From an uncultured bacterium (GTDB taxonomy: Bacteria > Actinomycetota > Actinomycetes > S36-B12), in assembly GCA_903850745.1 (NCBI GenBank), contig CAINMH010000086.1, forward strand, positions 1 through 37,669: a DNA stretch of 37,669 nt, in the 5' to 3' direction. The position numbers and the translations under genes are program-made. The notes under the pieces are model-generated. The model saw only the letters and a list, made by a program, of their open reading frames with translations. It was not told where the DNA came from and did no database searches. Positions 1-37,669 of this stretch are shown here, in pieces; the stretch's first letter is position 1; each line of letters begins with the position of its first letter.

Positions 1-1
1 G

Positions 2-787
2 CCACGAATCATGTTGATGTCGTCGTCGGCCAAATACCCGAATGGTTTGGCGAATTCCTCGGGACTCGTCGGCAAGCGACTCATGCTGCATCCCTGCGCG
101 ACAGTCTCTGGGATTTTCGACGACGAGCTTGATGAAATCGGACCAAGTGGATCAAAACTGGGATCGATGCAGTTCTATGACACGGATGCATCGCGTGGAT
201 TTGTGCGTGGTGCGTACTGGACCCTGTACGACCCTGTCGGTCCGATGATCAGTCTGGCTCGCCAGATGTTCGGTGAAGGTAATGAGAAGCTGCCATTTTG
301 GGGTGAGCACTTCACCGAACGGATCAAGGAGCAGGTCAGACATTCGATCATCTGGGGAATCATCGCGGAGGATCTGCCCGAGGAAGGCAACTTCGTTTCG
401 CTTGACTCGAATCTGACGGACTCAGACGGGCTACCTGCGGCAAAGATCAATTACCGACGATCTGAGAACACGAGTCGCTTGATTGATTTTAATGTCGAGC
501 GCGCTACAGAGGCGCTTGTTGCCGCAGGAGCACGGCGAACATTCGTTGTTTCGCGCAATGCTCCGCCGGGACATCTGCTTGGTACAGCTCGTATGGGTGA
601 CGACCCGGGCACCTCAGTTGTCGATCGATTTGGTAGATCGCATGACATCCCCAATCTTTATGTCGTTGATGGCAGCGTCTTCGTCACGGCGCCACCGGTC
701 AACCCGACATCGACGATTGCGGCAATCTCGAAGTGGATCGCCGTCAACATGGTGCGACAGGCCGGCGATCAGGTGGTCCCAGCATGA
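2..787 (+). CDS. GMC-family oxidoreductase, C-terminal part (5' end outside the window)
   Basis: The reading frame is open to the window edge, so the N-terminal FAD-binding Rossmann half is missing. What remains is the C-terminal half of a glucose-methanol-choline (choline dehydrogenase-like) flavoprotein, which oxidises alcohols to aldehydes or ketones. Visible motifs are PPGHLLGTARMGDDP, with the catalytic His of the GMC_oxred_C domain, then NLYVVDGSVFVTAPPVNPTSTI, here split as VVDGSVF and PPVNPTSTI with the Asn of the usual His/Asn pair. The stop overlaps the next start as ATGA, so it is translationally coupled to a small protein that looks like its partner subunit. Family assignment is firm. 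The substrate is unknown; membership of a CoA-based catabolic island suggests it oxidises an alcohol group early in the pathway. Confidence 0.9.
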   Translation, partial: PRIMLMSSSAKYPNGLANSSGLVGKRLMLHPCATVSGIFDDELDEIGPSGSKLGSMQFYDTDASRGFVRGAYWTLYDPVGPMISLARQMFGEGNEKLPFWGEHFTERIKEQVRHSIIWGIIAEDLPEEGNFVSLDSNLTDSDGLPAAKINYRRSENTSRLIDFNVERATEALVAAGARRTFVVSRNAPPGHLLGTARMGDDPGTSVVDRFGRSHDIPNLYVVDGSVFVTAPPVNPTSTIAAISKWIAVNMVRQAGDQVVPA

Positions 788-1239
788 CGTCAAACCCATC
801 GAGCGCATCTGCCGGAGATCTACTCACCCCGTTACAACGTGAAAGATTTGCGCAAATTGCCGACGTACTTATTGTTGGAGTGGATGGCTTCCCTAACCCC
901 TCAGAAATTGGCATCCACAACACCTGGATCGACTTAGCCTTAACCACCTGGCCGGCGATGCAAGATGTGGTGCGTGCTGTCACCGATATGGAAGGTGACG
1001 CAGAAACTGTCGTGTCGGAGTTACGAACGTCACAGCCGCAACTCTTTGCCGGCTTTGGGCTGATCACTGGAGGTGCCTACTTCATGCATCCGAAGGTGCG
1101 GGCTCTCTTGTCCTATCCCACTGCAACGCTGGTGGAGAATCCACCTTTAGAGGGTGAGTGGGAGTACTACCTTGAGGATGGACTTCTCGACCCAGTAATC
1201 CAGCGCGGCGCATTTTTGAGACCGGTGCCGGAGGCGTGA
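784..1239 (+). CDS. small subunit, gluconate 2-dehydrogenase subunit 3-like
   Basis: A 151-residue protein. I chose the ATG at 784 because it overlaps the upstream stop (ATGA); a longer frame from 733 would overlap the GMC gene by about 50 bases. It begins with a low-complexity Ser/Ala stretch followed by LTPLQRERFAQIADVLI, the kind of N-terminal helix seen in the small subunits (gluconate 2-dehydrogenase subunit 3-like) that accompany GMC dehydrogenases. There is no clear signal peptide or Tat motif. The position directly after a GMC gene supports a partner-subunit role. The family call comes from context plus general resemblance, not from a diagnostic motif. Confidence 0.6.
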   Translation: MTSNPSSASAGDLLTPLQRERFAQIADVLIVGVDGFPNPSEIGIHNTWIDLALTTWPAMQDVVRAVTDMEGDAETVVSELRTSQPQLFAGFGLITGGAYFMHPKVRALLSYPTATLVENPPLEGEWEYYLEDGLLDPVIQRGAFLRPVPEA

Positions 1240-1976
1240 AGGTTCTGGTTGCGCTCAAACACGTTGGTGCAGTCTCAGGGGTTCTCGAAGTCGATGGTGA
1301 CCACATTGACCCGGCCTTCCTGGAATTCGCCATGAGCGATGCTGACGGGTACGCCGTCGAAGCTGCTCTTCTCATGCGAGATCGAGCAGAGGCAGAGGAA
1401 GTCGTCGTCGTCACATGCGGAGGCGAGCCCGCGACAGCAGTAGTGCGGGATGCGATGAGCATGGGTGTCGATCGAGGATTTCGGATGAGTGCAGAAGATA
1501 TGGGGTTTGATCCCCTTGCCGTAGGGCGGGTGCTGTGTGAGGCCGTCACATCGGAGTGTCCTGATCTACTGCTCGTGGGCGTGCAATCCTCGGACCTAGG
1601 GCAGCAGTCTGTTGGGCCGGCAACTGCGGCACTACTCGGCTGGCCCTGTGTTGTAGGCGCTACCGCCGTGCAGGTCGACGGGAAAACTCTCACGGCCCAC
1701 CGTGAACTGGAAGGCGGTGCTCAGGAAATAGTCTCCTGCGAACTTCCTGCCGTGGTCACCGTGCAGACCGGTCCCCATCAGCCGCGTTATGGTTCCTTCA
1801 AAGACAAGATGGCTGCCAAAAAGGCAGAGATCCCGAGTCATACCACTGGGGTCACGCCACGTGTAAGGGTTGTGGCCATGCGGCCTGCAATCAGTACAGG
1901 TAACGCCGAGTTCATCTCGGGGGATCCTCGAAGCATCGCGGAGAAGTTACTCGAGATGGTCAGGGCTGAGCAGTGA
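1236..1976 (+). CDS. etfB: electron transfer flavoprotein beta subunit
   Basis: A 246-residue ETF beta (FixA) protein. It starts MKVLVALKHVG and carries the ETF signature region LLVGVQSSDLGQQSVGPATAALLGWP, here abbreviated, about residues 113-140, followed by VTVQTGPHQPRYGSFKDKMAAKK near residue 175-197, which matches the beta-subunit recognition-loop region that docks to dehydrogenases. The start is GTG at 1236, overlapping the previous stop as GTGA. ETF is a soluble FAD/AMP heterodimer that takes electrons from acyl-CoA dehydrogenases to the respiratory chain. Its presence here, with an acyl-CoA dehydrogenase at 5634-6770, suggests an ETF dedicated to this pathway. Confidence 0.93.
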   Translation: MKVLVALKHVGAVSGVLEVDGDHIDPAFLEFAMSDADGYAVEAALLMRDRAEAEEVVVVTCGGEPATAVVRDAMSMGVDRGFRMSAEDMGFDPLAVGRVLCEAVTSECPDLLLVGVQSSDLGQQSVGPATAALLGWPCVVGATAVQVDGKTLTAHRELEGGAQEIVSCELPAVVTVQTGPHQPRYGSFKDKMAAKKAEIPSHTTGVTPRVRVVAMRPAISTGNAEFISGDPRSIAEKLLEMVRAEQ

Positions 1977-2899
1977 CTGCGATTGTTGTCATAGCGGAGG
2001 TCAGCGATAGCGACTTTGATCCGATTACTGCAGAGTTAGTGTCAGCGGCGCTCCAGACAGGCGCTGAAGAAGTACACGTTGTTGCCTGGGGCCTAACGCA
2101 ATCACAGGCGGTGGGATATGAGGGAGTTAAATCCATACTGCTTGCTGAGTGCGCCCCCAACTCGGTAGAACAGATTAAGGAACTCATTCATCAGGCGCTC
2201 ATGCGCACTCAGGCCACGTGTGTTGTGGCATCCTTCAACTGGCGCAACACTGAGTTCGCAGCGTCTGTTGCGGCGATGAACGACATGTCAATCGTGACGG
2301 ATTGTCTTTCGCTGGAAACCCAGCCCTCGGGCTGGCGCGTGTCTCGCCCCGCCTATTCAGGGAAGGTGGAGGTAGATCTGCACGTTGATGGTGGGCTGGT
2401 TGCGCTGCTCCGTGACCGAGTCTGGCCAGCAGCCCGAAGAGACCCGGTGCCAGTCGTAACCATGTCAACCCTGACGAGTGTCTCCGCGGTATCACAAGTA
2501 GGAAGTACCGAAGCACCCCGATCTGGAGTGGACCTCAACTCTGCGGGCGTCATCTTCGCTGTGGGGCGAGGATTGGGAGCCGAGGGCGTTCCAGAATTCG
2601 TTGAACTCACCAATCGGCTCGGAGTGGCGTTGGGTGCATCGCGGCCGGTCGTTGATGCCGGTTGGCTGCCACATGCGCATCAGATTGGGCAGTCCGGCAC
2701 CTCAGTGGCGCCGCGACTCTATATCGCCTTTGGGATCTCCGGAGCGATGCAGCACCTTGTCGGGATTCGCAAGGCTCAGCGGATTGTCGCGATCAATACA
2801 GATCCTCAGGCGCCCATTTTTTCTATCGCAGACGTCGCCGTTGTTGCCGAAGGCACTGAGGTAGTTAAAGCAATGTTGGATTTGCTGCCAAGTTCCTAG
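1973..2899 (+). CDS. etfA: electron transfer flavoprotein alpha subunit
   Basis: A 308-residue ETF alpha (FixB) protein that starts at GTG 1973 in a GTGA overlap with etfB. The C-terminal FAD-binding domain is clear: GRGLGAEGVPEFVEL, then RPVVDAGWLPHAHQIGQSG, then LYIAFGISGAMQHLVG and IVAINTDPQAPIFSIADV. These are the conserved ETF-alpha FAD contacts. It forms the heterodimer with EtfB. Its TAG stop shares the palindrome CTAG (2896-2899) with the stop of the convergent thiolase, so the two transcription units have no space between their coding ends. Confidence 0.94.
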   Translation: MTAIVVIAEVSDSDFDPITAELVSAALQTGAEEVHVVAWGLTQSQAVGYEGVKSILLAECAPNSVEQIKELIHQALMRTQATCVVASFNWRNTEFAASVAAMNDMSIVTDCLSLETQPSGWRVSRPAYSGKVEVDLHVDGGLVALLRDRVWPAARRDPVPVVTMSTLTSVSAVSQVGSTEAPRSGVDLNSAGVIFAVGRGLGAEGVPEFVELTNRLGVALGASRPVVDAGWLPHAHQIGQSGTSVAPRLYIAFGISGAMQHLVGIRKAQRIVAINTDPQAPIFSIADVAVVAEGTEVVKAMLDLLPSS

Positions 2900-4068
2900 A
2901 TCCGCTCAATGAGGGTCGCGGTCCCTAAGCCTCCACCGCAGCACATGGTGACGAGCCCGAGCTGACCATCGAGATCCTCCAGCTCGTGGAGGAGAGTGGT
3001 TATGAGGCGCGCGCCAGTGGAGCCCAGTGGATGACCGAGAGCGATTGCTCCACCTCGAGGGTTGACTCGGTCCATGGCCGGATCAAACTCCTTCTGCCAC
3101 GCGAGGACCACTGATGCGAAGGCTTCGTTGATCTCGATTACGTCGAGGTCTGATATCGACAGGCCATTGCGCTCCAGGATCTTTCGGGTAGCCGGAATTG
3201 GTCCGGTGAGCATCGTCACCGGATCTACGCCGAGTGTTACCTGATCAACTATGCGCGCACGAGGCCGTAGCCCGAGTGAATCCGCCTTAGCCCTGCTCAT
3301 AATCAGTAACGCCGCCGCGCCATCGGAGATCTGTGACGAATTCCCTGCGGTGACTCTTCCGCCGATATTCCTAAATATTGGCTTGAGGGCGCCAAGCGAC
3401 TCAACGGATGAGTCAGCACGGATGCCCTGGTCAAGAGTGACCAATCCCGACGGTGTTTTGATCCCGATGATCTCTCGATCAAAGGACCCTCCGACCGTTG
3501 CTGCATGAGCTCGTGCGTGGGATTCGGCTGAGAACGAGTCCATGTCCTCTCGTGAGATATCCCAAGTGTCAGCCAGACGTTCCGCTCCCTCGCCTTGAGG
3601 TACCAGCGAGTACCTTTCAAGCAGTTGATCGGTGAACGCAGCCCCCCACTCCTTCTGCGCCCCTTCGTTGACCTTGAAGCCGACTCGTCCCATGTGCTCG
3701 ACGCCACCAGCTATCACTACGTCATTGACACCGGCGGCGATACTAAGCGCCGCAAAGTTGACTGCCTGCTGACCGGAGCCGCAGCGGATATCCAATGTGG
3801 TGGCCCCTGTTTCGATGGGAAGGCCCTCCGCAAGCCAAGCATTGCGCCCGATACCAAGTGACTGCTCGGCAATCTGATAGACGCATCCGACGATCAGATT
3901 CTCTACCTCTGCAGGGTCTATCCCCGTTGTTTCCAACAGCCCAACGAGTGTCTGGCCTAGCAGGTCGACAGGATGGAGATCCTTGTACAAACCCTTTTCG
4001 GGGTGACTTCGTCCAACAGCCGTACGAACGGCACCGACGATGACTGCGTCACGCCCTTGTTGAGGCAT
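2896..4068 (-). CDS. thiolase (acetyl-CoA C-acyltransferase)
   Basis: A 390-residue thiolase-family enzyme, a usual length. The nucleophilic cysteine is C96 in TLDIRCGSGQQA. The C-terminal pair is H346 in GAIALGHPLGSTGAR and C376 in TMCCGGGLG, and NEAFASVVLAW gives the NEAF motif. All three catalytic positions are therefore present, so it should catalyse CoA-dependent cleavage of a 3-ketoacyl-CoA or the reverse condensation. It is the last gene of a four-gene minus-strand operon (acyl-CoA dehydrogenase, SDR, amidohydrolase, thiolase), where it would end the beta-oxidation-like sequence. Chain-length preference cannot be judged. Confidence 0.93.
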   Translation of the reverse strand: MPQQGRDAVIVGAVRTAVGRSHPEKGLYKDLHPVDLLGQTLVGLLETTGIDPAEVENLIVGCVYQIAEQSLGIGRNAWLAEGLPIETGATTLDIRCGSGQQAVNFAALSIAAGVNDVVIAGGVEHMGRVGFKVNEGAQKEWGAAFTDQLLERYSLVPQGEGAERLADTWDISREDMDSFSAESHARAHAATVGGSFDREIIGIKTPSGLVTLDQGIRADSSVESLGALKPIFRNIGGRVTAGNSSQISDGAAALLIMSRAKADSLGLRPRARIVDQVTLGVDPVTMLTGPIPATRKILERNGLSISDLDVIEINEAFASVVLAWQKEFDPAMDRVNPRGGAIALGHPLGSTGARLITTLLHELEDLDGQLGLVTMCCGGGLGTATLIERI

Positions 4069-4088
4069 TCAGTTCCCACCTTCATTGG

Positions 4089-4880
4089 TTATGGGGATGA
4101 CAGGCCCAACAAATTGGCCATATTGCCGCCCAGGATCATGTGGACTTCCTCGTCGGTGAGGCCGATACGTCGAAGAGTGTCTACATCTTGCTCGGGATCG
4201 CTCATGGGCCAGTCCGACCCGAAGACGATCCGGTCGGCACCATGGCGTCGGACTACATCACGAACGATTTCCGGTGCGACACTCACCAAACCGGGTGGCC
4301 AAGAGGTGTCGAGGTACACGGGGAGCCCTTGAATGTACGAAGCTGCTTCCTCATGTCTGCGGTATCCCCCGAAGTGGCAGGCAACGACATCTAATCCAGG
4401 CAATGCTTCGATGAGGTTGCGCAACATTTCGGGAGTGCATCGATCGTTTGCTGATGAGTCGCCTCCCTCGCCTACGTGGATGATGCAGACATAGGTGCCT
4501 CGCATGGGATCGAGAATGTCCCACAATCGTCGGTCATCGAGTGCGAATCCTTGGAAGAGCGGATGGATCTTGACCCCTGGAATGTTGTGCCGTTCCAGAC
4601 TGGCCAAATTTTCTTCGACGCTCAAATCGGGATGAATGGTTCCGAATCCGATGAAGCGATCCGTAGGAAGACTTTCGGCAAAGGTATTTGTTCTTTCGAC
4701 GTGTCGGGCAAGATTTGCGACATTAAGAGTTATCGCTTTGTCGATGCCCGCCTGATCCATTGCTGCTAGTGCGCCAGAGACGGTCCCGTCACCGAAACGA
4801 GTGAGATCTCCCCGCGGGGCAGCAAGAGCTCGACTTGCAATCTCATCTGGCCAGACGTGGACGTGGGTATCAATAATCAT
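4089..4880 (-). CDS. amidohydrolase-superfamily (Amidohydro_2) metal-dependent hydrolase or decarboxylase
   Basis: A 263-residue TIM-barrel protein. It opens with MIIDTHVHVW (metal ligands H6 and H8), then has KIHPLFQG, VACHFGG and IVFGSDWPMSD with the active-site Asp near the C-terminus. This pattern fits the amidohydrolase_2 subgroup, which includes ACMSD-type decarboxylases and ring-opening lactone or 2-pyrone hydrolases such as LigI. It lies four bases downstream of the SDR gene and 20 upstream of the thiolase, so it is very likely co-transcribed. In a CoA-degradation operon a hydrolytic ring opening or a decarboxylation is plausible, but the reaction is not readable from the sequence. 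Confidence 0.85.
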   Translation of the reverse strand: MIIDTHVHVWPDEIASRALAAPRGDLTRFGDGTVSGALAAMDQAGIDKAITLNVANLARHVERTNTFAESLPTDRFIGFGTIHPDLSVEENLASLERHNIPGVKIHPLFQGFALDDRRLWDILDPMRGTYVCIIHVGEGGDSSANDRCTPEMLRNLIEALPGLDVVACHFGGYRRHEEAASYIQGLPVYLDTSWPPGLVSVAPEIVRDVVRRHGADRIVFGSDWPMSDPEQDVDTLRRIGLTDEEVHMILGGNMANLLGLSSP

Positions 4881-4884
4881 GACA

Positions 4885-5634
4885 TCACAACTTCGCCGAT
4901 TCGCCGCCGTCAGCGACGATTACTGATCCGGTGATGAAATCCGACCAATGCGACGCAAGCAGGCATACCAGTGGGCCAATCTCATTGGCATCGCCCATGC
5001 GACCCAAAGGAATTTTGCGTAGCCTGCGCTTCAGCAGGTCTTCAGACTCCAGCACTGCCTCCTGCGCACGTGTCTCAAAGGCGCCCGGAGCAATGGCATT
5101 GACTTGAATGTTGAATGGCGCCCACTCGGCTGCAAGGGCCTTCGTCATCTGCAGGACTGCGCCTTTTGATGCGGAGTATGCGACAAGTCCGGCCTTGCCG
5201 AGGATTCCGGATGTGGAAGCAATGTTGATGACCTTGCCAGATTTTTGTTCTTGAAAGATTGCTCCGGCGGACCGAGCCAGTGCTACGGGCGCGAAGACGT
5301 TGACCGCAAAAACCCGCTCCCAAAGATCGGCATCCTGACTTAAGAAAGATCCCGCTGGGGCGATGCCAGCGTTGTTCACAATGATGTCCAGCCGACCGAA
5401 TGCGGACACCGCAGCCTCCGGAAGTCGGGAGACATGGTCTAAATCAGTGACGTCACAGCGCTCTACGTGAATCCGATCACCCGCGACTTTACGGAGTTCA
5501 TTCAACTCCGAATCTGATCGCGCGACACCGAGGACGTTGGCACCTTCTTCAGCAAGTGCCAAGGCAGCAGCAAAGCCCAATCCGCGACCCGCGCCTGTAA
5601 CGATTGCGACTTTGCCAGTGAGATTGAGATCCAT
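4885..5634 (-). CDS. short-chain dehydrogenase/reductase (SDR)
   Basis: A 249-residue classical SDR. The cofactor motif is TGAGRGLG at residues 13-20, NNAG is present near residue 88, the catalytic Ser is in INIASTSG and the YSASK motif gives Tyr and Lys. The C-terminal ITGSVIVADGG is typical of the family. It should interconvert an alcohol and a ketone with NAD(P). Its ATG overlaps the acyl-CoA dehydrogenase stop by one base (TAATG on the minus strand), which means tight coupling. In context it probably does the 3-hydroxyacyl-CoA or cyclic-alcohol oxidation step between hydration and thiolysis. Confidence 0.93.
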   Translation of the reverse strand: MDLNLTGKVAIVTGAGRGLGFAAALALAEEGANVLGVARSDSELNELRKVAGDRIHVERCDVTDLDHVSRLPEAAVSAFGRLDIIVNNAGIAPAGSFLSQDADLWERVFAVNVFAPVALARSAGAIFQEQKSGKVINIASTSGILGKAGLVAYSASKGAVLQMTKALAAEWAPFNIQVNAIAPGAFETRAQEAVLESEDLLKRRLRKIPLGRMGDANEIGPLVCLLASHWSDFITGSVIVADGGESAKL

Positions 5635-6770
5635 TAGGAATTCATCTCACGTGGAAGTTCCCTTGCGATGCTCAGCCGAAGCACAGATGACGCACCTTCA
5701 TAAATGCGCATGGGTCGGGCTTGCCGGTAGAGGCGCTCCATCTTCGAATCACGGATGAGTCCCCATCGGCCCATTATCTGAACACCGCGATCGACGATTC
5801 GCCCGGCAGCTTCAGATGCAAAGAGCTTGGCCATCGAGGAGTGATGAAGTGTGCCTGCGGGATTGGTCTGTGCGAGTTCTGCAGCGCGGTAGGTCAGAAG
5901 ACGAGCCGCTTCGAGTTCAGTCCAAGAGTCCGCAAGCATCTCAGCGACTGGCCCGTGCTTGGCGAGTGGTTTGCCGAACTGCTCTCGTGTATGCGCATGC
6001 TGGGACGCTTCTCGCAAAGCTGCGCTGGCGACCCCGAGGCACGCTCCGGCAACGGAGACTCGGAAAACAGACAAAGTGGCAAGCACAAGTTCGAGTCCGG
6101 CTTTTCGTCTACCCAGGACTGCGCTCATGGGGAGAACTACGTTGTCGAAGGTGAGATCTGCAAGGACATGCGGTGCGATGATCTCGGGCGTCAAAGTCCA
6201 CGACAGTCCGGGGGCGTCAGCGGGTACGAGCACCAGAGTGAAGCCTTCTTCGTCCTTGGCCAGCACTGAGTAGAAGTCGGCGACACCACCGTTTGAGATG
6301 AAGGCCTTGCTTCCATTGAGGATGAGAGTGTCCGCGCCGTCTTGGGTCAGCGTGGTGGTGAGACTCTTGAGATCTGATCCTGCTACCGGCTCTGTGAGCC
6401 CCAGTGCGGCAAGTGATTCGCCTAAAGCCACCTTGGGTAGCCACTGGGCTTTCTGCTCTGGGCTGCCACCCACGGATATGGCATAACTTCCGATGCCCTG
6501 CAGTGCGAATAGCGAGTCCGCATGAGACGACACACCCATGAGGACTTCGCGGACGACAGCAACGGCAAGAGGGTCAACCGCCTCGAATCGCCCGCCATGT
6601 GACTTGGGTACGAGAAGTTCCAACAGGCGACTGTCCACAAGCGCCTGTCGAACCCCCGGGTGCAGGGTGCTCATGCCGTCGGCCTCTACCGCCATCGGCT
6701 CGACTCGGGCGGCCACGACTGCCGCTTCCTCCTGGAGGTCGAGGTAGACCGGCGCCAGTTGGAAATTCAT
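5634..6770 (-). CDS. acyl-CoA dehydrogenase
   Basis: A 378-residue FAD-dependent acyl-CoA dehydrogenase of normal length. The FAD/substrate motif LGLTEPVAGSDLKS corresponds to the family LTEPxAGSD. Further on are HAHTREQFGKPLAKHGPV and, near the C-terminus, MRIYEGASSVLR, whose Glu sits at the position of the catalytic base in medium-chain enzymes. It introduces an alpha,beta double bond into an acyl-CoA and passes electrons to ETF; etfBA lies 2.7 kb away, beyond the convergent junction. It is the first gene of the minus-strand operon and is divergent from the gene at 6855. Confidence 0.94.
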   Translation of the reverse strand: MNFQLAPVYLDLQEEAAVVAARVEPMAVEADGMSTLHPGVRQALVDSRLLELLVPKSHGGRFEAVDPLAVAVVREVLMGVSSHADSLFALQGIGSYAISVGGSPEQKAQWLPKVALGESLAALGLTEPVAGSDLKSLTTTLTQDGADTLILNGSKAFISNGGVADFYSVLAKDEEGFTLVLVPADAPGLSWTLTPEIIAPHVLADLTFDNVVLPMSAVLGRRKAGLELVLATLSVFRVSVAGACLGVASAALREASQHAHTREQFGKPLAKHGPVAEMLADSWTELEAARLLTYRAAELAQTNPAGTLHHSSMAKLFASEAAGRIVDRGVQIMGRWGLIRDSKMERLYRQARPMRIYEGASSVLRLSIARELPREMNS

Positions 6771-6854
6771 AGGCGAAACATTATCAGGAATCTGTTAGCG
6801 TGCCCTGACCGCTTGTACCCGAGTATCCGGGCCAACTCAGTTTTGGGAGGACAC
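6771..6854. promoter_or_regulatory. 84-bp divergent intergenic region
   Basis: This gap separates the start of the minus-strand acyl-CoA dehydrogenase operon from the GTG start at 6855, so it must hold promoters for both directions. A small dyad, CCCG-N6-CGGG, is visible at about 6828-6841. The ribosome binding site GGGAGG at 6845-6850, four bases before the GTG at 6855, decides that start. No confident -35/-10 pair can be assigned by eye. No regulator gene lies in the window to name as a binding partner. Confidence 0.35.
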
Positions 6855-7724
6855 GTGACGCCTAAGACGCTCCTCGAACGCGAGGAAGAGCACCCACAGA
6901 CCATCGTGAGCGAGGTCGGCGGGCGCCGGATCATCGTGATGGACTCGGCACGGTGGGTCGACGACCGCAACCGAGATCGAGATGTTGTCGTCCCGGCGTC
7001 ATATATAGGAGTCCTGCCTGCGCGCATGGTGGGCATGCATCGACCCCGGGGAGTCATTGGCCATGACGCCTGCCTGGGAGTTGAGGGCGCGGGTATTGCG
7101 GGTCTGTGGTTTCTTGAGGCATTGGGTATACCTGCCGCTACTGCCGACGGGATGTCTGCCGAGCTGGGGAACGGCCCGGACCTCTACGCCCACGGTGTCA
7201 TCTCGCGACTGAACTACCCCGCGGAATGTCTTGGCGTACGGGCCGGCATGTCAGTGCGCGAGGCGGCGGAGTTGATGCGGGACGTAGACCCGGTTGATGT
7301 CGAGGTGGGCAACAAGATTCGTCGGGAAGTCATGGAGACTCTCGACAACGGCAGGCGAATCGTCGTAACTGATTCGATCGTCTGGGCCTACCCAGAGGAC
7401 GAGGGCACCAGCGTCCTCGTAACTGCTGGCCACACAGGGCGCAGCGGCGCAAGTTTTCTTGTCGAGGCGAACCCCTGGGCCTTTATCTGCCATGACGGCG
7501 GGTTCTCGAAGAACGATTCGGGCGTTAAGGGACTGGAGATTACCGCGCAGGTGGGCTTGGCAGGGGCGTGTATTGACGGACGTACAGCACCGATCGGTGA
7601 TGCTTTTAGGGGCTATCACGAGGGTCTCATCAGTATCTGCAACGGGCCCGCGAGGGAGCGAGGTGTCCGTGAGGGGATGTCAGTTAAAGAGGCGGCACAC
7701 CTCCTCCTGATTGGCGGGGGCTGA
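6855..7724 (+). CDS. conserved protein of unknown function made of two tandem homologous halves
   Basis: A 289-residue protein. I chose GTG 6855 because of the GGGAGG at 6845-6850; the frame stays open upstream to 6660 but would run back into the divergent gene. The protein is an internal duplication: residues 23-142 align with 166-285 at a constant offset of 143. Matches include GRRIIVMDS/GRRIVVTDS, GHDACLG/CHDGGFS, HGVISRLN/EGLISICN and GVRAGMSVREAAEL/GVREGMSVKEAAHL. It has no signal peptide or membrane segment. I recall similar motifs (an HDAG-like core and GMSVxEAA) in unannotated proteins of catabolic clusters but cannot name the family. The stop overlaps the next start as TGATG, so it belongs to the enoyl-CoA hydratase operon. 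Confidence 0.75.
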   Translation: MTPKTLLEREEEHPQTIVSEVGGRRIIVMDSARWVDDRNRDRDVVVPASYIGVLPARMVGMHRPRGVIGHDACLGVEGAGIAGLWFLEALGIPAATADGMSAELGNGPDLYAHGVISRLNYPAECLGVRAGMSVREAAELMRDVDPVDVEVGNKIRREVMETLDNGRRIVVTDSIVWAYPEDEGTSVLVTAGHTGRSGASFLVEANPWAFICHDGGFSKNDSGVKGLEITAQVGLAGACIDGRTAPIGDAFRGYHEGLISICNGPARERGVREGMSVKEAAHLLLIGGG

Positions 7725-8485
7725 TGTCTCAGGTGCTCGTCGAGGACGTCGGAAGAGTGCGACGTATTACCGTCGACCATCCGCAGACCCGTAATTCGCT
7801 CACTGACGAAGCACTTGCTGATCTCGTCGGGGCAGCCGAAGATGCCGAACGGTCGCAGGAAATCAGGTGTGTCGTCCTCGCTGGCTCCGACGCGGTATTT
7901 GCCTCCGGTGCCGACGTGCGCGCCCTCCTTCAGATGACGAGTGCCGATGTGGAGAGTGGGCCTCGACAGCGGTTATGGACCACATTCCGGGGTCTCCAGA
8001 TTCCTCTCGTGGCGGCGATTTCCGGCTTTTGTCTCGGCGCAGGAGCCGAGTTGGCCATGATGAGCGACATTGTGGTCGCCTCGGAGACGGTGCGTTTCGG
8101 ACTGCCAGAAACCGCGCTCGGGCTAATTCCAGGAGCTGGCGGCACACAGTTGCTCGCGCATGCTGCCGGAAAGGCTCTCGCTATGGACGTGATTTTGTCA
8201 GGCAGGTTGCTCAACGCGGAGGAGCTGATGCGCGTTGGTGTTGTCTCCCGGGTGGCGAGCGTCGCGGACTATCGGAATCTCGCCTACGAGATCGCGGCTA
8301 CTGTCGCCGAGCGCCCGGCTCTGGCGCAGCGGCTCGCGATGCAGTCCGTTCGACGTTCGTTTGAGGTTTCACTCTCGGAGGGGCTTGCGGCTGAGCGTCG
8401 GGATTTCGGCACAGCCTTTGATTCGCCGGATGCCAAGGAGGGTCTTACCGCTTTCTTGGAAAAGCGCACAGCTCAATTCACGTAG
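7724..8485 (+). CDS. enoyl-CoA hydratase/isomerase (crotonase family)
   Basis: A 253-residue crotonase-fold protein. The oxyanion-hole region is GSDAVFASGADVRAL, followed by AAISGFCLGAGAELAMMSD and FGLPETALGLIPGAGGTQLL. Both hydratase glutamates are present: the E of GAGAE and the E of LPET, corresponding to E144 and E164 of rat mitochondrial enoyl-CoA hydratase. A hydratase is therefore more likely than an isomerase or a dehalogenase. It starts at ATG 7724, overlapping the previous stop by one base. It would hydrate the enoyl-CoA made by the acyl-CoA dehydrogenase encoded on the other strand. Confidence 0.92.
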   Translation: MSQVLVEDVGRVRRITVDHPQTRNSLTDEALADLVGAAEDAERSQEIRCVVLAGSDAVFASGADVRALLQMTSADVESGPRQRLWTTFRGLQIPLVAAISGFCLGAGAELAMMSDIVVASETVRFGLPETALGLIPGAGGTQLLAHAAGKALAMDVILSGRLLNAEELMRVGVVSRVASVADYRNLAYEIAATVAERPALAQRLAMQSVRRSFEVSLSEGLAAERRDFGTAFDSPDAKEGLTAFLEKRTAQFT

Positions 8486-8512
8486 AACTTCAAGCAATGC
8501 CGCCGGCAGCAT

Positions 8513-8540
8513 TGTGGGACGTGACGGAATTTCGTATAAT
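8513..8540 (+). promoter_or_regulatory. sigma-A-type promoter of the hyuA operon
   Basis: TATAAT at 8535-8540 is a perfect -10 box. TTGTGG at 8513-8518 is a reasonable -35 at a spacing of 16. Initiation would fall near 8547, giving a short leader that contains AAGGAG (8574-8579) ahead of the ATG at 8585. Just upstream, CAATGC...GCATTG (8495-8514) forms a small hairpin that could end the preceding two-gene transcript. This suggests that hyuA onward is an independent transcription unit. Confidence 0.65.
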
Positions 8541-8584
8541 CCTTATCAGTGATTGTGTCCGCACTTGGCCCGCAAGGAGAATTC

Positions 8585-10651
8585 ATGAGCCACCCCCACA
8601 CGGTGCTGTTGGGAATAGATATCGGTGGGAGTTTCACGGACATCGTGGCATCGAATCTGCAGACCGGTGAAATCTCCTACGCGAAGACGCCCACGTATTC
8701 CCAAGATCTCGTGCGAAGCCTGCGCGAGGCGATTGCGGCAATCAGTGTGCCCGTGGGCGAGATTGGCGTGATTCGTCATGGGACCACGGTGGTCATCAAT
8801 GCGATCCTGACGCGTTCTGGGAAGCGGACAGCTCTGGTCACTACCAAAGGTTTTCGCGATGTCTTAGAGATCGGCCGAACCAATTGGCCAGAACCCTACA
8901 ACTTGTTCTTCAACCGTATGGAGCCACTCGTTCCGCGCGAACTTCGCTTTGAGATTGATGAGCGAATGTCTGCAAGTGGGGAAGAAATCTCACCGGTGCG
9001 CGAAGGCGATATGTCTGAGCTTGTCGCCAAAATTCAAGACGCCAAGGTAGAAGCTGTTGGCGTATGCCTGCTGCACTCCTACGTCGACGACACGCACGAG
9101 AAACTCATTGGCGAAGCTCTCGCAGATGCCTTTCCGGATGCCTACATATCGCTATCGCACGAACTGTCCAGAGAGTTTCGTGAGTTCGAGCGCACATCGA
9201 CAGTCGTTACCAATGCCTACGTCGGTGGCGTAGTAGATGGATATTTGGGGGAGCTCGAGAGCTATCTCGAGAGTCAGGGGTTCTCCGGTCGGCTATACAT
9301 GATGGAGTCCAATGGAGGCGTGACAACTGCTGAGTCAGCTCGGCGCCGACCTGTTGCGCTTGTGGAGTCAGGTCCGGCAGCAGGGGTTATGGCTACCGCC
9401 GAGATATCCAAGCTCAGAGGAATCGATAACGCGATTGCCTTCGACATGGGTGGTACAACGGCGAAGGCCTGCCTAGTGGAGGGTGGAGTTCCGCTATTTA
9501 CGGCGGAATACTTCGTGCCGTCGTACGAGCAGGGATTCCCCCTTCGCGTCGCGGCTCTCGACATTCTCGAGGTGGGCACCGGAGGTGGCAGCATCGCTCG
9601 CGTTGATTCCGTGGGCATGCTTACCGTGGGGCCGGAGAGCGCTGGCGCAGTCCCGGGGCCGGCCTGCTTTGGCAATGGTGGTGAACCGACGGTCACTGAC
9701 GCGAACCTCGTTCTTGGACGACTGAGCCCAAGCGCGTTCTTGCACGGCGAGACCGCCCTCGATGTCGAGGCGGCGCGCTCGGCGTTGGCTCCCCTGGCGG
9801 ATCGGTTGGGCAGCGACATCATCACTGCTGCAGCAGGAATCATCCGCTTGGCCAACGTCAATATGGCGGCCGCCATTAGGCGCATCAGTCTCGACAGAGG
9901 CAGAGACCCCAGAGACTTCCAACTGTTCTCCTATGGCGGTGGAGGCCCGCTGCATGGCACTGAGATTGCTCGGGAGTTGTCCATACCTCGCCTGGTCATT
10001 CCGATACTGCCTGGGATCTTCTCCGCACTTGGCATGCTCCTTGCCGACTTGCGTCAGGACTTCACGCAGACCTATATGCGCGATCTGGCTGCATTGGGCC
10101 CACATGAGTTGCGTGATGAGTTTGCGGCTCTCGAAAGCAGCGCCCGCAGCTGGGAGAACGACATTGGTTCGGACGCTCAGGGCCGCAGATCCGTGCGTTA
10201 TGTGGATGCCCGCTACAAGGGGCAGGAGTTCACCATCATGGTCAAGGTTCCCGAGGAGTGGGATGCGTCGCTTGCCGAGAGGCTCAGGGCAGCCTTCGAG
10301 CAGGAATATCAGTTGCGATACGGCCATTCGTTCCCGAGTCTTCCCCTTGAGATTGTCGGTCTCCGAAGCATTGATTACGTCAGCCTGCCTAAGCCTTTGG
10401 TGACTGCACTAACCGATTCGACACGGCAGGGAACAGGCGCTGAGTTGGGTAGTCGCTCTGTGTACTTCGGTAGTGCGGGCTTCCTGGAGACACCTGTTGT
10501 CATCAGGTCCGACCTGGAGATCGGTGCACACTTTGAGGGCCCCCTCGTCGTGGAGGAATACGGCTCGACCACGATTTTGGGTCCGCGGGACACCATGGTC
10601 GTCGACCCGATGGGTCAGCTAGTCATCGACATCGCAAAGGAGTCAGCATGA
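8585..10651 (+). CDS. hydantoinase/oxoprolinase A-type subunit (HyuA; ATP-dependent carboxylase-like)
   Basis: A 688-residue HyuA-family protein, a usual length. The ATG at 8585 has AAGGAG at the right spacing; an upstream in-frame start at 8549 lies at the expected transcription start. The N-terminus has the actin-like ATPase motif LLGIDIGGSFTDIVAS. A second phosphate motif, AFDMGGTTAKACLVEGG, follows at about residues 290-306, along with ESNGGV, VESGPAAG and SYGGGGPLHG. The family contains N-methylhydantoinase A, 5-oxoprolinase and the alpha or beta subunits of acetone and acetophenone carboxylases, all ATP-dependent and all paired with a HyuB. With acyl-CoA enzymes and FAH hydrolases around it, ketone carboxylation or lactam hydrolysis are both possible. 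The sequence does not decide which. Confidence 0.88.
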   Translation: MSHPHTVLLGIDIGGSFTDIVASNLQTGEISYAKTPTYSQDLVRSLREAIAAISVPVGEIGVIRHGTTVVINAILTRSGKRTALVTTKGFRDVLEIGRTNWPEPYNLFFNRMEPLVPRELRFEIDERMSASGEEISPVREGDMSELVAKIQDAKVEAVGVCLLHSYVDDTHEKLIGEALADAFPDAYISLSHELSREFREFERTSTVVTNAYVGGVVDGYLGELESYLESQGFSGRLYMMESNGGVTTAESARRRPVALVESGPAAGVMATAEISKLRGIDNAIAFDMGGTTAKACLVEGGVPLFTAEYFVPSYEQGFPLRVAALDILEVGTGGGSIARVDSVGMLTVGPESAGAVPGPACFGNGGEPTVTDANLVLGRLSPSAFLHGETALDVEAARSALAPLADRLGSDIITAAAGIIRLANVNMAAAIRRISLDRGRDPRDFQLFSYGGGGPLHGTEIARELSIPRLVIPILPGIFSALGMLLADLRQDFTQTYMRDLAALGPHELRDEFAALESSARSWENDIGSDAQGRRSVRYVDARYKGQEFTIMVKVPEEWDASLAERLRAAFEQEYQLRYGHSFPSLPLEIVGLRSIDYVSLPKPLVTALTDSTRQGTGAELGSRSVYFGSAGFLETPVVIRSDLEIGAHFEGPLVVEEYGSTTILGPRDTMVVDPMGQLVIDIAKESA

Positions 10652-12420
10652 CAGCGCACGCACATGACGTGGATCCGATCACTCTTGAGGTGATCCGATC
10701 AGCACTGAAGCACAACTTGGACGAGATCGAACTTGCGCTGTGTAGAACGGCATACAGCAGTACGGTCTACGAGGTTCGTGACATGTGTGCGGGCTGGATT
10801 GACGCTGAAGGACGTCTACTTGCGCAGGGCCGTTATGGTCTTCCGATTTTCATGGCGGATCTCGCGACCAGTGTCATGCCCGGGATTGAGCTCTTCGGCA
10901 GCGACGGGTACTCGCCGGGAGATGTGATCATCACAAACCACGCTGAGACGTGTGGGCAGCATCTCAATAATGTCGTCGTCTATGCCCCCATCTTCCATCA
11001 AGACGAGCTCATCGCATTCACAGCGACGCGGGCGCACTGGGCAGATGTGGGTGGCAAGGCTGTTGGCTCGTATTCCACTGATTCCACGGAGATTTTCCAA
11101 GAAGGAATCCAGTGGAACCAGTTGAAGGTGATGAAGGGGGGCCGGGAGGATCAGGAGGTCATGCGCATGATCGCCAACAACGTGCGCTTCCCGGACCAGG
11201 TCATCGGGGACATGCGTGCGCAGATCACTGCCTGCCGACTCGGGGAGCGCAGATTGCTGGAGATGGTCGAGCGCTACGGAATCGACACATTGCGTGCGTG
11301 CATGCAGAAGATTTGGGCGCAATCCGAAGCGCGCGCGCGAGAAGTTGTTGCGGGGATCCCTGACGGTACCTATTCGGCCTCAGCGTTCCTCGACAACGAC
11401 GGCATCAATCTCGATGAGCGGCTCAACATCGAGGTTGCAGTGACGATTCAGGGTAGCGATATGATCGTCGACCTCACGGGAACTCATGCACAGGTTCAGG
11501 GTCCAATGAACTCCGGAGCAGCGGGTGCACTTGCAGCGGTGCGTGTGGCATTCAAGTGCATAACAGCCCCCGGCACTACGCCCGATGAAGGTGCGTTTCG
11601 ACCGCTCAGTGTGGTTGTGCCTAAGGGCACCTTTGTCAGTGCGGAACCACCTGCTCCGCTTGCACAGTGGGTCATCATGATGCCCACACTGATTGAAACA
11701 GTGTTTCTGGCGTTGGCTCCGGTACTCCCTGGCCGAATACCTGCTGCACACATGGGTGACATGTCTGCCAACTTCTTCTACCAGCAAAGCACTCCTACGA
11801 AACAGGGCTTCGTCCATGCTGACCCGTTCCCGGGCGGTTGGGGTGCGCGGCCGAACGGAGATGGTCCTGTTCCGTTGAAGAGTTACTGCCACGGTGATAC
11901 CAACAAGATCAGCGTCGAACTGGAGGAGTTGAAGTTCCCGTTTCGTGTGCTGAGATACGAGATGCGTGCAGACTCCGGCGGAGTCGGCGAATTCCGGGGA
12001 GGGCCCGGACTGGATCGGGAGTTCGAACTTCTCGAGGATGTCATGATCACGACCAGTCTGGAGCGGTCCGAGTGCCCGCCGTGGGGACTGGAAGGTGGCG
12101 GAGCTGGTGGGGCTCCGATAGCGATCCTGCAGACGCCTGCCGGTGGCTCTGAGGGGTTCCACAAGGCGACTATGAAGCCGGTGCCAGCGGGTAGCAGACT
12201 TTTGATCAGTACTGCAGGAGGAGGCGGATTCGGCAACCCCTCGCGTCGCGATCCCGAACGTGTTCTGCTCGATGTCGTGCGCGGAATGGTGACTGAGCGG
12301 CAGGCCCGCAGCGAGTACCTAGTTGCGATTGTTCCCGGTACCAAGGGGCTGGAGATAGACGTCGCCGAGACTCACAGGTTGCGCGCTGAGGAGCAAGCCA
12401 CGCGAGGAACGCAGGGGTGA
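10648..12420 (+). CDS. hydantoinase/oxoprolinase B-type subunit (HyuB; ATP-dependent carboxylase-like)
   Basis: A 590-residue HyuB-family protein that overlaps hyuA as ATGA. Family marks include DPITLEVIRSALKHNLDEI at the N-terminus, the GDVIITNHAE segment, GPMNSGAAGALAAVR, and FRVLRYEMRADSGGVGEFRGG with GGPGLDREFEL and the glycine-rich STAGGGGFGNPSRRDPE near the C-terminus. It is the catalytic partner of the HyuA ATPase. In acetone and acetophenone carboxylases the same two subunit types phosphorylate and carboxylate ketones; no extra small gamma subunit is visible here. The next gene overlaps by GTGA. Confidence 0.88.
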   Translation: MTAHAHDVDPITLEVIRSALKHNLDEIELALCRTAYSSTVYEVRDMCAGWIDAEGRLLAQGRYGLPIFMADLATSVMPGIELFGSDGYSPGDVIITNHAETCGQHLNNVVVYAPIFHQDELIAFTATRAHWADVGGKAVGSYSTDSTEIFQEGIQWNQLKVMKGGREDQEVMRMIANNVRFPDQVIGDMRAQITACRLGERRLLEMVERYGIDTLRACMQKIWAQSEARAREVVAGIPDGTYSASAFLDNDGINLDERLNIEVAVTIQGSDMIVDLTGTHAQVQGPMNSGAAGALAAVRVAFKCITAPGTTPDEGAFRPLSVVVPKGTFVSAEPPAPLAQWVIMMPTLIETVFLALAPVLPGRIPAAHMGDMSANFFYQQSTPTKQGFVHADPFPGGWGARPNGDGPVPLKSYCHGDTNKISVELEELKFPFRVLRYEMRADSGGVGEFRGGPGLDREFELLEDVMITTSLERSECPPWGLEGGGAGGAPIAILQTPAGGSEGFHKATMKPVPAGSRLLISTAGGGGFGNPSRRDPERVLLDVVRGMVTERQARSEYLVAIVPGTKGLEIDVAETHRLRAEEQATRGTQG

Positions 12421-12830
12421 CTCAGTCTCCTTCGGCAGCGGCCACAGTCTTCAGTCAGCCCTTCTGGCAGGCAGCGAGTGAGCAGCGACTGATTCGCCCG
12501 TGGTGTGCTCATTGCCAGATCAGTTTCTTCCCACCGGCTCTGTGCTGCCCGCACTGTCTCGAAACTGGCTGGACCTGGATTGATAGTTCCGGAATCGGCA
12601 GCATCTACAGCTTCACCCGGGTATTCCGTGCCCCGGTTGCCGGATTTGAGACTCCTTATGTTGTTGCCATAGTCGATTTGGAACCGGGTTTTTCACTGAT
12701 CACAAACGTGCTTGAGAGCAATTTTGATCAGGTGCGCATTGGTGACGAGGTCGAGGTGGATTGGGCTGGATCGATGCGTGACCTCCCCGTTTTCCGACGT
12801 GCATCCGCTGCCGGGCGGCGCACGTCATGA
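12417..12830 (+). CDS. DUF35 OB-fold protein with rubredoxin-like zinc ribbon
   Basis: A 137-residue protein with an N-terminal helix (FWQAASEQRLIRP), a four-cysteine zinc ribbon (WCAHCQ at about 37-42 and CCPHC at about 51-55), and an OB-fold with IYSFTRVFRAPV and the typical pattern PYVVAIVDLEPGFSLITNV. DUF35 proteins pair with thiolase-fold or MaoC-like partners; in steroid side-chain degradation they activate Ltp2-type retro-aldolases. Here the likely partner is the thiolase-fold protein at 14370, one gene further on. It starts at GTG 12417 (GTGA overlap) and its stop overlaps the ligase ATG. The family is clear, the partner is inferred. Confidence 0.87.
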   Translation: MTQSPSAAATVFSQPFWQAASEQRLIRPWCAHCQISFFPPALCCPHCLETGWTWIDSSGIGSIYSFTRVFRAPVAGFETPYVVAIVDLEPGFSLITNVLESNFDQVRIGDEVEVDWAGSMRDLPVFRRASAAGRRTS

Positions 12831-14377
12831 ATGTCGGCCAAGCAGTCGCTCAGGCGGCGATGCGAAATCCATCTGGTGTCGCGGTCTTCGATGATTCTGG
12901 ATCCTTGACCTATCAGCAACTTGATCAAATGAGTAATCGCCTGGCCCGAGGCATGGTCGAACTCTGGGAGTGCGTGCCGGGGGACCGAGTCGCGGTCTAT
13001 CTGCCAAATCGTAAGGAGGTCGTAGAGCTTCTTGTCGCAAGTGCTAAGGCTGGCCTTGTGTACGTGGGTCTCAATTTCCGACTTGACGACCGCGAACTCA
13101 CCGCAGTGCTCACCAATGCCGAGCCAAAAATCATGTTCACGTGTGGTGAGTTCTTCGAGCGCCTTGAGCCGTTTGCCAAAGAGTTCGACTTTCGTCTGAT
13201 CAACATCGATGGGCCAGAATCTGGGCGATATCACTCGTGCTTGAACACAACTTCATCAGACGTTCTTCAGATTAGTTATCAGACCTCTGCATCCGATGAG
13301 TTCTGCATCGTCTACAGCAGTGGTACGACTGGAACGCCGAAGGGCATTCTCTTCGATCACGCCGCCGCAATTCAGCATGCACTCGTCGCGATTATCGAAT
13401 ACGGCATTGAGCAAAGCTCGAAATATCTGGTGCAGATCCCACACAACTCAAGTGTGAACATCACAATTCTTCCTTGTCTAATCGCTGGCGCGGCGATCGG
13501 ATTCGAGGAGAGCCGAGGGTTCACACCTGAGCGATTTGCGAATCGCATTCACAAAGATCAGATCACCCACTCATTTGTAGTTCCGACAATGCTCTTTCGA
13601 ATACTGGAGGGCGTTCCGGTCGGTGATCGACGCATGGAGTCACTCGTCACCCTTGGCTATGGAGCCTCGTCGATACCGCCAGAGCGAGTCAATGAGCTAG
13701 TTGCACGATTTGGTGACATCTTCATCCAGCTTTACGGAATGGCGGAGATCGCTTCAATCGGCACCCTCTTGCGCAAACAAGACCATGCGAAGGCGCTTGC
13801 CGGAAACCAGCATCTCCTTGCATCAGCGGGTCGTGCATCTTTGGTCGTGACTGTCCGGGTCGTTGACCCAGATGGCCATGATGTCCCGATCGGAGAGAGA
13901 GGAGAGGTCGTATTTGCAGGCCCACACCTGATGCGTGGCTACTTCCGCGACCCCGATAGGACAGCAGAGGCTATTCGAGATGGTTGGATGCACAGCGGTG
14001 ACCTAGGTGTGCTGGATTCCGAGGGCTACCTCTATATCGTCGGCCGGATCAAAGATCTGATTATCCGAGGTGGATTCAACATCGCGCCCCGAGAGATTGA
14101 GGAGACCCTACAGACGCATCCAGCAGTGCTCGAGGCAGCGGTCATCGGCATCCCTGATGAAGAGTGGGGCGAGAGCCTGCATGCCGTGGTGTCTTTCAAA
14201 GAAGGACAATCGTCGGATCCGGTTGCACTAATCGATTGGTGTGTGACTGCAGGTTTGGCATCCATCAAGGTGCCACAGAGCCTCGCCATCGTCGAGGACC
14301 TGCCCAAGAATCTCGTTGGCAAGATCGACAAACAGGTTCTGCGCAGTATGTATTTAAGGCCCGGTGGCCATGACTAG
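12827..14377 (+). CDS. acyl-CoA ligase (AMP-forming, ANL superfamily)
   Basis: A 516-residue adenylate-forming enzyme of normal length. The P-loop-like motif YSSGTTGTPKGI is near residue 163, followed by YGMAEIASIG, the HSGDLG segment, and GRIKDLIIRGGFNIAPREIE at the hinge. The C-terminal KNLVGKIDKQVLR contains the Lys that contacts the adenylate. It would activate a carboxylic acid with ATP and CoA, probably the entry point of the pathway or the salvage of a carboxylation product. Starts by ATGA overlap with the DUF35 gene and overlaps the next gene by eight bases. Substrate not predictable. Confidence 0.93.
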   Translation: MNVGQAVAQAAMRNPSGVAVFDDSGSLTYQQLDQMSNRLARGMVELWECVPGDRVAVYLPNRKEVVELLVASAKAGLVYVGLNFRLDDRELTAVLTNAEPKIMFTCGEFFERLEPFAKEFDFRLINIDGPESGRYHSCLNTTSSDVLQISYQTSASDEFCIVYSSGTTGTPKGILFDHAAAIQHALVAIIEYGIEQSSKYLVQIPHNSSVNITILPCLIAGAAIGFEESRGFTPERFANRIHKDQITHSFVVPTMLFRILEGVPVGDRRMESLVTLGYGASSIPPERVNELVARFGDIFIQLYGMAEIASIGTLLRKQDHAKALAGNQHLLASAGRASLVVTVRVVDPDGHDVPIGERGEVVFAGPHLMRGYFRDPDRTAEAIRDGWMHSGDLGVLDSEGYLYIVGRIKDLIIRGGFNIAPREIEETLQTHPAVLEAAVIGIPDEEWGESLHAVVSFKEGQSSDPVALIDWCVTAGLASIKVPQSLAIVEDLPKNLVGKIDKQVLRSMYLRPGGHD

Positions 14378-15551
14378 CAGCTTCCCACGAGTAGCCATTG
14401 CTGGCATCGGTGTGACTGAACAGCGCAAATCCCTTGGTACATCTACTCTTGAGGCCTGCCTCTCGGCGACCAAGATGGCGCTCGCAGATGCTGGAATGTC
14501 CGTGCATGACGTTGACGGCGTCATGGCGCGCTGGCCTGGTCCGGGTGGCACGGTGCTAAAGCCGGGCTCAGTCGATTGGGCCGAAATGCTGGGAATCCCC
14601 GTGCGCTGGGTGAGTGATACATACCCGCAAGGCATCCCGGCAGTGCTCGAGGCCGCTGCAGTCATCGGCGCAGGACTCTGCAACACCGTTCTTATTGTGG
14701 GCGGACAAGCCGGGGAGTTTTCTGGAAACGATGTCGCGCCGTATACGCGCCCGGAGAACGAGTTTGTGGCGCCATGGGGTGCATTCACGGCGGCTCATTT
14801 TGCAATGATCGCTGAGCGGTACCTGCATCTCTACCAGGTCGACTGGTCACGGTTCGCGACGGTTGCGGCGACAATCCGAAACTTTGGTCATCTAAATCCT
14901 GATGCGCTTATGTACGGCCGTGGGCCATACAGCGCCAGCGACATTCTTGATTCACCGATGGTTGCCAGCCCTTTCAGACGTCTAGATCTTTGCCTCGCCA
15001 ATGAGGGAGCGGCCGCAATGATCATCACGTCTGTAGAGCGTGCCCTTGACTCTCCGGCTCCGGTGGTCGAGGTACTTGGTGGCGGGTGCGAGTGGTTTCG
15101 TCAGCAGTACGTAGGCCCCGCTCGGTACGAAGAGGTGGGGATGATCGGCGAAGATGCTTCGCGTCGAGCGTTCTCCCAGGCTGGCCTGGTGCCCAGTGAC
15201 ATCGATGTAGCTCAACTTTATGACGTCAACACCTTCGAAGTCGTTCGGCAATTTGAGGCTCTCGGCTTCTGCGGTCAAGGCGAGGGCATTGACTTTGTCA
15301 CGTCCGCGGGACTTGGTCTCGATGGTCGAATCCCGACCAACACTGATGGAGGACTCATGTCCTTCAGCCATATCGGCTGGGGAGCACCGTCGTTGCGTGT
15401 CGTAGAGGCCGTGCGACAACTTCGCCACGCAGGGGCTGATCGGCAAGTACCCGGCGCAGAGACCGCGATTGCAGCGGGAGCGGGTGCAGGAGCCCAGTAC
15501 TACAACGTTGTTCTGCTCGGTCGTTCACGGGCGAATCAAGCTCAGTCGTGA
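14370..15551 (+). CDS. thiolase-fold protein (SCP-x/Ltp2-like) lacking the nucleophilic cysteine
   Basis: A 393-residue thiolase-superfamily protein that begins VAIAGIGVTEQRKSLG. A GTG at 14364 is an alternative start (AAGG at 14356-14359 could serve either). The region that carries the nucleophilic Cys in true thiolases reads SDTYPQGIPAVLEAA, without Cys. The C-terminal His is kept in LMSFSHIGWG, and GLVPSDIDVAQLYDVNTFEVV and LEALGFCG-like text (FEALGFCGQGEG) resemble lipid-transfer/Ltp2 proteins. That pattern suits a retro-aldolase rather than a Claisen thiolase, and the DUF35 protein in the same operon supports this. The reaction is inferred, the fold assignment is firm. Confidence 0.85.
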   Translation: MTSSFPRVAIAGIGVTEQRKSLGTSTLEACLSATKMALADAGMSVHDVDGVMARWPGPGGTVLKPGSVDWAEMLGIPVRWVSDTYPQGIPAVLEAAAVIGAGLCNTVLIVGGQAGEFSGNDVAPYTRPENEFVAPWGAFTAAHFAMIAERYLHLYQVDWSRFATVAATIRNFGHLNPDALMYGRGPYSASDILDSPMVASPFRRLDLCLANEGAAAMIITSVERALDSPAPVVEVLGGGCEWFRQQYVGPARYEEVGMIGEDASRRAFSQAGLVPSDIDVAQLYDVNTFEVVRQFEALGFCGQGEGIDFVTSAGLGLDGRIPTNTDGGLMSFSHIGWGAPSLRVVEAVRQLRHAGADRQVPGAETAIAAGAGAGAQYYNVVLLGRSRANQAQS

Positions 15552-15564
15552 GAGGAGATACACA

Positions 15565-16488
15565 GTGAGAATCTGTACTTTCTCAGCAGGTGGTGCAAGC
15601 CATCTAGGTCTGGTGATAGGTGACCATGTGGTCGAGGTTGTCCCCGCGCAAGCTGCCCGTGGCTTAACCCCGGTTCCTGATGACCTCTTGTCTGTGATTG
15701 AGATGGGTCGAGACACCTGGGATGACCTAGAACGGCTCAATGAGTCGCTTATGGACGGTGGTTGGCCGTCTGATGCGTCGTGGGTGCGGGAGTGTTCTGA
15801 AGTTCGTTTTGAGGTGCCATTCCTACCGCCAAAGAATCCATGGACGGTTGGCTCGAACTACCTACGGCATCTTGAGATCGCCTTTGCGCGAATTCCACGT
15901 GAAGTGGTGATCCCAAAGGCTCCGGAGTTCTTCACCAAGGCGCTGACCGCCGTATGTGGAGATGGCGCGGACATCGTCTATGACAAGCGCGCGACCGTCA
16001 CCGTCGACTATGAGAACGAACTCATGATCGTCATCGGCGTGGGTGGAAAGAACATTCCGAAAGAGAAAGCTATGGAACATATCTTCGGGTTTAGTGTCGC
16101 CAATGATGTGTCTGCTCGAGAAATCCAGATGCACCACGGTCAGTTCTACCGAGGAAAGAGCCAGACCGGGTTCTGTCCCTTTGGACCCGTGGTCGCGACC
16201 CAGGTGGATGTTCCTGATCCCAACGCGGAGCAACTCAGGACCTGGGTCAATGGGGAGTTGCGGCAGGACTGGCCGGTTGGCGACATGATCTTCAAAGTGG
16301 ATGAAATCGTGTCGTGGCTCTCTCAGGGAATGACCATTGAGCCAGGCGACGTCATCATCTGTGGCACGGCCCCCGGAGTTGGATTCGAATTCCTTCCGCA
16401 AAAGTGGCTCCAACACGGAGATGTCGTTGAGTGCGAGATATCTGGCATCGGACGAATCCGTAACACGATCAAGATGGCAGGTATCTGA
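15565..16488 (+). CDS. fumarylacetoacetate hydrolase (FAH) family protein 1
   Basis: A 307-residue protein starting at GTG 15565, chosen because GAGGAG lies at 15552-15557; the frame continues upstream inside the previous gene. The FAH catalytic domain is canonical: GSNYLRHLEIA, EFFTKA, then VDYENELMIVIG with metal ligands E150 and E152, ANDVSAREIQ with D181, GKSQTGFCPFGPV and GDVIICGTAPGVG. FAH proteins use Mg2+ or Ca2+ to hydrolyse or decarboxylate beta-diketo acids and related compounds. It may cleave the product made by the HyuAB pair or the aldolase-like enzyme. The next gene begins one base after its stop. Confidence 0.92.
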   Translation: MRICTFSAGGASHLGLVIGDHVVEVVPAQAARGLTPVPDDLLSVIEMGRDTWDDLERLNESLMDGGWPSDASWVRECSEVRFEVPFLPPKNPWTVGSNYLRHLEIAFARIPREVVIPKAPEFFTKALTAVCGDGADIVYDKRATVTVDYENELMIVIGVGGKNIPKEKAMEHIFGFSVANDVSAREIQMHHGQFYRGKSQTGFCPFGPVVATQVDVPDPNAEQLRTWVNGELRQDWPVGDMIFKVDEIVSWLSQGMTIEPGDVIICGTAPGVGFEFLPQKWLQHGDVVECEISGIGRIRNTIKMAGI

Positions 16489-16489
16489 C

Positions 16490-17386
16490 ATGAGACTGTG
16501 CCGCTTCCGTTCGAATTCACAGGTTGCCGTTGGGATTGCAGTTGGTGACCGGCGCATTGTCGATGTTTCTGCTGCTGCCGCTTCAGCTGGCGTATCCCTG
16601 CCGGCATCATTCTCGCTTCACGGAATTGTCCAGGCAGGTGATGGACTCTTGGACGAGCTCAGTCGCGTTCAGCAATGGGCCTTGCAGAATCCTGATGCTT
16701 CCTGTGTGCTCTCAGAGGATGCTGTTGAACTTCTCCATCCGTACCGGCCTCGGAAAAACATCGTGAAGGCTGGTGGCAACGCACGCACCATCAATGGAAT
16801 CCCTAATCCCGACGCAGTCGCTTTGCTTAGGTATCACACAAAGGCGCCGACAGCTGTTGCCGATCCAGGGACTTTGTTGGAGTGGGAGTCTCGCGTGACC
16901 GCCGAGGTATATGCAGAGCCACAACTTGTCATCACCATTGGTCGACCGTTGTTCTTCGCCACACCAGAAGAAGCTCAGGCAGCTGTTTTTGGTTACTCCG
17001 TGGGCACAGACTTTCGTGCGTGGGATCTCATGAACAAGCACGGTCAATGGCCCAAGGCGATTTCACTGGACGGATTCTTCCCTTGGGGCCCGTACATTGT
17101 GACGGCTGACGAGGTAGCCGATCCGAACGCTCTTGCCATTGACTTGAGCCTCAATGGCGACCGTCTGTTATCCGGCAATTCGGCAGACGTGAAATTGTCG
17201 GTGGGTGAGATGTTGGCTGAGTACAGCAGGGGTATTCAAATTGAGCCCGGGGATCTTTTCATGCTCGGCACCCCAGAGGCGGTGGGATTCGGCTGTACTC
17301 CCTACCGGTTCTGCGCATCGGGAGACGTAATCACATCGTCGGTTGAGGGGATCGGGAGTGTGGAGACTCCCGTCCGCATCGTCTAG
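16490..17386 (+). CDS. fumarylacetoacetate hydrolase (FAH) family protein 2, atypical metal site
   Basis: A 298-residue FAH-family protein from ATG 16490, overlapping nothing but immediately after its paralogue. Conserved parts are KNIVKAGGNART, the TDFRAWDLM segment with D174, KAISLDGFFPWGP and EPGDLFMLGTPEAVGFG. The usual E-x-E metal pair is changed: the equivalent segment reads VYAEPQLVITIG, giving E143 but Q145. In FAH1 the same place has E-N-E. The protein could have altered metal affinity, another reaction such as isomerisation, or act in a heteromer with FAH1 (HpcE-type FAH proteins have two domains). It is the last gene of the long plus-strand block. Confidence 0.85.
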   Translation: MRLCRFRSNSQVAVGIAVGDRRIVDVSAAAASAGVSLPASFSLHGIVQAGDGLLDELSRVQQWALQNPDASCVLSEDAVELLHPYRPRKNIVKAGGNARTINGIPNPDAVALLRYHTKAPTAVADPGTLLEWESRVTAEVYAEPQLVITIGRPLFFATPEEAQAAVFGYSVGTDFRAWDLMNKHGQWPKAISLDGFFPWGPYIVTADEVADPNALAIDLSLNGDRLLSGNSADVKLSVGEMLAEYSRGIQIEPGDLFMLGTPEAVGFGCTPYRFCASGDVITSSVEGIGSVETPVRIV

Positions 17387-17518
17387 CGGCGCGCTTTCGG
17401 CCCCGGCCCTCCTTGTCGCCTGTGACGAGCAGGTCCCTGTATGAGTCCCCGGGATCCGCTTCCCAGCGCCCAGCCGCGGGCACTAGGGTTCTTGACTGCA
17501 GCAGGCGCGAGTTTGCTG

Positions 17519-17608
17519 GGAGGGATGGCCGAGCGGCCGAAGGCGACGGTCTTGAAAACCGTTGAGGCGGTATCCCCGTCTCCGTGGGTTCAAATCCCAC
17601 TCCCTCCG
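17519..17608 (+). tRNA. tRNA-Ser (TGA anticodon)
   Basis: A 90-nt type II tRNA. The acceptor stem GGAGGGA (17519-17525) pairs with TCCCTCC (17601-17607). The anticodon loop is CTTGAAAA with TGA, the long variable arm spans roughly 17562-17583, and the T-loop is GGGTTCAAATCCC. CCA is not encoded: the discriminator G is followed by CTC. Confidence 0.96.
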
Positions 17609-17637
17609 CTCAAGGACCGGGGCGCAGGAGGTAGTCG

Positions 17638-18108
17638 ATGGACGCTGGTGGGCTAGCCAAGCTCATTGGCATCGACGTCCTCGTGATCATCGTGATGGCC
17701 CTGGTTGTCGGCCTACCAGCGCCGAGATGGCCGCGCTCCTGGCTCGTGGAGGATCATGGGCCACTGCACCTCACCCGCGTCGACAAGGTCGAGTTCTACC
17801 GCGACCTGCGAGTCTCGACGCTCATCCGCGTGCTTCCCGAAGGCGGCTCGTGGGCCGGTGGCGACAGCAAGTCTTCGCTACCGGGTACTGACACCGACAG
17901 CCTAGTTAACTATCTGATCGAAGTGCGTCGCGCAGAGTGGGTGCACACGTTGATGGCGTTTGCGTGGGTGCCGCTCATCTTCTTTAATCCGATGTGGTTG
18001 TGGATGTTCTTTGCCGCGGGAGTTGTTGGCATCAATCTGTTGTTCTGGTTAGTTCTGCGCTACAACCGAGTGCGCATTGTACGTATTCTCGACAAGCGCG
18101 CGGCCTAG
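17638..18108 (+). CDS. CrtO-like acyltransferase family membrane protein
   Basis: A 156-residue protein with a strong AGGAGG (17626-17631) six bases before ATG 17638. Membrane segments lie at about residues 9-28 and, as a hairpin, at 104-140. Between them is FYRDLRVSTLIRVLPEGGSW and IEVRRAEWVHTLMAF, and the end is LRYNRVRIVRIL. This order (FYR..LPE, ExRRAEWVH, then RYNRxR) is what I know from the glycosyl-4,4'-diaponeurosporenoate acyltransferase (CrtO) family, which acylates a carotenoid glycoside in staphylococci. The actual substrate here is unknown. It is alone between a tRNA and a convergent gene; no other carotenoid gene is adjacent. Confidence 0.6.
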   Translation: MDAGGLAKLIGIDVLVIIVMALVVGLPAPRWPRSWLVEDHGPLHLTRVDKVEFYRDLRVSTLIRVLPEGGSWAGGDSKSSLPGTDTDSLVNYLIEVRRAEWVHTLMAFAWVPLIFFNPMWLWMFFAAGVVGINLLFWLVLRYNRVRIVRILDKRAA

Positions 18109-18116
18109 TCACGCAC

Positions 18117-18869
18117 TCAGCGTTTATCCCACTGCCACGCGCGCGCACCTCCGGATAACGCCGCGGCATTAGGAACGATCACTGTGTCATCGCCAAGCCG
18201 CTCTATTTGCGAAGGCGTGATGTGACGTGAGTTGCCACCGCCGATATACAACCGGTCCCACAAGAACATAGGTCGCAGGCTGTCGATGACACGTACCACT
18301 CTGCGTGACCACAATGCATCACCGAGTCGACGTCGTTCGTGCTCGCCGATGTAGATGTCGTACGTCAGTCCCCAGCGCACGGGACCTTGCGAGAGTTCGA
18401 GGTGTGGTGCGAGGTGGCCGCCATCAAACATCGCACACCCCAGGCCAGTGCCCAGTGTCAGCACGAGTTCGAGTCCGCTGCCTGCGATGACTCCTGCGCC
18501 GTGCACTTCGGCGTCGTTGAGCACGAGTACGGGCATGCCGAGTGCTTCGGTGAGTGCGGTGCGCGCGTCAAAACCATGCCACTGCGTCTCGAGCTCGGGG
18601 TCAACGCGGGTGCGCGGACCTCGCGTGGTGATGTAGTGCGGTGTGCGGATCACGACACCGTGACGGATCATGCCGGGCATTCCGACGGTCGCGCGATTGG
18701 CGCCGGTGAACTGCGCAGCAAGTTCGGTGAGCGTGGCGACAAACAGGGCGGTCGGCAGGGGATAGGGCGTAACGACGCGGATGGGTTGCGAACGCATCGT
18801 GCCGGTCTCGTCAATCACCGCACCCTTGATGCCGCCGCCCCCGCAGTCGATCACCAGGGTGGATGTCAC
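18117..18869 (-). CDS. ROK-family sugar kinase, polyphosphate-glucokinase-like
   Basis: A 250-residue actin-fold kinase. I chose GTG 18869, which begins VTSTLVIDCGG (GTG 18875 is also possible); the open frame extends further but the kinase fold begins here. Motifs are LVIDCGGGGIKGAVID (phosphate-1), VGMPGMI, VLNDAEVHGAG with the catalytic-type Asp, TLGTGLGCAMFDGG (phosphate-2) and LYIGGGNSRHI (adenosine). The length and order match actinobacterial polyphosphate/ATP glucokinases, which lack the classical ROK zinc site. The normally conserved Thr of DxGGT is Gly here. No DNA-binding domain is present, so it is not a ROK repressor. Convergent with the CrtO-like gene, eight bases apart. Confidence 0.78.
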   Translation of the reverse strand: MTSTLVIDCGGGGIKGAVIDETGTMRSQPIRVVTPYPLPTALFVATLTELAAQFTGANRATVGMPGMIRHGVVIRTPHYITTRGPRTRVDPELETQWHGFDARTALTEALGMPVLVLNDAEVHGAGVIAGSGLELVLTLGTGLGCAMFDGGHLAPHLELSQGPVRWGLTYDIYIGEHERRRLGDALWSRRVVRVIDSLRPMFLWDRLYIGGGNSRHITPSQIERLGDDTVIVPNAAALSGGARAWQWDKR

Positions 18870-18912
18870 GTCCACGAGGCTACCGGCTCGCGGCCGGGGT
18901 AGCGTATGCATC

Positions 18913-19188
18913 GTGGAGAGTCTGGCCCTTCTTGTGGCGATCATCTTTCTAGTGATGATTTTGTGTGCGGTGGGCTCAGTCGTGTTTGCCCTAATCCAGC
19001 GCAAGTGGTCGCAGATCGTCGCGATTGTGCTGGCCATACCGACTATGGCTCTGGGTATCTGGTTGCTCACACTTGACGTGGGAAGTGGCGCTCGCACGCT
19101 GGGTGGATTAGTACTCATCGCGGGTATCGCAGCGGCAGCTCTGGCGATCTGGGGGCTGGTTCGCGGCAATCGGACGCCGGTGTCCTAG
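18913..19188 (+). CDS. small membrane protein of unknown function
   Basis: A 91-residue protein from GTG 18913, reading VESLALLVAIIFLVM. Three hydrophobic segments are visible at about residues 3-27, 35-54 and 62-86, with an Arg/Lys pair (QRKW) between the first two and a basic tail (RGNRTPVS), so it is an integral membrane protein. The long upstream open frame overlaps the divergent kinase and is not used. No family is recognised. It lies between the ROK kinase and a tRNA. Confidence 0.65.
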   Translation: MESLALLVAIIFLVMILCAVGSVVFALIQRKWSQIVAIVLAIPTMALGIWLLTLDVGSGARTLGGLVLIAGIAAAALAIWGLVRGNRTPVS

Positions 19189-19222
19189 GTCGTGGCGGGC
19201 CTGTAGGCTTGCCCGGCAGTCT

Positions 19223-19316
19223 GGAGGCGTCGCCTAGTCCGGTCTATGGCGCCCGCCTGCTAAGCGGGTTTGGGACAAAAATCCCATCGAGGGTTCAAAT
19301 CCCTCCGCCTCCGCCA
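19223..19316 (+). tRNA. tRNA-Ser (GCT anticodon)
   Basis: A type II tRNA with acceptor stem GGAGGCG (19223-19229) pairing with CGCCTCC (19306-19312), discriminator G 19313 and an encoded CCA (19314-19316). The anticodon loop is CTGCTAA with GCT, and the long variable arm contains TTGGGAC...ATCCCA. The T-loop is GGTTCAAATCC. A hairpin terminator follows at once. Confidence 0.96.
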
Positions 19317-19353
19317 TCAAAAGGTGGGCTCCCTTTGGGGGTCCGCCTTTTGA
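19317..19353 (+). terminator. hairpin terminator of tRNA-Ser(GCT)
   Basis: TCAAAAGG (19317-19324) pairs with CCTTTTGA (19346-19353). The inner arm continues through T/G wobbles to CTCCC...GGGGG around a TTT loop, giving a stem of about 17 pairs. The 3' arm carries TTTT, as in intrinsic terminators. It starts at the first base after the CCA end. Confidence 0.75.
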
Positions 19354-19381
19354 TATTGGAATTCCTGACCACACTTATTCC

Positions 19382-19440
19382 CCGACGTCACCTTGCGTAG
19401 CGCTAACAGGCGGAGTTAGCGCTACGCAAGGTGACGTCGG
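19382..19440. repeat. perfect 26-bp inverted repeat with 7-bp spacer
   Basis: The left arm at 19382-19407 (starts CCGACGTCACC) is the exact reverse complement of the right arm at 19415-19440 (ends GGTGACGTCGG), with AGGCGGA between them. Each arm also holds the small palindrome TAGCGCTA. There is no U-run on either side, so it is not a textbook intrinsic terminator. It ends 16 bases before the dienelactone hydrolase ATG, where a possible -10 (TAGCGT, 19445-19450) would give a leaderless transcript. It could be an operator, a bidirectional terminator, or a small palindromic insertion. Confidence 0.9.
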
Positions 19441-19456
19441 CGGATAGCGTGGGGAC

Positions 19457-20206
19457 ATGTGCCATTCGGATGCCAGCCGGCCCCCTGCCCCGCCTCGTTT
19501 TGGGGAGGTAGTGGAGCAGAGTTTTCTGACTCTCACCGCCAGTGACGGCAATGAGTTTGCTGCCTACTTCGCCGCGCCTGCAGAGTCCCCGCGTTGTGGC
19601 GTCGTGATCTTGCCCGACGTACGCGGCCTGCATCCCTACTACGTCGCGCTCGCCGATCGGTTTGCCGAAGCGGGGCTCGCAGCAGTGGCGTACGACTTCT
19701 ATGCCCGTACGGCCGGAGTGCCCGAAGGCTTCATGCGCGCCGAAGACTTCGTCTGGGAGCCGCACCGCGACGCATCAACGCAGCCAGGCATCGACGACGA
19801 TGCGCTCGCGTCAATCAACTACTTGCGCACTCGCACGTCACCCACTTTGCCCGTGATCACGCTTGGTTTCTGCTTTGGCGGTAGCCAAGCGTGGCGGCAG
19901 TCCGCGGGCGATCTGCCGATTGCCGGATCAGTGGGTTTCTATGGTCGACCAAGTGTTGTAGGTGATGCGGCCAACCACGCAAGTAAGCCAGTGATCATGA
20001 TCATCGCGGGTGAAGACTTCGGCACTCCACTGCCCGAACAGCTCGCACTCGTCGAGACCATGCGCGCCGCTGGTGCCGAGGTTGAGGCATACGTCTACGA
20101 AGGCGCACCGCACTCGTTCTTCGACCGGTCGTTCACCGACTGGACAGATGCTTGCGCCGATGTGTGGGACCACGTACTCGCGTTCACTGATCGGCTTTCT
20201 GTCTGA
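19457..20206 (+). CDS. dienelactone hydrolase-family alpha/beta hydrolase
   Basis: A 249-residue alpha/beta-hydrolase of the DLH family. The nucleophile elbow is LGFCFGGSQ, with Cys as nucleophile as in true dienelactone hydrolase. The acid lies in IIAGEDFGTP and the His in EGAPHSFFDR, completing a Cys-Asp-His triad. The substrate-side motifs ILPDVRGLHPYY and AYDFYARTAG are also typical. It is cytoplasmic (no signal peptide). Family members hydrolyse dienelactones and other small esters. It is not next to other ring-cleavage genes, so the substrate is open. No ribosome binding site is obvious and the promoter region coincides with the inverted repeat. Confidence 0.9.
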   Translation: MCHSDASRPPAPPRFGEVVEQSFLTLTASDGNEFAAYFAAPAESPRCGVVILPDVRGLHPYYVALADRFAEAGLAAVAYDFYARTAGVPEGFMRAEDFVWEPHRDASTQPGIDDDALASINYLRTRTSPTLPVITLGFCFGGSQAWRQSAGDLPIAGSVGFYGRPSVVGDAANHASKPVIMIIAGEDFGTPLPEQLALVETMRAAGAEVEAYVYEGAPHSFFDRSFTDWTDACADVWDHVLAFTDRLSV

Positions 20207-20257
20207 CCCTGTGGACAACCAAAAGCATCGATTTCGCTTTTGAGTAACAGTTCGGGC

Positions 20258-20743
20258 ATGACATATTTTGATGACTCCACCGCATACGACCGCCGCTGGA
20301 CGCGCGCGTCGATCGAAGCTCAGCGAGAGCTGAGCACCAGTGATCCGTTGTTGTTTATGGCGGACCACATTCCCACCACCGACCGCGCCGAGGGATTAAT
20401 TGCGGTCTACGCCGGCATCGGCATTGAGCGCTCACCGCGCATGATCTTGTTGCGCGAAGTTCCAGAAGAGTTGACCTTCGACGAACGTCTTGCGACTCTC
20501 TCCGCGGTGGTGACACGTTTGGACGACGTCTACGCCAGTCCCGGCACCGATGACCCGGGCGTGATCGCCTTGGGGCTAGTTGTGCACCGTCGTGGTGGCT
20601 CGGTTGTCTCGCCGTCTGATGCCATGTGGATGCGGGCACTCCACGCCCTTGACGAGATGACGGGGGTTGATCCGGTCGGGGTGATCGTGCGCACCAAGGA
20701 GGGCCACCTGGTCAGAGTCCCGCCCCGCTCGGCCGCAGCCTGA
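20258..20743 (+). CDS. hypothetical cytoplasmic protein
   Basis: A 161-residue protein starting at ATG 20258 (MTYFDDSTAYDRRW); a TTG at 20240 would add six residues. It is acidic and has no signal peptide, membrane segment or cysteine cluster. Visible features are LMFADHIP-like text (LLFMADHIPTTD), the beta-rich middle GLIAVYAGIGIERSPRM and IALGLVVHRRGG, and VGVIVRTKEGHLVRVPPR at the end. I do not recognise a family. The strand order and spacing suggest it could share a transcript with the upstream hydrolase, 51 bases before it. Confidence 0.65.
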   Translation: MTYFDDSTAYDRRWTRASIEAQRELSTSDPLLFMADHIPTTDRAEGLIAVYAGIGIERSPRMILLREVPEELTFDERLATLSAVVTRLDDVYASPGTDDPGVIALGLVVHRRGGSVVSPSDAMWMRALHALDEMTGVDPVGVIVRTKEGHLVRVPPRSAAA

Positions 20744-20790
20744 GGTCTTTCCCATGGTCGCGGTGCTCGTTTCGCCCCGTACGCCCTGAA

Positions 20791-20818
20791 TTGGGGGCCC
20801 TTCCCCATGGGGTATCCT
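20791..20818 (+). promoter_or_regulatory. probable promoter of tRNA-Arg
   Basis: TTGGGG (20791-20796) and TATCCT (20813-20818) are spaced by 16 and lie 22 bases before the mature tRNA 5' end. Both hexamers deviate from consensus but the placement fits. Confidence 0.45.
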
Positions 20819-20840
20819 TCACGGGCTGCCTTGGCAGCAT

Positions 20841-20913
20841 GCGCCCGTAGCTCAACGGATAGAGCATCTGACTACGGATCAGAAGGTTAGGGGTTCGAGT
20901 CCCTTCGGGCGCA
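20841..20913 (+). tRNA. tRNA-Arg (ACG anticodon)
   Basis: A 73-nt tRNA with acceptor stem GCGCCCG (20841-20847) pairing with CGGGCGC (20906-20912) and discriminator A 20913. The D-arm is GCTCAACGGATAGAGC, the anticodon arm CTGACTACGGATCAG with ACG, and the T-arm GGGTTCGAGTCCC. CCA is not encoded. Confidence 0.97.
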
Positions 20914-21008
20914 CACTCTCGATTCCTTGCACATCAGGGCCCTTCGCGCTCCGAGGCGCTCAACACCCACCCGGATCTGTGGCTATGGCAGCGATGGATG
21001 TGCAGCGC

Positions 21009-22049
21009 CTACGTCACGGAGTAGGTACGGCTGACCCGGTAAGCCCGGTACCCCTGCGTAGCGGGCGCCGTCAGTGTGACCGTGATGCTGGCCGGTGCCT
21101 GTCCGAAGGTCTGGACGGCGACCCCTCCGCGCGGGCCGGTGATCTGCCTGCACAGGCTCAGGTCACCGCGTGGCTGCTTCCGTGTGAGTTCGGATATGCA
21201 GGTCACAGAGACCGTCACGGGCTGGCCCGCATCTGTGGTGCATCCGGGCGCAGCAATGCGGGTGACTCCGACGCTGGGCAGTGACTCCGGCAGTGCGGCG
21301 CACTCCACAGACTGACGATTGCCCGGTCCGTCCGCGACCATCCACAGCCGGTAACTGCTATTGGACCAATTGCGCTGCGCAGCCCACTTCAGCGTCAGGG
21401 TCTTAATCGCGACCGTCGGACGCAGCCAGGCGCTAGCGCCCTCCGTCTCGGCGCCCAGTCCGCGCAGCGAGTCCTTGCCATCCCAGATCGGCTTGGCAGT
21501 GGATGGCGGGACCTCGCAGTCAGACGGTTGGTTGGCGCCGACACACCAATTGAACGTGGACTGGAACCACGGCGCGATCTTCGCGGGCTGCCCGTTTACG
21601 TTCGTCGCAGAAATAGTGACGCTGTCCACGTCAAGGTCACCGAGTGCGAAGGCCCAGGCTCCTGCCGGCATCGGGGTCGCAAAGGTGATGACAGTTGTCC
21701 AGGGCCCACCCCGCGAGGTGTGGCGTTGCTGGAGGTAGGCACTTCCCTCCGAGGACCCGTAGGCCTTGCCAACAGGAGTGCTCGCGTTCAAGAAGTCCTC
21801 AGTGTCGATCTTTATGCGGTCCGGTGATGGTCCATTTGCGTTCGTGACGAAAGTGGCCGTGGGGTAGGCATTCCCGAAGGAGATGGTGCCAGCCGTTGTC
21901 GCTGCGTTAAGGGTCCACTGCGCGTAAGTGCCTGTCCCTTCAGCCGCCACTGCGGATGCGGTCGTCGCGAGACCAGCTGGGGCGACGAATCCGATCGCTG
22001 CGATTGCGGTGACGACGGCAAATCGGACGCCGATTCTGTGTATCTGCAT
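21009..22049 (-). CDS. secreted protein of unknown function
   Basis: A 346-residue protein. I chose ATG 22049 (MQIHRIGVRF) over the TTG at 22055. A Sec signal peptide is clear: basic start, hydrophobic core VVTAIAAIGFVAPAGLA, and a cleavage site near ASAVAAE at about residue 36-38. The mature part is rich in Thr, Ser and Ala, with beta-strand-like segments such as WTTVITFATPMPAGAWAFALGDLDVDSVTIS and cysteines spaced as likely disulfides (NWCVGANQPSDCE, ECAALP, GCTTDAG, VTCISEL, SLCRQI); quoted segments are partial. The C-terminal third looks like a small beta domain. No anchor is present. Function unknown. Confidence 0.75.
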   Translation of the reverse strand: MQIHRIGVRFAVVTAIAAIGFVAPAGLATTASAVAAEGTGTYAQWTLNAATTAGTISFGNAYPTATFVTNANGPSPDRIKIDTEDFLNASTPVGKAYGSSEGSAYLQQRHTSRGGPWTTVITFATPMPAGAWAFALGDLDVDSVTISATNVNGQPAKIAPWFQSTFNWCVGANQPSDCEVPPSTAKPIWDGKDSLRGLGAETEGASAWLRPTVAIKTLTLKWAAQRNWSNSSYRLWMVADGPGNRQSVECAALPESLPSVGVTRIAAPGCTTDAGQPVTVSVTCISELTRKQPRGDLSLCRQITGPRGGVAVQTFGQAPASITVTLTAPATQGYRAYRVSRTYSVT

Positions 22050-22119
22050 GGGCAAATCCTACTGCGCACAGGCCGAACTTGCGTCGGTCTTGGGTAGTTC
22101 GGGCCAGTGCGTCTCAGGC

Positions 22120-22386
22120 CTATGCCGGCGGGTTTAACGGGAAAACGTCGATATCCCACCACTTCGCCATGGGCAGTGTGTTGACCATAGCTAAGACGTC
22201 ATTGATGTCATTGCCGAATGACTCTAGGAACACGGTCTGTCGTGCCGCGGTTGCGAGGTAGACGGTGTTGACCCGCCCTTCTGCCTGGAGCTGGCGAATG
22301 CGCTCCTGCTCCTCTGGCACCACCGCGAATACGTCGGGCATGTGCGTACCGGACTTGAATGAGGCGACCACCATGAACGGATTCAA
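22120..22386 (-). CDS. muconolactone-isomerase-like (dimeric alpha/beta barrel) small protein
   Basis: An 88-residue protein. The TTG at 22386 is preferred because AAAAGGA lies seven bases upstream on the minus strand; the ATG at 22374 has no ribosome binding site at a proper distance. The sequence reads FMVVASFKSGTHM, EEQERIRQLQAEGRV, VFLESFGNDINDV and TLPMAKWWDIDVFPL. That order is what I know from muconolactone delta-isomerase and YciI-like small barrel proteins, where the PMxxWWDxDVxP end is typical. No catechol-pathway genes are beside it, so an isomerase role is unproven. Confidence 0.65.
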   Translation of the reverse strand: MNPFMVVASFKSGTHMPDVFAVVPEEQERIRQLQAEGRVNTVYLATAARQTVFLESFGNDINDVLAMVNTLPMAKWWDIDVFPLNPPA

Positions 22387-22620
22387 GTGACTGTCCTTTT
22401 GGGAGGAGTTGATGTCGTTGACACTAACGCACTCACAGGTTGTAAGGGGTCTTTCGTGAGGTGGTTGCGGCTGCAGCAATCCCAAGGCGCTCGCTACACC
22501 CGTTAAGTGTGTCCTCAAAGACGGCACGGACTTCGGTTCCTTTCCATAGACTGCTGTCATCAGACATTTCCCGTGGCAGTCAGCCGCAGAGTGCCTGCAA
22601 CGGACACTTGGGAGTCAACG

Positions 22621-23037
22621 ATGAGCAAACTCTTCCCGGCGATTACGGCGGCCAAATCCTTCGCAGTTGAGTTACCGATCGCGCAAGCTCACGAGCGAGT
22701 GCTGGCTGCGCTGCAGGCGGGTGGGTACCACCACGTTGATGATCACAGTGCCGAGATCAAGGCTGAGCACGGAAACACAGCCCTCTTCGTGTACGGGACA
22801 GTGAGCGGCGACATTGCGATCGCGCTCGCCGCGTCACCCTCTGCTGAGTATCCGGTGAGCCTTGATGTGCAGTTTCACGAGATCGAGGGGGGAACGCAAG
22901 TGGTAGCGAATGCTTCTTACATGCGTCCCATCACGTACATGGGTGCCCCCCGCTTCGGCCCGCAGGCGCGTAAATGGCATGAAGCGTGCGATAGCGCGAT
23001 TGCCGTTGTTGTGGCTTCGTGCGAAGTGCCTGCCTGA
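22621..23037 (+). CDS. hypothetical protein, possible SRPBCC-like fold
   Basis: A 138-residue protein from ATG 22621, with GGGAGT six bases upstream; the open frame extends to 22507 but the upstream part is not protein-like. It reads MSKLFPAITAAKSFAVELPI and later HERVLAALQAGGYHHVDDHS, SLDVQFHEIEGGTQVVANASY and a C-terminal helix CDSAIAVVVASCEVPA. Alternating beta strands followed by a long C-terminal helix resemble SRPBCC (START-like) proteins, but no signature is decisive. No signal peptide. Confidence 0.6.
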   Translation: MSKLFPAITAAKSFAVELPIAQAHERVLAALQAGGYHHVDDHSAEIKAEHGNTALFVYGTVSGDIAIALAASPSAEYPVSLDVQFHEIEGGTQVVANASYMRPITYMGAPRFGPQARKWHEACDSAIAVVVASCEVPA

Positions 23038-23082
23038 ACCTCAGCAACAGACTGGAGTGGTAGAGCCTCCTTGCTCGAACTC

Positions 23083-24294
23083 TTAATTGCCTCTCCCGAT
23101 GCCAACCTTGTCGCGGTAGCTATTCACTACGCGCACCATCCCAATGCCGACAACACCCATAAGTTCTGAGCCACGGTGGTAGCCGATGACGCACTCGTCG
23201 GCAAGGTCGCCTTCGAGTAGTCGCACTCCATCAGGGTCTGCGAGGCCCGGCATGCCGTACGACTTGATGCGTACGTCGAACTGATCACTCCAGAAAGACG
23301 GAATCGGTTCGAATGGCAACGCGACAACTTCGTCATAACCTTCGCCCCCCAGTCGCGCACTTAGAACTGCACCGGCACGGCGACCAGTGTCGGAGGGCAG
23401 ACTCCAATGCTCGACCCGCCACTCGCCAGTGCCGAAGAGCGGATTGGGAAAGCGGGTGAGATCGCCAACGACCGCAACTCCATCGACGGGCGAGCCGTTA
23501 ACCAGTGGTCGTAGGGCAGAGTCGACGAGCACACCATCGCGCAGATCAAGCCCATTGCCGTCGAGCCAGCCCACCGCGCACACCGAGCCCACTGCTTCAA
23601 CGATGACGTCAGCGGTGACGCTGCTGCCGTCGTTGAGTTGTAGGTTGACCGAGGTGCCGTTATCGGCCATTGCCGATACGGACACTCCGAGTCGAAAGGT
23701 GATGCCGCGCTCCTCGTGGCGTCGTAGTAGTTCGGCTGCCACCTCGGGGCCGAGTGGGCGAAGCATGGGTAGCGGATCGAGCGCCACACACGTGACCGCA
23801 CAACCGAGCTGTGTGGCAGTGGCCGCGACCTCACAGCCGATGAAGCCAGCGCCCAGAATGACCACCCGCGCACCCGGAGTGAGCGACGGGCGTAGTTCGA
23901 GGGTGTCGTCGAGGGTGCGCACGACATGGCGACGCACGGATTCGCCACCGGGGATCGGCAAGATTCGTGCCCGCACTCCCGTTGCCGCGACCAGGGCATC
24001 CCACGTGAGCACTTCGCCGCTTGCGAGCGCAACCGTACGTCCAGCGAGATCGGCAGACACCACACTCTCGCCGAGCCGCCACACGACATCTTCGGTCGAA
24101 GCCTTTTGTCGAAACGCCAGTTGTTCGAAGGCTTGCTCACCCGCTAGCGCCTCCTTGGAGAGTGGTGGCCGGTTATACGGCGGGTACTTCTCATCACCCA
24201 CGACGACAATCTCATCTGAGTATCCGCAGGCGCGTAACGCCTCAGCGGTTCGCAGAGCTGCCAAGCCAGCACCAGCAATCAGTACGCGCGACAT
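23083..24294 (-). CDS. FAD-dependent ferredoxin--NAD(P)+ reductase
   Basis: A 403-residue flavoprotein from ATG 24294 (MSRVLIAGAGLAALRTAEAL). Domains in order are an FAD GxGxxA motif at 7-13, NRPPLSKEAL (a signature of the rhodocoxin/putidaredoxin reductase group), the NAD(P)-binding motif ILGAGFIGCEVAATA at about 148-162, VAVVGDLTRFPNPLFGTG for the second FAD contact, and the reductase C-terminal domain with PSFWSDQFDVRIKSYG. It passes electrons from NAD(P)H to a ferredoxin that would serve a P450 or Rieske oxygenase, but no such gene is nearby. Divergent from the UbiA gene. Confidence 0.92.
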   Translation of the reverse strand: MSRVLIAGAGLAALRTAEALRACGYSDEIVVVGDEKYPPYNRPPLSKEALAGEQAFEQLAFRQKASTEDVVWRLGESVVSADLAGRTVALASGEVLTWDALVAATGVRARILPIPGGESVRRHVVRTLDDTLELRPSLTPGARVVILGAGFIGCEVAATATQLGCAVTCVALDPLPMLRPLGPEVAAELLRRHEERGITFRLGVSVSAMADNGTSVNLQLNDGSSVTADVIVEAVGSVCAVGWLDGNGLDLRDGVLVDSALRPLVNGSPVDGVAVVGDLTRFPNPLFGTGEWRVEHWSLPSDTGRRAGAVLSARLGGEGYDEVVALPFEPIPSFWSDQFDVRIKSYGMPGLADPDGVRLLEGDLADECVIGYHRGSELMGVVGIGMVRVVNSYRDKVGIGRGN

Positions 24295-24333
24295 GCCCAC
24301 GACCCTAGCCGCTGATGGTGATGACCTGCATGG

Positions 24334-24369
24334 AGCGCACAGCTGTTGTGCTTTTTGCTGCTGTGCGCT
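24334..24369. repeat. 10-bp inverted repeat in a divergent intergenic region
   Basis: AGCGCACAGC (24334-24343) and GCTGTGCGCT (24360-24369) are exact reverse complements separated by 16 bases. They lie between the divergent reductase and UbiA starts, 40 bases from the first and 48 from the second. The position suits an operator or a hairpin in a leader. No recognisable regulator consensus was identified. Confidence 0.6.
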
Positions 24370-24417
24370 GTGGCTCGGTCGGCCATGGTCCGGTCTGAAT
24401 CGGTGAGACACTCCGGT

Positions 24418-25248
24418 ATGACGTGGAACCGGGTGCGCGCTCTCATCGTTGCCTGTCACCCAGGGCCATCCGCCACCGTGACGGTTGTCGTGGTCGCTCT
24501 CTCTGCGGCTGTGGGGCGCGATGCGTGGGGACTCGTGCTGATGGGTGTTGCCACGCTGACTGGTCAGCTTTCGATCGGCTGGTCCAACGACGCGCGTGAT
24601 GCGGAGCGTGACCGCAAAGCTGCCCGCACGGGCAAACCCACGGTGCGGGGTGACGTGGCGGCAGCCACGCTCTGGCGTCTTGCCGCGGTTGCACTTACGG
24701 CAACGGTGATTTTCTCCTATCTTGCTGCCGGGCCTATTGGTGGCAGTGCTCACGTGGTGGCGGTGCTGTCCGCTTGGACCTACAACGTGTTGCTGAAGTC
24801 GACGGTCCTCTCGCCACTGCCGTACGCAGTGTCTTTCGGGCTCGTCCCAGTGTTCGTGACCTACGGACTCACGCCCCCGACCGCACCTGCGCCATGGTTG
24901 GTGATCGCGTGTGCTCTGCTCGGCGTGGGCGCGCATTTGGCTAATGCGATCCCGGATGTCGAAAGCGACCTAGGTGTAGGCGCGGGCGGGCTAGTTTCGA
25001 GAGTGGGAGTGCGCGCCGCGGCAATTTCGGCGTTGGTGTGCGTTGTGGCTGCCTTAGGTCTGCTGTCGGCCCACCTCAATGTTGATCCCGCCGTGGCCGT
25101 GGCGGTTGTGGTCCTCCCGGCGATGGGTGCAGTGTTTTTCATCCTTCGCGGCGTAAGTCGAGGGCCGGGATTGTTTCGCTACATCTTGGTCCTGGCTGTG
25201 CTGGCTGTGCTGATGCTCTTGGTTTCGGCGCGGACGTTGACCTCATGA
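24418..25248 (+). CDS. UbiA-family prenyltransferase
   Basis: A 276-residue polytopic membrane protein with about eight to nine hydrophobic segments. The first Asp-rich motif is GWSNDARDAERDRKAARTGKP, here at about residues 60-80, with the NDxxDxxxD pattern. The second is HLANAIPDVESDLGVG with DxxxD. SWTYNVLL-like text (AWTYNVLLKSTVLSPLPYAVSFG) lies between, partial quotation. Such proteins transfer a prenyl chain to an aromatic or polyprenyl acceptor. The acceptor is unknown; a C50-carotenoid elongase is one option, quinone biosynthesis another. I took ATG 24418 as the start; in-frame ATG codons lie upstream. The gene ends 192 bases before the rhodopsin. Confidence 0.85.
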   Translation: MTWNRVRALIVACHPGPSATVTVVVVALSAAVGRDAWGLVLMGVATLTGQLSIGWSNDARDAERDRKAARTGKPTVRGDVAAATLWRLAAVALTATVIFSYLAAGPIGGSAHVVAVLSAWTYNVLLKSTVLSPLPYAVSFGLVPVFVTYGLTPPTAPAPWLVIACALLGVGAHLANAIPDVESDLGVGAGGLVSRVGVRAAAISALVCVVAALGLLSAHLNVDPAVAVAVVVLPAMGAVFFILRGVSRGPGLFRYILVLAVLAVLMLLVSARTLTS

Positions 25249-25253
25249 TCCTG

Positions 25254-25440
25254 GTTAGTCACGTGACTGTGCGAACAGCAGGAAGTTGTACGACTGACTA
25301 ACGAGGTGGACCTCAAAATAATGACTGAAAAAATCTGCGTTTCCGCTTGCAGAGTCCTGCAATGAGGTAAATAGTTTGCCCCGACTCCATCAGGAGCCAC
25401 CGCGCGGTAAGCACTTTGCTCCCCGCCTAGAGGAGGTTTC
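25254..25440 (+). promoter_or_regulatory. leader and promoter region of the rhodopsin gene
   Basis: This 187-bp stretch has no gene. It contains GTTAGTCA (25254-25261) and its reverse complement TGACTAAC (25295-25302), and a perfect 10-bp palindrome GTCACGTGAC at 25258-25267 overlapping the first arm. A weak promoter candidate is TTGCAG (25347-25352) with TAAATA (25368-25373) at a short spacing of 15. A strong AGAGGAGG (25430-25437) precedes the ATG at 25441, implying high expression. Confidence 0.4.
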
Positions 25441-26286
25441 ATGCCAAGCACAGCCGACAACGTTGTAGAGGTCCTCTCCAATACGCAGTTCCAGACCGTC
25501 TACAACGTTTTGTCATTCGCCCTCGCCAGCATGCTGGCGACGACCGTCTTCCTCCTGGCCGTTCAGGGCCGGGTCCTTCCCCGCTACCGGCTCGCTGTCG
25601 TCATCTCGGCGATGGTCTGCTTGATCGCGGCTTACCACTACCTTCGTATTTTCAACTCCTTCACCGACGCGTACATCGCGGTTGAAGAAGGCGTCAAGGG
25701 CGTTGCCACCGAGTACAACCTCGTTAAGGGCGATGGCTTCAACGAGGGCTACCGCTACGTTGACTGGCTGCTGACCGTGCCGCTGCTGCTCTTCGAAACC
25801 GTTGCGGTGTTGGCACTTCCTCGCAAGACGCGCAGCAGCCTGCTGTGGAAGCTCATCCCTGCTTCGATCCTCATGATCGTTCTTGGCTACCCCGGCGAGA
25901 TCATGGCCGGTGGCTTCGACTCCATGAAGACCGTGTGGGGCATCCTCTCCACGATTCCGTTCCTGTACATCCTCTACGTACTCTTCGTCGAGATGACCAA
26001 GGCATCCAGCACTCAGCCGACCCAGGTGGGCAAGGAACTGCGCGGACTGCGTTGGTTGCTCCTCGCGACGTGGGGCGTTTACCCGATCTCCTACCTGCTT
26101 CCGCAGCTGGGCATCAGCGGCGCCGACTCGTTCGTCGGCCGTCAGATCGGTTACTCCATTGCAGACGTGTTGGCCAAGTGCCTCTACGGCCTGTTGATCT
26201 TCAAGATCGCTCGCATCAAGAGCGCCGACGACGACGCAACGTTCGCCGCGGCAGAGTTCAAGGAAGCACCTTCCAGCAAGGCGTAA
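25441..26286 (+). CDS. proton-pumping microbial rhodopsin, xanthorhodopsin/actinorhodopsin type
   Basis: A 281-residue seven-helix retinal protein. Helix C reads RYVDWLLTVPLLLFE: R105, proton acceptor D108, T112 and proton donor E119, the D-T-E triad of outward proton pumps. H66 on helix B (AAYHYLRIF) matches the His that pairs with the acceptor in proteorhodopsin. L116, at the colour-tuning site, predicts green absorption. Helix G has D242 and the retinal Schiff-base lysine K246 (IADVLAKCLYG). Helix E reads TVWGILSTIPFLYILYVLF; G167 takes the place of bacteriorhodopsin W138, as in xanthorhodopsin, where it opens a fenestration for a carotenoid antenna. Codon use is strongly C-ending, which suggests high expression. 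No retinal-forming oxygenase gene lies in the window. Confidence 0.96.
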   Translation: MPSTADNVVEVLSNTQFQTVYNVLSFALASMLATTVFLLAVQGRVLPRYRLAVVISAMVCLIAAYHYLRIFNSFTDAYIAVEEGVKGVATEYNLVKGDGFNEGYRYVDWLLTVPLLLFETVAVLALPRKTRSSLLWKLIPASILMIVLGYPGEIMAGGFDSMKTVWGILSTIPFLYILYVLFVEMTKASSTQPTQVGKELRGLRWLLLATWGVYPISYLLPQLGISGADSFVGRQIGYSIADVLAKCLYGLLIFKIARIKSADDDATFAAAEFKEAPSSKA

Positions 26287-26310
26287 CCACGAACTAGCAA
26301 CACAGCTCAA

Positions 26311-26359
26311 CTGAGGGGCTAGTCGCCCACTCCCTGTAGGGAGTCGACTAGCCCCTCAG
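26311..26359 (+). terminator. strong hairpin after the rhodopsin gene
   Basis: CTGAGGGGCTAGTCG (26311-26325) pairs perfectly with CGACTAGCCCCTCAG (26345-26359), 15 bp. A second palindrome, ACTCCCT-GT-AGGGAGT (26329-26344), sits inside. No run of T follows, so it is a U-less hairpin of the sort common in actinobacteria. It could end both the rhodopsin transcript and the convergent one. Confidence 0.75.
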
Positions 26360-26419
26360 TCGTGTCTGTGCGGATCTTGGTAGTGCAGTGAGCGCATCAC
26401 TGCTGATCAAGCAGATTGC

Positions 26420-27181
26420 CTAGCTGCTGATGACTGGAGGGGTGCGTCGACGCAATGACGCGCCCCTCCACATCCAATTGCGTGACAGTCCGCGAGGATC
26501 CAAACTCTTAACTAGATCCTTAGTCCAGTTCACGTCTTCGAGTGCTATTAGCCCGGCACCGGCGTAAACCTCCGCGTACTGCTCTGGTCGGTACTTCTCA
26601 CGACTGATGAATCGGCTGCTGTGCTTATCGGATCCGTTGCGCATGTAGCCGATCCGAGGAATTCGGTCAGTGCAGGGGATGTTCCAACTTCTTGCAATAT
26701 CCACAAGAATCTCAGGTTTGCGCAACAACTGATGATGTACGACCCACGATGTGGCGAAAGTCGAATCCTCACACCAGTCATGTAGCTGGGTGTAGTAGTC
26801 GATCCACCGATGCACCAACGGTTCGATGTCGACTCGCGAGAGGGCCCGCACGTCACGGCGCTCTCGCTTCGCTCGATAACGCTCCAGGGAATCCATCCAC
26901 ATCACGACATCGCGTACGCACACAAGAATGCGTAAATCGGCCCTTTCATAGGACTGAATGATTTTCTCGAAGTCTGCCGGAGTGAGATCTGTCTCGGCAC
27001 GTCCGATATCCCCTTCGCGGAGGCTTGCTACCGCCGCCTCAAGACTTGGGAGTTCAGGCTTGTTCCCCAACATGGCCGCCAGCACTCGTGAGTCTGGGCA
27101 GATCGCCTCCATCAGGGCTCGGGCGTAGTTAGTGCCCGTCCGTTGTAGCCCGTATTGCTTGATCCAATACCGCGGCTCCAT
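26420..27181 (-). CDS. sulfotransferase-like protein
   Basis: A 253-residue cytoplasmic protein that starts MEPRYWIKQYGLQRTGTNYARAL. The segment GLQRTGTNY is in the position of the 5'-phosphosulfate-binding loop of P-loop sulfotransferases, where a similar R-T/S-G-T/S-N pattern holds the PAPS phosphate. ILVCVRDVVMWMDSLERYR fits the 3'-phosphate-binding strand with R-D, and YMRNGSDKHSSRFISREKYRPEQ near the C-terminus resembles the region that contacts PAPS. The acceptor is unknown. It stands alone, convergent with the rhodopsin and divergent from the secreted repeat protein, without glycan or PAPS synthesis genes nearby. Confidence 0.65.
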   Translation of the reverse strand: MEPRYWIKQYGLQRTGTNYARALMEAICPDSRVLAAMLGNKPELPSLEAAVASLREGDIGRAETDLTPADFEKIIQSYERADLRILVCVRDVVMWMDSLERYRAKRERRDVRALSRVDIEPLVHRWIDYYTQLHDWCEDSTFATSWVVHHQLLRKPEILVDIARSWNIPCTDRIPRIGYMRNGSDKHSSRFISREKYRPEQYAEVYAGAGLIALEDVNWTKDLVKSLDPRGLSRNWMWRGASLRRRTPPVISS

Positions 27182-27304
27182 CCGGAAATTCTCGCACCCC
27201 GTTGGGCTCCCGGCCAGGGTCCGTCGGTGTGTGGCTCCCGAACTATTGGCGCGTGGCTCGAATCTAAAGCCGAATCGGGGGAAAGCCGCTGCTAGCGTCC
27301 TGCC

Positions 27305-29110
27305 ATGGCCAAGGTTCCAGCGCTGTTTATGGCGAGTGCAGTCTTTGTTGGGTCAGGGGTGCTGGGGCTGAGCGCTTCCACCGCGGCTGTGACCACGAGT
27401 CAATGGAATTCCAATCTCGGCAGTGGGCTCAGCGACATTGGCGTAGCGATTGCCGTCCAGTCTGACGGCAAGGTCTTGGTGGGTGGAGAGTTCGGTGCGT
27501 TCAATGAGGACGGCGGGATCAATCACCTAGTCAGACTCAATACTGATGGCACGCTGGACACTACTTTCATTGCAAACATCGGCACCGGGTTCAACAACTC
27601 GGTCGAGGCGATCGCGGTTCAACCCGACGGCAAGATTCTCGTCGGTGGAGTGTTCTCTTCTGTCAACGGTGCGACGGATCCATCTGGGCTGGTACGGCTC
27701 AACGCTGACGGCACCCCAGACAACGCGGGTTTCAACAATGCACTCGGCAGTGGTTTCGACATGGGTGTTACCGCACTTGCTACGACACTCGATGGCGACA
27801 TCCTCGTCGGGGGCAACTTCACATCACTTGACACAACTGATGTGCCAGATCGGCTCGTGCGAATTAACTCCGACGGCACGATCGACAGCGACACGAGCTT
27901 TAACACCAACCTAGGCACCGGTTTTGATTCCACGATCTACTCAATTGCTACCGATCACAGCGACTTCATTGTCGTCGGAGGAGATTTCCAAACTCTCAAT
28001 GGATCTGGTGCCATCCCCAAGCGCCTTCTGCATCTGAATGGTTCGGGAGTTTCGGCTACGACGTTCAACACCAATCTTGGGACCGGGTTTGATTCGTCGG
28101 TTTACTCCATCGCGCTACGTTCCGACAACTCCCTTTACGTCGGCGGTGCGTTTACACAACTTAATGCAGATGTAGGCACTCCCGATAAGTTGGTTCGCCT
28201 CACCGCAAGTGGTGCGATCGATAGCGCCTTCGCGACTGCGCTCGGTCTGGGCATGAGTGGAGGCGATGTCTTTGCCGTGGCGGTGCGTCCAGATGGCGGT
28301 GTGTTCGCCGCGGGTGAATTCACAGGTTGGGCTGGGAGCGCGGGGCCGATGGGCCTCGTCGCCTTTCGTGCGGATGGAGGGTGGTGTACAGATTTCAATA
28401 GTCACCTAGGCGTCGGCATCGCCTCTGGGGATTATCTATATGCCGTTGCCGCACGTGGCGACGACGACGCGATTATCACGGGCAACTTCACCAGTTTTGG
28501 CAATTACTCCGGGTCTGTTGGCTACCTACTTCGAGTCAAGACTCCGGTTGCGCCGACAAAGCCGAGAAACATTCAATCTGTAGCCGGCAACAGTTCGGCT
28601 CGTGTCACGTGGACGATGCCGAGTTTTGATGGTGGTAGGCCCATCACTTCAGTCAACGTCAACATCAACCCATCCGGCAACTGCACGGTTGATTCGTGGA
28701 ATTCGGTGTCTGGGTCGGCAACTTGCACGGGACTCGACAACGGGATGCGCTACACCGTGATCGTTTCCGCGAACAACAGCGTAGGTGTGGGAACATCGGG
28801 CTATGTAAATGTTCGGCCCTACACAACTCCAGGCAAAGTGAGTCAATTCGCCAAATCGTTCCCGGGCCCCGGCAAGGCACGCATCACATGGCGGGCTCCA
28901 GAGACAAATGGTGCGAAGATCAAACGCTATGAATATTGCCTGACTGCTTGCCAACGTGGGATGAACTGGTACGCCACCGCCCTCAATACCATTCCAGCTA
29001 TGGGGCTCTCTGGACTTGTGAAAGGCGCCGTCTATTCCGTACGGGTGCGAGCAGTGAATGCAGCCGGCCATGGTTCGGTCGCGATATTCGCCTTCCGCCA
29101 GTTCAAGTAG
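27305..29110 (+). CDS. secreted protein with seven delta-60 repeats and two fibronectin type III-like domains
   Basis: A 601-residue secreted protein. Its signal peptide is residues 1-28 (MAKVPALFMASAVFVGSGVL, then GLSASTAA). Residues about 45-410 contain seven repeats of some 50-56 residues with the pattern IAVQxDGKxLVGGxFxxxN...LVRLNxDGTxD, known as delta-60 repeats; the later copies are more diverged (FAAGEFTGW, AIITGNFTSF). Seven copies suit one beta-propeller. Residues about 415-510 and 511-601 are two FnIII-like domains (PTKPRNIQSVAGNSSARVTW; ITWRAPETNGAKIKRYEYC). There is no sortase motif or C-terminal helix, so it is probably released or non-covalently surface-bound. The start ATG 27305 gives the complete signal peptide. 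Confidence 0.88.
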   Translation: MAKVPALFMASAVFVGSGVLGLSASTAAVTTSQWNSNLGSGLSDIGVAIAVQSDGKVLVGGEFGAFNEDGGINHLVRLNTDGTLDTTFIANIGTGFNNSVEAIAVQPDGKILVGGVFSSVNGATDPSGLVRLNADGTPDNAGFNNALGSGFDMGVTALATTLDGDILVGGNFTSLDTTDVPDRLVRINSDGTIDSDTSFNTNLGTGFDSTIYSIATDHSDFIVVGGDFQTLNGSGAIPKRLLHLNGSGVSATTFNTNLGTGFDSSVYSIALRSDNSLYVGGAFTQLNADVGTPDKLVRLTASGAIDSAFATALGLGMSGGDVFAVAVRPDGGVFAAGEFTGWAGSAGPMGLVAFRADGGWCTDFNSHLGVGIASGDYLYAVAARGDDDAIITGNFTSFGNYSGSVGYLLRVKTPVAPTKPRNIQSVAGNSSARVTWTMPSFDGGRPITSVNVNINPSGNCTVDSWNSVSGSATCTGLDNGMRYTVIVSANNSVGVGTSGYVNVRPYTTPGKVSQFAKSFPGPGKARITWRAPETNGAKIKRYEYCLTACQRGMNWYATALNTIPAMGLSGLVKGAVYSVRVRAVNAAGHGSVAIFAFRQFK

Positions 29111-29125
29111 TCCGCTACGTCACGC

Positions 29126-29351
29126 GACTTCGTGACGGTGCCCCAGAGCAGGCCGAACAGATCGCGGCCATTGCGCCGAGCATCTCCCACGGCTAGGGAG
29201 TCGTCCCCACTCGGTGCGCATCGGCTCAACTGACTTCACGACGTCGCTCTTCCCCCGCGATGGTGGCTACCTCCTGCCGATCAAAGCTGAGGTACGTCGA
29301 GCCGAGGGGCTGGAACTAGGAGACGTGGTCTCCGCGCGGCTCACGCTCTAG
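29126..29351 (+). pseudogene. decayed DUF1905-family gene fragment
   Basis: Three reading frames in series spell pieces of a DUF1905 protein. Frame 2 at 29126 gives DFVTVPQ, then frame 1 gives EQAEQIAAIAPSISHG and a stop at 29194-29196, then frame 3 from 29211 gives SVRIGSTDFTTSLFPRDGG, YLLPIKAEVRRAEGLELGD and VVSARLTL up to the TAG at 29349-29351. In intact family members the same segments run in one frame (VPEE..., GWGSVRV..., TTSLFP...GGYLLP.K..VRRAEGL..GD.V). At least two frameshifts and one internal stop are therefore needed to explain it. It fills most of the 300-base gap after the repeat protein. Confidence 0.75.
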
Positions 29352-29374
29352 CTCACATGGGTAAATCGATAGCA

Positions 29375-29403
29375 TTGACAGCATCGCAGTCACTTGCATA
29401 AGG
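29375..29403 (+). promoter_or_regulatory. promoter of the toxin-antitoxin operon, probably leaderless
   Basis: A perfect -35 TTGACA (29375-29380) and a -10 of CATAAG/ATAAGG (29397-29403) at spacing 16-17 lie just before ATG 29411. Initiation would fall at or within a base or two of the ATG, and no ribosome binding site is present, which implies a leaderless mRNA. Confidence 0.65.
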
Positions 29404-29410
29404 TGCCTGT

Positions 29411-29641
29411 ATGGCTGTACTCACGATCCGAGATCTGGACGACTCCGTACGCGATCGGTTGCGTGTACGCGCGGCCGAAAACGGGCGCTCAATGGAGGCG
29501 GAGGTTCGCGACATCCTGAGCCGATCGGTCTCTCAAGCCGAGGTCACACTCTTCGACACTCTTATGGCTCTACGTGCAGACACGGGAGGAGTGGATCTGG
29601 ATCCGTTTCTCCCGAGCCGTGACGACCCTGATCGTTCCTGA
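29411..29641 (+). CDS. antitoxin, FitA-like ribbon-helix-helix protein
   Basis: A 76-residue protein. The N-terminus MAVLTIRDLDDSVRDRLRVRA is the beta strand and first helix of a ribbon-helix-helix domain, followed by ENGRSMEAEVRDILSRSV, the second helix, as in FitA and the Phd/VapB-like antitoxins. The acidic tail (DLDPFLPSRDDPDRS) would wrap the toxin. It should bind the PIN-domain partner and repress its own promoter at 29375-29403. The stop and the toxin start overlap as TGATG. Confidence 0.88.
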   Translation: MAVLTIRDLDDSVRDRLRVRAAENGRSMEAEVRDILSRSVSQAEVTLFDTLMALRADTGGVDLDPFLPSRDDPDRS

Positions 29642-30069
29642 TGCCACGACTGATTGTCATCGACACCAATGTTGTGAGTGCAGCGGTCCGAGGCGATTGG
29701 CCTCATTCTGCGCAGACATGGTTTCTGACTACTCGATCACGTCATGTGATCACCGTAGTCACCGCGATGGAGTTGGTTTACGGGATTCAACGTATGCCGC
29801 TTGGTAAACGTCGTGACAAAGTGCTCGCTGCTACTGAGGAGCTGACCGCGCGCGACGAGTCCCGTGTCTTGCCATTAACTGCCGCCGCTGCGACCTTGGC
29901 AGGCGCGTTACGAGCTGCTCGCGAGGCGTCTGGGCGGCCATTGGCGCTCGCAGATGCGCAGATCGCAGGTATCTGTTTGACGCATGATGCGCTCCTCGCC
30001 ACACGAAATGTGCGCGACTTCGAGGGCCTTGACCTTGACGTCATAGACCCGTGGACCGAGGGGCTCTAA
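29641..30069 (+). CDS. toxin, FitB/VapC-like PIN-domain ribonuclease
   Basis: A 142-residue PIN-domain protein. Acidic active-site positions are visible: D8 in MPRLIVIDTNVVSAAV, the Glu of VTAMELVYGI, and the Asp pair of LALADAQIAGICL followed by LLATRNVRDFEGL. The segment RNVRDF is common in FitB and VapC toxins. It is expected to cut RNA with Mg2+ when freed from the antitoxin. It starts at ATG 29641 with one base of overlap with the antitoxin. The pair lies beside a decayed gene in an accessory stretch. Confidence 0.9.
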   Translation: MPRLIVIDTNVVSAAVRGDWPHSAQTWFLTTRSRHVITVVTAMELVYGIQRMPLGKRRDKVLAATEELTARDESRVLPLTAAAATLAGALRAAREASGRPLALADAQIAGICLTHDALLATRNVRDFEGLDLDVIDPWTEGL

Positions 30070-30149
30070 GCGGCGCTGCGGGTGTTGCAGAACTCCTCTG
30101 ATGCTGTCGTTAAGGAGCGGATTTCGCGGCTGATCACTACAGTCGCGGC

Positions 30150-30974
30150 ATGACGTTTTCGATTGTGGCGCGTAGTGAAGACGGCGATCGCTGGGGCGTA
30201 GCCGTCGCGAGCAAGTTCCTTGCGGTCGGGGCGGTGGTGCCAGGTGTACGTCCACCGATCGGTGCGATCGCGACGCAGTCGTTCGCGAACCTGCGCTACC
30301 TGCCCGACGGGTTCGCCAACCTCGCCGCGGGCCTCGACGCGCAGGCCACGCTCGATGCGCTGACCGCGGCCGATGACCTACGGGGGCAGCGTCAGGCCGG
30401 GGTGGTTGACGGATTCGGGCTCGGTGCGACGTTCACGGGAGACGAATGCATGCCGTGGGCTGGCGGAGTGACGGGCCCGGGCTACGCCATCCAAGGCAAC
30501 ATCCTCACCGGACCAGAGGTGGTCGCGGAGATGGAAGCCGCCTACCTCGCGGCGACCGGCCCCTTCGAGCGCCGCCTACTCGCGGCCCTACTCGCCGGCG
30601 ATCGCGCCGGCGGAGACTCCCGCGGCCGCCAAAGCGCGTCCCTGCTGGTGGGCGGAGTCGGAGCCGGCTACGGCGGAGGCAGCGACATCGCGATCGACCT
30701 ACGCGTGGACGACCACACCGACCCCTGCCCCGAGCTCATCCGCCTCCTCGGCATCCACGACATGCTCTTCGGCACCCCCGAAGACGTCCGCCCCCTAGAA
30801 GGCGAAATCGCCCACCGCCTCACGGCCGCCCTCACCGCCCTCGGCTACCCCACAGACGACCTAGCAGCGTCCCTATCCAAAGTGGCCGGAGTAGAAAACC
30901 TAGAAGAACGCCTAGTGCCAGAAGGAATAGACATAGTGGTTCTGGAGCACCTAGAAGGTTTGGTTACGAGCTAG
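30150..30974 (+). CDS. DUF1028-family protein
   Basis: A 274-residue protein starting MTFSIVARSEDGDRWGVAVAS, the normal start of DUF1028 proteins, followed by AVGAVVPGVRPPIGAIATQ, SFANLRYLPDG, and GYAIQGNILTGPEVVAEM and SLLVGGVGAGYGGGSDIAIDLRVDDH, quoted in parts. The family is predicted to have an Ntn-hydrolase-like fold, and its substrate is unknown. The C-terminal part (about residues 195-274) resembles the peptidoglycan-binding-like extension found in some members. Codon use changes along the gene: the last 120 bases use CTA, GAA and ATA codons far more than the rest. Confidence 0.87.
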   Translation: MTFSIVARSEDGDRWGVAVASKFLAVGAVVPGVRPPIGAIATQSFANLRYLPDGFANLAAGLDAQATLDALTAADDLRGQRQAGVVDGFGLGATFTGDECMPWAGGVTGPGYAIQGNILTGPEVVAEMEAAYLAATGPFERRLLAALLAGDRAGGDSRGRQSASLLVGGVGAGYGGGSDIAIDLRVDDHTDPCPELIRLLGIHDMLFGTPEDVRPLEGEIAHRLTAALTALGYPTDDLAASLSKVAGVENLEERLVPEGIDIVVLEHLEGLVTS

Positions 30975-31064
30975 GTGTAGTCGCACTTTTGTCTCTTCGG
31001 CTTACTCGTAGATCTCAACCTTGTCCGCGGTCGGCACTAAGCTCTCGACTGGACGGGAGGGGAC

Positions 31065-31460
31065 GTGATTAAGCAGATCCGCGTTGTGGGGGCAGTCGTC
31101 CTGAGGGATGGTCTGATCATGTGTGCACAACGAGGATCGAACGGCACACTCCCGGGGCTATGGGAGTTCCCTGGGGGGAAGATTGAGGCGGGGGAGACGC
31201 ATCATCAAGCTCTGGCCCGCGAAATCAATGAGGAGCTCGGCTGCTCAGTACGAGTCGGAGCGGAAATCACCACGACGGTGTACGAATACTCATTCGGAGA
31301 AGTCACACTGACGACGTTCTACTGCGAGCTGGTGTCGGGTGAGCCTCGGACTACCGAGCATGCTGCACTCACGTGGCTGCAACCTGCCGACTTGAACTCC
31401 ATCGAGTGGGCCCCAGCGGACATTCCAGCCGTAAATCAAATACAGGCAGACTTCGCCTGA
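31065..31460 (+). CDS. NUDIX hydrolase, MutT-like (deoxy)nucleoside triphosphate pyrophosphohydrolase
   Basis: A 131-residue protein from GTG 31065, preceded by GGGAGGGG. The NUDIX box is complete: GKIEAGETHHQALAREINEELG fits G-x5-E-x7-R-E-x2-E-E-x-G, from about residue 38, written here in the family form. VVGAVVLRDGLIMCAQR and LPGLWEFPGGK are typical of MutT. It would hydrolyse a nucleoside triphosphate, such as an oxidised or modified dNTP, to the monophosphate. Its stop overlaps the start of the large helicase-nuclease as TGATG, so the two are made together. That coupling suggests a function in the same system rather than general sanitation. Confidence 0.92.
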   Translation: MIKQIRVVGAVVLRDGLIMCAQRGSNGTLPGLWEFPGGKIEAGETHHQALAREINEELGCSVRVGAEITTTVYEYSFGEVTLTTFYCELVSGEPRTTEHAALTWLQPADLNSIEWAPADIPAVNQIQADFA

Positions 31461-34366
31461 TGGATCCCGATCTCGTATGGAATCAGGGCTTCAAGCTCGA
31501 TATTGATTTTGGTTACATGGCTGGCCATGCATCTGGTCCCGGTCACTTCAATCCGAAGCTGGTGCTCAACGACGCTGGTAGCACTGTCGAGCACGCCCTT
31601 GTCGAGGAGTTACGGCGCGCTCGTCAGTTCACGTTCTCAGTTGCCTTCATTTCGGCCGGGGCCGTTGCCCAGCTGAAACAGCACTTCCTGGACTTCAAAG
31701 GGGAAGGTTGCATTGTTACCTCGGACTTCTTGGGCTTTAACCGGCCGACTGCATTCGCCGAATTGCTCAACCTGGCGAAGCAAACGGGAATTGACGTACG
31801 CATACATAGATCAGAGGGATTTCACCCCAAAGGATATGTTTTCAGTGCCGATCGCAATATCACGGCGATTGTTGGCAGCTCAAATCTAACCAGTGCAGCA
31901 TTGTCACAAAATCACGAGTGGAATCTTCGCGTCTCTGCAGCCCAGGGCAGTGACCTTGCAGATCAGTTTGAGACACTCCTCGCCGCTCAAATCGAAAGTT
32001 CGACACCGCTCACGCAGGAGTGGATCGACAAATACGCGGCAAATTTTGTCGAACCACCATCGCGCGAACTAATGCGCGGAGCTACTACGAGCGAAAAGAT
32101 CAACGGTAAAGAGATTCGACCGAATGCAATGCAGCAGGATGCTCTGTTGGCAATCGATTTGGTTCGGGCAGAAGGACACGGGCGCGCAATCATCATTTCT
32201 GCGACGGGGACTGGGAAGACGATGCTGTCAGCACTCGATGTTCGAGCTGCATCTCCGAGTCGAATGCTATTCATCGCACATCGCGAACAAATTCTCGATC
32301 GTACGATCGAGGAGTATCAACGGGCTTTAGATGTCCCTGCATTGCAATTTGGCAAACTCACAGGCTCACACAAGCAGCAAGAGCGACAGTACGTCTTCGC
32401 AACAATCCAAACACTTGCTCAGGATGGAATTCTCCAGAGTATTGAACCGGACGCATTTGAATACATCATCATTGATGAAGCACATCGGGCAGGAGCGGAT
32501 ACCTATCGAAGGGTTATCGATCACTTCCGCCCAAAATTTTTACTAGGTATGACAGCGACGCCTGAGCGCACTGATGGATTCAATGTCTTTGAACTCTTTC
32601 ACTACAACGTGCCATATGAAATTCGCCTCAATGAGGCGCTCGAAGCAGACATGCTCTCTCCTTTTCACTATTACGGGATATCTGACGTCGAATACTTGGA
32701 TGGAACTACGACCAGCGACACAACGACGCTCGGAAAATTGACTTCTCCTGAGCGCGTCGAACACATAGTTCGAGCGCTTGAAACCTATGGTCAGGCTGGG
32801 GTGCCGCCACGTGGCTTGATGTTCTGCGGGGATGTTAAAGAGGCGAACTCGCTTTCGGCTCTCCTCAATAATCAGGAATGCCGAGGTCGAAAGCTACGGA
32901 CAGTGAGTCTCACTGGAGCCGATTCAGTCGAGTTGCGTGAGCAAAGAGTTAAAGAGTTGGAGCAGGGAGACCTTGACTACATTCTCACTGTCGACATCTT
33001 CAATGAGGGGGTCGACATCCCCACAGTCAATCAAGTTGTGATGCTGCGACAGACACAGTCAGCGATAGTTTTCGTTCAGCAGCTCGGTCGTGGTCTCCGT
33101 CGTGCCCAAGACAAGGACTATCTCGTAGTCATTGACATTATAGGTAACTACTCGAGCAACTTCCTGATCCCAATTGCACTCTTCGGAGATGACACGCTGA
33201 ATCGCGAGGCTCTTCGGGAGCGCTTGAACGAAACTGTCGAGAGCGGAGCACTTCCCGGACTTTCAAGCGTTAACTTTGATGAAGTATCACGAGCGCGAGT
33301 TCTCAAATCTATCTCGCAAACAAAACTTGACAGCATGCAACGGCTCAAGAGTGCAGTTGTCGCTATGAGTAATCGCGTAGGAGGTGTTCCCGCGCTCTGG
33401 GACTTCTTCCGGTTCGGCTCAGTTGATCCGGTTGTGCTTGCCACCGCTAAACCACATTATCCCGCGCTAGTTGAGGCATTCCTGCAAGTTGATGTCCAAC
33501 TCACGCAGACTGCAAGCCAATTTCTTTCCCTACTGTCGCAAGAGGTACTCCCGGCGAAAAGACTTCAGGAATTTGCTCTTCTTGAGCTTCTACTGAAGGA
33601 GCGGGAGGTTACGCGGGACCGGATAGCCAAAACCTTCCAGAATTTGGAGATCGCGGATCGATTAATTGACGTCGAAAGTGCCGTAGACACCTTAACGTTG
33701 GATGGGTACTCGCAGACCGATGTGACTCGCTATTTTCGTGGAATCGCTGAACGCAACGATGTCGGAGTTCGACTATCTCCCCAATTCATCGAGGAGTACG
33801 AGAAATCTGAGACTCTGAGAAGCGCTATTTCTGACCTTCTCCAAACTGGAATTGCGCTTACTCGACAGCGTTATGACACGACGAAGTCGTTCACCCCTGG
33901 AATCCAATACACGCGTCGAGATGCGGCACGAATTCTTGGTTGGTCAAGGGCGACTGCATCCACGATCTATGGGTACAAGACGGATCAGGATAAGGGCGTC
34001 TGTGCGATCTTCGTAACCCTGCATAAGTCAAATGAAGTGGGAGCCAGCACAGCGTATGGCGACGAACTAATTGATCCGACTTCCATGAGGTGGTTCTCTC
34101 GGAGTAATCGATCTCTTGCGAGTGCGGAAGTCGCAGCTATTGCAAATCGTAAAGTTGTCGTTCATGTGTTTGCAAAGAAGAGTGACGCCGAGGGCAGCGA
34201 TCACTATTACTTGGGTGAGGCTCTTCCACACGATGCTGTGGAGACATCGATGCCGGATGACAAGGGGAAGCGTCTTTCTGTCGTGCAAATTCTGCTCAAA
34301 TTCAAGTCGCCGATACGACAAGGGCTTTTCGACTACTTGCGTTCAGGACCTGAGTCTGACCGCTAG
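31460..34366 (+). CDS. SauUSI-like restriction enzyme: PLD nuclease, SF2 helicase and DUF3427 domains
   Basis: A 968-residue protein from ATG 31460. The N-terminal PLD-like nuclease domain (about 45-190) has GFHPKGYVFSADRN and VGSSNLTSAA, one H-K-(D) motif plus the GSxN segment. Then comes an SF2 helicase: ISATGTGKTM (Walker A, near residue 250), IIIDEAHRAGA (DEAH), GMTATPERTDG (motif III) and QQLGRGLRRAQDKDYLVVID (motif VI). The rest (about 600-968) corresponds to DUF3427. The same order occurs in SauUSI of Staphylococcus aureus, an ATP-dependent type IV enzyme cutting 5-methyl- or 5-hydroxymethyl-cytosine DNA. Whether this protein reads the same mark is inference. Gene GC is lower than its neighbours, suggesting horizontal transfer. 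Confidence 0.88.
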   Translation: MDPDLVWNQGFKLDIDFGYMAGHASGPGHFNPKLVLNDAGSTVEHALVEELRRARQFTFSVAFISAGAVAQLKQHFLDFKGEGCIVTSDFLGFNRPTAFAELLNLAKQTGIDVRIHRSEGFHPKGYVFSADRNITAIVGSSNLTSAALSQNHEWNLRVSAAQGSDLADQFETLLAAQIESSTPLTQEWIDKYAANFVEPPSRELMRGATTSEKINGKEIRPNAMQQDALLAIDLVRAEGHGRAIIISATGTGKTMLSALDVRAASPSRMLFIAHREQILDRTIEEYQRALDVPALQFGKLTGSHKQQERQYVFATIQTLAQDGILQSIEPDAFEYIIIDEAHRAGADTYRRVIDHFRPKFLLGMTATPERTDGFNVFELFHYNVPYEIRLNEALEADMLSPFHYYGISDVEYLDGTTTSDTTTLGKLTSPERVEHIVRALETYGQAGVPPRGLMFCGDVKEANSLSALLNNQECRGRKLRTVSLTGADSVELREQRVKELEQGDLDYILTVDIFNEGVDIPTVNQVVMLRQTQSAIVFVQQLGRGLRRAQDKDYLVVIDIIGNYSSNFLIPIALFGDDTLNREALRERLNETVESGALPGLSSVNFDEVSRARVLKSISQTKLDSMQRLKSAVVAMSNRVGGVPALWDFFRFGSVDPVVLATAKPHYPALVEAFLQVDVQLTQTASQFLSLLSQEVLPAKRLQEFALLELLLKEREVTRDRIAKTFQNLEIADRLIDVESAVDTLTLDGYSQTDVTRYFRGIAERNDVGVRLSPQFIEEYEKSETLRSAISDLLQTGIALTRQRYDTTKSFTPGIQYTRRDAARILGWSRATASTIYGYKTDQDKGVCAIFVTLHKSNEVGASTAYGDELIDPTSMRWFSRSNRSLASAEVAAIANRKVVVHVFAKKSDAEGSDHYYLGEALPHDAVETSMPDDKGKRLSVVQILLKFKSPIRQGLFDYLRSGPESDR

Positions 34367-34396
34367 GCAAGTGGCAGAGCGTGGCACCATTTGATC

Positions 34397-34864
34397 GTGA
34401 ACCGAATTTGGCCCGAGTGGGATGCCTATGCCGATACGCATGTGGACGTCTGGCTTCCGAATGGCGCTCAAGCGGTCTTGCGCCGTGCGGACGGAGGCGA
34501 GAGCGACTCCTTTGCTTGGCCCTACAGCCCTGATGCTGTGGCTTGGATCCTTACCGCGTGCAATCCGCGCAGTGTGTTGCTTGACGATCATGTGAATGCA
34601 GAGCGGCATGATCTGCTGCGTGACCAACTTGTTGAAGCGGGATGCGTGCCGTACGACACCGTTGGGCGCGATGCGACTAGTGACTGGGTCGAACCTGGGT
34701 TTCTTGTTGTTGGCGAGGTGGGCGAATTCATCCTGAAGCTCGCGCATGAGTGGGAGCAGAACGCGGTGTTCCGCTGGACTCCCGACGCTCTCGCAATTGT
34801 CGGCGTGCTCCAGCCCGGCGAACACACAATGCCGTGGATGCTGGAGCTCGCGAAGCCCATCTGA
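34397..34864 (+). CDS. DUF3293-family protein
   Basis: A 155-residue protein; GTG 34397 is taken, TTG 34391 is equally possible and neither has a clear ribosome binding site. The core matches DUF3293: AWILTACNPRSVLLDDHVNA, ERHDLLRDQLVEAGC, WVEPGFLVVGE and HEWEQNAVFRWTPDAL. The TACNPxS and F.Q.AvF.W landmarks are diagnostic. Function unknown. It starts 30 bases after the SauUSI-like gene on the same strand and could be a third member of that unit, although DUF3293 also occurs alone in many genomes. Confidence 0.8.
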   Translation: MNRIWPEWDAYADTHVDVWLPNGAQAVLRRADGGESDSFAWPYSPDAVAWILTACNPRSVLLDDHVNAERHDLLRDQLVEAGCVPYDTVGRDATSDWVEPGFLVVGEVGEFILKLAHEWEQNAVFRWTPDALAIVGVLQPGEHTMPWMLELAKPI

Positions 34865-34924
34865 TTGGTTGCCCAAACTCATTTAGAATCCAAACAGCGT
34901 GGTGGCCGCTTGATTCGCTCGTGG

Positions 34925-35022
34925 GCCGGAATAGTCCGCAGGGGACGTAAAGGCCGAAGGACGTAAATCCCGCCAGGGATTTACGTCCGGCAGGCCCAAG
35001 TCCCCGAAGGAGCTATTCCGGC
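34925..35022. repeat. 98-nt nested hairpin (possible structured RNA or palindromic element)
   Basis: Four nested helices can be drawn without shifting. GCCGGAATAG (34925-34934) pairs with CTATTCCGGC (35013-35022). GGGGAC (34941-34946) pairs with GTCCCC (35000-35005). GGCC (34952-34955) pairs with GGCC (34993-34996). GGACGTAAATCCC (34959-34971) pairs with GGGATTTACGTCC (34976-34988) around GCCA. The internal loops are 6/7, 5/3 and 3/4 nt. In total 33 pairs are formed. No U-run follows. The stretch lies 61 bases after the DUF3293 stop and 58 before a promoter at 35080. The 500-base gap 34865-35366 has no convincing gene. Confidence 0.85.
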
Positions 35023-35079
35023 ACGACGGCTTCGGGTGTGGCCCGCGAAGAATTGTTCAAAAAACTTGTGCACAAGGAC

Positions 35080-35109
35080 TTGACTGTCGTACGCCTGTGC
35101 TATTAATAT
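35080..35109 (+). promoter_or_regulatory. probable promoter of the DUF222-HNH gene
   Basis: TTGACT (35080-35085) with TAATAT (35104-35109) at spacing 18, or TATTAA (35101-35106) at spacing 15. This would give a leader of about 250 nt before ATG 35367. Within that leader are GC-rich open frames on both strands but none with family features. Confidence 0.55.
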
Positions 35110-35366
35110 CTCCTATACGTACTGAGCTTCTCGATTGGCCGCAGCTGTTGGGCTGGGCAGCAAGAGTCGAAAAGCACCGGGCCTCTGGGCTCCGGGTGAG
35201 TGGAGTCGGGACCGCGCGGGGTTGACCTTGCGGGTGCGCCGGCGAGCCAGGGTGATCAGGTCGGTTGCGACCTGGCCGGCCCGGGCGGGGGACTTCCCCG
35301 CACCGAGCCGGTGAATCAAGGCGCTGTCCTTGGTTCGCTCCATCTGCCCACGCAGGAGTCCCGCTC

Positions 35367-36839
35367 ATGACGCTCACCGATGTTCGCTCCCCCCTTGGGG
35401 TCGCGCGTACGTCGTTGCGTGCCGCGGTCGATCAGTTCGATGCGAGCGTGTCCAGTGACGGGTTCGGTTGGGCCGCTGACGCTGAGGTCGCCGAGACGCT
35501 GGTGGAGCTCGTGGAGTTGCGTCGCCGTCTTGATGCGATCAGTGGCGAGGTTGCAGCGCGCGTGAGTGGTGGCAATGCGTTCGCGGAGTTGGGGTTCCGC
35601 ACTGCGTCGGCGTGGTTGCGCTCGCGCACGAACGAGTCCTTTGCTGGTGTGAAGCGCACCTTCGAAGCAGGTGACTGGCTTGGGGCTGTCCCTGTGATGG
35701 GTGCAGCATGGCGTGACGGGTCGGTGTCACGTGCCCATGTGGCCGCGCTGGTTGAGGCGCATTCGCGCTTCCCGCGCTGCTCGTCGGGGTTGACGCAGAT
35801 TGAGGCTGAGTTGACTGCGGTTGCGTGTGATCTTGATCCACGCACGTTTGAGCGCATCCTGATGACCAAACTTCACGAGATTGATCCTGATGCGATGGAC
35901 GACGCGGAGGCTAAGCGTCGTCGGCGCGAAGTCGGTCTTCACGTATCGACCACGATCGACGGCTTTGTCGCAGTCAATGGTCTGTTGACACCGGAGGTAG
36001 GCCGACAACTCATCAGCGCCCTGGCTTCGGCTAGTGATGCATTACGCCGGCGTGCAGCCGAAGACGCAAGTCCACCCGTAGGCGTGGGCAACGCGAATGC
36101 GAACAATGCCGATTCTTCTAACGCTGCCGATGGCGCCGAGGTGCCCTATGTGTGCACGCAAGATGGTTGCCCTGGCGTGAGCGGAGATGCGTGGGCTAGA
36201 TGCGACCGCTGCCACGCGATTGTTCGCGGCGAATCACCTGACGTTCCTCCGCAGGTTGATCAGCCCATCAGCAAGCGCAATCTTGATGCGCTCGCCTACA
36301 TCCTCGACGCTGCTGCAGCTGCGACAGGTGACTTCAAACTGCCCGACGTGGGCGGCGCTCGGCCCGTCGTTCAGGTGACTATCGACTCCGAGAGCCTCAT
36401 TGCCCACGGCGCATCGGCTCCGGGATGGATTAGCAGCCTCACCGGCACCCGCATCACGCCCGTCTCCGCGACTTCCGTGCGCCGCCTCGCGTGTGATGCG
36501 GTTCGTCAGATCCTCATCCTTGACCCCCGCGGTCACCTCGACGCAATCTCCGCGCCCGAACGCGTGATCCCCCTGCCGATGCGCAAAGCGATCACCATCC
36601 GAGACCACGGCCAATGCAGATTCCCCGGGTGCAGACACGCAATCCGCGAGGTCCACCACATCACATACTGGCAAAACGGCGGAAAGACGACCACCGACAA
36701 CCTCGTCGGCCTGTGTTCCCACCATCACCATCTTGTTCACGACAAGGGGTGGACTCTGTCCGGAGACCCCAACTACCGGCTAACCTTCACCGACCCACTA
36801 AAACGCGAGTGGCACTCCGACCCACCACTACGACAATGA
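35367..36839 (+). CDS. DUF222-HNH endonuclease-like protein (13E12 repeat family)
   Basis: A 490-residue protein from ATG 35367 with GCAGGAG eight bases upstream. DUF222 covers about residues 20-350, with VELRRRLDAISGEVAARV, DPRTFERILMTKL and DGFVAVNGLLTPEVGRQL as landmarks. An insert at about 255-290 has cysteines in CTQDGCPG and CDRCHAIV, a possible zinc ribbon. The C-terminal HNH domain has RDHGQCRFPGCRHAIREVHHITYW, then NGGKTTTDNLVGLCSHHHHLVHDKGW, quoted in parts, with the HH and final H pair expected for metal-dependent cleavage. Such 13E12-type genes are multicopy in many actinobacteria; their role is unsettled. Confidence 0.9.
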   Translation: MTLTDVRSPLGVARTSLRAAVDQFDASVSSDGFGWAADAEVAETLVELVELRRRLDAISGEVAARVSGGNAFAELGFRTASAWLRSRTNESFAGVKRTFEAGDWLGAVPVMGAAWRDGSVSRAHVAALVEAHSRFPRCSSGLTQIEAELTAVACDLDPRTFERILMTKLHEIDPDAMDDAEAKRRRREVGLHVSTTIDGFVAVNGLLTPEVGRQLISALASASDALRRRAAEDASPPVGVGNANANNADSSNAADGAEVPYVCTQDGCPGVSGDAWARCDRCHAIVRGESPDVPPQVDQPISKRNLDALAYILDAAAAATGDFKLPDVGGARPVVQVTIDSESLIAHGASAPGWISSLTGTRITPVSATSVRRLACDAVRQILILDPRGHLDAISAPERVIPLPMRKAITIRDHGQCRFPGCRHAIREVHHITYWQNGGKTTTDNLVGLCSHHHHLVHDKGWTLSGDPNYRLTFTDPLKREWHSDPPLRQ

Positions 36840-36869
36840 TCGAATCACCACAATCACTCACGCCGACGG

Positions 36870-37610
36870 CTACCGACTGTTGATGAAGATCCGGTTGCTC
36901 TTGATGTCGCCGTTTGCTGACTGAAAATAGACGTGGGTTCCTCTTTTGAACTTCGCGCGCTTCCATATGAAGGAACCATTATCTTTGACCACGGCCTCAG
37001 GCCCGTGTGTCCAAGCGATAAAGGAGTCTCGACCAGCGAGCTTGATAAACGGTACGACCTCGGCCCCCGAACGGAAGCCGACAGTAGTTCCGACAATTAT
37101 CATCAACTCAGACCCACTCGACAACGATGAGCGGTCCCTAATCTCGATTGTCTTCTCCTGTTGGATGACAATGCGGCCGAGGTACGTCGGCCGGGATCCC
37201 ACATTAGAGTTGTATCGGAGGATCTTCACAGTTCCTTCGGCAACTGCAGTGACGTTTGCGAAGGGATTCTTGGGGAAGTCGTCGCCAACCTTGCATGCAG
37301 TGGCCGTCGTGCAGCTCGTTGCACCAACTCGCGCCACTCCGCTTCCATTGACGAGGGCGATGTACACGCCGTCAGAGGGCCCTTCGGAAAGTTTGTTGAT
37401 GACCTTGACGACATCGCCAGTGGCGACCGTGACCTCGCCGGGAGTCGCGACTGGCTCTAGAGCGTCCATGTTGAACTCAATGGTGATAGTCGCGGCATAG
37501 TTGATCGCTGTTGGCACAGGTGCAGGGGCAGCCTGTGCGCTTGCACCGGCAAGTGCGGTGGTGACGAAGGCGAGACCGAGGGCCGCGACGGCGGCGCGAG
37601 AGATATTCAT
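36870..37610 (-). CDS. secreted protein of unknown function
   Basis: A 246-residue protein with a Sec signal peptide: MNISRAAVAALGLAFVTTAL, with cleavage near GASAQAA at about residue 28. The mature part is beta-rich: TITIEFNMDALEPVA, GEVTVATGDVVKVINK, a pair of cysteines close together (ATSCTTATACKVGDD), and WTHGPEAVVKDNGSFIWKRA. The cysteine pair probably forms a disulfide. There is no membrane anchor or sorting motif. I do not recognise a family. The last 59 bases of the window, beyond its start, hold no further feature that I can support. Confidence 0.75.
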   Translation of the reverse strand: MNISRAAVAALGLAFVTTALAGASAQAAPAPVPTAINYAATITIEFNMDALEPVATPGEVTVATGDVVKVINKLSEGPSDGVYIALVNGSGVARVGATSCTTATACKVGDDFPKNPFANVTAVAEGTVKILRYNSNVGSRPTYLGRIVIQQEKTIEIRDRSSLSSGSELMIIVGTTVGFRSGAEVVPFIKLAGRDSFIAWTHGPEAVVKDNGSFIWKRAKFKRGTHVYFQSANGDIKSNRIFINSR

Positions 37611-37669
37611 GCGGGTACGTTAGCCGATGAACCCGGGCAACTAGGCAAATTGTCTGCTCCTCGCTCTTA

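Follow-up and report, generated by a model that had tools for sequence, protein, structure and literature searches.

Fenestration glycine and candidate carotenoid partner of an actinorhodopsin from an uncultured actinobacterium

Does the rhodopsin encoded in this stretch of actinobacterial DNA (37,669 nucleotides, hereafter the window) use a carotenoid antenna? The question is raised by a single residue, the fenestration glycine G167, which stands where bacteriorhodopsin (BR) has W138. Gloeobacter rhodopsin (GR) and Kin4B8 cannot bind carotenoids without such a glycine, which may nevertheless not be enough by itself, and the antenna carotenoids known so far have a ring with a 3-hydroxy or a 4-keto group. 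Actinorhodopsins are very common in lakes, and if they carried antennas, estimates of freshwater bacterial light use would change. With this locus comes another genome in which a pump, an enzyme for retinal and a well-defined set of clustered carotenoid genes are found together, which limits the carotenoids worth considering as a partner.

Identity and pump residues of the rhodopsin

The rhodopsin gene was recovered exactly where the original prediction had placed it, with its ATG at 25441 and its stop at 26286 on the forward strand (Table 1). Its product is a type 1 rhodopsin (PF01036 Bac_rhodopsin, E 2.5e-39; Pfam), and the closest solved structure is PDB 9hfk, whose five chains match with an E of 5e-85; its title reads “Bacteriorhodopsin”, but it is presumably Rhodoluna actinorhodopsin. 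GR (6nwd) matches with an E of 2e-78, and psXR (9wfa), Kin4B8 (7ytb) and xanthorhodopsin (XR, 3ddl) are further solved chains near the protein. Scanning 84,980 species genomes yielded 261 relatives, and the analysis kept the best 80, nearly all actinobacterial; most family relatives are about 72–77% identical to the window's rhodopsin. In the tree, this rhodopsin and 9hfk fall on the actinobacterial side, apart from GR and XR/Kin4B8, with weak support for the deep node (0.55). The window's own genome (G000) encodes one rhodopsin. It is an ordinary actinorhodopsin of a freshwater-type actinobacterium, and within the xanthorhodopsin group it belongs to the actinorhodopsin branch.

Table 1. Features of the rhodopsin gene, in positions of the window.
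Feature	Position	Strand	Basis
AGGAGG, likely ribosome-binding site (rhodopsin gene)	25431..25436	+	Read from the sequence; a few bases 5' of the ATG
Actinorhodopsin (proton-pump rhodopsin), 281 aa	25441..26286	+	Pfam and PDB-chain matches
D108 (acceptor), T112, L116 (green-tuning position), E119 (donor)	25762..25797	+	Aligned with BR D85, T89, L93, D96
Codon of G167, fenestration glycine (BR W138, XR G156, GR G178, Kin4B8 G153)	25939..25941	+	Alignment; Gly in 79/80 relatives
Codons of Y218, L219, Q222, L223, equivalent to Kin4B8 Y204, A205, S208, Y209 of the carotenoid ring pocket	26092..26109	+	Alignment, compared with the PMC12308411 table
Codon of K246, retinal Schiff-base lysine (BR K216)	26176..26178	+	Alignment

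The protein was aligned with MAFFT together with the solved chains, BR (sequence confirmed against PDB) and the best 80 of the 261 relatives. It contains the residues by which a type 1 proton pump is recognized, namely a helix 7 lysine (K246), an Asp acceptor (D108) and a Glu or Asp donor (here E119), and the pump residues together with H66 are identical across all aligned relatives. The complete D-T-E proton pump that had been proposed is thus borne out by the alignment of D108, T112 and E119, plus H66 and K246, as is the green-type residue L116, which matches BR L93. The absorption of the actinorhodopsin RlActR at 534 nm (PMC11790970) is consistent with L116 as a green-tuning leucine. Judging from these residues, retinal on K246 would isomerize under green light, the Schiff-base proton would go to D108, and E119 would re-supply it, resulting in light-driven outward proton pumping. 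G167 would leave an opening beside the retinal ring, and this opening would have been inherited from the xanthorhodopsin group. On sequence grounds, we consider a green-light outward proton pump with an open, inherited carotenoid site very probable.

The fenestration glycine and the rest of the carotenoid pocket

G167 sits in the helix 5 motif VWGILST, compared to VWWAIST in BR, within a stretch free of gaps, and the alignment leaves it at the BR W138 position without the shift that would have spoken against the original prediction. Glycine occupies this position in 79 of the best 80 of the 261 relatives and in all 40 rhodopsins that a whole-genome search found in the window's own order, a set overlapping the 80. 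The one exception, the rhodopsin of Nesterenkonia sp. LB17 (L077:6001-6825), has Phe at the fenestration position, Gly at 168 and Met at 171, and its site is apparently closed. Judged by the alignment, the fenestration glycine characterizes the actinorhodopsin/xanthorhodopsin group as a whole and is not proof of an antenna. Its presentation as a distinguishing feature of this particular rhodopsin did not survive the comparison with the 80 relatives, and the glycine had been published for actinorhodopsin in 2021, when G145 of ActR-13023 was described as the equivalent of XR G156 (PMC8113403). The glycine itself adds nothing new to what is known from actinorhodopsin. Its near-universal presence in the relatives, together with a dN/dS of 0.07 for the rhodopsin against a same-genus relative (L002), indicates that G167 is under selection and not present by chance.

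The remainder of the pocket was compared at 12 GR positions that are either named in the GR carotenoid study (PMC9151804) or adjoin those named. Nine of them are identical in the window's rhodopsin (G167, S170, T171, F174, L178, W211, P215, I216 and Y218), and the remaining three differ, with GR T179 replaced by I168, A186 by Leu and S221 by Thr. The tyrosine at the Kin4B8 Y204 position, which is conserved across all known binders (PMC12308411), is kept as Y218. At the two ring-selecting positions, 3-hydroxy binders have Ser/Thr and Tyr/Asp/Glu, and 4-keto binders have Met and Ala/Leu (PMC12308411); the aligned pair Q222/L223 matches neither pattern. Position 222 varies among the best 80 of the 261 relatives (Met 42, Gln 16, Leu 12, Ile 7, Val 3).

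Retinal and carotenoid genes in the genome and across the order

Following up the suggestion that carotenoid genes should be sought elsewhere in the genome (2.57 Mb in 201 contigs, draft, 99% complete), we found them on two contigs. Contig 91 carries blh, encoding a Blh-type beta-carotene cleavage enzyme (PF15461, E 6e-36; TIGR03753 above cut-off), and contig 196 carries a carotenoid cluster in the order crtYc-crtYd / crtB-GT-crtI-crtE-crtD-like-cruG-like-cruF. It comprises crtYc and crtYd (PF18916; TIGR03462), crtB, a mannosyltransferase-like gene (GT), crtI, a prenyl diphosphate synthase gene (crtE) and genes for a CrtD-like desaturase, a CruG-like glycosyltransferase and a CruF-like hydratase, the last three being family-level assignments below the NCBIfam equivalog cut-offs, with CruF above the Pfam cut-off only. 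Such a gene set gives beta-carotene, for retinal, and a gamma-carotene that is 1'-hydroxylated, 3',4'-desaturated and glycosylated. The cluster thus predicts a monocyclic 1'-hydroxy glycoside as the host carotenoid, that is, the salinixanthin skeleton minus its 4-keto group. Since this glycoside would be the main carotenoid beyond beta-carotene, it would also be the likeliest occupant if anything fills the G167 opening.

No member of the CrtZ, CrtW or CrtR families was found in the window's draft genome. The hydroxyl group should therefore lie on the open-chain end (CruF type) and not on the ring that would enter the pocket, unless an unrecognized enzyme such as a P450 acts; the genome encodes four P450s as possible ring hydroxylases. 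Several candidates for ring modification were considered and rejected. Two FA_desaturase matches, taken as possible CrtW/CrtR, are an AlkB-type alkane hydroxylase with a C-terminal rubredoxin fusion (L097:1141-2490, contig 95) and an acyl desaturase. A second CrtI-like protein, considered as a CrtO ketolase, scored 61.8 bits against a CrtO-model cut-off of 1000 and matches CrtD far better. Extra genes in the gaps of the relatives' carotenoid clusters resemble, among those listed and going by their translations only, MetF and a cation/proton antiporter.

Across 118 genomes of the order, 72 encode a PF01036 rhodopsin, 103 CruF and 21 Blh. CruF is present in 68 of the 72 genomes with and 35 of the 46 genomes without rhodopsin (Fisher p 0.005, without correction for kinship or genome completeness). 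Rhodopsin is present in all 21 Blh genomes (p 1e-5) and no rhodopsin-less genome has Blh; 51 of the 72 rhodopsin genomes are without a Blh-family retinal enzyme, and similar gaps have been published for other actinobacteria (PMC12422013). The core arrangement crtYc-crtYd / crtB-crtI-crtE-crtD-cruG-cruF is kept throughout the order. This order-wide cluster (L085:10962-19973 and L096:1408-2286) predicts a salinixanthin-like glycoside lacking the 4-keto group. Because CruF is common even where rhodopsin is missing, the carotenoid appears to serve the lineage as a general pigment, one that the rhodopsin could draw on but that is not dedicated to it.

Possible roles of the predicted opening and comparison with known systems

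Two neighbouring genes had been put forward as possible carotenoid modifiers, a UbiA prenyltransferase gene (24418; PF01040, E 3.5e-19) directly upstream of the rhodopsin gene on the same strand and a gene for a CrtO-like acyltransferase (17638; Pfam “CrtO”, PF18927, E 4.7e-18). Both are present, but a link to the rhodopsin was not supported. In the rhodopsin flanks (up to 6 kb) of the best 80 of the 261 relatives, UbiA occurs beside rhodopsin only in the same-genus relative, with another gene in between, and the CrtO-like acyltransferase in none; both are absent from the carotenoid cluster regions of 40 relatives. Having neither synteny beyond the genus nor membership of a carotenoid cluster, their closeness to the rhodopsin is no evidence for an antenna pathway. 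It is accordingly most improbable that the UbiA protein elongates lycopene to provide a C50 carotenoid partner and that the rhodopsin–UbiA pair is a functional unit, even though the UbiA enzyme gene crtEb occurs in the carotenoid clusters of other actinorhodopsin bearers (PMC12422013) and the adjacency itself would fit; no carotenoid-specific UbiA model matched, and the best hit was a generic prenyltransferase, at 49 bits where the cut-off is 269. A plasmid search with UbiA gave one weak, uninformative match. The acyltransferase could acylate the carotenoid glycoside. On the other side, the rhodopsin gene adjoins a minus-strand gene for a 253-aa protein without a Pfam match (26420-27181), whose homologue in the same-genus relative lies on the opposite side of the rhodopsin, so that the neighbourhood has been rearranged. 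Further downstream (27305-29110) follows a secreted-looking protein with DUF5122 beta-propeller repeats and then two fibronectin type III domains.

In a working antenna pump, the host's own monocyclic glycoside, or a derivative whose ring has been hydroxylated by an unrecognized enzyme, would sit in the G167 opening and pass blue-green energy to retinal. We regard this as a genuine possibility with somewhat less than an even chance, because the pocket is largely intact (G167, Y218, T171, F174 and S170 are all kept) and one actinorhodopsin binds its own carotenoid, yet ring oxygen is absent from the predicted carotenoid, as it is from beta-carotene, which does not bind Kin4B8. Purified ActR-13023 bound the carotenoid of its own strain in calorimetry, and its initial pumping rate rose, whereas salinixanthin slowed its pumping (PMC8113403). 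Q222 offers a polar residue where zeaxanthin-binding rhodopsins have Ser or Thr, and the predicted carotenoid shares the salinixanthin skeleton; on the other hand, position 223 is Leu and not the polar Tyr/Asp/Glu of 3-hydroxy binders, the genome search returned no CrtZ, CrtW or CrtR, and the literature examined yielded no energy-transfer data for any actinorhodopsin. Alternatively, the glycine might have been inherited and kept for other reasons, such as retinal pocket shape, absorption tuning or lipid packing, with no carotenoid bound in the cell. This account is plausible, if short of probable: the glycine is near-universal whatever the rest of the pocket, with M, Q, L, I or V at position 222 of the relatives, and the carotenoid cluster is not specific to rhodopsin-bearing genomes. 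However, the GR mutation G178W improves stability and pumping without carotenoid (PMC9151804), and the retention of glycine in 79 of 80 relatives despite such a benefit suggests that the opening is useful. It is also conceivable that the order's actinorhodopsins use as antenna a monocyclic carotenoid glycoside whose beta-ring is unsubstituted, with Gly, Tyr and a Gln in place of Ser/Thr or Met holding it. This we consider unlikely; if true, it would be a third carotenoid–rhodopsin pairing beside the 4-keto and 3-hydroxy types.

Known systems resemble the window's rhodopsin in different respects. With XR of Salinibacter ruber (3ddl) and its salinixanthin, it has the glycine (G156) and the tyrosine (Y207) in common, and the carotenoid predicted for the host is built on the same monocyclic glycoside skeleton; however, salinixanthin carries a 4-keto ring, no known ketolase turned up in the window's genome, and XR M211 is replaced by Q222. 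GR (6nwd) is matched by the equivalents of G178, S181, T182, F185, W222, P226, I227 and Y229, but M233 is replaced by Q222, and the carotenoids bound by GR are 4-keto forms, whereas the search of the window's genome found no ketolase to make them. Kin4B8 (7ytb, 8i2z) has the same glycine, Thr and Tyr in its ring pocket and likewise a polar residue at the 208 equivalent, whereas S208 is replaced by Q222 and Y209 by L223, and its effective antennas are 3-hydroxylated xanthophylls. Among the actinorhodopsins, 9hfk differs in having Phe and Met in place of Y218 and Q222, but it shares with ActR-13023 (PMC8113403), RlActR (PMC11790970) and the window's rhodopsin the D-T-E motif, the histidine, the glycine at the XR G156 position, the leucine at the green-tuning site and the AEFK-type C-terminal tail.
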